Source: Ruminococcus sp. (GTDB lineage: Bacteria; Bacillota; Clostridia; Oscillospirales; Ruminococcaceae). Taken from it: DNA of 34,491 nucleotides. Positions 1 through 34,491 of this stretch are shown in pieces. The notes under the pieces were generated by a model. That model did no database searches and had not been told where the DNA came from. It saw nothing but the letters and a program-made list of their open reading frames with translations. The stretch spans positions 1 through 34,491 of the forward strand of contig JAFXVT010000007.1 in the NCBI GenBank assembly GCA_017534835.1. The letters are read 5' to 3'. The stretch's first letter is position 1. Each line of letters starts with the position of its first letter. The position numbers were made by a program, and so were the translations under genes.

Positions 1-1
1 A

Positions 2-109
2 TACTGGGCTAATGTGTTCCTCGCAATATCATTTATCGCAGCTGTTTTCAACGGCTTCTGCTCGTACATTCTGCTCGACACGTACTACAATCCCCCTTCC
101 GTACACTAG
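2..109 (+). CDS. C-terminal fragment of an unidentified membrane protein
   Basis: An open frame runs in from the window edge and stops at TAG 107-109. It encodes about 35 residues, of which some 26 are strongly hydrophobic (WANVFLAISFIAAVFNGF...), so this looks like the last transmembrane helix and short tail of an integral membrane protein. No family can be named from this fragment. A good rho-independent terminator lies about 140 bases downstream on the same strand, which supports a plus-strand transcript ending here. The alternative is a chance open frame, because the fragment is too short for a codon-usage test. Confidence 0.45.
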   Translation, partial: YWANVFLAISFIAAVFNGFCSYILLDTYYNPPSVH

Positions 110-114
110 AGTTA

Positions 115-231
115 ATGTGCACATTCGATATAACATTGGAAGAAGCAAAGGCTTTCAGAGCCGCGAACGGACAAACGATAAAATCCAAAATATGGGAAGA
201 TATCAATGTTGAAGTTCGCATATGCGGATAA
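115..231 (+). CDS. Tiny ORF, 38 aa, unknown
   Basis: ATG 115 to TAA 229-231 encodes 38 residues beginning MCTFDITLEEAKAF. It starts 5 bases after the stop of the preceding fragment and ends just before a terminator hairpin, so it sits in the right place to be the last cistron of the same transcript. The composition is protein-like (charged, amphipathic, with WEDINVEV near the end), but the ribosome binding site is weak (only AGAG upstream). It could be a real small protein, a remnant of a broken gene, or noise. Confidence 0.3.
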   Translation: MCTFDITLEEAKAFRAANGQTIKSKIWEDINVEVRICG

Positions 232-246
232 CTAATGTTAATAACG

Positions 247-280
247 ATCCCCCTGAATCATTTCGGTTCAGGGGGATTTT
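247..280 (+). terminator. Rho-independent terminator
   Basis: An 11-bp perfect stem (247-257 with 267-277, core CCCCCTGAA/TTCAGGGGG) has a 9-nt loop and is followed by TTTT on the plus strand only. It ends the transcript entering from the left edge. Confidence 0.85.
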
Positions 281-310
281 ATGCGTATGGAATACCGCCT
301 TTAGGATCCT

Positions 311-1273
311 TTATTTAGTTTGCAGGAACTCTTTAAGCAGGAATGCACAAAAATACGGAAATGAATACACATTGTCCGAATAGCCGACATTACCATTGAA
401 CAGCTTAACACCGAATTTAATATCTGCGTATTTATCGGAGTTTATCAGCGCTCTCAGGGACTTCGCTCTGCCATTCTCAGCCTTTACTTCAACAGGCACA
501 AGCGAATCCTTAGTACGCATGAAGAAATCCTGTTCAAGTGTGGAGTTCTCACGACGATAGTAATAGAGGTCGCAGCCGCTTTTGACCAGAGCCTCACCTA
601 CGATGTTTTCATAGAGAGCACCTTTATATACACCAAGGTTTTTATTTGCACGGAGGTCGTCCTGTGCTTCGTCGTCAAGCATTGCCACAAGCAGACCGCT
701 GTCTGCAAAATACAGCTCGAACTTATCCTCATCGTAGTTTCCCTTTAGTGGCAACTCAGGAAAGTTTAGACAGTAACAGGGATTGACGATGCCTGCATCA
801 ACGAGCCAGTCTATACAGCCGCGGTAATCGCGGAAACGAGCTCCCGAGGCTACCTTTGAGATCTGAAACTTCTTGTTCTCCTTTGCAAGCTGCGGAGCGA
901 TCCGATTGAACACGTTAAGAATACGAGTCTGGTCAACACCTTCTGCATATTTACGAATATCTTCCTTGTAGTCCTCAAGAAGCTGTCTCTGCATATCGAG
1001 CGAGCCCTCAAATGTGCCGTTTTCGATATACTGTGAAACTACCGCAGGCATACCCCCGAGAACACAAAAATCGAGAAAAAGTGAACGGCAAACCGATAGC
1101 TCCAGCTCACTGAACGGCTTCTGCTCTATCATATGGGTGAACAGATTTTCACGGAATGAATCATCATAACCTTTCGCCCAGAGAAACTCCTCAAAATCAA
1201 GCGAGCGCATTATATAGTCTTTTTTGTAGCCAACAATGTTGCTCTCGATTTTCCGATAATTGATACCGAGCAT
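311..1273 (-). pseudogene. 5'-truncated AAA-family ATPase (DUF4143 type)
   Basis: The 320-residue product matches the C-terminal two thirds of the AAA_14/DUF4143 ATPases: after SMLGINYRKIES come the DFEEFLWAKGY segment, the winged-helix-like middle (KYAEGVDQTRILNVFNRIAPQLAKENKKF is the diagnostic stretch) and the nuclease-like end FELYFADSGLL...VPVEVKAENGR. Full-length members are near 400 residues. Here the Walker A and Walker B part is absent. The frame stays open upstream of the ATG for about 28 codons and still encodes FDVICSGS, the normal lead-in to the LLGI motif, so the gene has lost its 5' end around position 1300, where a hairpin now sits. The remaining ORF has no ribosome binding site worth the name. 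Without a P-loop it cannot be a working ATPase; the VEVKAENG region resembles PD-(D/E)XK folds, so residual function cannot be fully excluded. Confidence 0.8.
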
Positions 1274-1307
1274 AGAACCACTGCATATAACATCGAAACG
1301 ACTATAA

Positions 1308-1343
1308 AAGGTGCTGTCAGGGGATACCCGACAGCACCTTTTT
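1308..1343 (+). terminator. Orphan bidirectional terminator hairpin
   Basis: GGTGCTGTC and GACAGCACC form a perfect 9-bp stem flanked by AAAA on the left and TTTTT on the right, so it could terminate in either direction. No intact gene now leads into it. It lies just where the truncated ATPase loses homology, so it may have belonged to a deleted neighbour and mark the deletion join. Confidence 0.65.
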
Positions 1344-1384
1344 GCGTCTTTGTAAAGTTAAATGAAAAAATAATTGAAAGGCAC

Positions 1385-1422
1385 TTGACAGACGGATTTA
1401 TATTTGATACAATATAGTTGTA
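1385..1422 (+). promoter_or_regulatory. Promoter with OhrR/MarR operator for the peroxidase operon
   Basis: TTGACA (1385-1390), a 17-bp spacer and TACAAT (1408-1413) form a strong sigma-A promoter. The palindromic TACAATATAGTTGTA (1408-1422) overlaps the -10 box and start site and closely matches the TACAATT-AATTGTA operators described for OhrR-type MarR regulators. This placement predicts autorepression of the regulator, peroxidase and radical SAM genes, relieved by thiol oxidation. Confidence 0.8.
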
Positions 1423-1450
1423 AACAACATAAAAGTAAGGACGTGATACT

Positions 1451-1897
1451 ATGGAGTTCGACTACAAGGAGGCTATGAAGCTCGAGAACCAGCTCTGCTT
1501 TCCGCTTTACGCGGCGGCAAGGACTGTTACGGGAATGTACACCCCCTATCTGAAAGCACTGGACCTGACATATACACAATATATCGTCCTGCTGGTCCTG
1601 TGGGAAAAGGACGGTATCACAGTCGGTGAGATATGCAGGAAGCTTATGCTCGACAGCGGTACACTCTCTCCGCTGCTGAAAAAAATGCAGACGCTTGGCT
1701 ACCTCGAAAAACAGCACAGCAAGGACGACGAAAGAGCGGTGCTCATCTATCTGACTGAGGAGGGCCGCGCTTTGCAGGAAAAGGCAAAGAATATCCCGAT
1801 GCAGGTCGGACAGTGTGTGAAGCTCGCACCCGAAAAGGCTGAGCAGCTCTATACGCTGCTCTATGAATTGCTTTCAGCGGCAGACGAGAGCCACTGA
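1451..1897 (+). CDS. OhrR-type MarR family redox regulator
   Basis: This 148-residue winged-helix protein belongs to the OhrR branch of the MarR family. The signature is the N-terminal LENQLCFPLYAAAR, in which Cys16 occupies the position of the peroxidatic cysteine of OhrR, and the tyrosines that help sense its oxidation (LTYTQY) follow. The recognition region is SGTLSPLLKKMQTLGYLEKQHSKDDERAV, with the DDER wing. Only one cysteine lies near the sensor position; Cys62 and Cys123 occur later, so either a two-Cys disulfide or an S-thiolation mechanism is possible. It is the first gene of an operon with a glutathione-peroxidase-family enzyme 23 bases downstream, and its own promoter carries a matching operator. 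It likely represses the operon until organic hydroperoxides oxidise Cys16. The substrate class is inferred from the family. Confidence 0.9.
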   Translation: MEFDYKEAMKLENQLCFPLYAAARTVTGMYTPYLKALDLTYTQYIVLLVLWEKDGITVGEICRKLMLDSGTLSPLLKKMQTLGYLEKQHSKDDERAVLIYLTEEGRALQEKAKNIPMQVGQCVKLAPEKAEQLYTLLYELLSAADESH

Positions 1898-1920
1898 AAA
1901 AACTGAAAGGAGTATTTATT

Positions 1921-2469
1921 ATGAAAACAGTGTATGATTTTACAGTCAAGGACCGCACAGGCAGCGAGGTAAATCTCGGCGAATATCAGGGCAAGGTGCT
2001 GCTCGTTGTGAATACAGCGACAGGCTGCGGCTTCACTCCGCACTATGAGCCGCTTGAGGCTATGTACAAGGACCTCCGTGACAAAGGGTTCGAGATACTT
2101 GATTTTCCCTGCAATCAGTTCGCAAATCAGGCGCCCGGGGACGAAAATGAGATACACCAGTTCTGCACGCTCAAATTCGGCACTGAGTTCCCGCAGTTCG
2201 CAAAGATAGAGGTCAACGGTGAAGGTGCAGACCCGCTGTTCGCTTATCTATCAACAGAGAAGCCTTTCGAGGGCTTCGGCAAGGGAATAAAGAATGCTGC
2301 TCTCAACAAATTCGCGGATATGAACAACAAGAAGTTCGGTGACAAGGCATATATCAAGTGGAATTTCACTAAGTTCCTCGTTGACAGGACAGGAAAGGTC
2401 ATCGCAAGATTCGAGCCTACAGTCGATATGGCGGACGTCCGCAAGGCTGTAGAGGAACTGCTGGGGTGA
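1921..2469 (+). CDS. Glutathione peroxidase family (thioredoxin-dependent) peroxidase
   Basis: The 182-residue protein has the complete GPx fold with the peroxidatic Cys36 in NTATGCGFTPHY, the FPCNQFANQ motif at 62-70 and the KWNFTKFLVD motif carrying the Trp-Asn of the catalytic tetrad. Cys82 (EIHQFCTLKFG) matches the resolving cysteine of plant/yeast-type thioredoxin-dependent GPx enzymes, so the physiological reductant is probably thioredoxin. The enzyme should reduce hydrogen peroxide and organic hydroperoxides in the cytosol. The ribosome binding site GAAAGGAG precedes the ATG. It sits between an OhrR-type regulator and a radical SAM gene that begins 4 bases after its stop, so the three are translated from one message. 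Confidence 0.93.
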   Translation: MKTVYDFTVKDRTGSEVNLGEYQGKVLLVVNTATGCGFTPHYEPLEAMYKDLRDKGFEILDFPCNQFANQAPGDENEIHQFCTLKFGTEFPQFAKIEVNGEGADPLFAYLSTEKPFEGFGKGIKNAALNKFADMNNKKFGDKAYIKWNFTKFLVDRTGKVIARFEPTVDMADVRKAVEELLG

Positions 2470-2473
2470 GAAC

Positions 2474-3583
2474 GTGGCAGAAGGAACAGTTTCAGGCTTT
2501 GACCTTCAGGAATATCTGACACGCGGAGTCGAGAGCATCGTATCCGAATCCCTCAGGGCAGTCCTGAAGGACCCGAAGGAGAGCGCGTTTATGCTCAGAT
2601 TCGCAGCTGCGAGCCGTGCGGCTTCAAAAAAGCGCCGGAAAGCTGAGGATAACGGCGAGCACATACCGCCGTTCCTGATAGCGAGCATTACAAGCAAGTG
2701 CAATCTTCACTGTGCCGGCTGCTATTCGCGCTGCAACCATGCAACGGTCGATTCCGAGCCGGTGAAGCAGCTGACGTCCGATGAGTGGCTGAAAATATTT
2801 GCCGAGGCGGACGAGCTGGGTATCAGCTTTATCCTCCTTGCCGGCGGAGAGCCGATGCTCAGACGCGATATAATCGAGGCTGCCGGAAAGAAGCAGAATA
2901 TCCTCTTCCCGATATTCACGAACGGGACCTTTTTTGACGGACGCTATTTTGAGCTGTTCGATAAATGCCGCAACCTCGTGCCGGTAATGAGCATCGAGGG
3001 CAGCCGCGAGATCACCGACAAGCGCCGCGGCGAAGGGATCTATGACAAGCTCATCGCAAATATGGACGAGCTGAAAAAGCGCGGGCTCATATTCGGTGCA
3101 TCTGTTACGGTAACAACTCAGAATTACCGTGAGGTAACGTCACAGGGCTTCCTCGGAGGACTCTCTGAGCGCGGCTGCAAGGCTGTCGTGTTCGTCGAGT
3201 ACGTCCCTGTGACCGATGAGAGCCGTGAACTCGCACCCGGCGACACAGAGCGTGCGCACGTAATGGCTGAGATACAGCGTCTCCGCGAGGAGCACCCGGA
3301 AATGGTATATGTATCATTCCCCGGCGACGAGAAGAGCTCCGGCGGCTGTGTTGCAGCCGGAAGAGGCTTCTTCCACATCAATTCCCACGGCGGCGCAGAG
3401 CCGTGTCCGTTTTCGCCGTATTCGGACGTGAACGTGAAGAATACCTCCCTGCGCGAGGCTATGCATTCGCCGCTTTTCACAGCTCTGCGGAGCGGTGACA
3501 TTCTCCTCGATGACCACGAGGGCGGGTGTATCCTCAACGAGAAAAGGGAGCTTGTAGAGGCTCTGCTTGCAGCAAACTCATAA
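2474..3583 (+). CDS. Radical SAM protein with SPASM-like C-terminus
   Basis: This 369-residue protein begins at GTG 2474, 4 bases after the peroxidase stop. A roughly 65-residue N-terminal helical extension precedes the radical SAM core. C76, C80 and C83 (SKCNLHCAGCYSRC) bind the [4Fe-4S] cluster that cleaves S-adenosylmethionine, and GGEP (124-127) helps bind SAM. The C-terminus has C292, the GRGFFHINSHGGAEPC stretch ending at C311, and C352 (GGC), a SPASM/twitch-like pattern that should hold one auxiliary Fe-S cluster. Such proteins usually modify peptides or make cofactors, and the substrate here is not evident: no precursor-peptide gene is adjacent. Co-transcription with an OhrR-controlled peroxidase suggests a role tied to oxidative stress, which is inference from context only. 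Confidence 0.88.
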   Translation: MAEGTVSGFDLQEYLTRGVESIVSESLRAVLKDPKESAFMLRFAAASRAASKKRRKAEDNGEHIPPFLIASITSKCNLHCAGCYSRCNHATVDSEPVKQLTSDEWLKIFAEADELGISFILLAGGEPMLRRDIIEAAGKKQNILFPIFTNGTFFDGRYFELFDKCRNLVPVMSIEGSREITDKRRGEGIYDKLIANMDELKKRGLIFGASVTVTTQNYREVTSQGFLGGLSERGCKAVVFVEYVPVTDESRELAPGDTERAHVMAEIQRLREEHPEMVYVSFPGDEKSSGGCVAAGRGFFHINSHGGAEPCPFSPYSDVNVKNTSLREAMHSPLFTALRSGDILLDDHEGGCILNEKRELVEALLAANS

Positions 3584-3584
3584 A

Positions 3585-3645
3585 ACAAAAAAGTCAGACG
3601 TCCGGCGGTAAAGCCCATACCGCGTGGCGTCTGACTCTGTTTATT
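3585..3645. terminator. Bidirectional terminator between convergent operons
   Basis: AGTCAGACG (3592-3600) and CGTCTGACT (3628-3636) pair perfectly, with further inner pairing GCGGTA/TACCGC. Six A residues on the left give a U6 tract for the minus-strand reading and the right side is T-rich, so the hairpin can end both the radical SAM transcript and the minus-strand lipoprotein transcript. Confidence 0.85.
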
Positions 3646-3665
3646 ATGGAGGTATTACCTTAGTA

Positions 3666-5003
3666 TCAGAACATTCTACCGTATCCGCCGCGTCCTCCGC
3701 CGAATCCGCCTGTGGGAGGCTCTCCGCCGAAGTCACCCGTTGGAGGCTCGCTGCCGAAGCCGCCGTGACCTCCGCCCATCATCATACTCTGCGGTATCTC
3801 GGATACTTCCTCGCCGTTGATGATGAGAGTTCCGCCGTTGAATTCAGCTGTTCTGTCGTAGTCAAATGAGGACATCTGTGCTGTTATGCTGATAGTTCCG
3901 CCGTTGATGTAGACAGAGCCGTTCGCATCTATAGCGTCCGTATCTCCGGGGCCGACTTCAACATTGAGATTTCCGCCGTTTATAGTGACAGCGACCTCAT
4001 AATCAGCAGAATCACCGGTCGCGTTGATACCGTCATCGCTTGCGTATATGTCGATATTGCCGTCGTTGATGACGATATTGGTCGCTTCGAATCCCTCAGA
4101 TGCAGTGATGTCGAAGTCGCCGCCGTCTGTCTGGAGCAATGCACAAGCCTGTATACCGTCGCTTCCGGCACTTATAGTGAAGCTGCCGCCGCTGATGATG
4201 ACAGTTCCCTCAGCGTTGTCATTTTCGCAGTGGAAGCCGTCCTTGTCTGCTTCAATGTCGAACGTGCCGCCGCATACTGAGATAGAATCGTTCGCCTCAA
4301 ATGCATCGAGAGCACACTTTACGCTGTAAGTGCCGCCGGTTATCTTCATATCGTCCTTGCCGGTGATACCGTTGCCGTAATTGGAAATTATGCTGAGAGT
4401 GCCTGTGCCGTTGAGAACGAGGTCGTCCTTTGAGAAAATGACAGCATCGGTGTTGGTCTCGCCGTCCGCCGTGAACTGACCTGAAACAGTGAGTGTATTA
4501 TCGGAGTCTGTCGTTGTGACGAACACCTTATCTGCTGAAATGACATAGATAACAGGGAAATCGTCGTTCTCGATGTCAACACCGTCGAGGACGAGCTGTA
4601 CCTTTGCGGTATCGTCCGCATCGACTCTGACGGTGAAGTTCTCAGCGCTTCCGCTTATAACGTAAACGCCTTCTTCGGTAATGTCGACGGTCTTGTCATC
4701 TGTTGCTTTTATCGTTTTGGCATTGCTGAGGTCGGCAGTCTGCTCAAGGTCGCGCTCGGTGAAGAGGTCGTTCTGAGTGTTCGAGATCTGCTTTATCTCA
4801 GCTGAACTGTCCTTATTCTCAGCCTTTGCTGCTGCAGCTTCAGTCGTATCCTCAGACTCGTTTGTCTCAGCGGCCGCAGATACGGACGTTTCCGCAGCCG
4901 AGCTCTGTGAAGCCGTTTCTGATGTCTGTTTGTTTCCGCAGGCTGTCATTGCTGCTGCTGTCAATGCTGCAAGAACAGCAGATATTATATATGCTTTTTT
5001 CAT
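3666..5003 (-). CDS. Cthe_2159-type carbohydrate-binding lipoprotein
   Basis: The 445-residue product starts at ATG 5003, chosen over an upstream in-frame ATG because AGGAAG lies 8 bases before it and a signal peptide follows at once. The signal peptide ends in a lipobox (LTAAAMTAC22), so the protein should be a lipid-anchored surface protein. A low-complexity Ser/Ala/Glu/Thr linker (about 25-75) leads to a repetitive region with recurring units such as ITGGTYSV, VCGGTFDIEADKDGFHCEN, ISGGSFTISAGSDGIQ and INGGNLNVEVGPGDTDAIDANGS, the pattern of the Cthe_2159 family (carbohydrate-binding domain DUF4353), which forms a right-handed beta-helix and binds cellulose or polygalacturonate. The C-terminus is a Gly/Pro-rich tail with repeated GGEPPTGxFGG. 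It is transcribed alone. The ligand in this species is not shown by the sequence. Confidence 0.88.
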   Translation of the reverse strand: MKKAYIISAVLAALTAAAMTACGNKQTSETASQSSAAETSVSAAAETNESEDTTEAAAAKAENKDSSAEIKQISNTQNDLFTERDLEQTADLSNAKTIKATDDKTVDITEEGVYVISGSAENFTVRVDADDTAKVQLVLDGVDIENDDFPVIYVISADKVFVTTTDSDNTLTVSGQFTADGETNTDAVIFSKDDLVLNGTGTLSIISNYGNGITGKDDMKITGGTYSVKCALDAFEANDSISVCGGTFDIEADKDGFHCENDNAEGTVIISGGSFTISAGSDGIQACALLQTDGGDFDITASEGFEATNIVINDGNIDIYASDDGINATGDSADYEVAVTINGGNLNVEVGPGDTDAIDANGSVYINGGTISITAQMSSFDYDRTAEFNGGTLIINGEEVSEIPQSMMMGGGHGGFGSEPPTGDFGGEPPTGGFGGGRGGYGRMF

Positions 5004-5085
5004 AATGATACTTCCTTTCCAAACAAAGCTCTGTGACATATCGTCAGCTGAGCGCCTCCGGGAGTGTTTCCTTTTCTATGATCGT

Positions 5086-5091
5086 ATTATA
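5086..5091 (-). promoter_or_regulatory. -10 box for the Cthe_2159-like gene
   Basis: A perfect TATAAT on the minus strand lies 83 bases upstream of the lipoprotein start. No good -35 is visible at 17 bp (ATTTAT), so the call rests on the -10 alone and on the absence of other candidates. The leader between them is about 75 nt. Confidence 0.45.
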
Positions 5092-5103
5092 GCGCAGGTA
5101 TTT

Positions 5104-5281
5104 GAGAAATAAATGTAGCGAATGTGAAATTATCCGGTAAAAATATGTAATTTCTGTCGGTGTGTGTGATAAACGAATGAAATTGCTTTCTCACATTCCG
5201 CACAGAACAGGCAATTGCACAAAAACCGAGCCGGTCCTTTGTGCATTGTTCCGAAAGTGCGGGGGAATGCGCACTTTCGTA
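5104..5281. other. Intergenic region with two hairpins upstream of the TetR promoter
   Basis: No gene was seen here. Two stem-loops precede the TetR promoter. The first pairs TGCACAAA (5216-5223) with TTTGTGCA (5238-5245). The second pairs CGAAAGTGCG (5252-5261) with CGCACTTTCG (5270-5279), a perfect 10-bp stem with an 8-nt loop that ends two bases before the -35 box. Neither is followed by a convincing U tract. They may be protein-binding sites or cruciform-prone insulation. Confidence 0.5.
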
Positions 5282-5331
5282 TTGACACGGTGTCAGAAAA
5301 GTGATATACTACAGATAGTGACACAGTGTCA
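5282..5331 (+). promoter_or_regulatory. TetR promoter with two perfect operators
   Basis: TTGACA (5282-5287) and TATACT (5305-5310) are separated by 17 bp. Two identical 13-bp palindromes, TGACACNGTGTCA, occupy 5283-5295 (over the -35) and 5319-5331 (just after the start site), with centres 36 bp apart. Binding at both would block the promoter completely, so the operon is expected to be autorepressed by the TetR protein encoded immediately downstream. Confidence 0.88.
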
Positions 5332-5351
5332 ACCAATGGGAGGTGAGCATT

Positions 5352-5972
5352 ATGCCGGTCTCTTCATCAGAGCTTATCGAGGCGAGACGTGATGAGATAA
5401 TCAGCGCCTGCGAAAAGCTGTATGAAACGATGAGCTTCAAGGATATAACTATCCGTGAGATAGGCAGGATAACGCCGTTCGGACGGACCTCGATATACAA
5501 CTATTTCCAGACGAAGGAGGAGATATTCCTCGCTCTTATGCAGCGCGAATACGAGCTGTGGGCGGCGGAGCTGAGAGGTCTTGCGGAGAGCACAGAGAGT
5601 ATGTCCCTTGCCGATTTTTCGGCGTTTCTCGCACATTCTCTCGAGAAGAGGGAGCAGCTTCTGAAGCTGCTTGCGATGAATCATTACGATATGGAGGAGA
5701 ATTCAAGCTCCGAAAGCCTTACCGCTTTCAAGGTCGCATACGGCGCTTCGCTCGATGCGATGAGGGGATGCGTGAAAAAATTCTTCCCGGAACAGGATAC
5801 TGAACGCTTCATATTCGTATTTTTTCCGTTCCTGTTCGGAGTTTACCCCTACGCCGTCGCGACGCAGAAGCAGCTCGACGCGATGAAGGCAGCAAAAATG
5901 GACTTTAAGATGCACAGTATCTATGAGATGATAGATTCCTGTGTAAGACAGCTTCTTGGAGGTGCAGAATGA
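5352..5972 (+). CDS. TetR family transcriptional repressor
   Basis: The 206-residue protein starts at ATG 5352, preceded at 5 bases by GGGAGGTGA; a GTG three codons earlier overlaps that ribosome binding site and is rejected. The N-terminal helix-turn-helix is typical of TetR proteins (RRDEIISACEKLYETMSFKDITIREIGR...FGRTSIYNYFQTKEEIFLALM, about residues 10-60). The C-terminal ligand domain is divergent, with an FIFVFFPFLFGVYPYA segment. The stop codon overlaps the ATG of the aldo/keto reductase (ATGA), indicating translational coupling. The two palindromes in its promoter are the likely binding sites. The inducer is unknown; the operon content suggests an electrophile such as a quinone or reactive carbonyl. 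Confidence 0.92.
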   Translation: MPVSSSELIEARRDEIISACEKLYETMSFKDITIREIGRITPFGRTSIYNYFQTKEEIFLALMQREYELWAAELRGLAESTESMSLADFSAFLAHSLEKREQLLKLLAMNHYDMEENSSSESLTAFKVAYGASLDAMRGCVKKFFPEQDTERFIFVFFPFLFGVYPYAVATQKQLDAMKAAKMDFKMHSIYEMIDSCVRQLLGGAE

Positions 5973-7006
5973 AATACACAAAGCTTGGCAGCTCAGACCT
6001 CAGCGTTTCGCGCATATGTATGGGCTGTATGGGATTCGGCGAAGCTTCAGACGGACAGCATTCGTGGACTGTCGATGAGGAGCATTCCCGTGAGATAATC
6101 AGGCGCGGACTTGAGCTCGGAGTGAATTTTTTTGATACAGCTATCGGCTATCAGTCGGGCACGAGCGAGCAGTACGTCGGCAGAGCGCTGCGTGACTTCG
6201 CAAAGCGTGACGAGGTCGTCGTTGCGACGAAGTTCCTTCCGCGTACTCCGGCAGACATCGAAGCCGGCATAACGGGTCAGCAGCACATCGAGCGGATGAT
6301 AAACAAGAGCCTTCAGAATCTCGGTATGGATTACGTTGACCTTTACATTTATCATATGTGGGACTGGAACACACCCATTTATGATATACTCGACGGCCTC
6401 AGCAGAGTTGTCAAGGCGGGGAAGGCACGCTATATCGGCATTTCCAACTGCTATGCGTGGCAGCTCGCAAAGGCGAATGCTCTTGCCGAGCGCGAGGGCT
6501 TCGCAAAATTCGTGAGCGTTCAGGGGCATTACAATCTCATCTTCCGCGAGGAGGAGCGTGAAATGGCGATGCTCTGCGCCGAGGACAACATTGCAATGAC
6601 TCCCTACAGCGCACTTGCAAGCGGAAGGCTCGCGAGACTTCCCGGCGAGACATCTAAGCGTGCCGAGGAGGACAGCTACGCTAAGTTCAAGTACGATGCA
6701 ACAAAGGAACAGGACGAGGTTATCATACGCCGCGTTGCCGAGCTGGCTGAGAAGCGCGGAGTTACAATGACAGAGGTAGCGCTCGCGTGGCTTCTCACTA
6801 AGGTGACAGCTCCCGTTGTCGGAGCAACAAAGCTCCACCACATCGAGGGCGCGGTAAAGGCTGTAGAGCTTGAGCTCTCGACCGAGGAGACAGCATATCT
6901 CGAAGAGCCGTATGTTCCGCACGCACTCGCAGGAGTTATGGCTCAGAACAAGCCTGCAAGCAAGGACGAAAAACACGTCTGGAGCACAGGCAGTCAGAAA
7001 ATATGA
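5969..7006 (+). CDS. Aldo/keto reductase
   Basis: This 345-residue protein is a single-domain TIM-barrel aldo/keto reductase of normal length. The catalytic tetrad is complete: Asp56 and Tyr61 in FFDTAIGY, Lys88 in VVVATKF and His129 in LYIYHMWD. The phosphate-binding end of the NADPH site is recognisable in APVVGATKLHHIEGAVKA. It most resembles the group annotated as oxidoreductases of the Tas/YajO type, which reduce aldehydes and ketones with NADPH. Its ATG overlaps the TetR stop and the next gene begins 13 bases after its stop, so it is the first enzyme of a TetR-controlled operon. The natural substrate is not shown. Confidence 0.93.
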   Translation: MKYTKLGSSDLSVSRICMGCMGFGEASDGQHSWTVDEEHSREIIRRGLELGVNFFDTAIGYQSGTSEQYVGRALRDFAKRDEVVVATKFLPRTPADIEAGITGQQHIERMINKSLQNLGMDYVDLYIYHMWDWNTPIYDILDGLSRVVKAGKARYIGISNCYAWQLAKANALAEREGFAKFVSVQGHYNLIFREEEREMAMLCAEDNIAMTPYSALASGRLARLPGETSKRAEEDSYAKFKYDATKEQDEVIIRRVAELAEKRGVTMTEVALAWLLTKVTAPVVGATKLHHIEGAVKAVELELSTEETAYLEEPYVPHALAGVMAQNKPASKDEKHVWSTGSQKI

Positions 7007-7019
7007 GGAGGATACGAAA

Positions 7020-7775
7020 ATGAGCGAAAAAATAGTACAGGCAGCAGGAAGAGACGCACTTGGTGAGTTCGCTCCCGATTTTGCGCATTTCAACGACGAT
7101 ATCCTGTTCGGCGAGAACTGGAACAACACCGACATCGACCTGAAAACAAGATGCATCATCACAGTCGTAGCGCTGATGTCTCAGGGCGTGACGGATAATT
7201 CTATCCGCTACCATATAACGAATGCGAAGGCTCACGGCGTTTCACAGAGGGAAATGGCAGCCGTCATCACACACACCGCTTTTTATGCAGGCTGGCCGCA
7301 CGCCTGGGCAGTTTTCAATATCGCGAAGGAGGTATACGCGGACGATTCGCCTGCGCTCACCGATAAGGAAAGGTTCGCGAAAGAGCTTTTCTTCCCTATC
7401 GGCGAGCCGAATCCGTTTGGCGAATTCTTCGTTGGTCAGAGCTATCTTGCACCTGTTTCGACGGAGCAGATACCTGTATACAATGTGACATTCGAGCCTG
7501 CCTGCCGAAACAACTGGCATATCCACCACGCTAAGAGCGGCGGAGGACAGATGCTCATCTGCATCGGCGGACGCGGCTATTATCAGGAATGGGGCAGGGA
7601 GGCTGTCATGCTGACTCCCGGCAGCGTCATCAATATCCCTGCCGGTGTCAAGCACTGGCACGGCGCAGCTCCGGACAGCTGGTTCTCACATCTTGCGGCA
7701 GAGATACCCGGCGAGGATGGGAAGACCGAGTGGTGCGAGGCTGTTTCCGACGAGGACTACGGCAAGCTTAAATGA
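7020..7775 (+). CDS. Carboxymuconolactone decarboxylase-cupin fusion protein
   Basis: The start is ATG 7020, preceded by AGGAGG at good spacing; the frame is open further upstream but overlaps the reductase. The 251-residue protein has an N-terminal CMD/AhpD-like helical domain (about 15-105, TRCIITVVALMSQG...YHITNAKAHGVSQREMAAVITHTAFYAGWPHAW) and a C-terminal cupin (about 135-235) with the metal-binding pattern NNWHIHHAKSGGGQ...GYYQEWG...PGSVINIPAGVKHWHGA. The CMD half lacks the CxxC of AhpD peroxidases, so peroxidase activity is unlikely. Such fusions commonly neighbour aldo/keto reductases and flavodoxins. The biochemical role is undefined; cyclic lactone, quinone or aromatic chemistry is a reasonable guess. 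Confidence 0.9.
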   Translation: MSEKIVQAAGRDALGEFAPDFAHFNDDILFGENWNNTDIDLKTRCIITVVALMSQGVTDNSIRYHITNAKAHGVSQREMAAVITHTAFYAGWPHAWAVFNIAKEVYADDSPALTDKERFAKELFFPIGEPNPFGEFFVGQSYLAPVSTEQIPVYNVTFEPACRNNWHIHHAKSGGGQMLICIGGRGYYQEWGREAVMLTPGSVINIPAGVKHWHGAAPDSWFSHLAAEIPGEDGKTEWCEAVSDEDYGKLK

Positions 7776-7794
7776 CACGAAGGGAGCGTTTCTG

Positions 7795-8328
7795 ATGAAG
7801 ATAGTTGTTCTCAAAAGCAGCGGAAACACTCACGGCTCATCGAATCTGCTCGCGGACGAGTTTATCCGCGGCGCGACGGAGAGCGGTCACACCGTCACTG
7901 AGATAGACACCTTCCGCATAAATGTCAGTCCGTGTACAGGCTGTGTTGCCTGCGGATATGAGGGTACGTGCGCACAGTCCGATGATATGGAGACTGTCCG
8001 CAGCACTGTTCTCGCCGGCGATATGATAGTATTCGTAACGCCGCTTTACTACTACGGTATGTCCGCACAGCTAAAGACCGTTATCGACCGTTTCTGCGCA
8101 TTCAATTCGAGCATAACGCGCAGGCATATGAAATCGGTGCTGATAAGTGCCGCGTGGAATGCCGATGACTGGACATTTGAAGCTCTTGAATCGCATTATA
8201 AGACGCTCGTGCGGTATCTGCACTTCGATGACTCCGGAAGCATCCTCGGATACGGCTGCGGAAGCGTCGGAATGACACAGCGTTCAGAATATCCCGGGCT
8301 TGCATACAGGCTCGGAAGATCATTATAA
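7795..8328 (+). CDS. NADPH-dependent FMN reductase / iron-sulfur flavoprotein-like
   Basis: The start ATG 7795 has AAGGGAG upstream and gives 177 residues; longer in-frame readings overlap the previous gene. The fold is flavodoxin-like: MKIVVLKSSGNTHGSSNLLADEFI is the FMN phosphate loop, and VFVTPLYYYGMSAQLKTVIDRFCAF is the conserved isoalloxazine-side segment of NADPH-dependent FMN reductases. Cysteines 47, 50, 53 and 59 (SPCTGCVACGYEGTC) match the compact cysteine motif of iron-sulfur flavoproteins and of multimeric flavodoxin WrbA-like proteins of anaerobes, so a [4Fe-4S] cluster is possible. It follows the CMD-cupin gene by 19 bases. It probably carries electrons for reduction of quinones or similar electrophiles. 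Confidence 0.88.
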   Translation: MKIVVLKSSGNTHGSSNLLADEFIRGATESGHTVTEIDTFRINVSPCTGCVACGYEGTCAQSDDMETVRSTVLAGDMIVFVTPLYYYGMSAQLKTVIDRFCAFNSSITRRHMKSVLISAAWNADDWTFEALESHYKTLVRYLHFDDSGSILGYGCGSVGMTQRSEYPGLAYRLGRSL

Positions 8329-8347
8329 TATCAAGGAGGAAACTACA

Positions 8348-8809
8348 ATGAGCAAAAAATTAGTTGCATACTTTTCCGCAAGCGGCAATACAGCATCGCT
8401 TGCTAAGAAGCTTGCTGACGCAGCAGGCGCCGACATCTATGAGATAAGACCCGAAACTCCCTACACCGGCGCCGACCTCAACTGGCAGGACAAGCAGTCG
8501 CGCAGCAGTGTCGAGATGAGCGACCATTCCTCGCGCCCGGCATTAGCAGACAAGAGTGCGAATATCGCCGGTTACGATACCGTTTATGTCGGATTCCCGG
8601 TATGGTGGTACATCGCTCCGACCATCATCAACACCTTCCTTGAGAGCTATGACTTCTCGGGCAAGAGGATAATACTCTTCGCAACATCTGGCGGAAGCGG
8701 CTTCGGAAAGGCTGTTGAGAACCTCCGGTCCAGCGCTCCCGGTGCGGTGATAACGGAGGGCAGGGTGAATCCCTCCGCAGTCGACATCAAGGCGCTTGCT
8801 GATATGTAA
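8348..8809 (+). CDS. Flavodoxin
   Basis: ATG 8348 follows AAGGAGG and gives 153 residues. The N-terminus KLVAYFSASGNTASLAKKLA is the FMN phosphate-binding loop of flavodoxins, YDTVYVGFPVWWYIAPTIINTFLESYDFSGKRI includes the WWY flavin-stacking region, and ATSGGSGFGKAVENL is the final conserved loop. The size and features fit the flavodoxin_4 family common in anaerobic Firmicutes. It is the last gene of the TetR operon, directly before a terminator, and could supply low-potential electrons to the other enzymes or act as a quinone reductase. Confidence 0.93.
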   Translation: MSKKLVAYFSASGNTASLAKKLADAAGADIYEIRPETPYTGADLNWQDKQSRSSVEMSDHSSRPALADKSANIAGYDTVYVGFPVWWYIAPTIINTFLESYDFSGKRIILFATSGGSGFGKAVENLRSSAPGAVITEGRVNPSAVDIKALADM

Positions 8810-8816
8810 CGGAAGC

Positions 8817-8868
8817 AAAAAAGTGTATCATCTGAAGGAACTGCTTCCTCGGGTGATACACTTTTCGT
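8817..8868. terminator. Bidirectional terminator
   Basis: AAGTGTATCA (8821-8830) pairs perfectly with TGATACACTT (8854-8863) around a 23-nt loop that itself contains a small GAAG/CTTC hairpin. It has A residues on the left and TTTTCGTTT on the right, so it can end both the flavodoxin operon and the convergent membrane-protein gene. Confidence 0.88.
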
Positions 8869-9843
8869 TTATTTTACTGATGGCGGAGCATACTTCCGCG
8901 GTCTGATGAAAGCTCTGACCCTCCGGACGATACGGCGCTCGTTTGAAAGTGCAAATGCAGCGGCTGTGAAGACGAGCATCCCTGCGGCTGCCTCGAACGG
9001 GAATTTCAGAAGAGCACTTTCGGGAATGATGAACGGGAGCGTTGCAATTGCTCCGCACGGAGGGAAATACAGCTTCATTCTGCCGACTGCAACGAGTATC
9101 ACCGCACACGAAACTGCCGCCGGTACAGCAAGCGGAAGTCCGAGCTTTTCTGCGAGCACGAATCTTGTGAGGACGCCGGTAACGGCTGCGAGCACTATCA
9201 GTGATACAGCCGTCGGAGCACGTCCGAGAAGCCTGCTCTGCGGTGACGACATCTCGAAAAAAGCGACGATGAGCGGCGGAGCTATGAAGAATATCTCCTT
9301 CGTAAGCGCCGGTATCACACATATAACACCTGCCGCAGCTATCTGCTTCAGGCGGAGGATATACAGCTGCTTATCGGGCTTTACGGGCGTGAAGGCATAA
9401 GGCTCGCGCAAGCCGCATCTCTCAAAAATGAGCTGTGCGAGCAGTATCAGCGATGTCATCACCACTACCGAGCCGATGTAAACGGGACTCCGTGTACCCA
9501 GCAGCACCGGGAGCACACACGCAGAGACCGCCGGCAGGAATCCCGTGCCCGAGACAGTCACGCAGGCGACCGCACACAGCAGTGCGAGCGGCAGCTTCAA
9601 AGCCAGAGCCAGCGGTACGAAGACCAGTCCGACTCCGAGCACCGCCGCCGAAGCTATCGTCAGCAGAAGTCTCAGCCGCGAGGTGTTCCAAGCCTGCTTC
9701 GGGGCAGCGAGAGCTCCGATAGCAACAGCTGTTATCTCGGGGAATATTATCTCTTTATCGTGCATAAGCTCCGATGCGGCTACCATACAAACTGCAAGTA
9801 TGAGCGAGACCGCCGCCGGGAGCATTTCCTTGTATCTATTCAA
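8869..9843 (-). CDS. Polytopic membrane protein (HPP-like)
   Basis: The start is taken as TTG 9843, which has AAAGGTG about 6 bases upstream; the ATG codons at 9888 and 9879 would lie at or beside the predicted transcription start, so they are unlikely. The 324-residue product has eight to ten hydrophobic segments in two similar halves, with FPEITAVAIGALAAPKQAW near the front and YFPPCGAIATLPFIIP in the second half. The PP-containing segment and the repeat organisation recall HPP-family inner-membrane proteins, but the match is weak. The C-terminus is short, basic and cytoplasmic (RRIVRRVRAFIRPRKY). Function is unknown. It is divergent from the amino-acid symporter. Confidence 0.75.
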   Translation of the reverse strand: MNRYKEMLPAAVSLILAVCMVAASELMHDKEIIFPEITAVAIGALAAPKQAWNTSRLRLLLTIASAAVLGVGLVFVPLALALKLPLALLCAVACVTVSGTGFLPAVSACVLPVLLGTRSPVYIGSVVVMTSLILLAQLIFERCGLREPYAFTPVKPDKQLYILRLKQIAAAGVICVIPALTKEIFFIAPPLIVAFFEMSSPQSRLLGRAPTAVSLIVLAAVTGVLTRFVLAEKLGLPLAVPAAVSCAVILVAVGRMKLYFPPCGAIATLPFIIPESALLKFPFEAAAGMLVFTAAAFALSNERRIVRRVRAFIRPRKYAPPSVK

Positions 9844-9893
9844 TCGTTTCACCTTTACTGCAATAGTCACAATCCTCATTGATGCCACATCAA

Positions 9894-9922
9894 ATTATAG
9901 CACAGCATCAGAGCGATTTCAA
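9894..9922 (-). promoter_or_regulatory. Promoter for the HPP-like membrane protein
   Basis: On the minus strand TTGAAA (9922-9917), a 17-bp spacer and TATAAT (9899-9894) form a near-consensus promoter. The predicted start near 9887 supports the TTG start at 9843 over the more upstream ATG codons. Confidence 0.75.
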
Positions 9923-9954
9923 GGGGCGCGGAGAAATAATTGCTCCGATATACA

Positions 9955-9983
9955 TTGACAACAGAGGAGATCTGTGATATAAT
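9955..9983 (+). promoter_or_regulatory. Promoter for the AGCS symporter
   Basis: TTGACA (9955-9960), a 17-bp spacer and TATAAT (9978-9983) make a consensus sigma-A promoter 33 bases before the symporter start codon. No regulator site is obvious. Confidence 0.85.
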
Positions 9984-10015
9984 TTTAACGAAGTTTGACA
10001 TCCGGAGGTGTATCA

Positions 10016-11437
10016 TTGGATAAGATCAATGATTTTATAAGCACAGCAGACAGCTATGTGTGGGGACTTCCTCTCATAATCCTCATAATGGTATGCGGTG
10101 TGCTGCTAACGGCAAGGCTGAGATTCCTTCAGGTACGCAGGCTCGGAACTGCGCTGAAGTATATGGTCAGGAACGAGGAGAACGGAAGCGGCGAGGTATC
10201 GAGCTTTGCAGCTCTGTGTACTGCTCTTTCGGCGACGGTCGGAACGGGAAATATCGTCGGCGTCGCAACAGCGATAGCGGCAGGAGGTCCGGGAGCTCTT
10301 TTCTGGATGGAGCTTGCGGCTTTCCTCGGAATGTCTACGAAATACGCAGAGGGACTTCTTGCAGTAAAGTACCGCGTAAAGGACGAAAACGGCAACTACC
10401 TCGGCGGTCCGTTCTATTACATCGAGAACGGTCTCGGCAAGAAATGGAAGTGGCTCGGCAAGATATTCGCGGTATTCGGACTTCTTGCCGGAATAATGGG
10501 TATCGGTACGATAACGCAGATAAACGGTATCACGTCTGCGGCGAACACCTTTTTTGACCCGGATATGAAGCATAAGGTAACGCTGTTCGGTATGGATTAT
10601 ACGTGGACGACGGTCATCGCCGGCGCACTGATAACGCTTCTCACCGCGCTCATCGTCATCGGCGGTATAAAGCGCATCGCGACAGTTTCAGAGGTCATCG
10701 TCCCGGTGATGATAGTTGCATATGCAGGCTGCTGCCTTACTATCATATTCTGCCACATCACTGAGATACCGTCAGCGCTCTCGGCGATAATCGAGGGTGC
10801 ATTCAGCACAAAGGCTGTTGCAGGCGGCACCGCAGGTACAGTTATGATGTACGCGATGAAGAGCGGTGTTGCGAGAGGAATATTCTCAAACGAAGCCGGA
10901 CTCGGCTCTGCACCTATCGCCGCAGCTGCCGCAAAGACGAACGAGCCTGTTCGTCAGGGACTCGTCACAATGACCGGTACATTCATAGATACTATCATCG
11001 TATGTACGATGACCGGACTTGCGATAATAATGTCCGGCAGCCATAACACAGCTGAGCTCAAGGGCGTAATGATAACGATGGACGCATTCGATTACGGTCT
11101 GCCGTTCAGCGAGAGGGTATCGTCGTTCATACTTATGTCCTGTCTTGCGGTATTCGCATTCACGACCATCCTCGGCTGGAATTACTATTCCGAGCGCTGC
11201 CTTTCCTATCTTACAGGCGCGAACAAATATGTTACGGTCATTTACAGATGGGTGTACATCGCCGCAGTTTTCATTGGTCCCTACCTCGCAGTAGAGGCTG
11301 TATGGAACCTTGCGGATATATTCAACGGACTTATGGCTATCCCGAACGTAATCGCGATAATACTGCTCTCCGGAGTCGTTTCCTCCGAGACAAAGGACTA
11401 CCTCGCAAGATTAAAGGCTGGCAAGGTCGAAGAATAA
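10016..11437 (+). CDS. AGCS family sodium:alanine/glycine symporter
   Basis: Translation probably starts at TTG 10016, five bases after GGAGGTG; the in-frame TTG at 9995 precedes that site and lacks one of its own. The 473-residue protein has about ten transmembrane segments and the AGCS signatures, notably ALSATVGTGNIVGVATAIAAGGPGALFWM, then YLGGPFYYIENGLGKKWKWLG, GVARGIFSNEAGLGSAPIAAAAAKTNEPVRQGLV and FTTILGWNYYSERC. Members import alanine or glycine with sodium. It is transcribed alone from its own strong promoter and ends at a bidirectional terminator. The exact substrate is not visible in the sequence. Confidence 0.95.
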   Translation: MDKINDFISTADSYVWGLPLIILIMVCGVLLTARLRFLQVRRLGTALKYMVRNEENGSGEVSSFAALCTALSATVGTGNIVGVATAIAAGGPGALFWMELAAFLGMSTKYAEGLLAVKYRVKDENGNYLGGPFYYIENGLGKKWKWLGKIFAVFGLLAGIMGIGTITQINGITSAANTFFDPDMKHKVTLFGMDYTWTTVIAGALITLLTALIVIGGIKRIATVSEVIVPVMIVAYAGCCLTIIFCHITEIPSALSAIIEGAFSTKAVAGGTAGTVMMYAMKSGVARGIFSNEAGLGSAPIAAAAAKTNEPVRQGLVTMTGTFIDTIIVCTMTGLAIIMSGSHNTAELKGVMITMDAFDYGLPFSERVSSFILMSCLAVFAFTTILGWNYYSERCLSYLTGANKYVTVIYRWVYIAAVFIGPYLAVEAVWNLADIFNGLMAIPNVIAIILLSGVVSSETKDYLARLKAGKVEE

Positions 11438-11453
11438 CTGCTGAAATAATACG

Positions 11454-11512
11454 AAAATGTCCGCACGGGCTGCGAGTGGCTTAGTCACAGCACCTGTGCG
11501 GACATTTTCTAA
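11454..11512. terminator. Bidirectional terminator
   Basis: AAAATGTCCGCAC (11454-11466) pairs perfectly with GTGCGGACATTTT (11496-11508), a 13-bp stem whose A/T ends supply U tracts in both directions. It separates the symporter from the convergent cellulase gene. Confidence 0.9.
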
Positions 11513-11529
11513 AGAAAAGGGAAATATTA

Positions 11530-12912
11530 CTATTTATTGAGGAGGTCTTTTCTCATAAGGCAGAGGTCGAATGTGTCGAGTCTGCCGTCGCCGTCGTAGT
11601 CGGCGTTCTTCCATTCAGCGAGAGCTGAGTCGGAGCTTCCGAGCAGCCATTTCTGAGTTGCGACGAGGTCAGCGACCTCGAATGTGCCGCTGTTGTTCAC
11701 GTCGCCCATAACGGGAGTCGGGTCAGCCTGCTTTGGTGAAAACTCCTTGCCGCCTATCTCAAAGAGCTTTTTCTGCAGCTCCTGATCCTCCATTTTGCAG
11801 GTCTCGCGGTTGTAGTGTCCGCCGGGAGTTGCCCACATAATGGGGCAGTGACCGCTCTTGTAAGCCTCCTCGCACACAGATGAGAGGAAGCGGCGGACCG
11901 ATTCGGGCTCTTTATTCTTTGTGGGACAGCCATATTCGCCGATGATAACGGGAATACCCTTATCAGTGAAGTGAGATTTGAGGGTCGCCATCTCACTTCT
12001 CAGCGAGGCATAGTCCTGATCGCTTCCCCAGGTGGGAGTAGCCTTGCCCCAGTCCGCGTCCTCCTCGAGGATAGCGAATCCGGCAGGCGAATAGTAGTGA
12101 ACGGAAACTGCCATGCGGTTCGCCGGGTCAGTCGGCATTTTGAACATATCATCACAGGTGCGGTCGATAGCTGTATTATAGCCCGATATGAGCAGATGAC
12201 GCTTGGAGTTGTTTCCGCCGGAGTCTCTTACGACGTCCACGAATCTTTGATTTATCTCGTTGCAGAGCGCATACGATTCAGCCTTGCCGCTCGTACCGCC
12301 CCACGGGTTCCATATGCTCTCCCAGCCGAGCTCCTCGTTCTGGGATTCAAACATAAGGTAGTCGCTGTATTCCTTGAAGCTTTCGGCTATCTGCTCCCAC
12401 ATATGAGTATAGCGCTTCATACTCTCGTCCTTGTCATCGGGGAACTTGTTCACCCAGCCGCCGTCCCAGTGGATATTGATGATAGCGTACATACCGCTCT
12501 CGATAGTCCAGTCAACGACCTCGTGTACACGTGCATCATAATCGGGGTCGATGGTGTATGTACCGTCGTGCTCCATCATATTCGACCACGCGACCGGTAT
12601 ACGGAGGACGCCGAAGCCCTCCTTCGCCATTCCCTCTATCATTTCCTTTGTGATAACGGGACTTCCCCAGGCTTTTTCGTAGTCATTCGGAGTTCCGGCG
12701 CTCCATTTGGCGATCCAGTCCTCCTCATACCAGTTCGGGCACGCCTCGAATGTATTTCCGAGGTTTATGCCGATACCCATATCCTTCACGAGTTCCATAG
12801 TTGTGATGTCCCTCATATCGCTGCCGGCAGCTTTCACGCTGACGAGCCCGGCATTTGCAGTGAGCAGCATAACAGCTGCGGTGAGCGATGAAACGATTTT
12901 TTTCATCTTCAT
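11530..12912 (-). CDS. Secreted GH5 endoglucanase with C-terminal dockerin
   Basis: Counting from ATG 12912 (AAGGAGG about ten bases upstream; the ATG at 12921 is too close to it) the protein has 460 residues. A Sec signal peptide (MKMKKIVSSLTAAVMLLTANAG...KAA) is followed by a GH5 TIM barrel, starting MGIGINLGNTFEA. Glu193 (FESQNEELGW) is the expected acid/base and Glu326 (VIIGEYGCP) the nucleophile; INIHWDGGW and VSVHYYSP are further GH5 motifs. The last 57 residues, from MGDVNNSGTFEVADLVATQK to YDGDGRLDTFDLCLMRKDLL, form a dockerin with two calcium-binding loops, so the enzyme should dock into a cellulosome or cohesin-bearing surface protein. No carbohydrate-binding module is present. The acid/base sequence QNEE rather than the more usual NEP is worth noting. 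A regulator gene lies directly upstream on the same strand. Confidence 0.95.
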   Translation of the reverse strand: MKMKKIVSSLTAAVMLLTANAGLVSVKAAGSDMRDITTMELVKDMGIGINLGNTFEACPNWYEEDWIAKWSAGTPNDYEKAWGSPVITKEMIEGMAKEGFGVLRIPVAWSNMMEHDGTYTIDPDYDARVHEVVDWTIESGMYAIINIHWDGGWVNKFPDDKDESMKRYTHMWEQIAESFKEYSDYLMFESQNEELGWESIWNPWGGTSGKAESYALCNEINQRFVDVVRDSGGNNSKRHLLISGYNTAIDRTCDDMFKMPTDPANRMAVSVHYYSPAGFAILEEDADWGKATPTWGSDQDYASLRSEMATLKSHFTDKGIPVIIGEYGCPTKNKEPESVRRFLSSVCEEAYKSGHCPIMWATPGGHYNRETCKMEDQELQKKLFEIGGKEFSPKQADPTPVMGDVNNSGTFEVADLVATQKWLLGSSDSALAEWKNADYDGDGRLDTFDLCLMRKDLLNK

Positions 12913-12967
12913 TCTGATCATTCCTCCTTATTTGCTGAAAATAGACACGAACTATTTTGTCATAACT

Positions 12968-12996
12968 ATTCTACGCTCAGGGAGGAATAATAGCAA
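12968..12996 (-). promoter_or_regulatory. Predicted promoter for the cellulase
   Basis: TTGCTA (12996-12991) and TAGAAT (12973-12968) are separated by 17 bp on the minus strand. The -10 is imperfect, as expected of a regulated promoter. An 11-bp sequence shared with the upstream regulator's promoter region lies just before the -35 (13015-13025). Confidence 0.6.
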
Positions 12997-13014
12997 CCCA
13001 TAATGTTGGCTTTT

Positions 13015-13025
13015 AGTGGACAAAA
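13015..13025. promoter_or_regulatory. Candidate operator, copy 1 (AGTGGACAAAA)
   Basis: The 11-mer AGTGGACAAAA, read on the plus strand, lies 18 bp upstream of the cellulase -35 box. The same 11-mer occurs on the minus strand upstream of the regulator gene (15283-15293). Shared position relative to two neighbouring promoters makes it a candidate binding site for the regulator encoded between them. Confidence 0.4.
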
Positions 13026-13031
13026 CCGGCA

Positions 13032-15209
13032 CTATCCCTTGATAAGGTTCCGGTACTGGAGCGCAGGTATGCCGACATTTGCCGCGAACTGCCGCTGGAA
13101 GTATTTATAGTCGAGATAGCTGCACTTCTCGGAAATATCGGAAATGCTCAGCGAAGTCGTGGCGAGGTAGTATTTGGCTTTGGCGAGGCGGGCATTTATG
13201 CAGTCCTGATGAAAGGTGATGCCGAAGCACGACTTGTAATTGCGGCGGAATGAGTCGATGTGTCCGGGTTCGACGTTGTCGCTGTCGCGGTCGAAGGTGG
13301 TCTCGGGCTCGGTGTAGATGCGGTTGCGGAAACCGAGCAATTCGCTGTAATACCTGTTTTTGCGCCTGAGGGAGAGTCTGCGCTGCTCAGCGCTGAGAGC
13401 CTCCTCAGCGCGTTCCATAAGCTCATCAAAGCTGTCCTCGCCGCAGGGGATAGTGCAGCAGGCGAACGAGTTCATTCCGGCGTAGCTTATGTACGCACGC
13501 TCTTGTATCAGAACGGAGCTCAGCAGGTCGGAGATCATTTCTGGCGCGGCGAGGCTCTGAACGATACAGATGAACAGGTCGTCGCCGATACGCCCGGAAA
13601 CGTCGTGGTTGCCGCAGAATTTCGAGATAGCCCTTGCCGCGCCGAGGAAGGCATCGGTCCGGCTTCGGACGTCCTCCTCAGTGAATTGGTGCGGAAAGAG
13701 GTCGATACGGAGAGCGGCGAGGAAGAGGGTCTTGTTATCGTGTATGCGTATCGCCTGATAAGTTCGCCGGAGTCCCTTTTCGTTGTTCATTCCGGTGAGA
13801 GTGTCCCTGTATTCCGAGACATTCTGACAGCTTATAAGATAGCGTATATCGTTTTTCAGGCGGAGAAATTCCAGACCGATAGAGACTGATTTCAGCCAGT
13901 GCCTGTAAACGTCATCGTAGCTTTCGGGCGTGTCGTAGAGTATCGCCATATAGCCGAAGAGTTTCTGTCCCGAAAACAGCGGATTGAAGTAGCAAACTGC
14001 CGCGTCGCGTTCGTGAGCGAAGAAGGTGCGCAGGTCGAACCTGTCCGTTTCAAATGCACTGCTGAGACTGCCGCTTATCACGCTGACAGAGCGCATTATG
14101 CCGGACTTGTTCTCGCTCTGCTCATTCCAGTCGGAAAAGAGACTGAGATAGATATTCCGCTTGTTCCGGATCAGCCATTGATGCTCGCTGACGATGCGGA
14201 TAAAGCTCTCCATATCGCGTGCGAGCGTGAGAAGCTGCTCCATTGTGCTGAAGAGGCTGAGGTCGGTATAATCCCGGCGCTGCTCAGCGTTGCGGAGCTC
14301 GGCGAGGGTGAGCTCGTTATCGGGTCTGCACGGACAGCTCCTGCCGAAAACGAAGCTTCCGCGCGGAGGGATGAATGCAGGCGGAGCGAGCCCCTCAATA
14401 AGGTGCTGAAGGTGCAGAGCAGCAGACCTTCCGAGGTCCCGGCGGTTCTTGCGGAAGCAGGTGAGCGGCGGAGAATAGTACATTCGCCTGTCGGAGTATT
14501 CGTAGCTGACAACGGTTATCTGCTCCGGCACATTTATGTGAGCGTCCGCGAATCTGCGCAGCATACCGTAAGCCATCATATCGCTCGCACAGATGACAGC
14601 CTGCGGCATACGAAGCTCGCCGCTGATGTAGCGCTGTGCGAGCTGCTCACCGGAGCTGAGCCAGAAGTCGCCGAAGAAGATACGGTTTCGGTCGGGAGTT
14701 ATCCCGTGCGCTTCAAGTGCCCTGATATAGCCTTCTGTGCGGATATGTGAAGCCTCGATGCTCTCAAGTCCGGTGAGGAAGTCGATGTCAGTGAAGCCGT
14801 GCTTCTCAATGAGGTGCGAGGTGAGCTCTGCAACATCGCCTGCATCGTCTGTGGAAAAGAGCGTGTAGCTGAGCTCCTCGAATTCCGCGAGGCGCGTGCC
14901 TATGCCGACGATCGGAATGTCCCTCCCTGCGAGAACAGAGGCGATACGCCGCCTGCTGATGCCCTCGACGAATGACTCGCAGAGGAGTATGATACCGCTT
15001 ATATCTGGAGAGCGTATGAGGTCGTATATCTCCTGCTCGCACATAAGGTTGTCATTTTGCTGGACGGTATTGTAAATATTCGAGAAAACGACGGTCGCAA
15101 AGCCATTTTTCTTATTTTCTGAGATTATGCCGCTGAGCAGCTCCTTTTCCGCGAAGCCGTTCGCGAGAGCTGTTACAACGGCTATTATCGGCGCTTTTGA
15201 GAGATTCAT
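13032..15209 (-). CDS. LacI-like sensor / degenerate GGDEF / AraC HTH regulator
   Basis: The 725-residue protein has three recognisable parts. Residues 1-300 form a LacI/GalR-type periplasmic-binding-fold sensor without the usual LacI DNA-binding head (PIIAVVTALANGFAEKELLSGI...ISGIILLCES...PIVGIGTR...PQAVICASDMMAYGM). About 460-600 resembles a GGDEF domain (DTLTGMNNEKGLRR, then SGRIGDDLFICIV), but the GGDEF signature is degenerate, so diguanylate cyclase activity is unlikely. The last 80 residues are an AraC-type double helix-turn-helix (CINARLAKAKYYLATTSLSISDISEKCSYLDYKYFQRQF). The start ATG 15209 has GGAGG upstream. It probably senses a sugar or oligosaccharide and controls the downstream cellulase and/or the divergent sugar kinase. 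That target assignment is inferred from position. Confidence 0.88.
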   Translation of the reverse strand: MNLSKAPIIAVVTALANGFAEKELLSGIISENKKNGFATVVFSNIYNTVQQNDNLMCEQEIYDLIRSPDISGIILLCESFVEGISRRRIASVLAGRDIPIVGIGTRLAEFEELSYTLFSTDDAGDVAELTSHLIEKHGFTDIDFLTGLESIEASHIRTEGYIRALEAHGITPDRNRIFFGDFWLSSGEQLAQRYISGELRMPQAVICASDMMAYGMLRRFADAHINVPEQITVVSYEYSDRRMYYSPPLTCFRKNRRDLGRSAALHLQHLIEGLAPPAFIPPRGSFVFGRSCPCRPDNELTLAELRNAEQRRDYTDLSLFSTMEQLLTLARDMESFIRIVSEHQWLIRNKRNIYLSLFSDWNEQSENKSGIMRSVSVISGSLSSAFETDRFDLRTFFAHERDAAVCYFNPLFSGQKLFGYMAILYDTPESYDDVYRHWLKSVSIGLEFLRLKNDIRYLISCQNVSEYRDTLTGMNNEKGLRRTYQAIRIHDNKTLFLAALRIDLFPHQFTEEDVRSRTDAFLGAARAISKFCGNHDVSGRIGDDLFICIVQSLAAPEMISDLLSSVLIQERAYISYAGMNSFACCTIPCGEDSFDELMERAEEALSAEQRRLSLRRKNRYYSELLGFRNRIYTEPETTFDRDSDNVEPGHIDSFRRNYKSCFGITFHQDCINARLAKAKYYLATTSLSISDISEKCSYLDYKYFQRQFAANVGIPALQYRNLIKG

Positions 15210-15240
15210 TTTCTGCCTCCGTGTATGTTATGTTAAGATA

Positions 15241-15269
15241 ATTGTAGCATTTTCCGGCAGAAAAATCAA
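15241..15269 (-). promoter_or_regulatory. Promoter for the LacI/AraC hybrid regulator
   Basis: On the minus strand TTGATT (15269-15264) and TACAAT (15246-15241) are separated by 17 bp, 32 bases upstream of the start codon. The candidate operator at 15283-15293 lies just upstream of the -35. Confidence 0.7.
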
Positions 15270-15282
15270 TGGAAAATGCGAA

Positions 15283-15293
15283 TTTTGTCCACT
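15283..15293. promoter_or_regulatory. Candidate operator, copy 2 (TTTTGTCCACT)
   Basis: This is the reverse complement of the 11-mer found upstream of the cellulase promoter. It lies between the divergent regulator and PfkB promoters, 14 bp upstream of the regulator -35. A related CAAAATGTGG sequence follows at 15301-15310. Confidence 0.4.
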
Positions 15294-15357
15294 GCGATAT
15301 CAAAATGTGGTAAGCTGCGGCAAAGCTATACACAACGGAAGTACCTCGCCGCGTCTC

Positions 15358-15386
15358 TTGCTATTTCTATAATTGTATGTTATAAT
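15358..15386 (+). promoter_or_regulatory. Promoter for the PfkB kinase
   Basis: TTGCTA (15358-15363), a 17-bp spacer and a perfect TATAAT (15381-15386) lie 32 bases before the kinase ATG. Confidence 0.78.
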
Positions 15387-15417
15387 AATGGCATAATCCA
15401 AGAAAGGAAGCAAGGCT

Positions 15418-16317
15418 ATGATATATACAGTTACATTCAATCCTGCGATAGACTACGTGGTACACACTGACGGGCTGAAAACAGGCGGCGTGAACCGCTC
15501 ATCCTACGAGGAGATATACATCGGCGGAAAGGGTATAAACGTCTCGGCTGTCCTTGCACAGCTCGGGGTGCAGTCGATAGTTCTCGGTTTCACAGCCGGC
15601 TTCACCGGCATCGCGATAGAGCGCGGAGTGTGCTCAATGGGCATCGAAGCGGACTTTGTACGCCTCAGGTCAGGCAATTCCCGTATCAACGTAAAGATCA
15701 AGACAGACGCTGAGACAGAGCTCAACGGACAGGGACCGGACATCGACGAGAATGCTGTGAACGAGCTGTTTGCAAAGCTTGACCGTCTCGGGGACGGCGA
15801 TACGCTGATACTTGCCGGAAGTATCCCGAACAGCCTGCCCGATGACATATACGAGCGTATACTCGGACGCCTTTCCGGAAAGCAGATACGCACGGTGGTC
15901 GATGCGACAGGCGGACTTCTTCTGAATGTGCTGAAATACCGTCCCTTCCTTGTAAAGCCTAACAATTTCGAGCTTGAGGAGATGTTCGGCGTTACTCTCA
16001 CAAGTGATGAAGAGATAGCAGAATATGCCGCAAAGCTTCAGAAAATGGGCGCGAAGAACGTGCTTGTCTCGATGGCTGAGAACGGAGCGCTCCTCCTCGA
16101 TGAGAACGGCAGTATCCACAGACGCGGAGTCTGCACCGGAACGGTAAAAAACACCGTCGGAGCCGGAGATTCAATGCTTGCCGGATTCGTGGCAGGTATC
16201 GACAGCGGCTATGAATATGCGCTCAGGCTCGGTACAGCCTGCGGCGGAGCGACCGCATTTTCCGACTGGCTCGGAAAAAAGGAGCTCATCGACGAGCTGC
16301 TCGCTCAGCTCGACTAA
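15418..16317 (+). CDS. PfkB family hexose-phosphate kinase (1-phosphofructokinase type)
   Basis: The 299-residue protein has the ribokinase/PfkB fold. It opens with MIYTVTFNPAIDYVV, typical of 1-phosphofructokinase and tagatose-6-phosphate kinase; PfkB signature 1 is around 35-50 (IYIGGKGINVSAVLAQLG), and signature 2 contains NTVGAGDSMLAGF with the catalytic base Asp251. KPNNFELEEMFG and AGSIPNSLPDDIYE are further subfamily features. It should phosphorylate fructose-1-phosphate or tagatose-6-phosphate with ATP. No phosphotransferase genes are adjacent, which leaves the substrate open; the divergent neighbour is a sugar-type regulator. AAAGGAAG precedes the ATG and the gene ends at a strong terminator. 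Confidence 0.9.
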   Translation: MIYTVTFNPAIDYVVHTDGLKTGGVNRSSYEEIYIGGKGINVSAVLAQLGVQSIVLGFTAGFTGIAIERGVCSMGIEADFVRLRSGNSRINVKIKTDAETELNGQGPDIDENAVNELFAKLDRLGDGDTLILAGSIPNSLPDDIYERILGRLSGKQIRTVVDATGGLLLNVLKYRPFLVKPNNFELEEMFGVTLTSDEEIAEYAAKLQKMGAKNVLVSMAENGALLLDENGSIHRRGVCTGTVKNTVGAGDSMLAGFVAGIDSGYEYALRLGTACGGATAFSDWLGKKELIDELLAQLD

Positions 16318-16321
16318 AAAT

Positions 16322-16368
16322 ACAAGGGCTTGACCTCTGCGTTCAACACAGGTCAAGCCCTTATTTTT
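16322..16368. terminator. Terminator after the PfkB gene
   Basis: AAGGGCTTGACCT (16324-16336) pairs perfectly with AGGTCAAGCCCTT (16350-16362) and is followed by ATTTTT. The preceding AAAAA allows use by the convergent transporter gene, whose stop codon overlaps the U-tract region. Confidence 0.9.
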
Positions 16369-17698
16369 ATTCCTTGTCCTCGGATTCGGGGACTGTATCT
16401 GTATGGAGCTTTTTTACGCGGCACAGCTCGACGCGGTGGTGATGTATCTCGAGCACATCTATCCGCAGACCGTCGCATTCGAGGTAGGTCTTTGAGCCGT
16501 CCTTCGGTATCTCGCCGAGACCTGCGATAACATAGCCGCCGAAGGTATCGAACTTATCCGCCGGAAGCTCTATCCCGAGCTCCTCGCAGATGTCGCTGAT
16601 AGGCGTGATACCGGGTATCAGCCACTGGTCGTCTGCTATCTGTTCGAGCTCTGCTTCGGTCTCGCCGGTCTCATCGTCGTCGAAGTCGCCGACGAGCTGC
16701 TCGACGAGGTCGGTAACGGTAACGATACCGGTCATTCCGCCGTATTCGTCAACAACGACGGCAAAGTGGTCGGCGCCTTTTTTCTTCATCTGGGCGAACA
16801 GAGCGTCCGCCTTCATAGTTTCGTGGACGAAATACGGCTCGCGGACGGCGTTAGCCATTATATTCCCGCGGCTTTTATCATCGAGCCGGAAATAGTCCTT
16901 CGCGTTGAGGATACCGATAACGTTATCAACATTTTCGCCGCATATCGGGAAAACCGAGTGGCGTGTGCGGTGAATGGTCTCCTCCCACGTCTCGACGGGG
17001 TCGCGGCTCCAGAGCACGGAAACGTCGGTGCGGTGGGTGCAGACCTGCTCGGCAGTCGTATCGTCGAACGCGAAAACGTTCTTGATTATGCGGTTCTCGT
17101 CCTCGTCGATAGTGCCTTTTTCGGCACCGGCGTCGGACATCATCATTATCTCCTCCTCGGTCACGGCGTCCTCCTCCTTGTGGGGGTCGATGCCGATGAT
17201 ACGCAGGACGGTGTTCGCGGAGATATTGAGCACCCACACGAGCGGCGCAAGGACTGCCATCAGAAGTCCGACTGTGCCAGCCATACCGAGTGCAAGCTTT
17301 TCGGCGTGCTTGGCAGCGACCTTTTTCGGTACGAGCTCGCCGAACACGAGTATTATGTAAGCGATGAGCAGGGTGAGTATCACGACAGCGGCGATGTGAA
17401 CGGCTTTTTCTGGGACACCGATACCCGTCTTCATTATCAGCTCAGTGAGCGGAGCAGCGAAGAAGTCGGCTGCAAAAGCCGCCGCAAGGAAGCCGGTGAG
17501 CGTGATAGCCACCTGCAATGTTGTCAGGAAGCGCGTTGGCTTTCCTGTAAGTTTTTTGAGCTTTACGGCTTTTTTGTCGCCGCCGGCTGCGAGCTTGTCC
17601 AGCCGTGAATCGTTTATGGTTATAACTGCGGCTTCAGCGCAGGCGAAGGCCGCGTTGAGCACTATCAGTGTAACCTGAATAATAATCTGCCAGACCAT
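16367..17698 (-). CDS. CNNM/CorC-type membrane transporter with CBS domains (hemolysin family)
   Basis: The start is ATG 17698, with AAAGGAG upstream; the frame stays open beyond it but that part overlaps a leader region. The 443-residue protein has an N-terminal DUF21/CNNM membrane domain with four helices (about 1-180, including the ITINDSRLDKLA and AYIILVFGELVPKKVA motifs), a CBS pair (about 200-330, with YGGMTGIVTVTDLVEQLVGD) and a C-terminal CorC_HlyC domain (about 345-425). Although often called hemolysins, related bacterial proteins such as MpfA/CorC act in magnesium homeostasis, mainly efflux, so magnesium transport is the best inference. Its roughly 165-nt 5' leader holds a small ORF and a terminator-like hairpin, described separately. 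It is transcribed alone. Confidence 0.92.
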   Translation of the reverse strand: MVWQIIIQVTLIVLNAAFACAEAAVITINDSRLDKLAAGGDKKAVKLKKLTGKPTRFLTTLQVAITLTGFLAAAFAADFFAAPLTELIMKTGIGVPEKAVHIAAVVILTLLIAYIILVFGELVPKKVAAKHAEKLALGMAGTVGLLMAVLAPLVWVLNISANTVLRIIGIDPHKEEDAVTEEEIMMMSDAGAEKGTIDEDENRIIKNVFAFDDTTAEQVCTHRTDVSVLWSRDPVETWEETIHRTRHSVFPICGENVDNVIGILNAKDYFRLDDKSRGNIMANAVREPYFVHETMKADALFAQMKKKGADHFAVVVDEYGGMTGIVTVTDLVEQLVGDFDDDETGETEAELEQIADDQWLIPGITPISDICEELGIELPADKFDTFGGYVIAGLGEIPKDGSKTYLECDGLRIDVLEIHHHRVELCRVKKLHTDTVPESEDKE

Positions 17699-17710
17699 TA
17701 TCTGTCTCCT

Positions 17711-17788
17711 TTGGTAAAAAGATATAAGTATGCACGAAAAGGCATAGCCTAACACCGGAAGCAGCGCAGACCATGCCTTGATATATCA
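17711..17788 (-). promoter_or_regulatory. Attenuator-like hairpin upstream of the CNNM gene
   Basis: On the minus strand AAGGCATGGTCTG (17781-17769) pairs with TTAGGCTATGCCTT (17752-17739), 7 perfect base pairs at the base and further G-U and G-C pairs above, followed by TTCG and then a U-rich tail. The 5' arm lies inside codons 20-24 of the leader ORF and the 3' arm begins at its stop codon, so a translating ribosome would disrupt it. Confidence 0.55.
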
Positions 17789-17838
17789 TTTATAGCAAAG
17801 GAATAGCGGTAATTACACCCGTCAGGGGTACTGTCCAT
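17749..17838 (-). CDS. Leader peptide of the CNNM gene, 29 aa
   Basis: ATG 17838 has a strong ribosome binding site (GGAGGTGA, nine bases upstream) and opens a 29-codon ORF ending at TAG 17751-17749, in a leader whose promoter is about 35 bases upstream. The peptide begins MDSTPDGCNYRYSFAINDIS and ends RHGLRCFRC. The acidic, proline-containing start (D2, P5, D6) resembles in character the destabilising leader peptides of magnesium-transporter genes, such as MgtL, though not in sequence. Its 3' half overlaps the attenuator-like hairpin. A regulatory role in controlling the transporter is inferred; a fortuitous short ORF is the alternative but is less likely given the ribosome binding site and position. 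Confidence 0.6.
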   Translation of the reverse strand: MDSTPDGCNYRYSFAINDISRHGLRCFRC

Positions 17839-17870
17839 TAAAATTCTCACCTCCGGAGCTGATTTTTTAT

Positions 17871-17899
17871 ATTATATCATATTAGTTAAGAAATAGCAA
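17871..17899 (-). promoter_or_regulatory. Promoter of the CNNM leader and gene
   Basis: On the minus strand TTGCTA (17899-17894) and TATAAT (17876-17871) are 17 bp apart. The transcript should begin near 17864, giving a leader of about 165 nt before the transporter ATG. Confidence 0.85.
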
Positions 17900-17925
17900 G
17901 AGGACGCGGCAAAAAACTACCGCAC

Positions 17926-17968
17926 CGAAAAGCTTTGCCGCAAAACAGGAGGCACGGACACCGTGCAG
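17926..17968 (-). terminator. Inverted repeats after the PHP phosphatase
   Basis: Two hairpins follow the phosphatase stop on the minus strand: GCACGG/CCGTGC around a 3-nt loop (17952-17966), and GCGGCAAA/TTTGCCGC (17926-17951) containing a T6 run in its 3' part. Together they probably end the phosphatase transcript, although the U tract is oddly placed. Confidence 0.5.
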
Positions 17969-17972
17969 CCGC

Positions 17973-18737
17973 TTATTCGAGCCCGTCCAGTGTTTCTATG
18001 ACCGGGAGCCCGAATTTTTCAGCGAGCTTTTCGCAGACAGCTATCTGCTCAGTGCTGCTGAGGACGGCCGGGTCGTGTGCATCGCAGCCGATGATGACGG
18101 AATTGCCGACCTCACGCGCGATACTCAGAAAACGCTCGGAGGTGTAATTCCGGTACTGGCTTACACCGAGCAGATTTATCTCAACGGGGAGCTCCTTGCT
18201 TTTGAGGTAATTGCAAAGCCGCGTGAATTCCCTGTTGTATATCTCCCCGCTGCCTATGAAGTTGAAGAGGTCGGGGTGGGCGAGGTAAATATATCTGCCT
18301 GTCTCCATGCCTTCGATGACCGAATCCACGTACTTCACAAGCTCTGCCTCGTCATCGGACGGCGAGCCGGTGTAGGGGTAATAAGGCTCAGGACCGACAG
18401 AGTGCTGACCGAGTATCATATAATCCACCGGATAGTCCGCAAGGAGCCTGTCCTGCGCCTCAAGCAGCTCCGGGTGATACTCTGCTTCAAAACCGATGTA
18501 TATTATTATATCGTCTGCGTATTCCTGCCGCAGGTCGGTGAGCGAGCGGAAATATCCTTCAAGCTGCTTCGGTTCCATTCTTGAAGCCGACGTGTAACGA
18601 TAAGGATATACCCACGGACAGTGGTCTGAGAAGCCGAGCACGCGGAATCCGCCTTTTATGGCGCTTTCTATGTATTCCCTGTCCTCACCTGAGGCGTGGT
18701 TGCAGCGATAGGTATGTGTGTGATAATTAGCGATCAT
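17973..18737 (-). CDS. PHP-domain phosphatase (histidinol-phosphatase type)
   Basis: The start ATG 18737 has GGAGGG upstream; a much longer open frame exists but runs through the divergent promoter region and is rejected. The 254-residue protein begins MIANYHTHTYRCNHA, the first metal-binding HxH of PHP phosphoesterases, followed by VLGFSDHCPW, IIYIGFEAEYHPE, VDYMILGQHSV, YLAHPDLFNF and VIIGCDAHDP, all metal-ligand motifs of the histidinol-phosphatase (HisK/HisJ-type) group. Of the usual length, it should be a cytosolic metal-dependent phosphoesterase. No other his genes are nearby, so a different phosphate ester substrate is possible. Confidence 0.93.
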   Translation of the reverse strand: MIANYHTHTYRCNHASGEDREYIESAIKGGFRVLGFSDHCPWVYPYRYTSASRMEPKQLEGYFRSLTDLRQEYADDIIIYIGFEAEYHPELLEAQDRLLADYPVDYMILGQHSVGPEPYYPYTGSPSDDEAELVKYVDSVIEGMETGRYIYLAHPDLFNFIGSGEIYNREFTRLCNYLKSKELPVEINLLGVSQYRNYTSERFLSIAREVGNSVIIGCDAHDPAVLSSTEQIAVCEKLAEKFGLPVIETLDGLE

Positions 18738-18758
18738 AATATCCCTCCGTTCCATTCT

Positions 18759-18787
18759 ATCATACCACAAACAGAGCAGAATAGCAA
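18759..18787 (-). promoter_or_regulatory. Promoter for the PHP phosphatase
   Basis: On the minus strand TTGCTA (18787-18782) and TATGAT (18764-18759) are separated by 17 bp, about 22 bases before the start codon. Confidence 0.75.
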
Positions 18788-18802
18788 GGCTTGCACGTTG
18801 TA

Positions 18803-18814
18803 TTACATATGTAA
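18803..18814. promoter_or_regulatory. 12-bp palindrome between divergent promoters
   Basis: TTACATATGTAA is a perfect palindrome placed upstream of both the phosphatase promoter and the membrane-protein promoter. It could be an operator for either gene, but a short AT-rich palindrome also arises by chance. Confidence 0.3.
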
Positions 18815-18860
18815 CATCAGAAGTGACATTTTCAATCTTTATACTTTCCCGATGCTGGGA

Positions 18861-18866
18861 TATAAT
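18861..18866 (+). promoter_or_regulatory. -10 box for the small membrane protein
   Basis: A perfect TATAAT lies 23 bases before the ATG. The matching -35 at 17 bp is poor (TTTATA), so the promoter may need an activator or be weak. Confidence 0.5.
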
Positions 18867-18888
18867 ACGTATAGAGGGGGGAGATAAG

Positions 18889-19326
18889 ATGAAAATGTCG
18901 TTGAACAAGGCGCTGCGCACAACAGGTACAGCCGTGGGAGCCCTGATGTTCACTGCACTGATACCGGCAGCGGCAACGCTGATAATATCGCTTATCACAC
19001 GCGAACGCGGCAGCGATACCGTTCCGTTCATCACGCTTGTGTTTGACATTGTATTCGCGTCCGCCGCAGCTGCGCTTCAGGCAGCAGACCTCGCGATGAT
19101 GGCTCTTTTTCTGACTGTCGGACGCATAAGGGGACTGATATTCAGGTCTGCCTTACTTTTCGGCGGAATGCTGACAAATATGCTTTTTTCCGGACTCTGT
19201 ATGCTGATATATGACCGTGCCGACGGACTTCCCGTGCTCTACTGTCTTTCAACCGGGCTGATGTTCCTCATCTCAGCGCTAACGCTCAGCGTGAGTGAGG
19301 ACGAGAGGGTAAAAAAAGAGCCGTAA
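18889..19326 (+). CDS. Small four-helix membrane protein, unknown
   Basis: The start ATG 18889 has GGGGGGAGA upstream and gives 145 residues; the frame is open earlier but without a ribosome binding site. Four hydrophobic segments are evident: ALMFTALIPAAATLIISLI, PFITLVFDIVFASAAAAL, LIFRSALLFGGMLTNMLFSGLCMLI and LPVLYCLSTGLMFLISALTL, with short charged loops and a charged tail (SEDERVKKEP). I do not recognise the family. The last codons and stop (GAGCCGTAA) form the left arm of the downstream inverted-repeat element, so the 3' end may have been reshaped by insertion of that element. It is transcribed alone. Confidence 0.75.
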   Translation: MKMSLNKALRTTGTAVGALMFTALIPAAATLIISLITRERGSDTVPFITLVFDIVFASAAAALQAADLAMMALFLTVGRIRGLIFRSALLFGGMLTNMLFSGLCMLIYDRADGLPVLYCLSTGLMFLISALTLSVSEDERVKKEP

Positions 19327-19449
19327 TGAGGGGGACACTTCAGCGCGCTTCCCTTAGCGGAAATCGTGGGCTGCCGAGCCGTAAACTTACGGCACATATC
19401 CGGTAACCTGCGAAACCGCCGAAGGGGGCACCCCTTTTACGGCTCTTTT
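19314..19449. repeat. 136-nt inverted-repeat element with alternative pairings
   Basis: The element is bounded by a perfect 13-bp inverted repeat, AAAAGAGCCGTAA (19314-19326) and TTACGGCTCTTTT (19437-19449). Inside are GGGG/CCCC and CTTC/GAAG helices and a hairpin GCCGTA-AACT-TACGGC (19378-19393). The 9-mer GAGCCGTAA is present twice (19318 and 19376) and TTACGGC twice (19387 and 19437), so mutually exclusive pairings are possible. A T-run on each side lets it act as a bidirectional terminator between the membrane-protein gene and the convergent lysozyme gene. It may be a MITE-like or dispersed palindromic element, or a structured RNA. Confidence 0.7.
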
Positions 19450-20457
19450 CTATTCGGTAACGGCAGCAGCTCCGGTCGGCTCGGCAGCATCGGGAGTTCC
19501 TTTTTTGCTGTAGTCGCGGAAGCTGATATTCATATCGACTCTGCCCTCGATGCCTGGTACAGTGCCGGAGCTTGAATACTGCCAGATGTCGTACTTGTAG
19601 TAATATGTAGGCTTGTCGCCGTATTCAGCGAGCCAGAAGTCGTAATCCTTCAGACGCGGCAGGTCGAGCTTGTGCATAGCCGTTGTCTTGTTCTGATATA
19701 TCATCGGAGTATATCCGGCGGATTTCACTCTCTCACAGAAGGCGATGCAGCAGTCCGCGAGGGTCTCAACGCTGACATCGTCTGTTCGTGCGCTGTCATC
19801 GAAGATGAGCTCCCAGTCGTAAACGACGGGATAGGTTATATCACAGCCGGAGATTGCATCAAGAACAGCGTCTGCCTCCTCGACAGCCTCCTCCTGTGTG
19901 GTAGCCTGCGAGAAGAAGTAGACTCCCGTTGCGATACCGGCGGCATTAGCCTGTCTGAGATTGTCGGTGAAGTTCTCGTCGATAGTGACAACGCCGCCGC
20001 CGTAGGTGCGGTAGCCGGCGCGGATGATAGCGAAGTCGATGCCTGCGCCCTTCACCTTTCCCCAGTCTATCTCGCCCTGATGCTCGGATATGTCGATGCC
20101 GGAATAGGAGGTGACAGCACCGTTTTCGGTGTAGAAAGCGTAGCCGTTGCGGCTCGTGATATTGTCGGTGTTGACGGTGCTTACCGGCACATCGCTGTAA
20201 ACGGGCACAAAGACCTCGCCGAGCGTCGAATCGTGCATAAGTATCTTTTTGCCGTCGAGCTGATAGAAGGTCTCCTCCTTCTCGATGACAGCACGGGTGC
20301 GCACCTCGGGGTCGTCCTCGCTGACGGGGACAGCTTCATTCCTGCCCCTGATGAAGAAGACGAATACGAAAACGATAGCCATCAACAGTATGATAAGCGC
20401 TTCGAGGAGCGCTGCGATCCTGAAAAAAAGGTTCCTTTTGTTGTTTGCCGAAGCCAT
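19450..20457 (-). CDS. Membrane-anchored GH25 lysozyme-like muramidase
   Basis: The start ATG 20457 follows GGAGGA; an ATG four codons earlier precedes that site and is rejected. The 335-residue protein has a short basic N-terminus and one transmembrane helix (about 15-35, LLEALIILLMAIVFVFVFFI), with no clear cleavage site, so it is probably a signal anchor. A linker of about 90 residues precedes the GH25 domain (about 115-320), marked by YSGIDISEHQGEIDWGKVKGAGIDFAIIRAGYRTYGGG, YFFSQATTQEEAVEEADAVLDAI, the catalytic TYPVVYDWEL and DIWQYSSSGTVPGIEGRVDMN. GH25 enzymes cleave the MurNAc-GlcNAc bond of peptidoglycan, suggesting a role in cell-wall remodelling. The C-terminus is a short Ala/Thr-rich tail ending just before the inverted-repeat terminator. 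Confidence 0.93.
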   Translation of the reverse strand: MASANNKRNLFFRIAALLEALIILLMAIVFVFVFFIRGRNEAVPVSEDDPEVRTRAVIEKEETFYQLDGKKILMHDSTLGEVFVPVYSDVPVSTVNTDNITSRNGYAFYTENGAVTSYSGIDISEHQGEIDWGKVKGAGIDFAIIRAGYRTYGGGVVTIDENFTDNLRQANAAGIATGVYFFSQATTQEEAVEEADAVLDAISGCDITYPVVYDWELIFDDSARTDDVSVETLADCCIAFCERVKSAGYTPMIYQNKTTAMHKLDLPRLKDYDFWLAEYGDKPTYYYKYDIWQYSSSGTVPGIEGRVDMNISFRDYSKKGTPDAAEPTGAAAVTE

Positions 20458-20483
20458 TTTGTCCTCCAACTGCTTTTTTATTT

Positions 20484-20512
20484 ATGATAACATAAAAACC
20501 GGCTGTTGTAAA
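20484..20512 (-). promoter_or_regulatory. Promoter for the GH25 gene
   Basis: On the minus strand TTTACA (20512-20507) and TATCAT (20489-20484) are separated by 17 bp, 26 bases upstream of the start codon. It lies between folC and this gene, so the muramidase need not depend on the folate operon. Confidence 0.72.
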
Positions 20513-20548
20513 CAGAATGTCCGATAATTTGCATTAATTTTGCAATTT

Positions 20549-21829
20549 TCATCCCTCTGCGGAATCAAGAGCGGCGCAGAACTCCCTGTACATATACAGC
20601 GAGCCGAGCGCGATGAGCGGTATTTTTTCCGCCTTCGCAAAGCTGTAGGCAGCCTTTACGCCCTCGCTGAGGTCTGCGAAGCTCTGAGCCGGTATATCCT
20701 CGTTCGTGAACACGACAGCGAGCTTATCACTGTCGAGAGCACGCGGATTATCGGGCTTTACAGTGAACACGCGGCTCACCTGATGACCGAGTATCCTCGG
20801 GTACAGACTGTAATCCTTGTCCGCCATGACCCCGATGAGAAGAGCTATTTTCCCGTCGCCGAAGCAGTGGCGGATACTTGCTGCCGCCTGACGTATACCG
20901 TCGGGATTGTGAGCGCCGTCGAAAATGACTACAGGCTCGGAGCGGAGCAGCTCGAATCTGCCGTGCCAGTGCGTTTCGGCGAGCCCCTTGCGCACAGCTT
21001 CGTCGGATATTTCGAGTCCTTCGCGGCGGAGGAGCTCAACTGCCGTGAGGACGTTTGCGATGTTGTATATCTGATACGTGCCGATGAGCGGTACACGCGC
21101 CTTGCCGAAGCCGTCGAATTCGAGCTCGGTGCCGCTGATACCGGTAGATGTGCCGAGAGTACGCATCTGGTCGGTCACGCTCAGGGGCGCATTCTTCTCG
21201 TATGCGGCAGCTGAGATGACCTCAAACGCGTCGAGGTCGGTGCCGCCGTAGAGAACAGGTCTGCCCTCCTTGATGATACCGGCTTTGTGGCGCGCTATCT
21301 CGCGGACAGTGCTGCCGAGAAAGGCGGTGTGGTCGAGCGCGACATTCGTTATAACGGACAGCAGCGGCGATTCAACGACGTTCGTGGAATCGGAATCCCC
21401 GCCCATTCCGCATTCGATTATGGCGACATTGCAGTCCACGCGGCGGAAGAGCTCGTAAGCCGCAGCTGTGAGCACCTCGAATTCCGTGGGCTTATCCTCC
21501 ATAGATTCGCACGCAGGGATAATATCGTTCATCACCCACGTGAAGACATTCTGCGATACTTCGCGGCAGTTTATGCGGAAGCTGTCAGTTACGCCTGTGA
21601 GGGCGGGGGAGGAGAAGCTTCCGACAAGATAGCCGGCAGAGCGCAGGATATGGCTGAGCATAGCCGAAAACGAGCCCTTGCCGTTCGTGCCTGCAACGTG
21701 GATTATCTTTGTTTCGTTCTGAGGGTCGCCGAGAATATGGCAGAGCTCGGTGATGCGTTCAAGACCGAGCTTGCTGCCTCTTTTTGCAGCTATTCCGAGG
21801 TATTCAAGAACTTCTGCGCTGTTTGCCAT
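20549..21829 (-). CDS. folC: Folylpolyglutamate synthase / dihydrofolate synthase
   Basis: The 426-residue protein shows the Mur-ligase-like FolC organisation. The P-loop is IHVAGTNGKGSFSAML (GTNGKGS at 47-53), followed by GSFSSPALTGVTDSFRIN, the metal-binding VAIIECGMGG, SVITNVALDHTAFLGSTVREIARHKAGIIKEG, and in the C-terminal domain HWHGRFELLR and VVIFDGAHNPDGIRQ. It adds glutamate to folates (and possibly to dihydropteroate), retaining them in the cell. Its start overlaps the end of the upstream folate-transporter gene by 26 bases, so the two are translationally coupled and share the tetrahydrofolate riboswitch. The pairing with an uptake protein suggests salvage. It may well be a folylpolyglutamate synthase only. 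Confidence 0.95.
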   Translation of the reverse strand: MANSAEVLEYLGIAAKRGSKLGLERITELCHILGDPQNETKIIHVAGTNGKGSFSAMLSHILRSAGYLVGSFSSPALTGVTDSFRINCREVSQNVFTWVMNDIIPACESMEDKPTEFEVLTAAAYELFRRVDCNVAIIECGMGGDSDSTNVVESPLLSVITNVALDHTAFLGSTVREIARHKAGIIKEGRPVLYGGTDLDAFEVISAAAYEKNAPLSVTDQMRTLGTSTGISGTELEFDGFGKARVPLIGTYQIYNIANVLTAVELLRREGLEISDEAVRKGLAETHWHGRFELLRSEPVVIFDGAHNPDGIRQAAASIRHCFGDGKIALLIGVMADKDYSLYPRILGHQVSRVFTVKPDNPRALDSDKLAVVFTNEDIPAQSFADLSEGVKAAYSFAKAEKIPLIALGSLYMYREFCAALDSAEG

Positions 21830-22397
21830 AATTACACATCCTGTCTATCTGCTCGGAGAACGCTCTGTTCTTCATAAGCAGGAGTATTACAGCCGACTCA
21901 ACGATAACGATGCCGATGTAAAGCGGAACGCGCCACATAAACATAATTGTTATCGGGTACTGACCGCCGAAGAGGTGATACAGACCGATAGTCTTTATTA
22001 TCATCGAGCCGACGATATGTGCAGCAAGGTCAGCGAGAACGATGCTGAGAGTCTTGTTGCTTCTGAACATATACATTGATACGAGACCCGAAACTATGCC
22101 GATGCTGACGAAGCCGAGCGTAGTCACAGGGTTGGGGGGGAAGCCCTTGAGCAGGCAGCCGAACATATCTGCTCCGAAGCCGACTGCACCGCCGACAAAC
22201 GGACCGAACCAGATGCCAGCCATAACTATCGGCAGATTTTCGATGCCGATCCTTGCAAAGGGCATAACGTCGATCGAGAGCACCTTTCCGACCGCACCGC
22301 TGAGCGCTGTGAGGAGCGCTGCGATGATGAGCACGCGGACATTGCCGAAAAGCTTTATGTTTCCGACAGCTGTGTTGTTCTGTTTGGTTGTATACAT
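21804..22397 (-). CDS. folT: Folate ECF transporter substrate-binding S component
   Basis: The 197-residue protein has about six hydrophobic segments and the S-component pattern: VRVLIIAALLTALSGAVGKVLSIDV, then RIGIENLPIVMAGIWFGPFVGGAVGFGADMFGCLL, PPNPVTTLGFVSIGIVSGLV and a helix near the C-terminus. The sequence around FARIGIENLPI and the downstream folC point to the FolT group, which binds folate and works with the shared EcfA/A'/T module encoded elsewhere. Expression is controlled by a tetrahydrofolate riboswitch directly upstream. The ribosome binding site AAGGAGG lies inside a terminator-like hairpin, ending seven bases before the ATG. Confidence 0.92.
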   Translation of the reverse strand: MYTTKQNNTAVGNIKLFGNVRVLIIAALLTALSGAVGKVLSIDVMPFARIGIENLPIVMAGIWFGPFVGGAVGFGADMFGCLLKGFPPNPVTTLGFVSIGIVSGLVSMYMFRSNKTLSIVLADLAAHIVGSMIIKTIGLYHLFGGQYPITIMFMWRVPLYIGIVIVESAVILLLMKNRAFSEQIDRMCNYGKQRRSS

Positions 22398-22439
22398 AAA
22401 AAATCCTCCTTTTCCACATCATACGACAAGAAAAGGAGG
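22398..22439 (-). promoter_or_regulatory. Riboswitch expression platform: terminator/SD-sequestering hairpin
   Basis: On the minus strand CCTCCTTTTC (22439-22430) pairs perfectly with GAAAAGGAGG (22414-22405) and is followed by a U6 tract (22403-22398) abutting the ATG. The 3' arm is the folT Shine-Dalgarno sequence, so the same helix can terminate transcription and block initiation. Confidence 0.8.
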
Positions 22440-22463
22440 TATTCCTCTTATATATTGTCCTAT

Positions 22464-22559
22464 GAAGCGGGATGCAAAGCGCGAACCGCGGCTTTATGCC
22501 TTCGTCCTGCCGACAACTCCCCGTCCGACAGGCACTTAACGAACTCGCTTTTACTCTTC
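22464..22559 (-). ncRNA. Tetrahydrofolate (THF) riboswitch
   Basis: Read on the minus strand, the segment from AGAGTAAAAGCG through GTTCGTTAAGTG, a variable hairpin, GGACGAAGG, a short stem, CGCGGTTCGC and TTTGCATCCCGCTTC follows the THF riboswitch consensus (conserved TTAAGTG, CGAAG, CGCGGTGAA-like and GCATCCGCTC blocks). Its position before a FolT-family folate transporter and folC is the classic context. High tetrahydrofolate should stabilise the aptamer and favour the downstream terminator/SD-blocking hairpin, lowering folate uptake. The identification is from recalled consensus; a covariance-model search would settle it. Confidence 0.9.
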
Positions 22560-22565
22560 AGTTTG

Positions 22566-22618
22566 CGGTGAATCCCTTTCACCGATACTATTATACGATA
22601 TGCGGAGAAGCAAGTCAA
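22566..22618 (-). promoter_or_regulatory. Promoter and 5' stem-loop of the folT-folC transcript
   Basis: On the minus strand TTGACT (22618-22613) and TATAAT (22595-22590) are 17 bp apart. The transcript should start near 22583, directly in a 7-bp hairpin CGGTGAA/TTCACCG (22584-22566) that caps the 5' end before the riboswitch. Confidence 0.85.
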
Positions 22619-22849
22619 TAGCACTTCCGAAATTTGTTGTTTTTTACTATTTACGCGGAGTTTCAGCCGATTTTTTGTAAATGGTGTATTGTGCTCGCAC
22701 CTGTTATCTTTGGGCAGTATATACATTATTGAGGGGGAAGATTCGTAAAAAATAACGAATATCCGACGTGGAAAGAATTAATTCTTTCTTTTTTAATAAA
22801 AGTGTGCTATAATGCTAATGTGGCTATCTATGTGACCGGAGGTGCGATA
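22619..22849 (+). other. AT-rich intergenic region with an orphan terminator-like palindrome
   Basis: No gene was identified. GAAAGAATTAATTCTTTC (22771-22788) is a perfect 18-bp palindrome followed by T6, a plus-strand terminator with no coding gene leading into it. A second inverted repeat, ATTCGT/ACGAAT (22741-22760), lies before it. The HAD gene has a TATAAT at 22808-22813 with a poor -35 that falls within the T-rich tail of the palindrome. Confidence 0.55.
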
Positions 22850-23674
22850 ATGAAGAAAACGCTTTATGTTTCCGACCTTGACGGAACTCTTTTAAGTCCC
22901 GAGCCTGCGATAACGGAGCGTACTGCGGACATCATCAATTCCCTCACGGCGAAGGGGATGAATTTCACCTTTGCGACCGCGAGAAGCATATATTCGGCGA
23001 TACCGATTACTTCAAAGCTGGATATAAATGTGCCGTGCATACTTATGAACGGCGTGAGCATATATGACATCGCGGCGGAGAGCTACATAAAAAACGAGTT
23101 CATACCAACTGACGCTTCGGCGGAGGTGCTACGCGCGTTCGAGCGGCACGGCATTCGCTGCTTTATGTACCGCATCGACAGCGGCACTCTCACCTGCTAT
23201 TACTCTGAGCTCACCACAAAGGTGATGCGCAGCTTTGCAGAGGTCAGAAAGCACGAATACAAAAAGCCCTTCGTACAGGTGCCGCGCCTTGCCGACTGTG
23301 CAGACTGCCATACCGTCTATTTCACGACGACGGGTCCGCACGATGAGCTTTATCCGCTCAAGTGCGAGATAGAGCAGATAAGCGGCGTCAGCCACGCATT
23401 CTACCTCGACGTATACAACGGCGAGTGGTATCTTGAGGTGTTCTCATCTCAGGCTTCAAAGTCCAACGGTATCAGGGCTTTGCGTGAGAGATACGGCTTC
23501 GACGAGGTAGTGGCATTCGGCGACAATCTCAACGACCTCAGCCTTTTCGAGGCGGCGGACGTGAGGATAGCGGTCGGCAATGCAAAGGAAGAGCTCATAG
23601 CCGCGGCGGACATCATCATTGGAACAAACGCTGACAACGGGGTAGCCGAATGGCTCGCCTCCGCTTTTATATAA
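22850..23674 (+). CDS. HAD superfamily Cof-type phosphatase
   Basis: The start ATG 22850 follows CGGAGGTG; a longer reading overlaps the promoter -10 and is rejected. The 274-residue protein has the catalytic aspartates D9 and D11 in YVSDLDGTLL, motif II near FATARS, a C2-type cap with IPCILMNGVSIYD (Cof-type), and motif IV in VVAFGDNLNDLSLFEAADVRIAVGNAKEEL. It is a cytosolic, magnesium-dependent sugar-phosphate or nucleotide phosphatase of the Cof/YidA group, whose members are promiscuous, so no substrate can be assigned. It ends 27 bases before iorA; co-transcription is possible but iorA may have its own promoter, since the HAD tail contains a TATAAT (23670-23675). Confidence 0.93.
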   Translation: MKKTLYVSDLDGTLLSPEPAITERTADIINSLTAKGMNFTFATARSIYSAIPITSKLDINVPCILMNGVSIYDIAAESYIKNEFIPTDASAEVLRAFERHGIRCFMYRIDSGTLTCYYSELTTKVMRSFAEVRKHEYKKPFVQVPRLADCADCHTVYFTTTGPHDELYPLKCEIEQISGVSHAFYLDVYNGEWYLEVFSSQASKSNGIRALRERYGFDEVVAFGDNLNDLSLFEAADVRIAVGNAKEELIAAADIIIGTNADNGVAEWLASAFI

Positions 23675-23701
23675 TCATTTACACGAAAGGACTGCATAAA
23701 G

Positions 23702-25432
23702 ATGAAAAAACTTATGCTTGGAAACGAAGCCTTCGCAAGAGGCTTATACGAGGCAGGCTGCAAGGTAGTATCGAGCTATCCCGGCACTCCCTCCACCGAG
23801 ATAACAGAGGAGGTCGCAAAGTACGACGAGGTCTACGCAGAGTGGGCTCCCAACGAGAAGGTCGCAATGGAGACAGCTCTCGGAGCTTCCATCGCAGGCG
23901 CAAGAAGCTTCTGCGGAATGAAGCACGTAGGACTCAACGTTGCTGCCGATCCGCTCTATACAGCCGGATATACAGGCGTGAACGCAGGTATGGTCATCGC
24001 AGTTGCAGACGACCAGGGTATGCATTCCTCTCAGAATGAGCAGGACAGCCGTCACCACGCTATCGCCTCAAAGGTGCCTATGCTCGAGCCCTCGGATTCC
24101 ACCGAGTGCAAGGAATTCGTCAAGCTCGCATTCGAGCTCTCAGAGAAGTTCGATGCTCCGTTCATCGTAAGGATGTCCACGCGCGTTGCCCATTCACAGA
24201 GCATCGTTGAAATGGAGGACAGACAGGAGCTCGGTCTCAAGCCATATGAGAAGACTCCCCAGAAATTCGTAATGATGCCTGCTTACGCAAAGGGCAGACA
24301 CGTTTTCGTCGAGGAGCGCACAAAGAAGCTCATCGAATACGCAGAGACAACTCCTCTCAACAGGGTCGAAATATCGGACAAGGCTGAATTCGGCGTTATC
24401 ACGAACGGCGCTGCTTACCAGTACGTCAAGGAAGCTCTCGGAGACAAGGCATCCGTGCTCAAGCTCGGTATGGTGAATCCTCTCCCCGAGAAGCTCATTC
24501 AGGATTTTGCCGCTAAGTATGAGCAGGTATACGTTATCGAGGAGCTCGACGGCATCATCGAGGAGCACTGCCGCAACATCGGCGTGAACAACGTCAAGGG
24601 CAAGGAGATATTCGGCTATATCGGCGAGCTTCCTCAGTCCGTCATCGCAGAGAAGCTGCTCGGCGAGAAGAAGGAGTTTTCAGCTCTCGAGGACAATATC
24701 CCGGTCCGTCCTCCTGTAATGTGCCCCGGATGTCCCCACCGCGGACTCTTCTACTGCCTGAAAAAGCTCGGTGTAACAGTTTCCGGTGACATCGGCTGCT
24801 ACACTCTCGGAGCTGCCGCACCGCTCAATGCTATCGACACAACGATCTGCATGGGTGCTTCCATTTCCGGTCTCCACGGCTTCAACAAGGCTCGCGGAGC
24901 TGAATCCGAGCACAACACAGTTGCAGTTATCGGCGATTCAACATTTATGCACAGCGGTATGACAGGTCTTGTCAACATCGCATACAACAATTCAAATTCA
25001 ACAGTCATCATACTTGACAACTCCATCACAGGAATGACAGGTCACCAGCAGAACCCCACGACCGGCAAGAATCTCAAGGGCGACCCTGCTGCTGCCGTAA
25101 ATCTCGAGGAGCTCTGCAAGGCTATCGGCATCAAGCGCGTGCGCGTTACCGACCCCTACAAGCTTGCCGAAACAGAGGCAGCTATCAAGGAGGAGCTCGC
25201 AGCAGATGAGGCTTCTGTCATCATCTCACGCCGCCCGTGTGCTCTGCTCAAATACGTTAAGCACAATCCGCCCTTCAAGGTAAACACCGAGAAGTGTGTA
25301 GGCTGCAAGATGTGTATGAAGCTCGGATGTCCTGCTATCTCGATGAGAGACGGCAAGGCAGTCATCGACCACACTCAGTGCGTAGGCTGCGGCATATGCA
25401 AGGAGCAGTGCAAGGTCGGGGCTATTGAATAA
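23702..25432 (+). CDS. iorA: Indolepyruvate:ferredoxin oxidoreductase, alpha subunit
   Basis: The 576-residue protein has the full IorA layout: an N-terminal pyrimidine-binding domain (KLMLGNEAFARGLYEAGCKVVSSYPGTPSTEI), a middle domain, and a TPP-binding domain from about 335 (CPGCPHRGLFYCL, SGDIGCYTLGAA, IGDSTFMHSGMTGLVNIAYNNSN). The C-terminus holds two [4Fe-4S] motifs: C532, C535, C538, C543 (CVGCKMCMKLGCP) and C560, C563, C566, C570 (CVGCGICKEQC). With IorB it oxidatively decarboxylates aryl-2-oxo acids such as indolepyruvate and phenylpyruvate to aryl-acetyl-CoA, reducing ferredoxin. GAAAGGA precedes the ATG. Its last 16 codons lie in the first copy of a 92-bp tandem repeat that separates it from iorB. 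Confidence 0.96.
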   Translation: MKKLMLGNEAFARGLYEAGCKVVSSYPGTPSTEITEEVAKYDEVYAEWAPNEKVAMETALGASIAGARSFCGMKHVGLNVAADPLYTAGYTGVNAGMVIAVADDQGMHSSQNEQDSRHHAIASKVPMLEPSDSTECKEFVKLAFELSEKFDAPFIVRMSTRVAHSQSIVEMEDRQELGLKPYEKTPQKFVMMPAYAKGRHVFVEERTKKLIEYAETTPLNRVEISDKAEFGVITNGAAYQYVKEALGDKASVLKLGMVNPLPEKLIQDFAAKYEQVYVIEELDGIIEEHCRNIGVNNVKGKEIFGYIGELPQSVIAEKLLGEKKEFSALEDNIPVRPPVMCPGCPHRGLFYCLKKLGVTVSGDIGCYTLGAAAPLNAIDTTICMGASISGLHGFNKARGAESEHNTVAVIGDSTFMHSGMTGLVNIAYNNSNSTVIILDNSITGMTGHQQNPTTGKNLKGDPAAAVNLEELCKAIGIKRVRVTDPYKLAETEAAIKEELAADEASVIISRRPCALLKYVKHNPPFKVNTEKCVGCKMCMKLGCPAISMRDGKAVIDHTQCVGCGICKEQCKVGAIE

Positions 25433-25613
25433 ACTGCCGGAGCAAGCCGCAGCCAAGCAGCCCGCGGGGGCTCCCCGTCTGCGGCATATGCAAGGAGCAG
25501 TGCAAGGTCGGAGCTATTGAATAAACTGCCGGAGCAAGCCGCAGCCAAACAGCCCGCGGGGGCTCCCCGTCTGCGGCATATGCAAGGAGCAGTGTAAGAT
25601 GGCGCTATTGAAT
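25387..25613 (+). repeat. 92-bp tandem repeat at the 3' end of iorA (2.5 copies)
   Basis: Copies occupy 25387-25478, 25479-25570 and a partial, diverged copy 25571-25613. The first two differ at two positions of 92. The unit contains the last codons of iorA, its stop, and a GC-rich hairpin segment; GCCGCAG in each unit can pair with CTGCGGC at the start of the next. Copies 2 and 3 are non-coding duplicates of the iorA tail. The period is not a multiple of three, so no longer protein results. Confidence 0.95.
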
Positions 25614-25646
25614 GATTATAACTTTAGGACAACTGAAGGAAGAAGT

Positions 25647-26048
25647 ATGTTACAGATGAATATATATGAGGAGTTTTCAGCATGGCTGGATTCGCTCCTC
25701 GAAAACAATGATATGCCCGAAAGCACAAAGGCTTTCTGCTTCAACCTCTATGAGGAGTCAGATGAGGACCACCTCTACGCAGTCCAGCTCATCGCTGCCG
25801 GAAGCTTCGATGCTTCCGACGAGGAGGGCGACTGGGCTTGCGACGAGGTCTGGAGCTGCGGGGAGGACGTGTTCACGGTCGATACCTCGGACGAGGACGA
25901 TACCGGCTGGAAGCACGCTCAGGAGCTCTTCTGCGAGATGATAGAGGAATACCTCGCAAGCGGGAAATACGGACATATCCTGAAGGACAGCAAGGGCGTT
26001 GCCGCCGGATTCGTCGACGGCGAGCTCACAGTGCTGTTCACTGCCTGA
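25647..26048 (+). CDS. Acidic protein of unknown function between iorA and iorB
   Basis: The start is probably ATG 25647 (AAGGAAG just upstream), giving 133 residues that begin MLQMNIYEEFSAWLDSLL. An in-frame ATG at 25599, inside the third repeat copy and preceded by AAGGAG, would give 149 residues. The protein is highly acidic, with runs such as EESDEDH, DASDEEGDWACDE and DTSDEDD, and a helical middle (KHAQELFCEMIEEYLASGKYG); it has no signal peptide or membrane helix. I do not recognise the family. It interrupts the usual iorA-iorB junction and reads in the same direction, 30 bases before iorB, so it is co-transcribed. Confidence 0.75.
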   Translation: MLQMNIYEEFSAWLDSLLENNDMPESTKAFCFNLYEESDEDHLYAVQLIAAGSFDASDEEGDWACDEVWSCGEDVFTVDTSDEDDTGWKHAQELFCEMIEEYLASGKYGHILKDSKGVAAGFVDGELTVLFTA

Positions 26049-26078
26049 CGGAAATAACTTCAAAGGAGTAAATATACA

Positions 26079-26660
26079 ATGGAAACTAAATCAATAATGA
26101 TAGTCGGCGTCGGCGGACAGGGTTCGCTGCTCGCTTCAAGACTTCTCGGAAACGTCCTCCTCGCACAGGGCTTTGATGTAAAGGTCAGCGAGGTGCACGG
26201 AATGAGCCAGCGCGGCGGCTCTGTCGTAACTTACGTAAAATACGGCGATAAGGTATACTCTCCCGTCATCGAGAAGGGCGAGGCTGATGCCGTTATCTCA
26301 TTCGAGCTGCTTGAAGCTGCACGCTGCCTTCCATATCTCAAGAAGGGCGGTCACCTCATCACCTCGACTCAGCAGATAGACCCGATGCCCGTTATCACAG
26401 GCGCTGCACAGTATCCCGAGAACCTCGTTGAGAAGCTCAGGGCTGCCGGTGCAGAGCTCGTCGCAGTTGACGCTCTCGCGCTCGCTGAGCAGGCAGGTAC
26501 CGCAAAGGCTTCAAACGTTGTGCTTATGGGCGTTCTCGCAGCACGTATGGACTATCCTATGGAGCTGTGGCAGAAGGCTATCGAGCAGTGTGTACCTGCA
26601 AAATTCCTCGAGCTCAACAAGAAGGCATTCGAGCTCGGACTGAGTGCAGAATCGGTATGA
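26079..26660 (+). CDS. iorB: Indolepyruvate:ferredoxin oxidoreductase, beta subunit
   Basis: The 193-residue protein is the gamma-type domain of 2-oxoacid:ferredoxin oxidoreductases: MIVGVGGQGSLLASRLLGNVLLAQG, then VSEVHGMSQRGGSVVTYVKYGDKVYSPVIEKGEADAVISFELLEAARCLPYLKKGG, and AKASNVVLMGVLAARM, all diagnostic. Length is normal for IorB. AAAGGAG precedes the ATG. It forms the enzyme with IorA, although the two genes are separated here by about 650 bases of repeat and an acidic ORF, which makes balanced expression of the two subunits an open point. Confidence 0.96.
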   Translation: METKSIMIVGVGGQGSLLASRLLGNVLLAQGFDVKVSEVHGMSQRGGSVVTYVKYGDKVYSPVIEKGEADAVISFELLEAARCLPYLKKGGHLITSTQQIDPMPVITGAAQYPENLVEKLRAAGAELVAVDALALAEQAGTAKASNVVLMGVLAARMDYPMELWQKAIEQCVPAKFLELNKKAFELGLSAESV

Positions 26661-26699
26661 TCGCGTAAGGATACAGTTCTTTTGGGGGAGGGACCTGCT

Positions 26700-28208
26700 A
26701 TGAAACGCTTTCCGGCATTGTTTTTGTCACTTGTTATTGCCGCTGCGCTTGTTTCCTGCGGACCGTTCGACGCTGATATGAGCGAGTTCTACGAGCCGGA
26801 GGAGACCTCCGCCCCGGAAGCGGAGGAAACGACCGATGAGGAGGAAGAACTTCCCGGACGCTATGACGGGCGGCAGACCTGCTCAAAGACTATCTCCAAC
26901 GAAGAAAAGCCGGAGCTCGTAAGAGTGAGCTTTTCCGGCTTCTGTGAGGATAATATCAGACGCCACGCGAAGGTCACTGACCAGTACGGCAAAAATGTCC
27001 TCCACAGCGGAGTTGTCGGACTTGTCGGTTCGCCGATAGAGCTGACATATGATTCGGTCGATGAACCGGAGATAGGCTTTTTCTATGATGCGGAGGAGCT
27101 GCGCGGAGTCCCGGAAAAGAACCTGATAATGCTCCATTACAGCGAAGATGATCAGTTCTACAACACCGTTGAGAACGCTGTCCTCGATACCGAAAAATGT
27201 GTGGTATCTGCAAGGGTCAGCGAGCCCGGCGTATATCTGCTCGCGGACGCATACCAGTGGTACAGCTGCTGGGGAATGGACGTGTCGAAGTACAAGTATG
27301 ACGCCGACAAGTCCGCCTACGCGACCGACTGGGAGCGCGAATGTGATACGGGAAGCATAATGGAGCTCGCCGACAAGCAGTGGGCAAAGGATAACGCTCC
27401 CGATTTCCGCGTATCCACGCCGGAGCAGCTCGCATCTGTGGTCTACTATGTCAACGGTCTCAACACTGACGGCAGCAAGGTCAGTGTCACTCTTGAGGAC
27501 GACATCGACCTCACCGGCTATGACTGGGAGCCTATGGGCTGGTACAACGGCGGAACTCACAATTTTTCGGGAACTGTTGACGGTCAGGGACATACTGTCA
27601 ACGGTATGAAGATCGAGTGCGGCTACCAGAACTGCGGCTTCATCGGCTACGGTCTGGACGTTGCCATGCACGATATAAGCTTCACGAACGCCGATGTTTC
27701 CGGTACTGCGTGTACAGGTATCGCCGGCGGTGAGATATACTTCACAACGGTATGGACGAACGTCCATACACAGGGCAAGGTCAGCGGCGGAGGCGACGAT
27801 TACGGCGCTATCATCGGCAGAGAGGCTTCCATTACATTCAGGGACTGCTCAGCCGATGTAACTGTTGACGGAAAGCCCTTTGAGTATCTGTCCTACAGAC
27901 AGAAGCGCATAGACGAGGTCGAGGTCGTCGAGACCTTCACTCTGACGCGCAACGCTGACGGAACTATCACACGCGATGAGCACGACGGGTTCCGCAATTT
28001 AGGCTGGCACGTCGAGCTTGACGGCGCTCAGATACTTGAACGCTCAGCGGTGGATCCGCGTACCGGAGAACCGGAGCTCACACTTGAAACACAGTATCAG
28101 TGGCTCAAGGGCAGCGAGGGAAAGCATACGATCTACCTTGTTGCATACATCAACGGAGCGTATATCCGCGTCAGCAATATCATCGAATACGAGGGAACAG
28201 GCAACTGA
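26700..28208 (+). CDS. Lipoprotein with a beta-helix/GLUG-like domain
   Basis: The start ATG 26700 follows GGGGGAGGG; a TTG six codons earlier overlaps that site. The 502-residue protein has a signal peptide with lipobox (IAAALVSC), an acidic Glu/Thr linker (about 25-55), a middle domain, and from about 240 a region beginning FRVSTPEQLASVVYYVNG followed by VTLEDDIDLTGYDWEPMG, FSGTVDGQGHTVNGMKI, GFIGYGLDVAMHDISFTNADVSG, and similar repeats, as in GLUG/beta-helix surface proteins. The C-terminal 100 residues have beta-sandwich character. It should be exported and lipid-anchored. Its place inside the ior-paaK operon is odd, as those enzymes are cytosolic. Function unknown. Confidence 0.82.
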   Translation: MKRFPALFLSLVIAAALVSCGPFDADMSEFYEPEETSAPEAEETTDEEEELPGRYDGRQTCSKTISNEEKPELVRVSFSGFCEDNIRRHAKVTDQYGKNVLHSGVVGLVGSPIELTYDSVDEPEIGFFYDAEELRGVPEKNLIMLHYSEDDQFYNTVENAVLDTEKCVVSARVSEPGVYLLADAYQWYSCWGMDVSKYKYDADKSAYATDWERECDTGSIMELADKQWAKDNAPDFRVSTPEQLASVVYYVNGLNTDGSKVSVTLEDDIDLTGYDWEPMGWYNGGTHNFSGTVDGQGHTVNGMKIECGYQNCGFIGYGLDVAMHDISFTNADVSGTACTGIAGGEIYFTTVWTNVHTQGKVSGGGDDYGAIIGREASITFRDCSADVTVDGKPFEYLSYRQKRIDEVEVVETFTLTRNADGTITRDEHDGFRNLGWHVELDGAQILERSAVDPRTGEPELTLETQYQWLKGSEGKHTIYLVAYINGAYIRVSNIIEYEGTGN

Positions 28209-28284
28209 TGCCCTATGTATACAACATCTGTGCAAACAACTAAGGATATGCATAATATCTTAATTACAAGGAGTATGAAGTCCA

Positions 28285-29607
28285 ATGGAAAAGTATTGGG
28301 ATCAGGAGATCGAGACCATGTCCGTCGAGGATATGAAAAAGCTTCAGAGCGAGCGTCTTGTGAAGCAGGTAAAGCACGTATATGACAACGTGGCTTATTA
28401 TCGCGATCTTATGGACAAAAAGGGCGTTAAGCCCGAGGACATCAAGGGTGTGGAGGACCTTCACAAGCTGCCCTTCATCAGCAAGGCAGACCTTCGTGAT
28501 GCCTATCCCTATGGTATGCTTGCAAAGCCGCTGAGCGAATGCGTTCGCATCCATTCAACGAGCGGCACTACCGGCAAGCGAGTAGTTGCATTCTATACGC
28601 AGAACGATGTCGATATGTGGGAAAACTGCGTTGCAAGAGCTATCACAGCTGCCGGCGGCACAAATGAAGACGTTGTTCAGGTAGCCTACGGCTACGGACT
28701 TTTCACAGGCGGAGCAGGTCTTCACGGCGGCTCACACAAGGTCGGATGTCTCACGCTTCCGATGTCGTCAGGCAACACAGAGCGTCAGATACAGTTTATG
28801 CAGGACCTCAACGCAACTATCCTCTGCTGCACGCCCTCATATGCTGCATATATCGGCGAGACAGTTCAGGAAATGGGCATCTCTCCCGATGAGCTCACTC
28901 TCAAAGCCGGTATCTTCGGCGCTGAGCCGTGGACAGAGGAGATGCGCAGGACTATCGAAAAGTCGCTCGGCATCAAGGCTTACGACATCTACGGACTCAC
29001 GGAATCGAGCGGTCCCGGCGTTGCGTTCGAGTGCAGCGAGCAGACCGGTATGCACATCAACGAGGACCACTTCATTCCCGAGATAATCGATCCGGAAACA
29101 GGTGAAGTCCTCCCTGACGGCGAGGTAGGCGAGCTCGTGTTCACAAGCATCACCAAGGAGGCGTTCCCGCTTCTCAGATACCGCACCCGCGACCTCTGCG
29201 TGCTCAGCAGGAAGAAGTGCTCCTGCGGACGCACACTCATCAAGATGAGCAAGCCTATGGGCAGAAGCGACGATATGATGATAATCCGCGGTGTAAACGT
29301 GTTCCCGTCACAGATAGAGACAGTTCTCATCGCACAGGGCTACGCTCCGAACTACATAATCGAGGTAGACCGCGTGAACAATAGCGATACCCTCGATATA
29401 AGCGTCGAGATGAAGCCCGAGCAGTTTTCGGACAAGGTGAAGGATATGCAGGATCAGGAGCGTGCTCTTGCACTTGCTATCAAGACGATGCTCGGCATAA
29501 ACCCGAAGGTACACCTCGTATCGCCCAAGTCCATTACAAGAAGCGAGGGCAAGGCTGTTCGCGTTATCGACAAGAGAAAGCTGCACGATGCTCCCGTGAA
29601 GAAGTAA
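28285..29607 (+). CDS. paaK: Phenylacetate-CoA ligase
   Basis: The 440-residue protein is a complete PaaK-type adenylate-forming ligase: the N-terminal WDQEIETMSVEDMKKLQSERL...HVYDNVAYYRDLM, the P-loop HSTSGTTGKRVVAFYT, the AMP-binding YDIYGLTESSGPGVAFEC, LLRYRTRDLC, and the C-terminal GRSDDMMIIRGVNVFPSQIE and ITRSEGKAVRVIDKRK. It converts aryl-acetates and CoA to aryl-acetyl-CoA with ATP, or runs in reverse to conserve energy as ATP when aryl-acetyl-CoA is produced by IorAB. The second is more plausible in a fermentative anaerobe. AAGGAG lies about 11 bases upstream of the ATG. The genes around it, iorAB, a Cse60-like protein and an ACT protein, support aromatic amino acid metabolism. Confidence 0.95.
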   Translation: MEKYWDQEIETMSVEDMKKLQSERLVKQVKHVYDNVAYYRDLMDKKGVKPEDIKGVEDLHKLPFISKADLRDAYPYGMLAKPLSECVRIHSTSGTTGKRVVAFYTQNDVDMWENCVARAITAAGGTNEDVVQVAYGYGLFTGGAGLHGGSHKVGCLTLPMSSGNTERQIQFMQDLNATILCCTPSYAAYIGETVQEMGISPDELTLKAGIFGAEPWTEEMRRTIEKSLGIKAYDIYGLTESSGPGVAFECSEQTGMHINEDHFIPEIIDPETGEVLPDGEVGELVFTSITKEAFPLLRYRTRDLCVLSRKKCSCGRTLIKMSKPMGRSDDMMIIRGVNVFPSQIETVLIAQGYAPNYIIEVDRVNNSDTLDISVEMKPEQFSDKVKDMQDQERALALAIKTMLGINPKVHLVSPKSITRSEGKAVRVIDKRKLHDAPVKK

Positions 29608-29682
29608 GGCGCATTGACAGAGTGATTCAGGCAGAGCTGCTGCCACGAATTATATACTAAACATATTAAAGGAGAAATTACT

Positions 29683-29898
29683 ATGAAAATCAAGATCTTT
29701 TCAACAAGCTTCCAGCCCGCTCAGGAAAAGTACGAGAAGTTCGCTAACTTTGAGAACGACATCAACGAGTTCATAGCGACCGTAAAGGTCGTTGACATCA
29801 AGTACAGCACTTCCGCAGGTCTCTGCCACGATGCTCAGACTCACGTAAACGAGTTTATCGAGGACTTTTCTGCCCTCGTTATGTATGAGGAGAAGTAA
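29683..29898 (+). CDS. Small Cse60-like protein, 71 aa
   Basis: The product begins MKIKIFSTSFQPAQEKYEKFANFENDINEFIATVKVVDIKYS and ends ALVMYEEK, with AAAGGAG before the ATG. The order of a short beta strand, an amphipathic helix rich in DINEFI, the strand VKVVDIKYS and a final strand LVMYEE is like the small sporulation protein Cse60 family, but the match is recalled from pattern only. It lies between paaK and the tandem-ACT gene in the ior operon, in the same orientation with 75-base and 36-base gaps. Function in this setting is unknown; it may assist or regulate the ligase or the ACT protein. Confidence 0.7.
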   Translation: MKIKIFSTSFQPAQEKYEKFANFENDINEFIATVKVVDIKYSTSAGLCHDAQTHVNEFIEDFSALVMYEEK

Positions 29899-29934
29899 GC
29901 TCTCCAAAAATAATATCTGCAAGGAGGAACTTCA

Positions 29935-30369
29935 ATGGCATATGTAAGACAGATCTCAGTATTTCTGGACAATAAACCCAATCAGCTTACCGGCGTAATG
30001 AAGCTGCTCAAAAACCACACTATCAATATCAGAGCCCTCAGTATAGCAGATACGAAGGACTTCGGGATACTCAGGATGATAGTTGACGATACGGAAAAGG
30101 CTGTAGATGTCCTCAGAGAGGCATCATACGCAGTCACCGAGACCGAGATAGTCGCTATCACTATCCCTGATACACCCGGACAGCTCAGCCGCGTTCTTGA
30201 CATTCTCGGCGAGCAGAACGTAAACATCGAGTATCTCTATGCTTTCCTCGGAAAGTCGGATAAGTCGGTCTCATTTGTAATACGTGTGGACGATAACGAA
30301 AACGCCTACAAAGCGCTCGAAAGCGGCGGGATCATCCGCCTCACAGCCAACGACATCTCTGAAATGTGA
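29935..30369 (+). CDS. Tandem ACT-domain amino-acid-binding protein
   Basis: The 144-residue protein is two ACT domains back to back: VRQISVFLDNKPNQLTGVMKLLKNHTINIRALSIAD (about 4-40) and VAITIPDTPGQLSRVLDILGEQNVNIEYLYAFLGKSDKSVSFVIRVDDN (about 73-121). Each has the glycine/asparagine loop at the ligand-binding end of ACT domains (LTGV, NI and LSRV, NI). No catalytic domain is fused. Such stand-alone ACT pairs typically bind an amino acid and often accompany iorAB-paaK in anaerobes; an aromatic amino acid or its product is the natural guess. It is the last gene before a strong terminator. AAGGAGG precedes the ATG. Confidence 0.93.
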   Translation: MAYVRQISVFLDNKPNQLTGVMKLLKNHTINIRALSIADTKDFGILRMIVDDTEKAVDVLREASYAVTETEIVAITIPDTPGQLSRVLDILGEQNVNIEYLYAFLGKSDKSVSFVIRVDDNENAYKALESGGIIRLTANDISEM

Positions 30370-30380
30370 CGTGAAATATG

Positions 30381-30430
30381 CAGGCAGCCGGGCTTTTCTC
30401 AGCGAAGCGGAGCTAAGCTGCCTGTTTTTT
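30381..30430 (+). terminator. Terminator of the ior-paaK-ACT operon
   Basis: CAGGCAGC (30381-30388) pairs perfectly with GCTGCCTG (30417-30424) around a loop with further pairing, then TTTTTT (30425-30430). A second small hairpin, TGTCCG/CGGACA (30436-30452), follows. Confidence 0.88.
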
Positions 30431-30476
30431 ATTCTGTCCGGTTTTCGGACAAAACAGAGAAAAAATCCGAAACCCC

Positions 30477-30505
30477 TTGACTTTTTTTGATATAAATTGT
30501 ATAAT
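30477..30505 (+). promoter_or_regulatory. Promoter for the zinc-ribbon protein
   Basis: TTGACT (30477-30482), a 17-bp spacer and TATAAT (30500-30505) form a near-consensus promoter about 75 bases before the ATG. A second TATAAT at 30556-30561 has no -35. Confidence 0.8.
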
Positions 30506-30580
30506 ATATGTGCAGAGGCAGCGAGAACTTGACGTTCACTGCTGCGGGATCGGCATATAATACATTAGGAGTGATGAACG

Positions 30581-31015
30581 ATGGGTCTTCTCGATAAGAT
30601 CGGTGACGCAAGCAAGGGCTTGACCGATAAGACCAAAAGCATCTCGGAAGCAAATAACCTGAAGAGAAAGATTCTGTACGAGGAGGAAAGGATAGTTGAG
30701 ATCTTCACCGACATCGGTAAGAAGTATTACAAGAATCCCAATGAGGATCCTGCAAATCTCAAGGTCCTTTGCGACGATATCGACACAAGACGCAGAAGAA
30801 TAAAGAAGATGAGATTTGAGCTCAACGGCATCAGAGGCTACAAGATCTGCCCCAAGTGCGACGCTGAGGTCAATGAGCGCTTCCAGTTCTGCGGACGCTG
30901 CGGAGCAAGACTCCCCGATATGGAGGACGACGACTTTATGTCGCTCGAACCGAACGATTACTACACAGAGAGCAGCAATCAGTTCTTCAACGCTGATTCA
31001 AATCAGAACTATTGA
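30581..31015 (+). CDS. Zinc-ribbon protein with N-terminal helical region
   Basis: The 144-residue protein begins MGLLDKIGDASKGLTDKTKSISEANNLKRKILYEEERIVEIF, a helical region with coiled-coil character, and has a zinc ribbon in the C-terminal half: CPKCDAEVNERFQFCGRCGARLP, four cysteines in the CxxC-CxxC pattern. A long acidic, Asn/Ser-rich tail follows. This layout (helical oligomerisation segment plus zinc ribbon) is common in small Firmicutes proteins of unknown role. It has its own promoter and an AGGAG ribosome binding site, and is followed by GC-rich hairpins. No specific function can be assigned. Confidence 0.88.
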   Translation: MGLLDKIGDASKGLTDKTKSISEANNLKRKILYEEERIVEIFTDIGKKYYKNPNEDPANLKVLCDDIDTRRRRIKKMRFELNGIRGYKICPKCDAEVNERFQFCGRCGARLPDMEDDDFMSLEPNDYYTESSNQFFNADSNQNY

Positions 31016-31023
31016 GAAACTGT

Positions 31024-31105
31024 CCGCACCGTGTATTTCCGCGGTGCGGCAGTGCTCTTGTATCTATGGGCTGTTGCACACTGGTGCAACGGTCCTTTCT
31101 TTTTA
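31024..31105 (+). terminator. Two hairpins and terminator after the zinc-ribbon gene
   Basis: CCGCACCG (31024-31031) pairs with CGGTGCGG (31042-31049) without a U tract; then GTTGCAC and GTGCAAC pair around ACTG (about 31073-31092), followed by CTTTCTTTTT. The second hairpin is the probable terminator and lies just upstream of the next gene's ribosome binding site. Confidence 0.65.
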
Positions 31106-31113
31106 GAGGGAAT

Positions 31114-32439
31114 ATGAATTTTATCGATCTAATATTACTGCTTCTTTTCTATAATCTCGTGCCGCTGTGGACAACGTTCACCTCTGTTCCGGTCGCGCTG
31201 AGAGTCATACTGACGATCGTGCTGAGTATCGCATACCTCGTGATACTGTTTTTCAGGCGAGAGAAGGTGCCGCTGAAGAGCTTCCGTATGCGCTCGCTCA
31301 GGCGCGGGCTCAGTCTTACGTGGCTCGCGGGAGCGTCAGTCGTGCCGGAGCTGGTGATACTGGTGCTCTACTTCATATTTACACCGAGGGGCGCGGTCGC
31401 AAAGACGTTCTCGGTGGTGATGCCGGTGCTGGCATTCCTGCTCACATTTACGGTCGCAGTTGTAAGAACAGCTATCGGCTCTAAGCAGCTAAAGCTTCAC
31501 GATTATCTGCTGCTTTATCTGTTCTGGTGGGCAATACCGCTGAATATTTTCGTATTCGCCCACTTTTTCAGGAAGGCACGCCGCGAATACTGGTTCGAGG
31601 CGGACAAGGCAGAGCTCGACAGCTCGCGTGCCGAGAATGAGATATGCAAGACGAAGTACCCGATAGTGATGGTACACGGGATATTCTTCCGCGACTGGCA
31701 GCTTTTCAACTACTGGGGAAGAGTTCCTGCGGAACTCATTCGCAACGGTGCCGAGGTCTATTACGGTGGGCAGCAGTCGGCACGCTCTGTCCATGACAGC
31801 GCACTGGAGCTGAAAGAGAAGATAATGCAGGTCATCGAGGAGACCGGCGCGGAAAAGGTGAATATCATCGCGCACTCAAAGGGCGGACTTGACGCGCGCT
31901 ATGCGATAAGCTGCCTCGGAATGGACAAGTACGTCGCAACTCTCACGACGCTGAACACTCCGCACAACGGCTGTGATATGGTCGATTTCCTGCTCGGAAA
32001 GGTGCCGGAGAAGATAGCAGCAGGCATTGCGAACAAGTACAACAGGGTATTCGGAGCGCTCGGCGACAGCACACCCGATTTTATGGCAGGTGTTCGCTCG
32101 CTCAGCGCCGTGAATATGGCGGAGCTGAACAGGCAGATGCCGGATTCGCCCGATGTTTCGTACAGAAGCTGTATGTCGGTGATGAAGTGCGCATTGTCAG
32201 CAGGATTCGTGCCGCTTGCGTTCAGCTATCTGCTGATAAAAAAGCTCAACGGGCGCAATGACGGTCTTGTGTGGGAGGAGTCCGCACGTCACGGCCGTTA
32301 CCGTCTCATCGAGAACAAGCACCTCCGCGGCATAAGCCACGGCGATGTCATCGACCTGCTTCGCGAGAACGTCGAGGATTACGACGTCCGCGAGTTCTAC
32401 ACCGGGCTCGTTGCGGAGCTGAAGAGCGAGGGCTATTGA
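31114..32439 (+). CDS. Membrane-anchored lipase-like alpha/beta hydrolase
   Basis: ATG 31114 follows GAGGG closely and gives 441 residues; a longer frame runs back through the terminator hairpins and is rejected. Residues 1-150 contain four or five hydrophobic segments (MNFIDLILLLLFYNLVPLW, VILTIVLSIAYLVILFF, GASVVPELVILVLYFIF, VVMPVLAFLLTFTVAVV, YLLLYLFWWAIPLNIFVF). From about 180 comes a lipase-type hydrolase: the oxyanion region YPIVMVHGIFF (His189-Gly190), the nucleophile elbow IIAHSKGGLD with Ser255, LNTPHNGCDMVDFL and a final histidine near RGISHGDVIDLL, resembling bacterial triacylglycerol lipases/PGAP1-like hydrolases. It probably acts on a lipid ester at the membrane. The substrate is unknown. 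Confidence 0.87.
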   Translation: MNFIDLILLLLFYNLVPLWTTFTSVPVALRVILTIVLSIAYLVILFFRREKVPLKSFRMRSLRRGLSLTWLAGASVVPELVILVLYFIFTPRGAVAKTFSVVMPVLAFLLTFTVAVVRTAIGSKQLKLHDYLLLYLFWWAIPLNIFVFAHFFRKARREYWFEADKAELDSSRAENEICKTKYPIVMVHGIFFRDWQLFNYWGRVPAELIRNGAEVYYGGQQSARSVHDSALELKEKIMQVIEETGAEKVNIIAHSKGGLDARYAISCLGMDKYVATLTTLNTPHNGCDMVDFLLGKVPEKIAAGIANKYNRVFGALGDSTPDFMAGVRSLSAVNMAELNRQMPDSPDVSYRSCMSVMKCALSAGFVPLAFSYLLIKKLNGRNDGLVWEESARHGRYRLIENKHLRGISHGDVIDLLRENVEDYDVREFYTGLVAELKSEGY

Positions 32440-32443
32440 GTTG

Positions 32444-32821
32444 TCACAGGAGCTGACGGCTGATCCGGCGGCAGATGAAATAAGCCGGTATGCACAGCAC
32501 GAACCACAGCAGGCTGAACAGCGGACAGACCTGTCCGAGAATATTCAGCGGCATATCTGAATAGTCCCACACCTGCCAGCCCATTATGATATTGTCGAAG
32601 ATCCCGACGGCGAATTCGATGAGGGTAATGGCGGCTGCCCCGAGCAGACAGGTGACTGCGAGCCGCGCTGCCGGACGATTGCTGAGCGTATAGAGTATCA
32701 TCAGGACTATACCGCCTGTCATACACATTGTCCAGTGGGTATAGCCTCTTCCGGCGACCTCGACGAGCCCGTAGAGGAAAAATCCCATAAGGAACACAAA
32801 AATATAACGTGAAAGCTTCAT
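32444..32821 (-). CDS. Small membrane protein (putative ABC-transporter type IV-like, PF06541-type)
   Basis: The 125-residue protein starts at ATG 32821, with GAGGTGTG upstream, and has four hydrophobic segments: SRYIFVFLMGFFLYGLVEVAG, MCMTGGIVLMILYTLS, RLAVTCLLGAAAITLIEFAVGIF and GQVCPLFSLLWFVLCIPAYFIC. The motif YGLVEVAGRGYTHWTM and WQVWDYSDMPLNILGQVCPLFSLLWF match the small putative ABC-transporter type IV proteins of Firmicutes. Function is not established. It ends 4 bases from the stop of the convergent hydrolase gene with no terminator between. Confidence 0.82.
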   Translation of the reverse strand: MKLSRYIFVFLMGFFLYGLVEVAGRGYTHWTMCMTGGIVLMILYTLSNRPAARLAVTCLLGAAAITLIEFAVGIFDNIIMGWQVWDYSDMPLNILGQVCPLFSLLWFVLCIPAYFICRRISRQLL

Positions 32822-32894
32822 ATCACACCTCTTTTACAGATAGTATGAGCCTTTGCGTTCAGTTTATACAGTTATACAAAGAGGAGTGAAACTA

Positions 32895-34367
32895 ATGAGA
32901 AAAAGCTGCATAATAATGCATATATCGAGCCTTCCGTCGGAGTACGGCATCGGCAAAATGGGCAGACACGCCTTCGCCTTCGTCGATTTTCTGAAGGACG
33001 CCGGAGTGAAGTGCTGGCAGATACTGCCGCTCTCGCCGACAAGCTACGGAGATTCGCCGTATCAGTCCTTCTCCGTCAATGCCGGCAACCCCTATTTTAT
33101 CGACTTTGAGATACTTGAGGGCGACGGGCTCCTCGAGCACCACGAATTCGCAAGCTTTATGTGGGAGAGCGAGCCGGGAAAGGTCGATTACAGCCTCATC
33201 TACGACCATTGCTTCGACGTTCTGAGGATAGCGTATTCGCGCTTCAAGCCGGCAAAATTCCCGGAATACAAGAAATTCTGCGACAAAAACAAGGACTGGC
33301 TCGAGGAGTATGCACTGTTTATGGCGCTGAAATTCAAAAACGGCGGCAAGGCGTGGTACGAGTGGGAGAGCGAGATCTCGATGCACAAGGGCAAGGCTGT
33401 TGCTGCCGCGAAAAAGGAGCTGAAAAAGGACATAGGCTTCTACAAATTCCTACAGTTCGAGTTCACACGTCAGTGGGGCGAGCTTAAAAAATATGCCAAC
33501 GACAACGGCATCGAGATAGTCGGAGATATACCGATATACTGCGCTCTGGACAGTGTCGAGGCGTGGGCGGACCACAAGCTTTTCTGGTTCGACCGCAAGC
33601 GCAGACCCGTGTGCGTCGCCGGATGCCCGCCTGACAGCTTCTCGCCGACAGGTCAGCTCTGGGGCAATCCGCTCTACGACTGGGAATACCACAAAAAGAC
33701 CGGCTACAAGTGGTGGATAGGAAGGATAAAGTCCGCCGCCGAGCTTTACGATATTGTCCGCATCGACCACTTCCGCGGCTTCGAGAGCTATTACACGATA
33801 CCCTTCGGCAGCGAGGACGCTACCGTCGGTGAGTGGAAGAAGGGACCGGACTACGAGCTCTTCCGTCTTGCGGAGGAGAAGCTCGGAAGGCTCAATATCA
33901 TCGCCGAGGACCTCGGCTTCCTTACTCCGGAGGTACACGAAATGCTCGATAAATGCGGCTATCCGGGTATGAAGGTGCTCCAGTTCGGCTTCTCGGACGG
34001 CGAAAACAGCTACCTTCCGCACAATTTCACAACAACGAACTGCTTCGCCTATACCGGCACTCACGATAATGAGACCCTTAACGGCTGGGTGGAGTCACTT
34101 GACAAGAAATCGCTTAAATTCGCGAAAAAGTACCTGAACGTCCGCAAGAAGAGCGAGATACCCGAGGCAGTTATACGTGCTGCGTGGGGAAGCGTTGCGG
34201 CTGTTGCGTGTGCGCAGATGCAGGATTTCCTTGACAGTCCGGGCAGCGACCGTATGAACACGCCCTCGACTCTCGGCGGCAACTGGCAGTTCCGCACGAA
34301 GGAGACTGACTTTACGCCTGAGCTTGCAAAGAAGATAAAGAAACTGAATGGGATGTATAACAGGTGA
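32895..34367 (+). CDS. malQ: 4-alpha-glucanotransferase (GH77)
   Basis: ATG 32895 follows GAGGAG; a longer reading lacks a ribosome binding site. The 490-residue amylomaltase has the GH77 motifs in order: SSLPSEYGIGKMG, QILPLSPTSYGDSPYQSFS, GDIPIYCALDSVEAWADHKLFWFD, GCPPDSFSPTGQLWGNPLYDW, IVRIDHFRGFESYY with nucleophile Asp291, IIAEDLGFLTPEV with acid/base Glu338, and YTGTHDNETLNGW with Asp391. It transfers alpha-1,4-glucan segments between malto-oligosaccharides and works in starch or glycogen metabolism in the cytosol. The stop overlaps the start of the next lipoprotein ORF by four bases, suggesting coupling. Confidence 0.96.
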   Translation: MRKSCIIMHISSLPSEYGIGKMGRHAFAFVDFLKDAGVKCWQILPLSPTSYGDSPYQSFSVNAGNPYFIDFEILEGDGLLEHHEFASFMWESEPGKVDYSLIYDHCFDVLRIAYSRFKPAKFPEYKKFCDKNKDWLEEYALFMALKFKNGGKAWYEWESEISMHKGKAVAAAKKELKKDIGFYKFLQFEFTRQWGELKKYANDNGIEIVGDIPIYCALDSVEAWADHKLFWFDRKRRPVCVAGCPPDSFSPTGQLWGNPLYDWEYHKKTGYKWWIGRIKSAAELYDIVRIDHFRGFESYYTIPFGSEDATVGEWKKGPDYELFRLAEEKLGRLNIIAEDLGFLTPEVHEMLDKCGYPGMKVLQFGFSDGENSYLPHNFTTTNCFAYTGTHDNETLNGWVESLDKKSLKFAKKYLNVRKKSEIPEAVIRAAWGSVAAVACAQMQDFLDSPGSDRMNTPSTLGGNWQFRTKETDFTPELAKKIKKLNGMYNR

Positions 34368-34491
34368 AAAAAATAATTCTAACACTTACAGCGGCAGTCA
34401 TGCTTACAGGCTGTACTGCTAAAAATACTGAAACACCGGAAAAATCAGAGCCATCAGCAGTTACGGTCAATGCCGAAACCGAAACAACTGC
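34364..34491 (+). CDS. Lipoprotein, N-terminal part (runs off the window)
   Basis: GTG 34364 overlaps the malQ stop (GTGA) and opens MKKIILTLTAAVMLTGCTAK, a signal peptide with the lipobox LTGC, then a Thr/Glu/Ser-rich linker (TETPEKSEPSAVTVNAETETT) continuing to the edge. This is a lipid-anchored exported protein; the mature domain is outside the window, so function is unknown. The overlap suggests it is co-translated with the glucanotransferase. Confidence 0.75.
   Translation, partial: MKKIILTLTAAVMLTGCTAKNTETPEKSEPSAVTVNAETETT

What the first reader, a model, noticed from the sequence alone, without database searches (positions are those of the whole stretch)
17700..17900. Possible leader-peptide attenuator controlling a CNNM/CorC magnesium-type transporter
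The transporter leader has a strong promoter, a Shine-Dalgarno and a 29-codon ORF that begins MDSTPDG (acidic and Pro-containing) and ends inside a hairpin followed by a short U-rich tract. The hairpin's 5' arm is in codons 20-24 and its 3' arm starts at the leader stop, so ribosome position should decide whether it forms. Magnesium-sensing leader peptides of a similar acidic/Pro kind are known for MgtA/MgtL, but I know of no described one for CNNM genes. A model in which full translation (stable ribosomes at high Mg) prevents the terminator and raises an exporter is attractive but is inference.
Basis: partly seen in the sequence, partly recalled or inferred. Interest (0 to 1): 0.75.

Follow-up and report, generated by a model that had tools for sequence, protein, structure and literature searches.

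The report
Acid-start leader peptides gating magnesium transporters
A short leader peptide with an acidic start sits in front of a probable magnesium-exporter gene and seems to let the ribosome's own stability decide whether the exporter is made; related leaders stand before magnesium transporter genes in other Clostridia.

Summary
Observation confirmed. A promoter-like site, a strong Shine-Dalgarno and a 29-codon ORF (MDSTPDGCNY...) precede a CNNM/CBS/CorC gene; the ORF's stop lies in a hairpin (dG -21.3) followed by TTTT. The leader is conserved: 92 of 102 CNNM genes in the genus (Ruminococcus flavefaciens group) have one. Codons 2-8 are under peptide-level constraint (pN/pS 0.31-0.41), later codons near neutral, yet the ATG-to-hairpin distance stays in frame in 57 of 60. 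In 60 of 92 a strong hairpin overlaps or abuts the ORF's end; in 10 the leader stop overlaps the CNNM start; 25 show neither. Elsewhere in Clostridia 36 of 177 CNNM genes have different Asp-rich leaders, against 3 of 165 control genes; so have 15 of 59 MgtE magnesium-transporter genes (MDSDPLP...). Best model: at low Mg2+ ribosomes drop off at the acidic start (intrinsic ribosome destabilization) and the exporter stays off; completed leader translation turns it on. Translation coupling rests on sequence; the Mg2+ link rests on the MgtL/MgtQ precedents and on recurrence before two magnesium transporter families. Nothing was tested experimentally. New variant of a known kind.

The parts
17871..17899 (-). 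Promoter-like site TTGCTA-N17-TATAAT with extended -10 TG
   Evidence: 10 of 12 consensus matches; transcription start not mapped
17847..17854 (-). Shine-Dalgarno GGAGGTGA of the leader
   Evidence: sequence; GGAG[AG]TG 5-14 nt before the leader ATG in 65 of 120 genus genomes
17749..17838 (-). Leader ORF, 29 codons, MDSTPDGCNYRYSFAINDISRHGLRCFRC*
   Evidence: leader before 92 of 102 genus CNNM genes
17815..17838 (-). Conserved acidic/Pro start, codons 1-8 (MDSTPDGC): proposed ribosome-destabilizing sensor
   Evidence: pN/pS 0.31-0.41 in frame in four length groups; 81 of 92 leaders are exactly M(D/E)xx(P/A)DG
17741..17777 (-). Hairpin GGCATGGTC...GGCTATGCC containing the leader stop codon
   Evidence: dG -21.3; fold; ten stem positions paired in 37-42 of 42 unique genus hairpins, (arms were found by pattern)
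17737..17740 (-). Short T tract (TTTT) after the hairpin: weak terminator-like tail
   Evidence: sequence; not called by the scan
17706..17712 (-). Shine-Dalgarno AAAGGAG of the CNNM gene
   Evidence: sequence
16367..17698 (-). CNNM/CBS/CorC_HlyC transporter gene (443 aa from ATG, MVWQII...)
   Evidence: start chosen by its SD and by relatives

Best explanation
It is a translated leader ORF that gates a CNNM-type (putative Mg2+ exporter) gene through the stability of the ribosome itself. Ribosomes start on the leader from a strong SD and at once meet an acidic/Pro start (Asp2, Pro5, Asp6 in MDSTPDG; Asp-rich in other genera). If the ribosome is unstable (low Mg2+) it drops off here, the hairpin downstream folds and transcription ends, or no ribosome reaches the CNNM start. 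If it is stable (ample Mg2+) it runs to the stop, sits on the hairpin so that it cannot form (or, where the leader stop overlaps the CNNM start, re-initiates there), and the exporter is made. Shown by sequence: conserved start, constraint on codons 2-8, frame kept into the hairpin, ORF overlapping or abutting the hairpin, ATGA overlaps, recurrence before CNNM and MgtE genes in Clostridia. Inferred: drop-off at the acidic start, termination at the hairpin, Mg2+ as signal, ON-at-high-Mg sign, Mg2+ export by this CNNM.
For: Leader before 92 of 102 genus CNNM genes, 81 exactly M(D/E)xx(P/A)DG, 83 distinct peptides. pN/pS for codons 2-8: 0.31, 0.41, 0.40, 0.36 in frame in four length groups (19, 7, 13, 10 unique); off-frame 0.5-5.2; codons 9 on 0.61-1.05 in frame. 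ATG-to-arm distance 1 mod 3 in 57 of 60. Hairpin dG <= -10 with T tail in 60 of 92 genus leaders (stop inside it 51, inside the ORF 5, starting within 12 nt after the stop 4, further away 0), shuffled 8 of 92; in 28 of 36 other leaders (13 inside, 11 stop inside, 4 at 0-10 nt after the stop), shuffled 16 of 72. Leader stop overlaps the CNNM start in 10 genus loci (11 flagged, L084 false) and in L279 and L354. Leader-like uORF before 36 of 177 CNNM genes outside the genus and 3 of 165 control genes, p 2e-8, and before 15 of 59 MgtE genes, p 2e-7 against the same controls. In L242 a motif leader, MDSSPDGWRRLTE, precedes MgtE. First Arg codon CGA in 18 of 29 of the CNNM leaders outside the genus, against 54 of 1101 Arg codons in the body of CNNM ORFs. 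In L183 a CNNM itself starts MDGSPDGS behind the same SD spacing. Precedents, passages only: MgtL EPDP drop-off at low Mg (PMC11282234), MgtQ Asp2/Glu5 (PMC8092293), Mg2+ counteracts IRD (PMC9718836), corC and mgpA induced by high Mg with YoaL suggested to raise mgpA (PMC12421838).
Against: No expression, Mg2+ or ribosome data for any of these. The window motif has only two acidic residues, fewer than strong IRD sequences, and codon 5 is not always Pro (31 of 47 unique). The rule that found the leaders itself asks for D/E at codon 2 and fixes allowed residues at codons 5-7, so their presence there is partly by selection and pN/pS is biased down; the 10 loci outside the rule were read and show no leader with another start, only a decayed one in L117. 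25 of 92 genus leaders have neither a hairpin at dG <= -10 nor a start overlap. 10 of 102 genus CNNM genes lack the leader, and 141 of 177 outside the genus. The T tail is short in the genus (4 of 7 in 32 of 60). A 4-bp mini-hairpin in codons 3-8 is possible in 34 of 53 unique sequences and this stretch folds 1.1 kcal/mol better than a synonymous resampling, so a small RNA-level part is not excluded. Hairpins with T tails also precede 51 of 141 leaderless CNNM genes. p values are not corrected for kinship.
Confidence: 0.67

Rival explanations
1. A leader of the same architecture that senses something other than Mg2+: general translation capacity, ribosome-targeting drugs, EF-P state or polyamines. 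Completed translation still prevents the hairpin.
For: The sequence evidence shows translation dependence, not the signal. The best NCBIfam match of the protein is the polyamine exporter PaeA, below its cutoff (229.7 of 500 bits).
Against: Acidic starts are the Mg2+-sensitive feature in MgtL and MgtQ. Acidic leaders recur before two unrelated magnesium transporter families, CNNM and MgtE, and rarely before control genes. The choice of Asp at codon 2 over unrelated leaders is not expected of a general translation sensor.
Confidence: 0.18
2. Classical amino-acid attenuation: the leader senses charged tRNA for Asp, Pro, Gly or Arg (CGA).
For: Asp-rich leaders and a CGA codon as first Arg in 18 of 29 leaders outside the genus.
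Against: The window leader has no run of one codon. The conserved codons lie far upstream of the hairpin and those near it are near neutral. The window fold shows no competing antiterminator (none was searched for systematically), so a stall at codon 6 should switch the gene off. CNNM and MgtE have no known link to amino-acid supply.
Confidence: 0.06
3. A structured RNA or riboswitch in which the ORF is incidental.
For: Conserved hairpin with changes on both sides at stem positions 5 and 8; possible mini-hairpin at codons 3-8.
Against: No Rfam match in the window leader up to E 10 except one weak hit on the other strand; none at gathering score in eight other loci. Codon constraint in the right frame, in-frame distances and the CGA bias need translation.
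Confidence: 0.04
4. The ORF encodes a small functional protein that acts in trans.
For: Peptide-level constraint on the first eight residues.
Against: Length 12 to 48 residues in the genus with unrelated C-termini; near-neutral change after codon 8.
Confidence: 0.03

Closest known systems
MgtL leader of mgtA (Escherichia coli, Salmonella), [17 protein letters not shown] (sequence)
   Same: Short leader with acidic/Pro start before a Mg2+ transporter gene; ribosome drop-off at the start is the sensor (PMC11282234 passages). PRR stretches follow the acidic start in some CNNM leaders here (L104-L106, L281, L283, L337), and MgtE leaders with DPLP starts (L440, L456, L459) resemble it most.
   Different: MgtL controls an importer through a Rho-dependent terminator and completed translation switches it off. 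In the window an exporter-family gene, an intrinsic-type hairpin or start overlap, and completed translation should switch it on.
MgtQ (8-codon ORF before mgtB, Salmonella)
   Same: Asp2 and Glu5 with Pro4 close to the start, strong SD, ribosome destabilization needed (PMC8092293 passages).
   Different: Controls RBS access of an importer; less leader translation gives more product.
YoaL-yoaE (mgpA), and the IRD start of CorC/YbeX
   Same: YoaL starts MD and overlaps yoaE; loss of its start lowers MgpA; corC and mgpA rise at high Mg (PMC12421838 passages). Same sign and similar cargo.
   Different: Enterobacteria; MgpA has a TerC, not CNNM, membrane domain; no terminator mentioned in the passages read; YoaL's start MDRHRRHF is not Asp/Pro-rich; its signal was left open by the authors.
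Amino-acid attenuators such as TrpL
   Same: Ribosome position on a leader ORF decides on an intrinsic terminator.
   Different: No codon run for one amino acid in the window leader and no antiterminator seen in its fold.

Membership tests
Leader-peptide transcription attenuator | Translated short ORF upstream, conserved as an ORF | tested here: met
   92 of 102 loci; codon constraint; frame kept in 57 of 60. Translation itself not measured
Leader-peptide transcription attenuator | Intrinsic terminator whose formation depends on ribosome position | tested here: inconclusive
   Hairpin plus T tail overlapped by or abutting the ORF in 60 of 92 and 28 of 36; T tail weak in the window; termination not testable here
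IRD-type Mg2+ sensor leader (MgtL kind) | Acidic/Pro residues in the first codons | tested here: met
IRD-type Mg2+ sensor leader (MgtL kind) | Mg2+-dependent ribosome drop-off at that sequence | not testable with these tools
   needs in vitro translation or toeprinting
IRD-type Mg2+ sensor leader (MgtL kind) | Downstream gene is a Mg2+ transporter | tested here: inconclusive
   CNNM + CBS + CorC_HlyC, related to the archaeal CorB structures 7m1t/7m1u; transport not tested and some relatives export polyamines. Similar leaders stand before MgtE
Mg2+ riboswitch (M-box, RF00380) | Match to the family | tested here: not met
   none in the window; none in the whole genome, while 2 of 14 control genomes ring
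Amino-acid attenuator | Run of codons for the product amino acid near the hairpin (window leader) | tested here: not met
   leader sequence. Asp clusters exist in leaders of other genera but at the start, away from the hairpin

The most novel reading that the evidence does not exclude
In Clostridia the first codons act as a portable magnesium fuse for magnesium transporters: an Asp/Pro start, in many leaders followed by the slow CGA codon, placed on a separate leader or on the exporter's own N-terminus. The ribosome's Mg2+-dependent stability, with no protein or RNA receptor, sets synthesis: exporters (CNNM) wired ON when the leader is completed, importers (MgtE) wired the other way, as the L242 leader with its two competing hairpins suggests.
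Probability: 0.42. Interest if true: 0.92.

Novelty: new variant of a known kind. Interest (0 to 1): 0.82.

Why it matters
How bacteria sense excess Mg2+ to make exporters is little known: the passages read on MpfA describe no leader and the authors on corC/mgpA call the mechanism unclear. A receptor-free gauge built from an acidic leader and a hairpin would explain it for a large group of gut bacteria, would show the MgtL principle used with the opposite sign, and can be tested directly with a few substitutions in a laboratory reporter.

Tried and rejected
Rfam at gathering and at E 10: nothing convincing in the leader, nothing at gathering score in eight other loci. Viral contigs: no motif. 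Motif pattern in the genome collection: 89 stretches: 59 before a CNNM by tblastn (54, 5), 2 genus-type leaders cut by the locus end (L220, L249), 1 before MgtE (L242), 27 others that look like chance; of these only L165, L182, L246, L248 and L250 had their neighbourhood printed. Strict pattern over 197 family genomes: 2, both in the genus. M-box in own genome: none. Acidic N-termini of CNNM proteins without a leader as proof of the same device: kept only as a lead, because CNNM N-termini face outward (recalled) and acidity there is expected; the test that leader and acidic N-terminus exclude each other is weak (p 0.04). One search used wrong starts for L267 and L276 (2 of 109), corrected before and later. 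The stem pair count is biased because the arms were found by a pattern. In one search L084 was flagged as an overlap, but the frame there is not CNNM. L433 was dropped (clipped at 313 bases) and L484 too (clipped). Sampling: the 80 order regions and 40 class regions were picked by hand from capped lists; the 60 MgtE loci are the best-scoring ones of two searches, not a random draw, and gene starts were called by script. The L278 leader passes only the wider rule; by the narrower rule CNNM counts are 35 of 177, controls 3 of 165 by both.

Full report
What is there. The window lies in a genome of the Ruminococcus flavefaciens group (inferred from the titles of related motif loci; the window itself is unnamed). 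On the minus strand there is a promoter-like site at 17899-17871, SD GGAGGTGA at 17854-17847, an ORF from ATG 17838 to the stop ending at 17749, MDSTPDGCNYRYSFAINDISRHGLRCFRC, a hairpin at 17777-17741 that holds the stop codon (dG -21.3) and four T. 50 nt after the stop comes ATG 17698 of a 443-residue protein with CNNM, CBS and CorC_HlyC domains, related by sequence to the archaeal CorB structures 7m1t/7m1u. The best NCBIfam model is PaeA, well below its cutoff.

Conservation in the genus. 102 of 120 genus genomes have a CNNM match at E <= 1e-60. I took the upstream DNA of all 102. 92 have an SD-preceded ORF of the M(D/E)xxPDG kind by a tolerant rule, 81 of them exactly M(D/E)xx(P/A)DG, with 83 distinct peptides; 10 do not (L052, L068, L072, L091, L095, L107, L109, L110, L114, L117), of which L117 has a decayed form, MDGAAACS, with a hairpin. 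The motif with SD, as a DNA pattern, hits 65 of the 120 genomes and the pattern read backwards none. In the named genome collection it gives 89 stretches: 59 before a CNNM, 2 genus-type leaders cut by the locus end, 1 before MgtE, 27 others.

Constrained as peptide only at its start. Among four groups of leaders of equal length (19, 7, 13 and 10 unique), pN/pS for codons 2-8 is 0.31, 0.41, 0.40 and 0.36 in frame and 0.5 to 5.2 in the other two frames, while codons 9 on give 0.61-1.05. The search rule fixes allowed residues at codons 2 and 5-7, which lowers pN; the contrast between frames and the absence of other starts among the 10 excluded loci argue that this is not the whole effect. The distance from ATG to the hairpin's 5' arm is 1 mod 3 in 57 of 60 leaders with the arm, over nine lengths from 52 to 82 nt; related sequences are included. 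So the later codons may drift but the frame into the hairpin is kept. A 4-bp mini-hairpin in codons 3-8 can form in 34 of 53 unique sequences, so a minor RNA role is not excluded.

Output. A hairpin of dG <= -10 followed by a T tail is present in 60 of 92 genus leaders: the stop is inside it in 51, it lies wholly inside the ORF in 5, it starts within 12 nt after the stop in 4, never further; one shuffle of each leader gives 8 of 92. In 10 leaders the stop overlaps the CNNM start as ATGA (L096, L097, L104, L105, L106, L108, L111, L112, L115, L116); seven of these have no such hairpin. 25 of 92 have neither. In both the hairpin and the overlap forms the sense is the same: a ribosome that completes the leader favours CNNM expression. 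This is inference from architecture.

Beyond the genus. From order- and class-wide searches with PF01595 I examined 177 CNNM upstreams (29 + 80 and 29 + 39 loci), picked from capped lists. 36 have a leader-like ORF with an acidic start, of quite different sequence: MDSDSSDDYDNC, MDGDSCDPDANT, MDDSPLPERS, MDDIPEDIRS, MDPLPRSRS, MDSVPRRRR and so on; at least L369 (MERWMELSEL) looks like chance. Among 165 control genes from loci of the genus, order and class 3 have such an ORF (Fisher p 2e-8, not corrected for kinship). 28 of the 36 have a hairpin of dG <= -10 with a T tail: 13 inside the ORF, 11 with the stop in the hairpin, 4 beginning 0-10 nt after the stop; 8 have none; shuffles give 16 of 72 and 51 of 141 leaderless CNNM upstreams have one. 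Several are strong terminator-like hairpins with five or six T read through by the leader frame, for instance L339, L258, L272, L279.

A second magnesium transporter. Of the motif loci outside the genus, L242 (a MAG titled Clostridiales bacterium DTU086) has MDSSPDGWRRLTE 50 nt before a gene with MgtE, MgtE_N and CBS domains. Between them two hairpins compete: one holds the mgtE SD in its loop (part of the best fold, z -4.93), the other, TCAGGGGC...GCCCCTGA, starts just after the leader stop and frees it (-20.1 against -16.1 kcal/mol taken alone). A ribosome at the leader stop would block the second and so shut mgtE, the sign expected for an importer; this is inference from one locus. I then looked at 59 usable MgtE loci, the best-scoring ones of two searches: 15 have a leader-like ORF by the same rule (p 2e-7 against the same 3 of 165), and 26 have an SD-preceded short ORF starting M(D/E). 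Several read MDYDPLP, MDSDPLP, MDFDPLP, MDSGPLP, close to MgtL's MEPDPTPLP. How these leaders work was not resolved; in several the leader stops 13-17 nt before the mgtE start.

A codon signal. In the 36 CNNM leaders outside the genus the first Arg codon is CGA in 18 of the 29 that have Arg, while CGA is 54 of 1101 Arg codons in the body of CNNM ORFs. In the first 14 codons of the CNNM ORFs themselves CGA is 10 of 24 (p 2e-7), as in MDSIPR-, MPDDSIPR- and MDDVPR- starts, which resemble the leaders MDSIPRRG and MDSVPRRRR. In L183, a MAG titled Clostridia bacterium, a CNNM protein begins MDGSPDGS directly behind the same SD spacing. These suggest that one start element can sit on a leader or on the exporter. 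In genus leaders CGA is 24 of 175 Arg codons, a weaker bias not tested against that genus's own usage. That CGA is decoded slowly is recalled.

Mechanism. Acidic and acidic/Pro residues early in a chain make ribosomes abort, and high Mg2+ counteracts this (PMC9718836, passages). MgtL and MgtQ use it for Mg2+ importers. corC and mgpA rise at high Mg2+ and the leader YoaL is suggested to raise mgpA (PMC12421838, passages). CNNM relatives MpfA and YhdP act in Mg2+ export (PMC8242095 and PMC6711546, passages). The most likely reading for the window is an ON-at-high-Mg gauge: drop-off at the acidic start lets the hairpin form, completed translation prevents it. The CGA codon in other leaders would lengthen the dwell of a short acidic peptidyl-tRNA; this is my inference. 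The window's genome has no M-box and no MgtE match at E <= 1e-10.

In print. Ten searches (leader peptide with intrinsic ribosome destabilization and magnesium; MpfA with CNNM, 31; CorC with leader terms, 32; mgtL terms, 37; Ruminococcus with leader peptide, 38; YoaL/YoaE, 39; ribosome destabilization terms, 70; DUF21 RNA motif, 73; IRD with Clostridium, 81; magnesium exporter with leader peptide and attenuation, 82) listed, among the titles and abstract starts shown, no paper on such a leader before a CNNM gene in Clostridia. The main texts of an attenuator survey (PMC2965389) and an RNA-motif survey (PMC8632094) hold none of the words hemolysin, magnesium, CorC or CBS (domain). Subscription journals are mostly not in the library, and leaders before MgtE were not searched for in print.

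Verdict. Leader ORF real and translated: very likely. Completed translation favours the exporter: likely. Mg2+ as the signal: likely since the same kind of leader recurs before MgtE, but untested. New variant of a known kind, with high interest because a few substitutions in a laboratory reporter would decide it.

Noticed in passing
L242:3893-5349 (+) and MgtE loci L436-L495: Acidic leaders also precede MgtE magnesium transporter genes: MDSSPDGWRRLTE in L242 and MDxDPLP-type leaders elsewhere; 15 of 59 usable loci by the same rule. Several MgtE leaders contain a stretch complementary to their own start region (GGTAGCTATGG / CCATAGCTGCC in L449).
   Followed up: partly
window 22463-22560 (-): THF riboswitch (RF01831, 80 bits) upstream of a 197-residue membrane protein ORF at 21804-22397 that looks like an ECF-type substrate-binding component.
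   Followed up: no
L183:4929-7752 (+): Tandem pair of CNNM genes whose first member starts MDGSPDGS, the genus leader motif, with the same SD spacing.
   Followed up: partly
leaders of L281, L283, L288, L289, L291, L316, L337, L343, L398, L400, L425 and others: The first Arg codon after the acidic start is the rare CGA in 18 of 29 leaders outside the genus, and CGA is also enriched in the first 14 codons of CNNM ORFs.
   Followed up: partly
L119-L130, L132, L133 (genus members, MDNAPDGSIP-type leaders): Leaders of 12-23 codons without strong hairpin or start overlap, 13-51 nt before the nominal CNNM start; how they would act is unexplained.
   Followed up: partly
51 of 141 leaderless CNNM upstreams: Hairpins with T tails also occur before CNNM genes without a recognised leader; some may be other attenuators, terminators of the gene before, or leaders that my rule missed.
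   Followed up: no
G000 whole genome: No M-box Mg2+ riboswitch and no MgtE found in the window's genome.
   Followed up: yes
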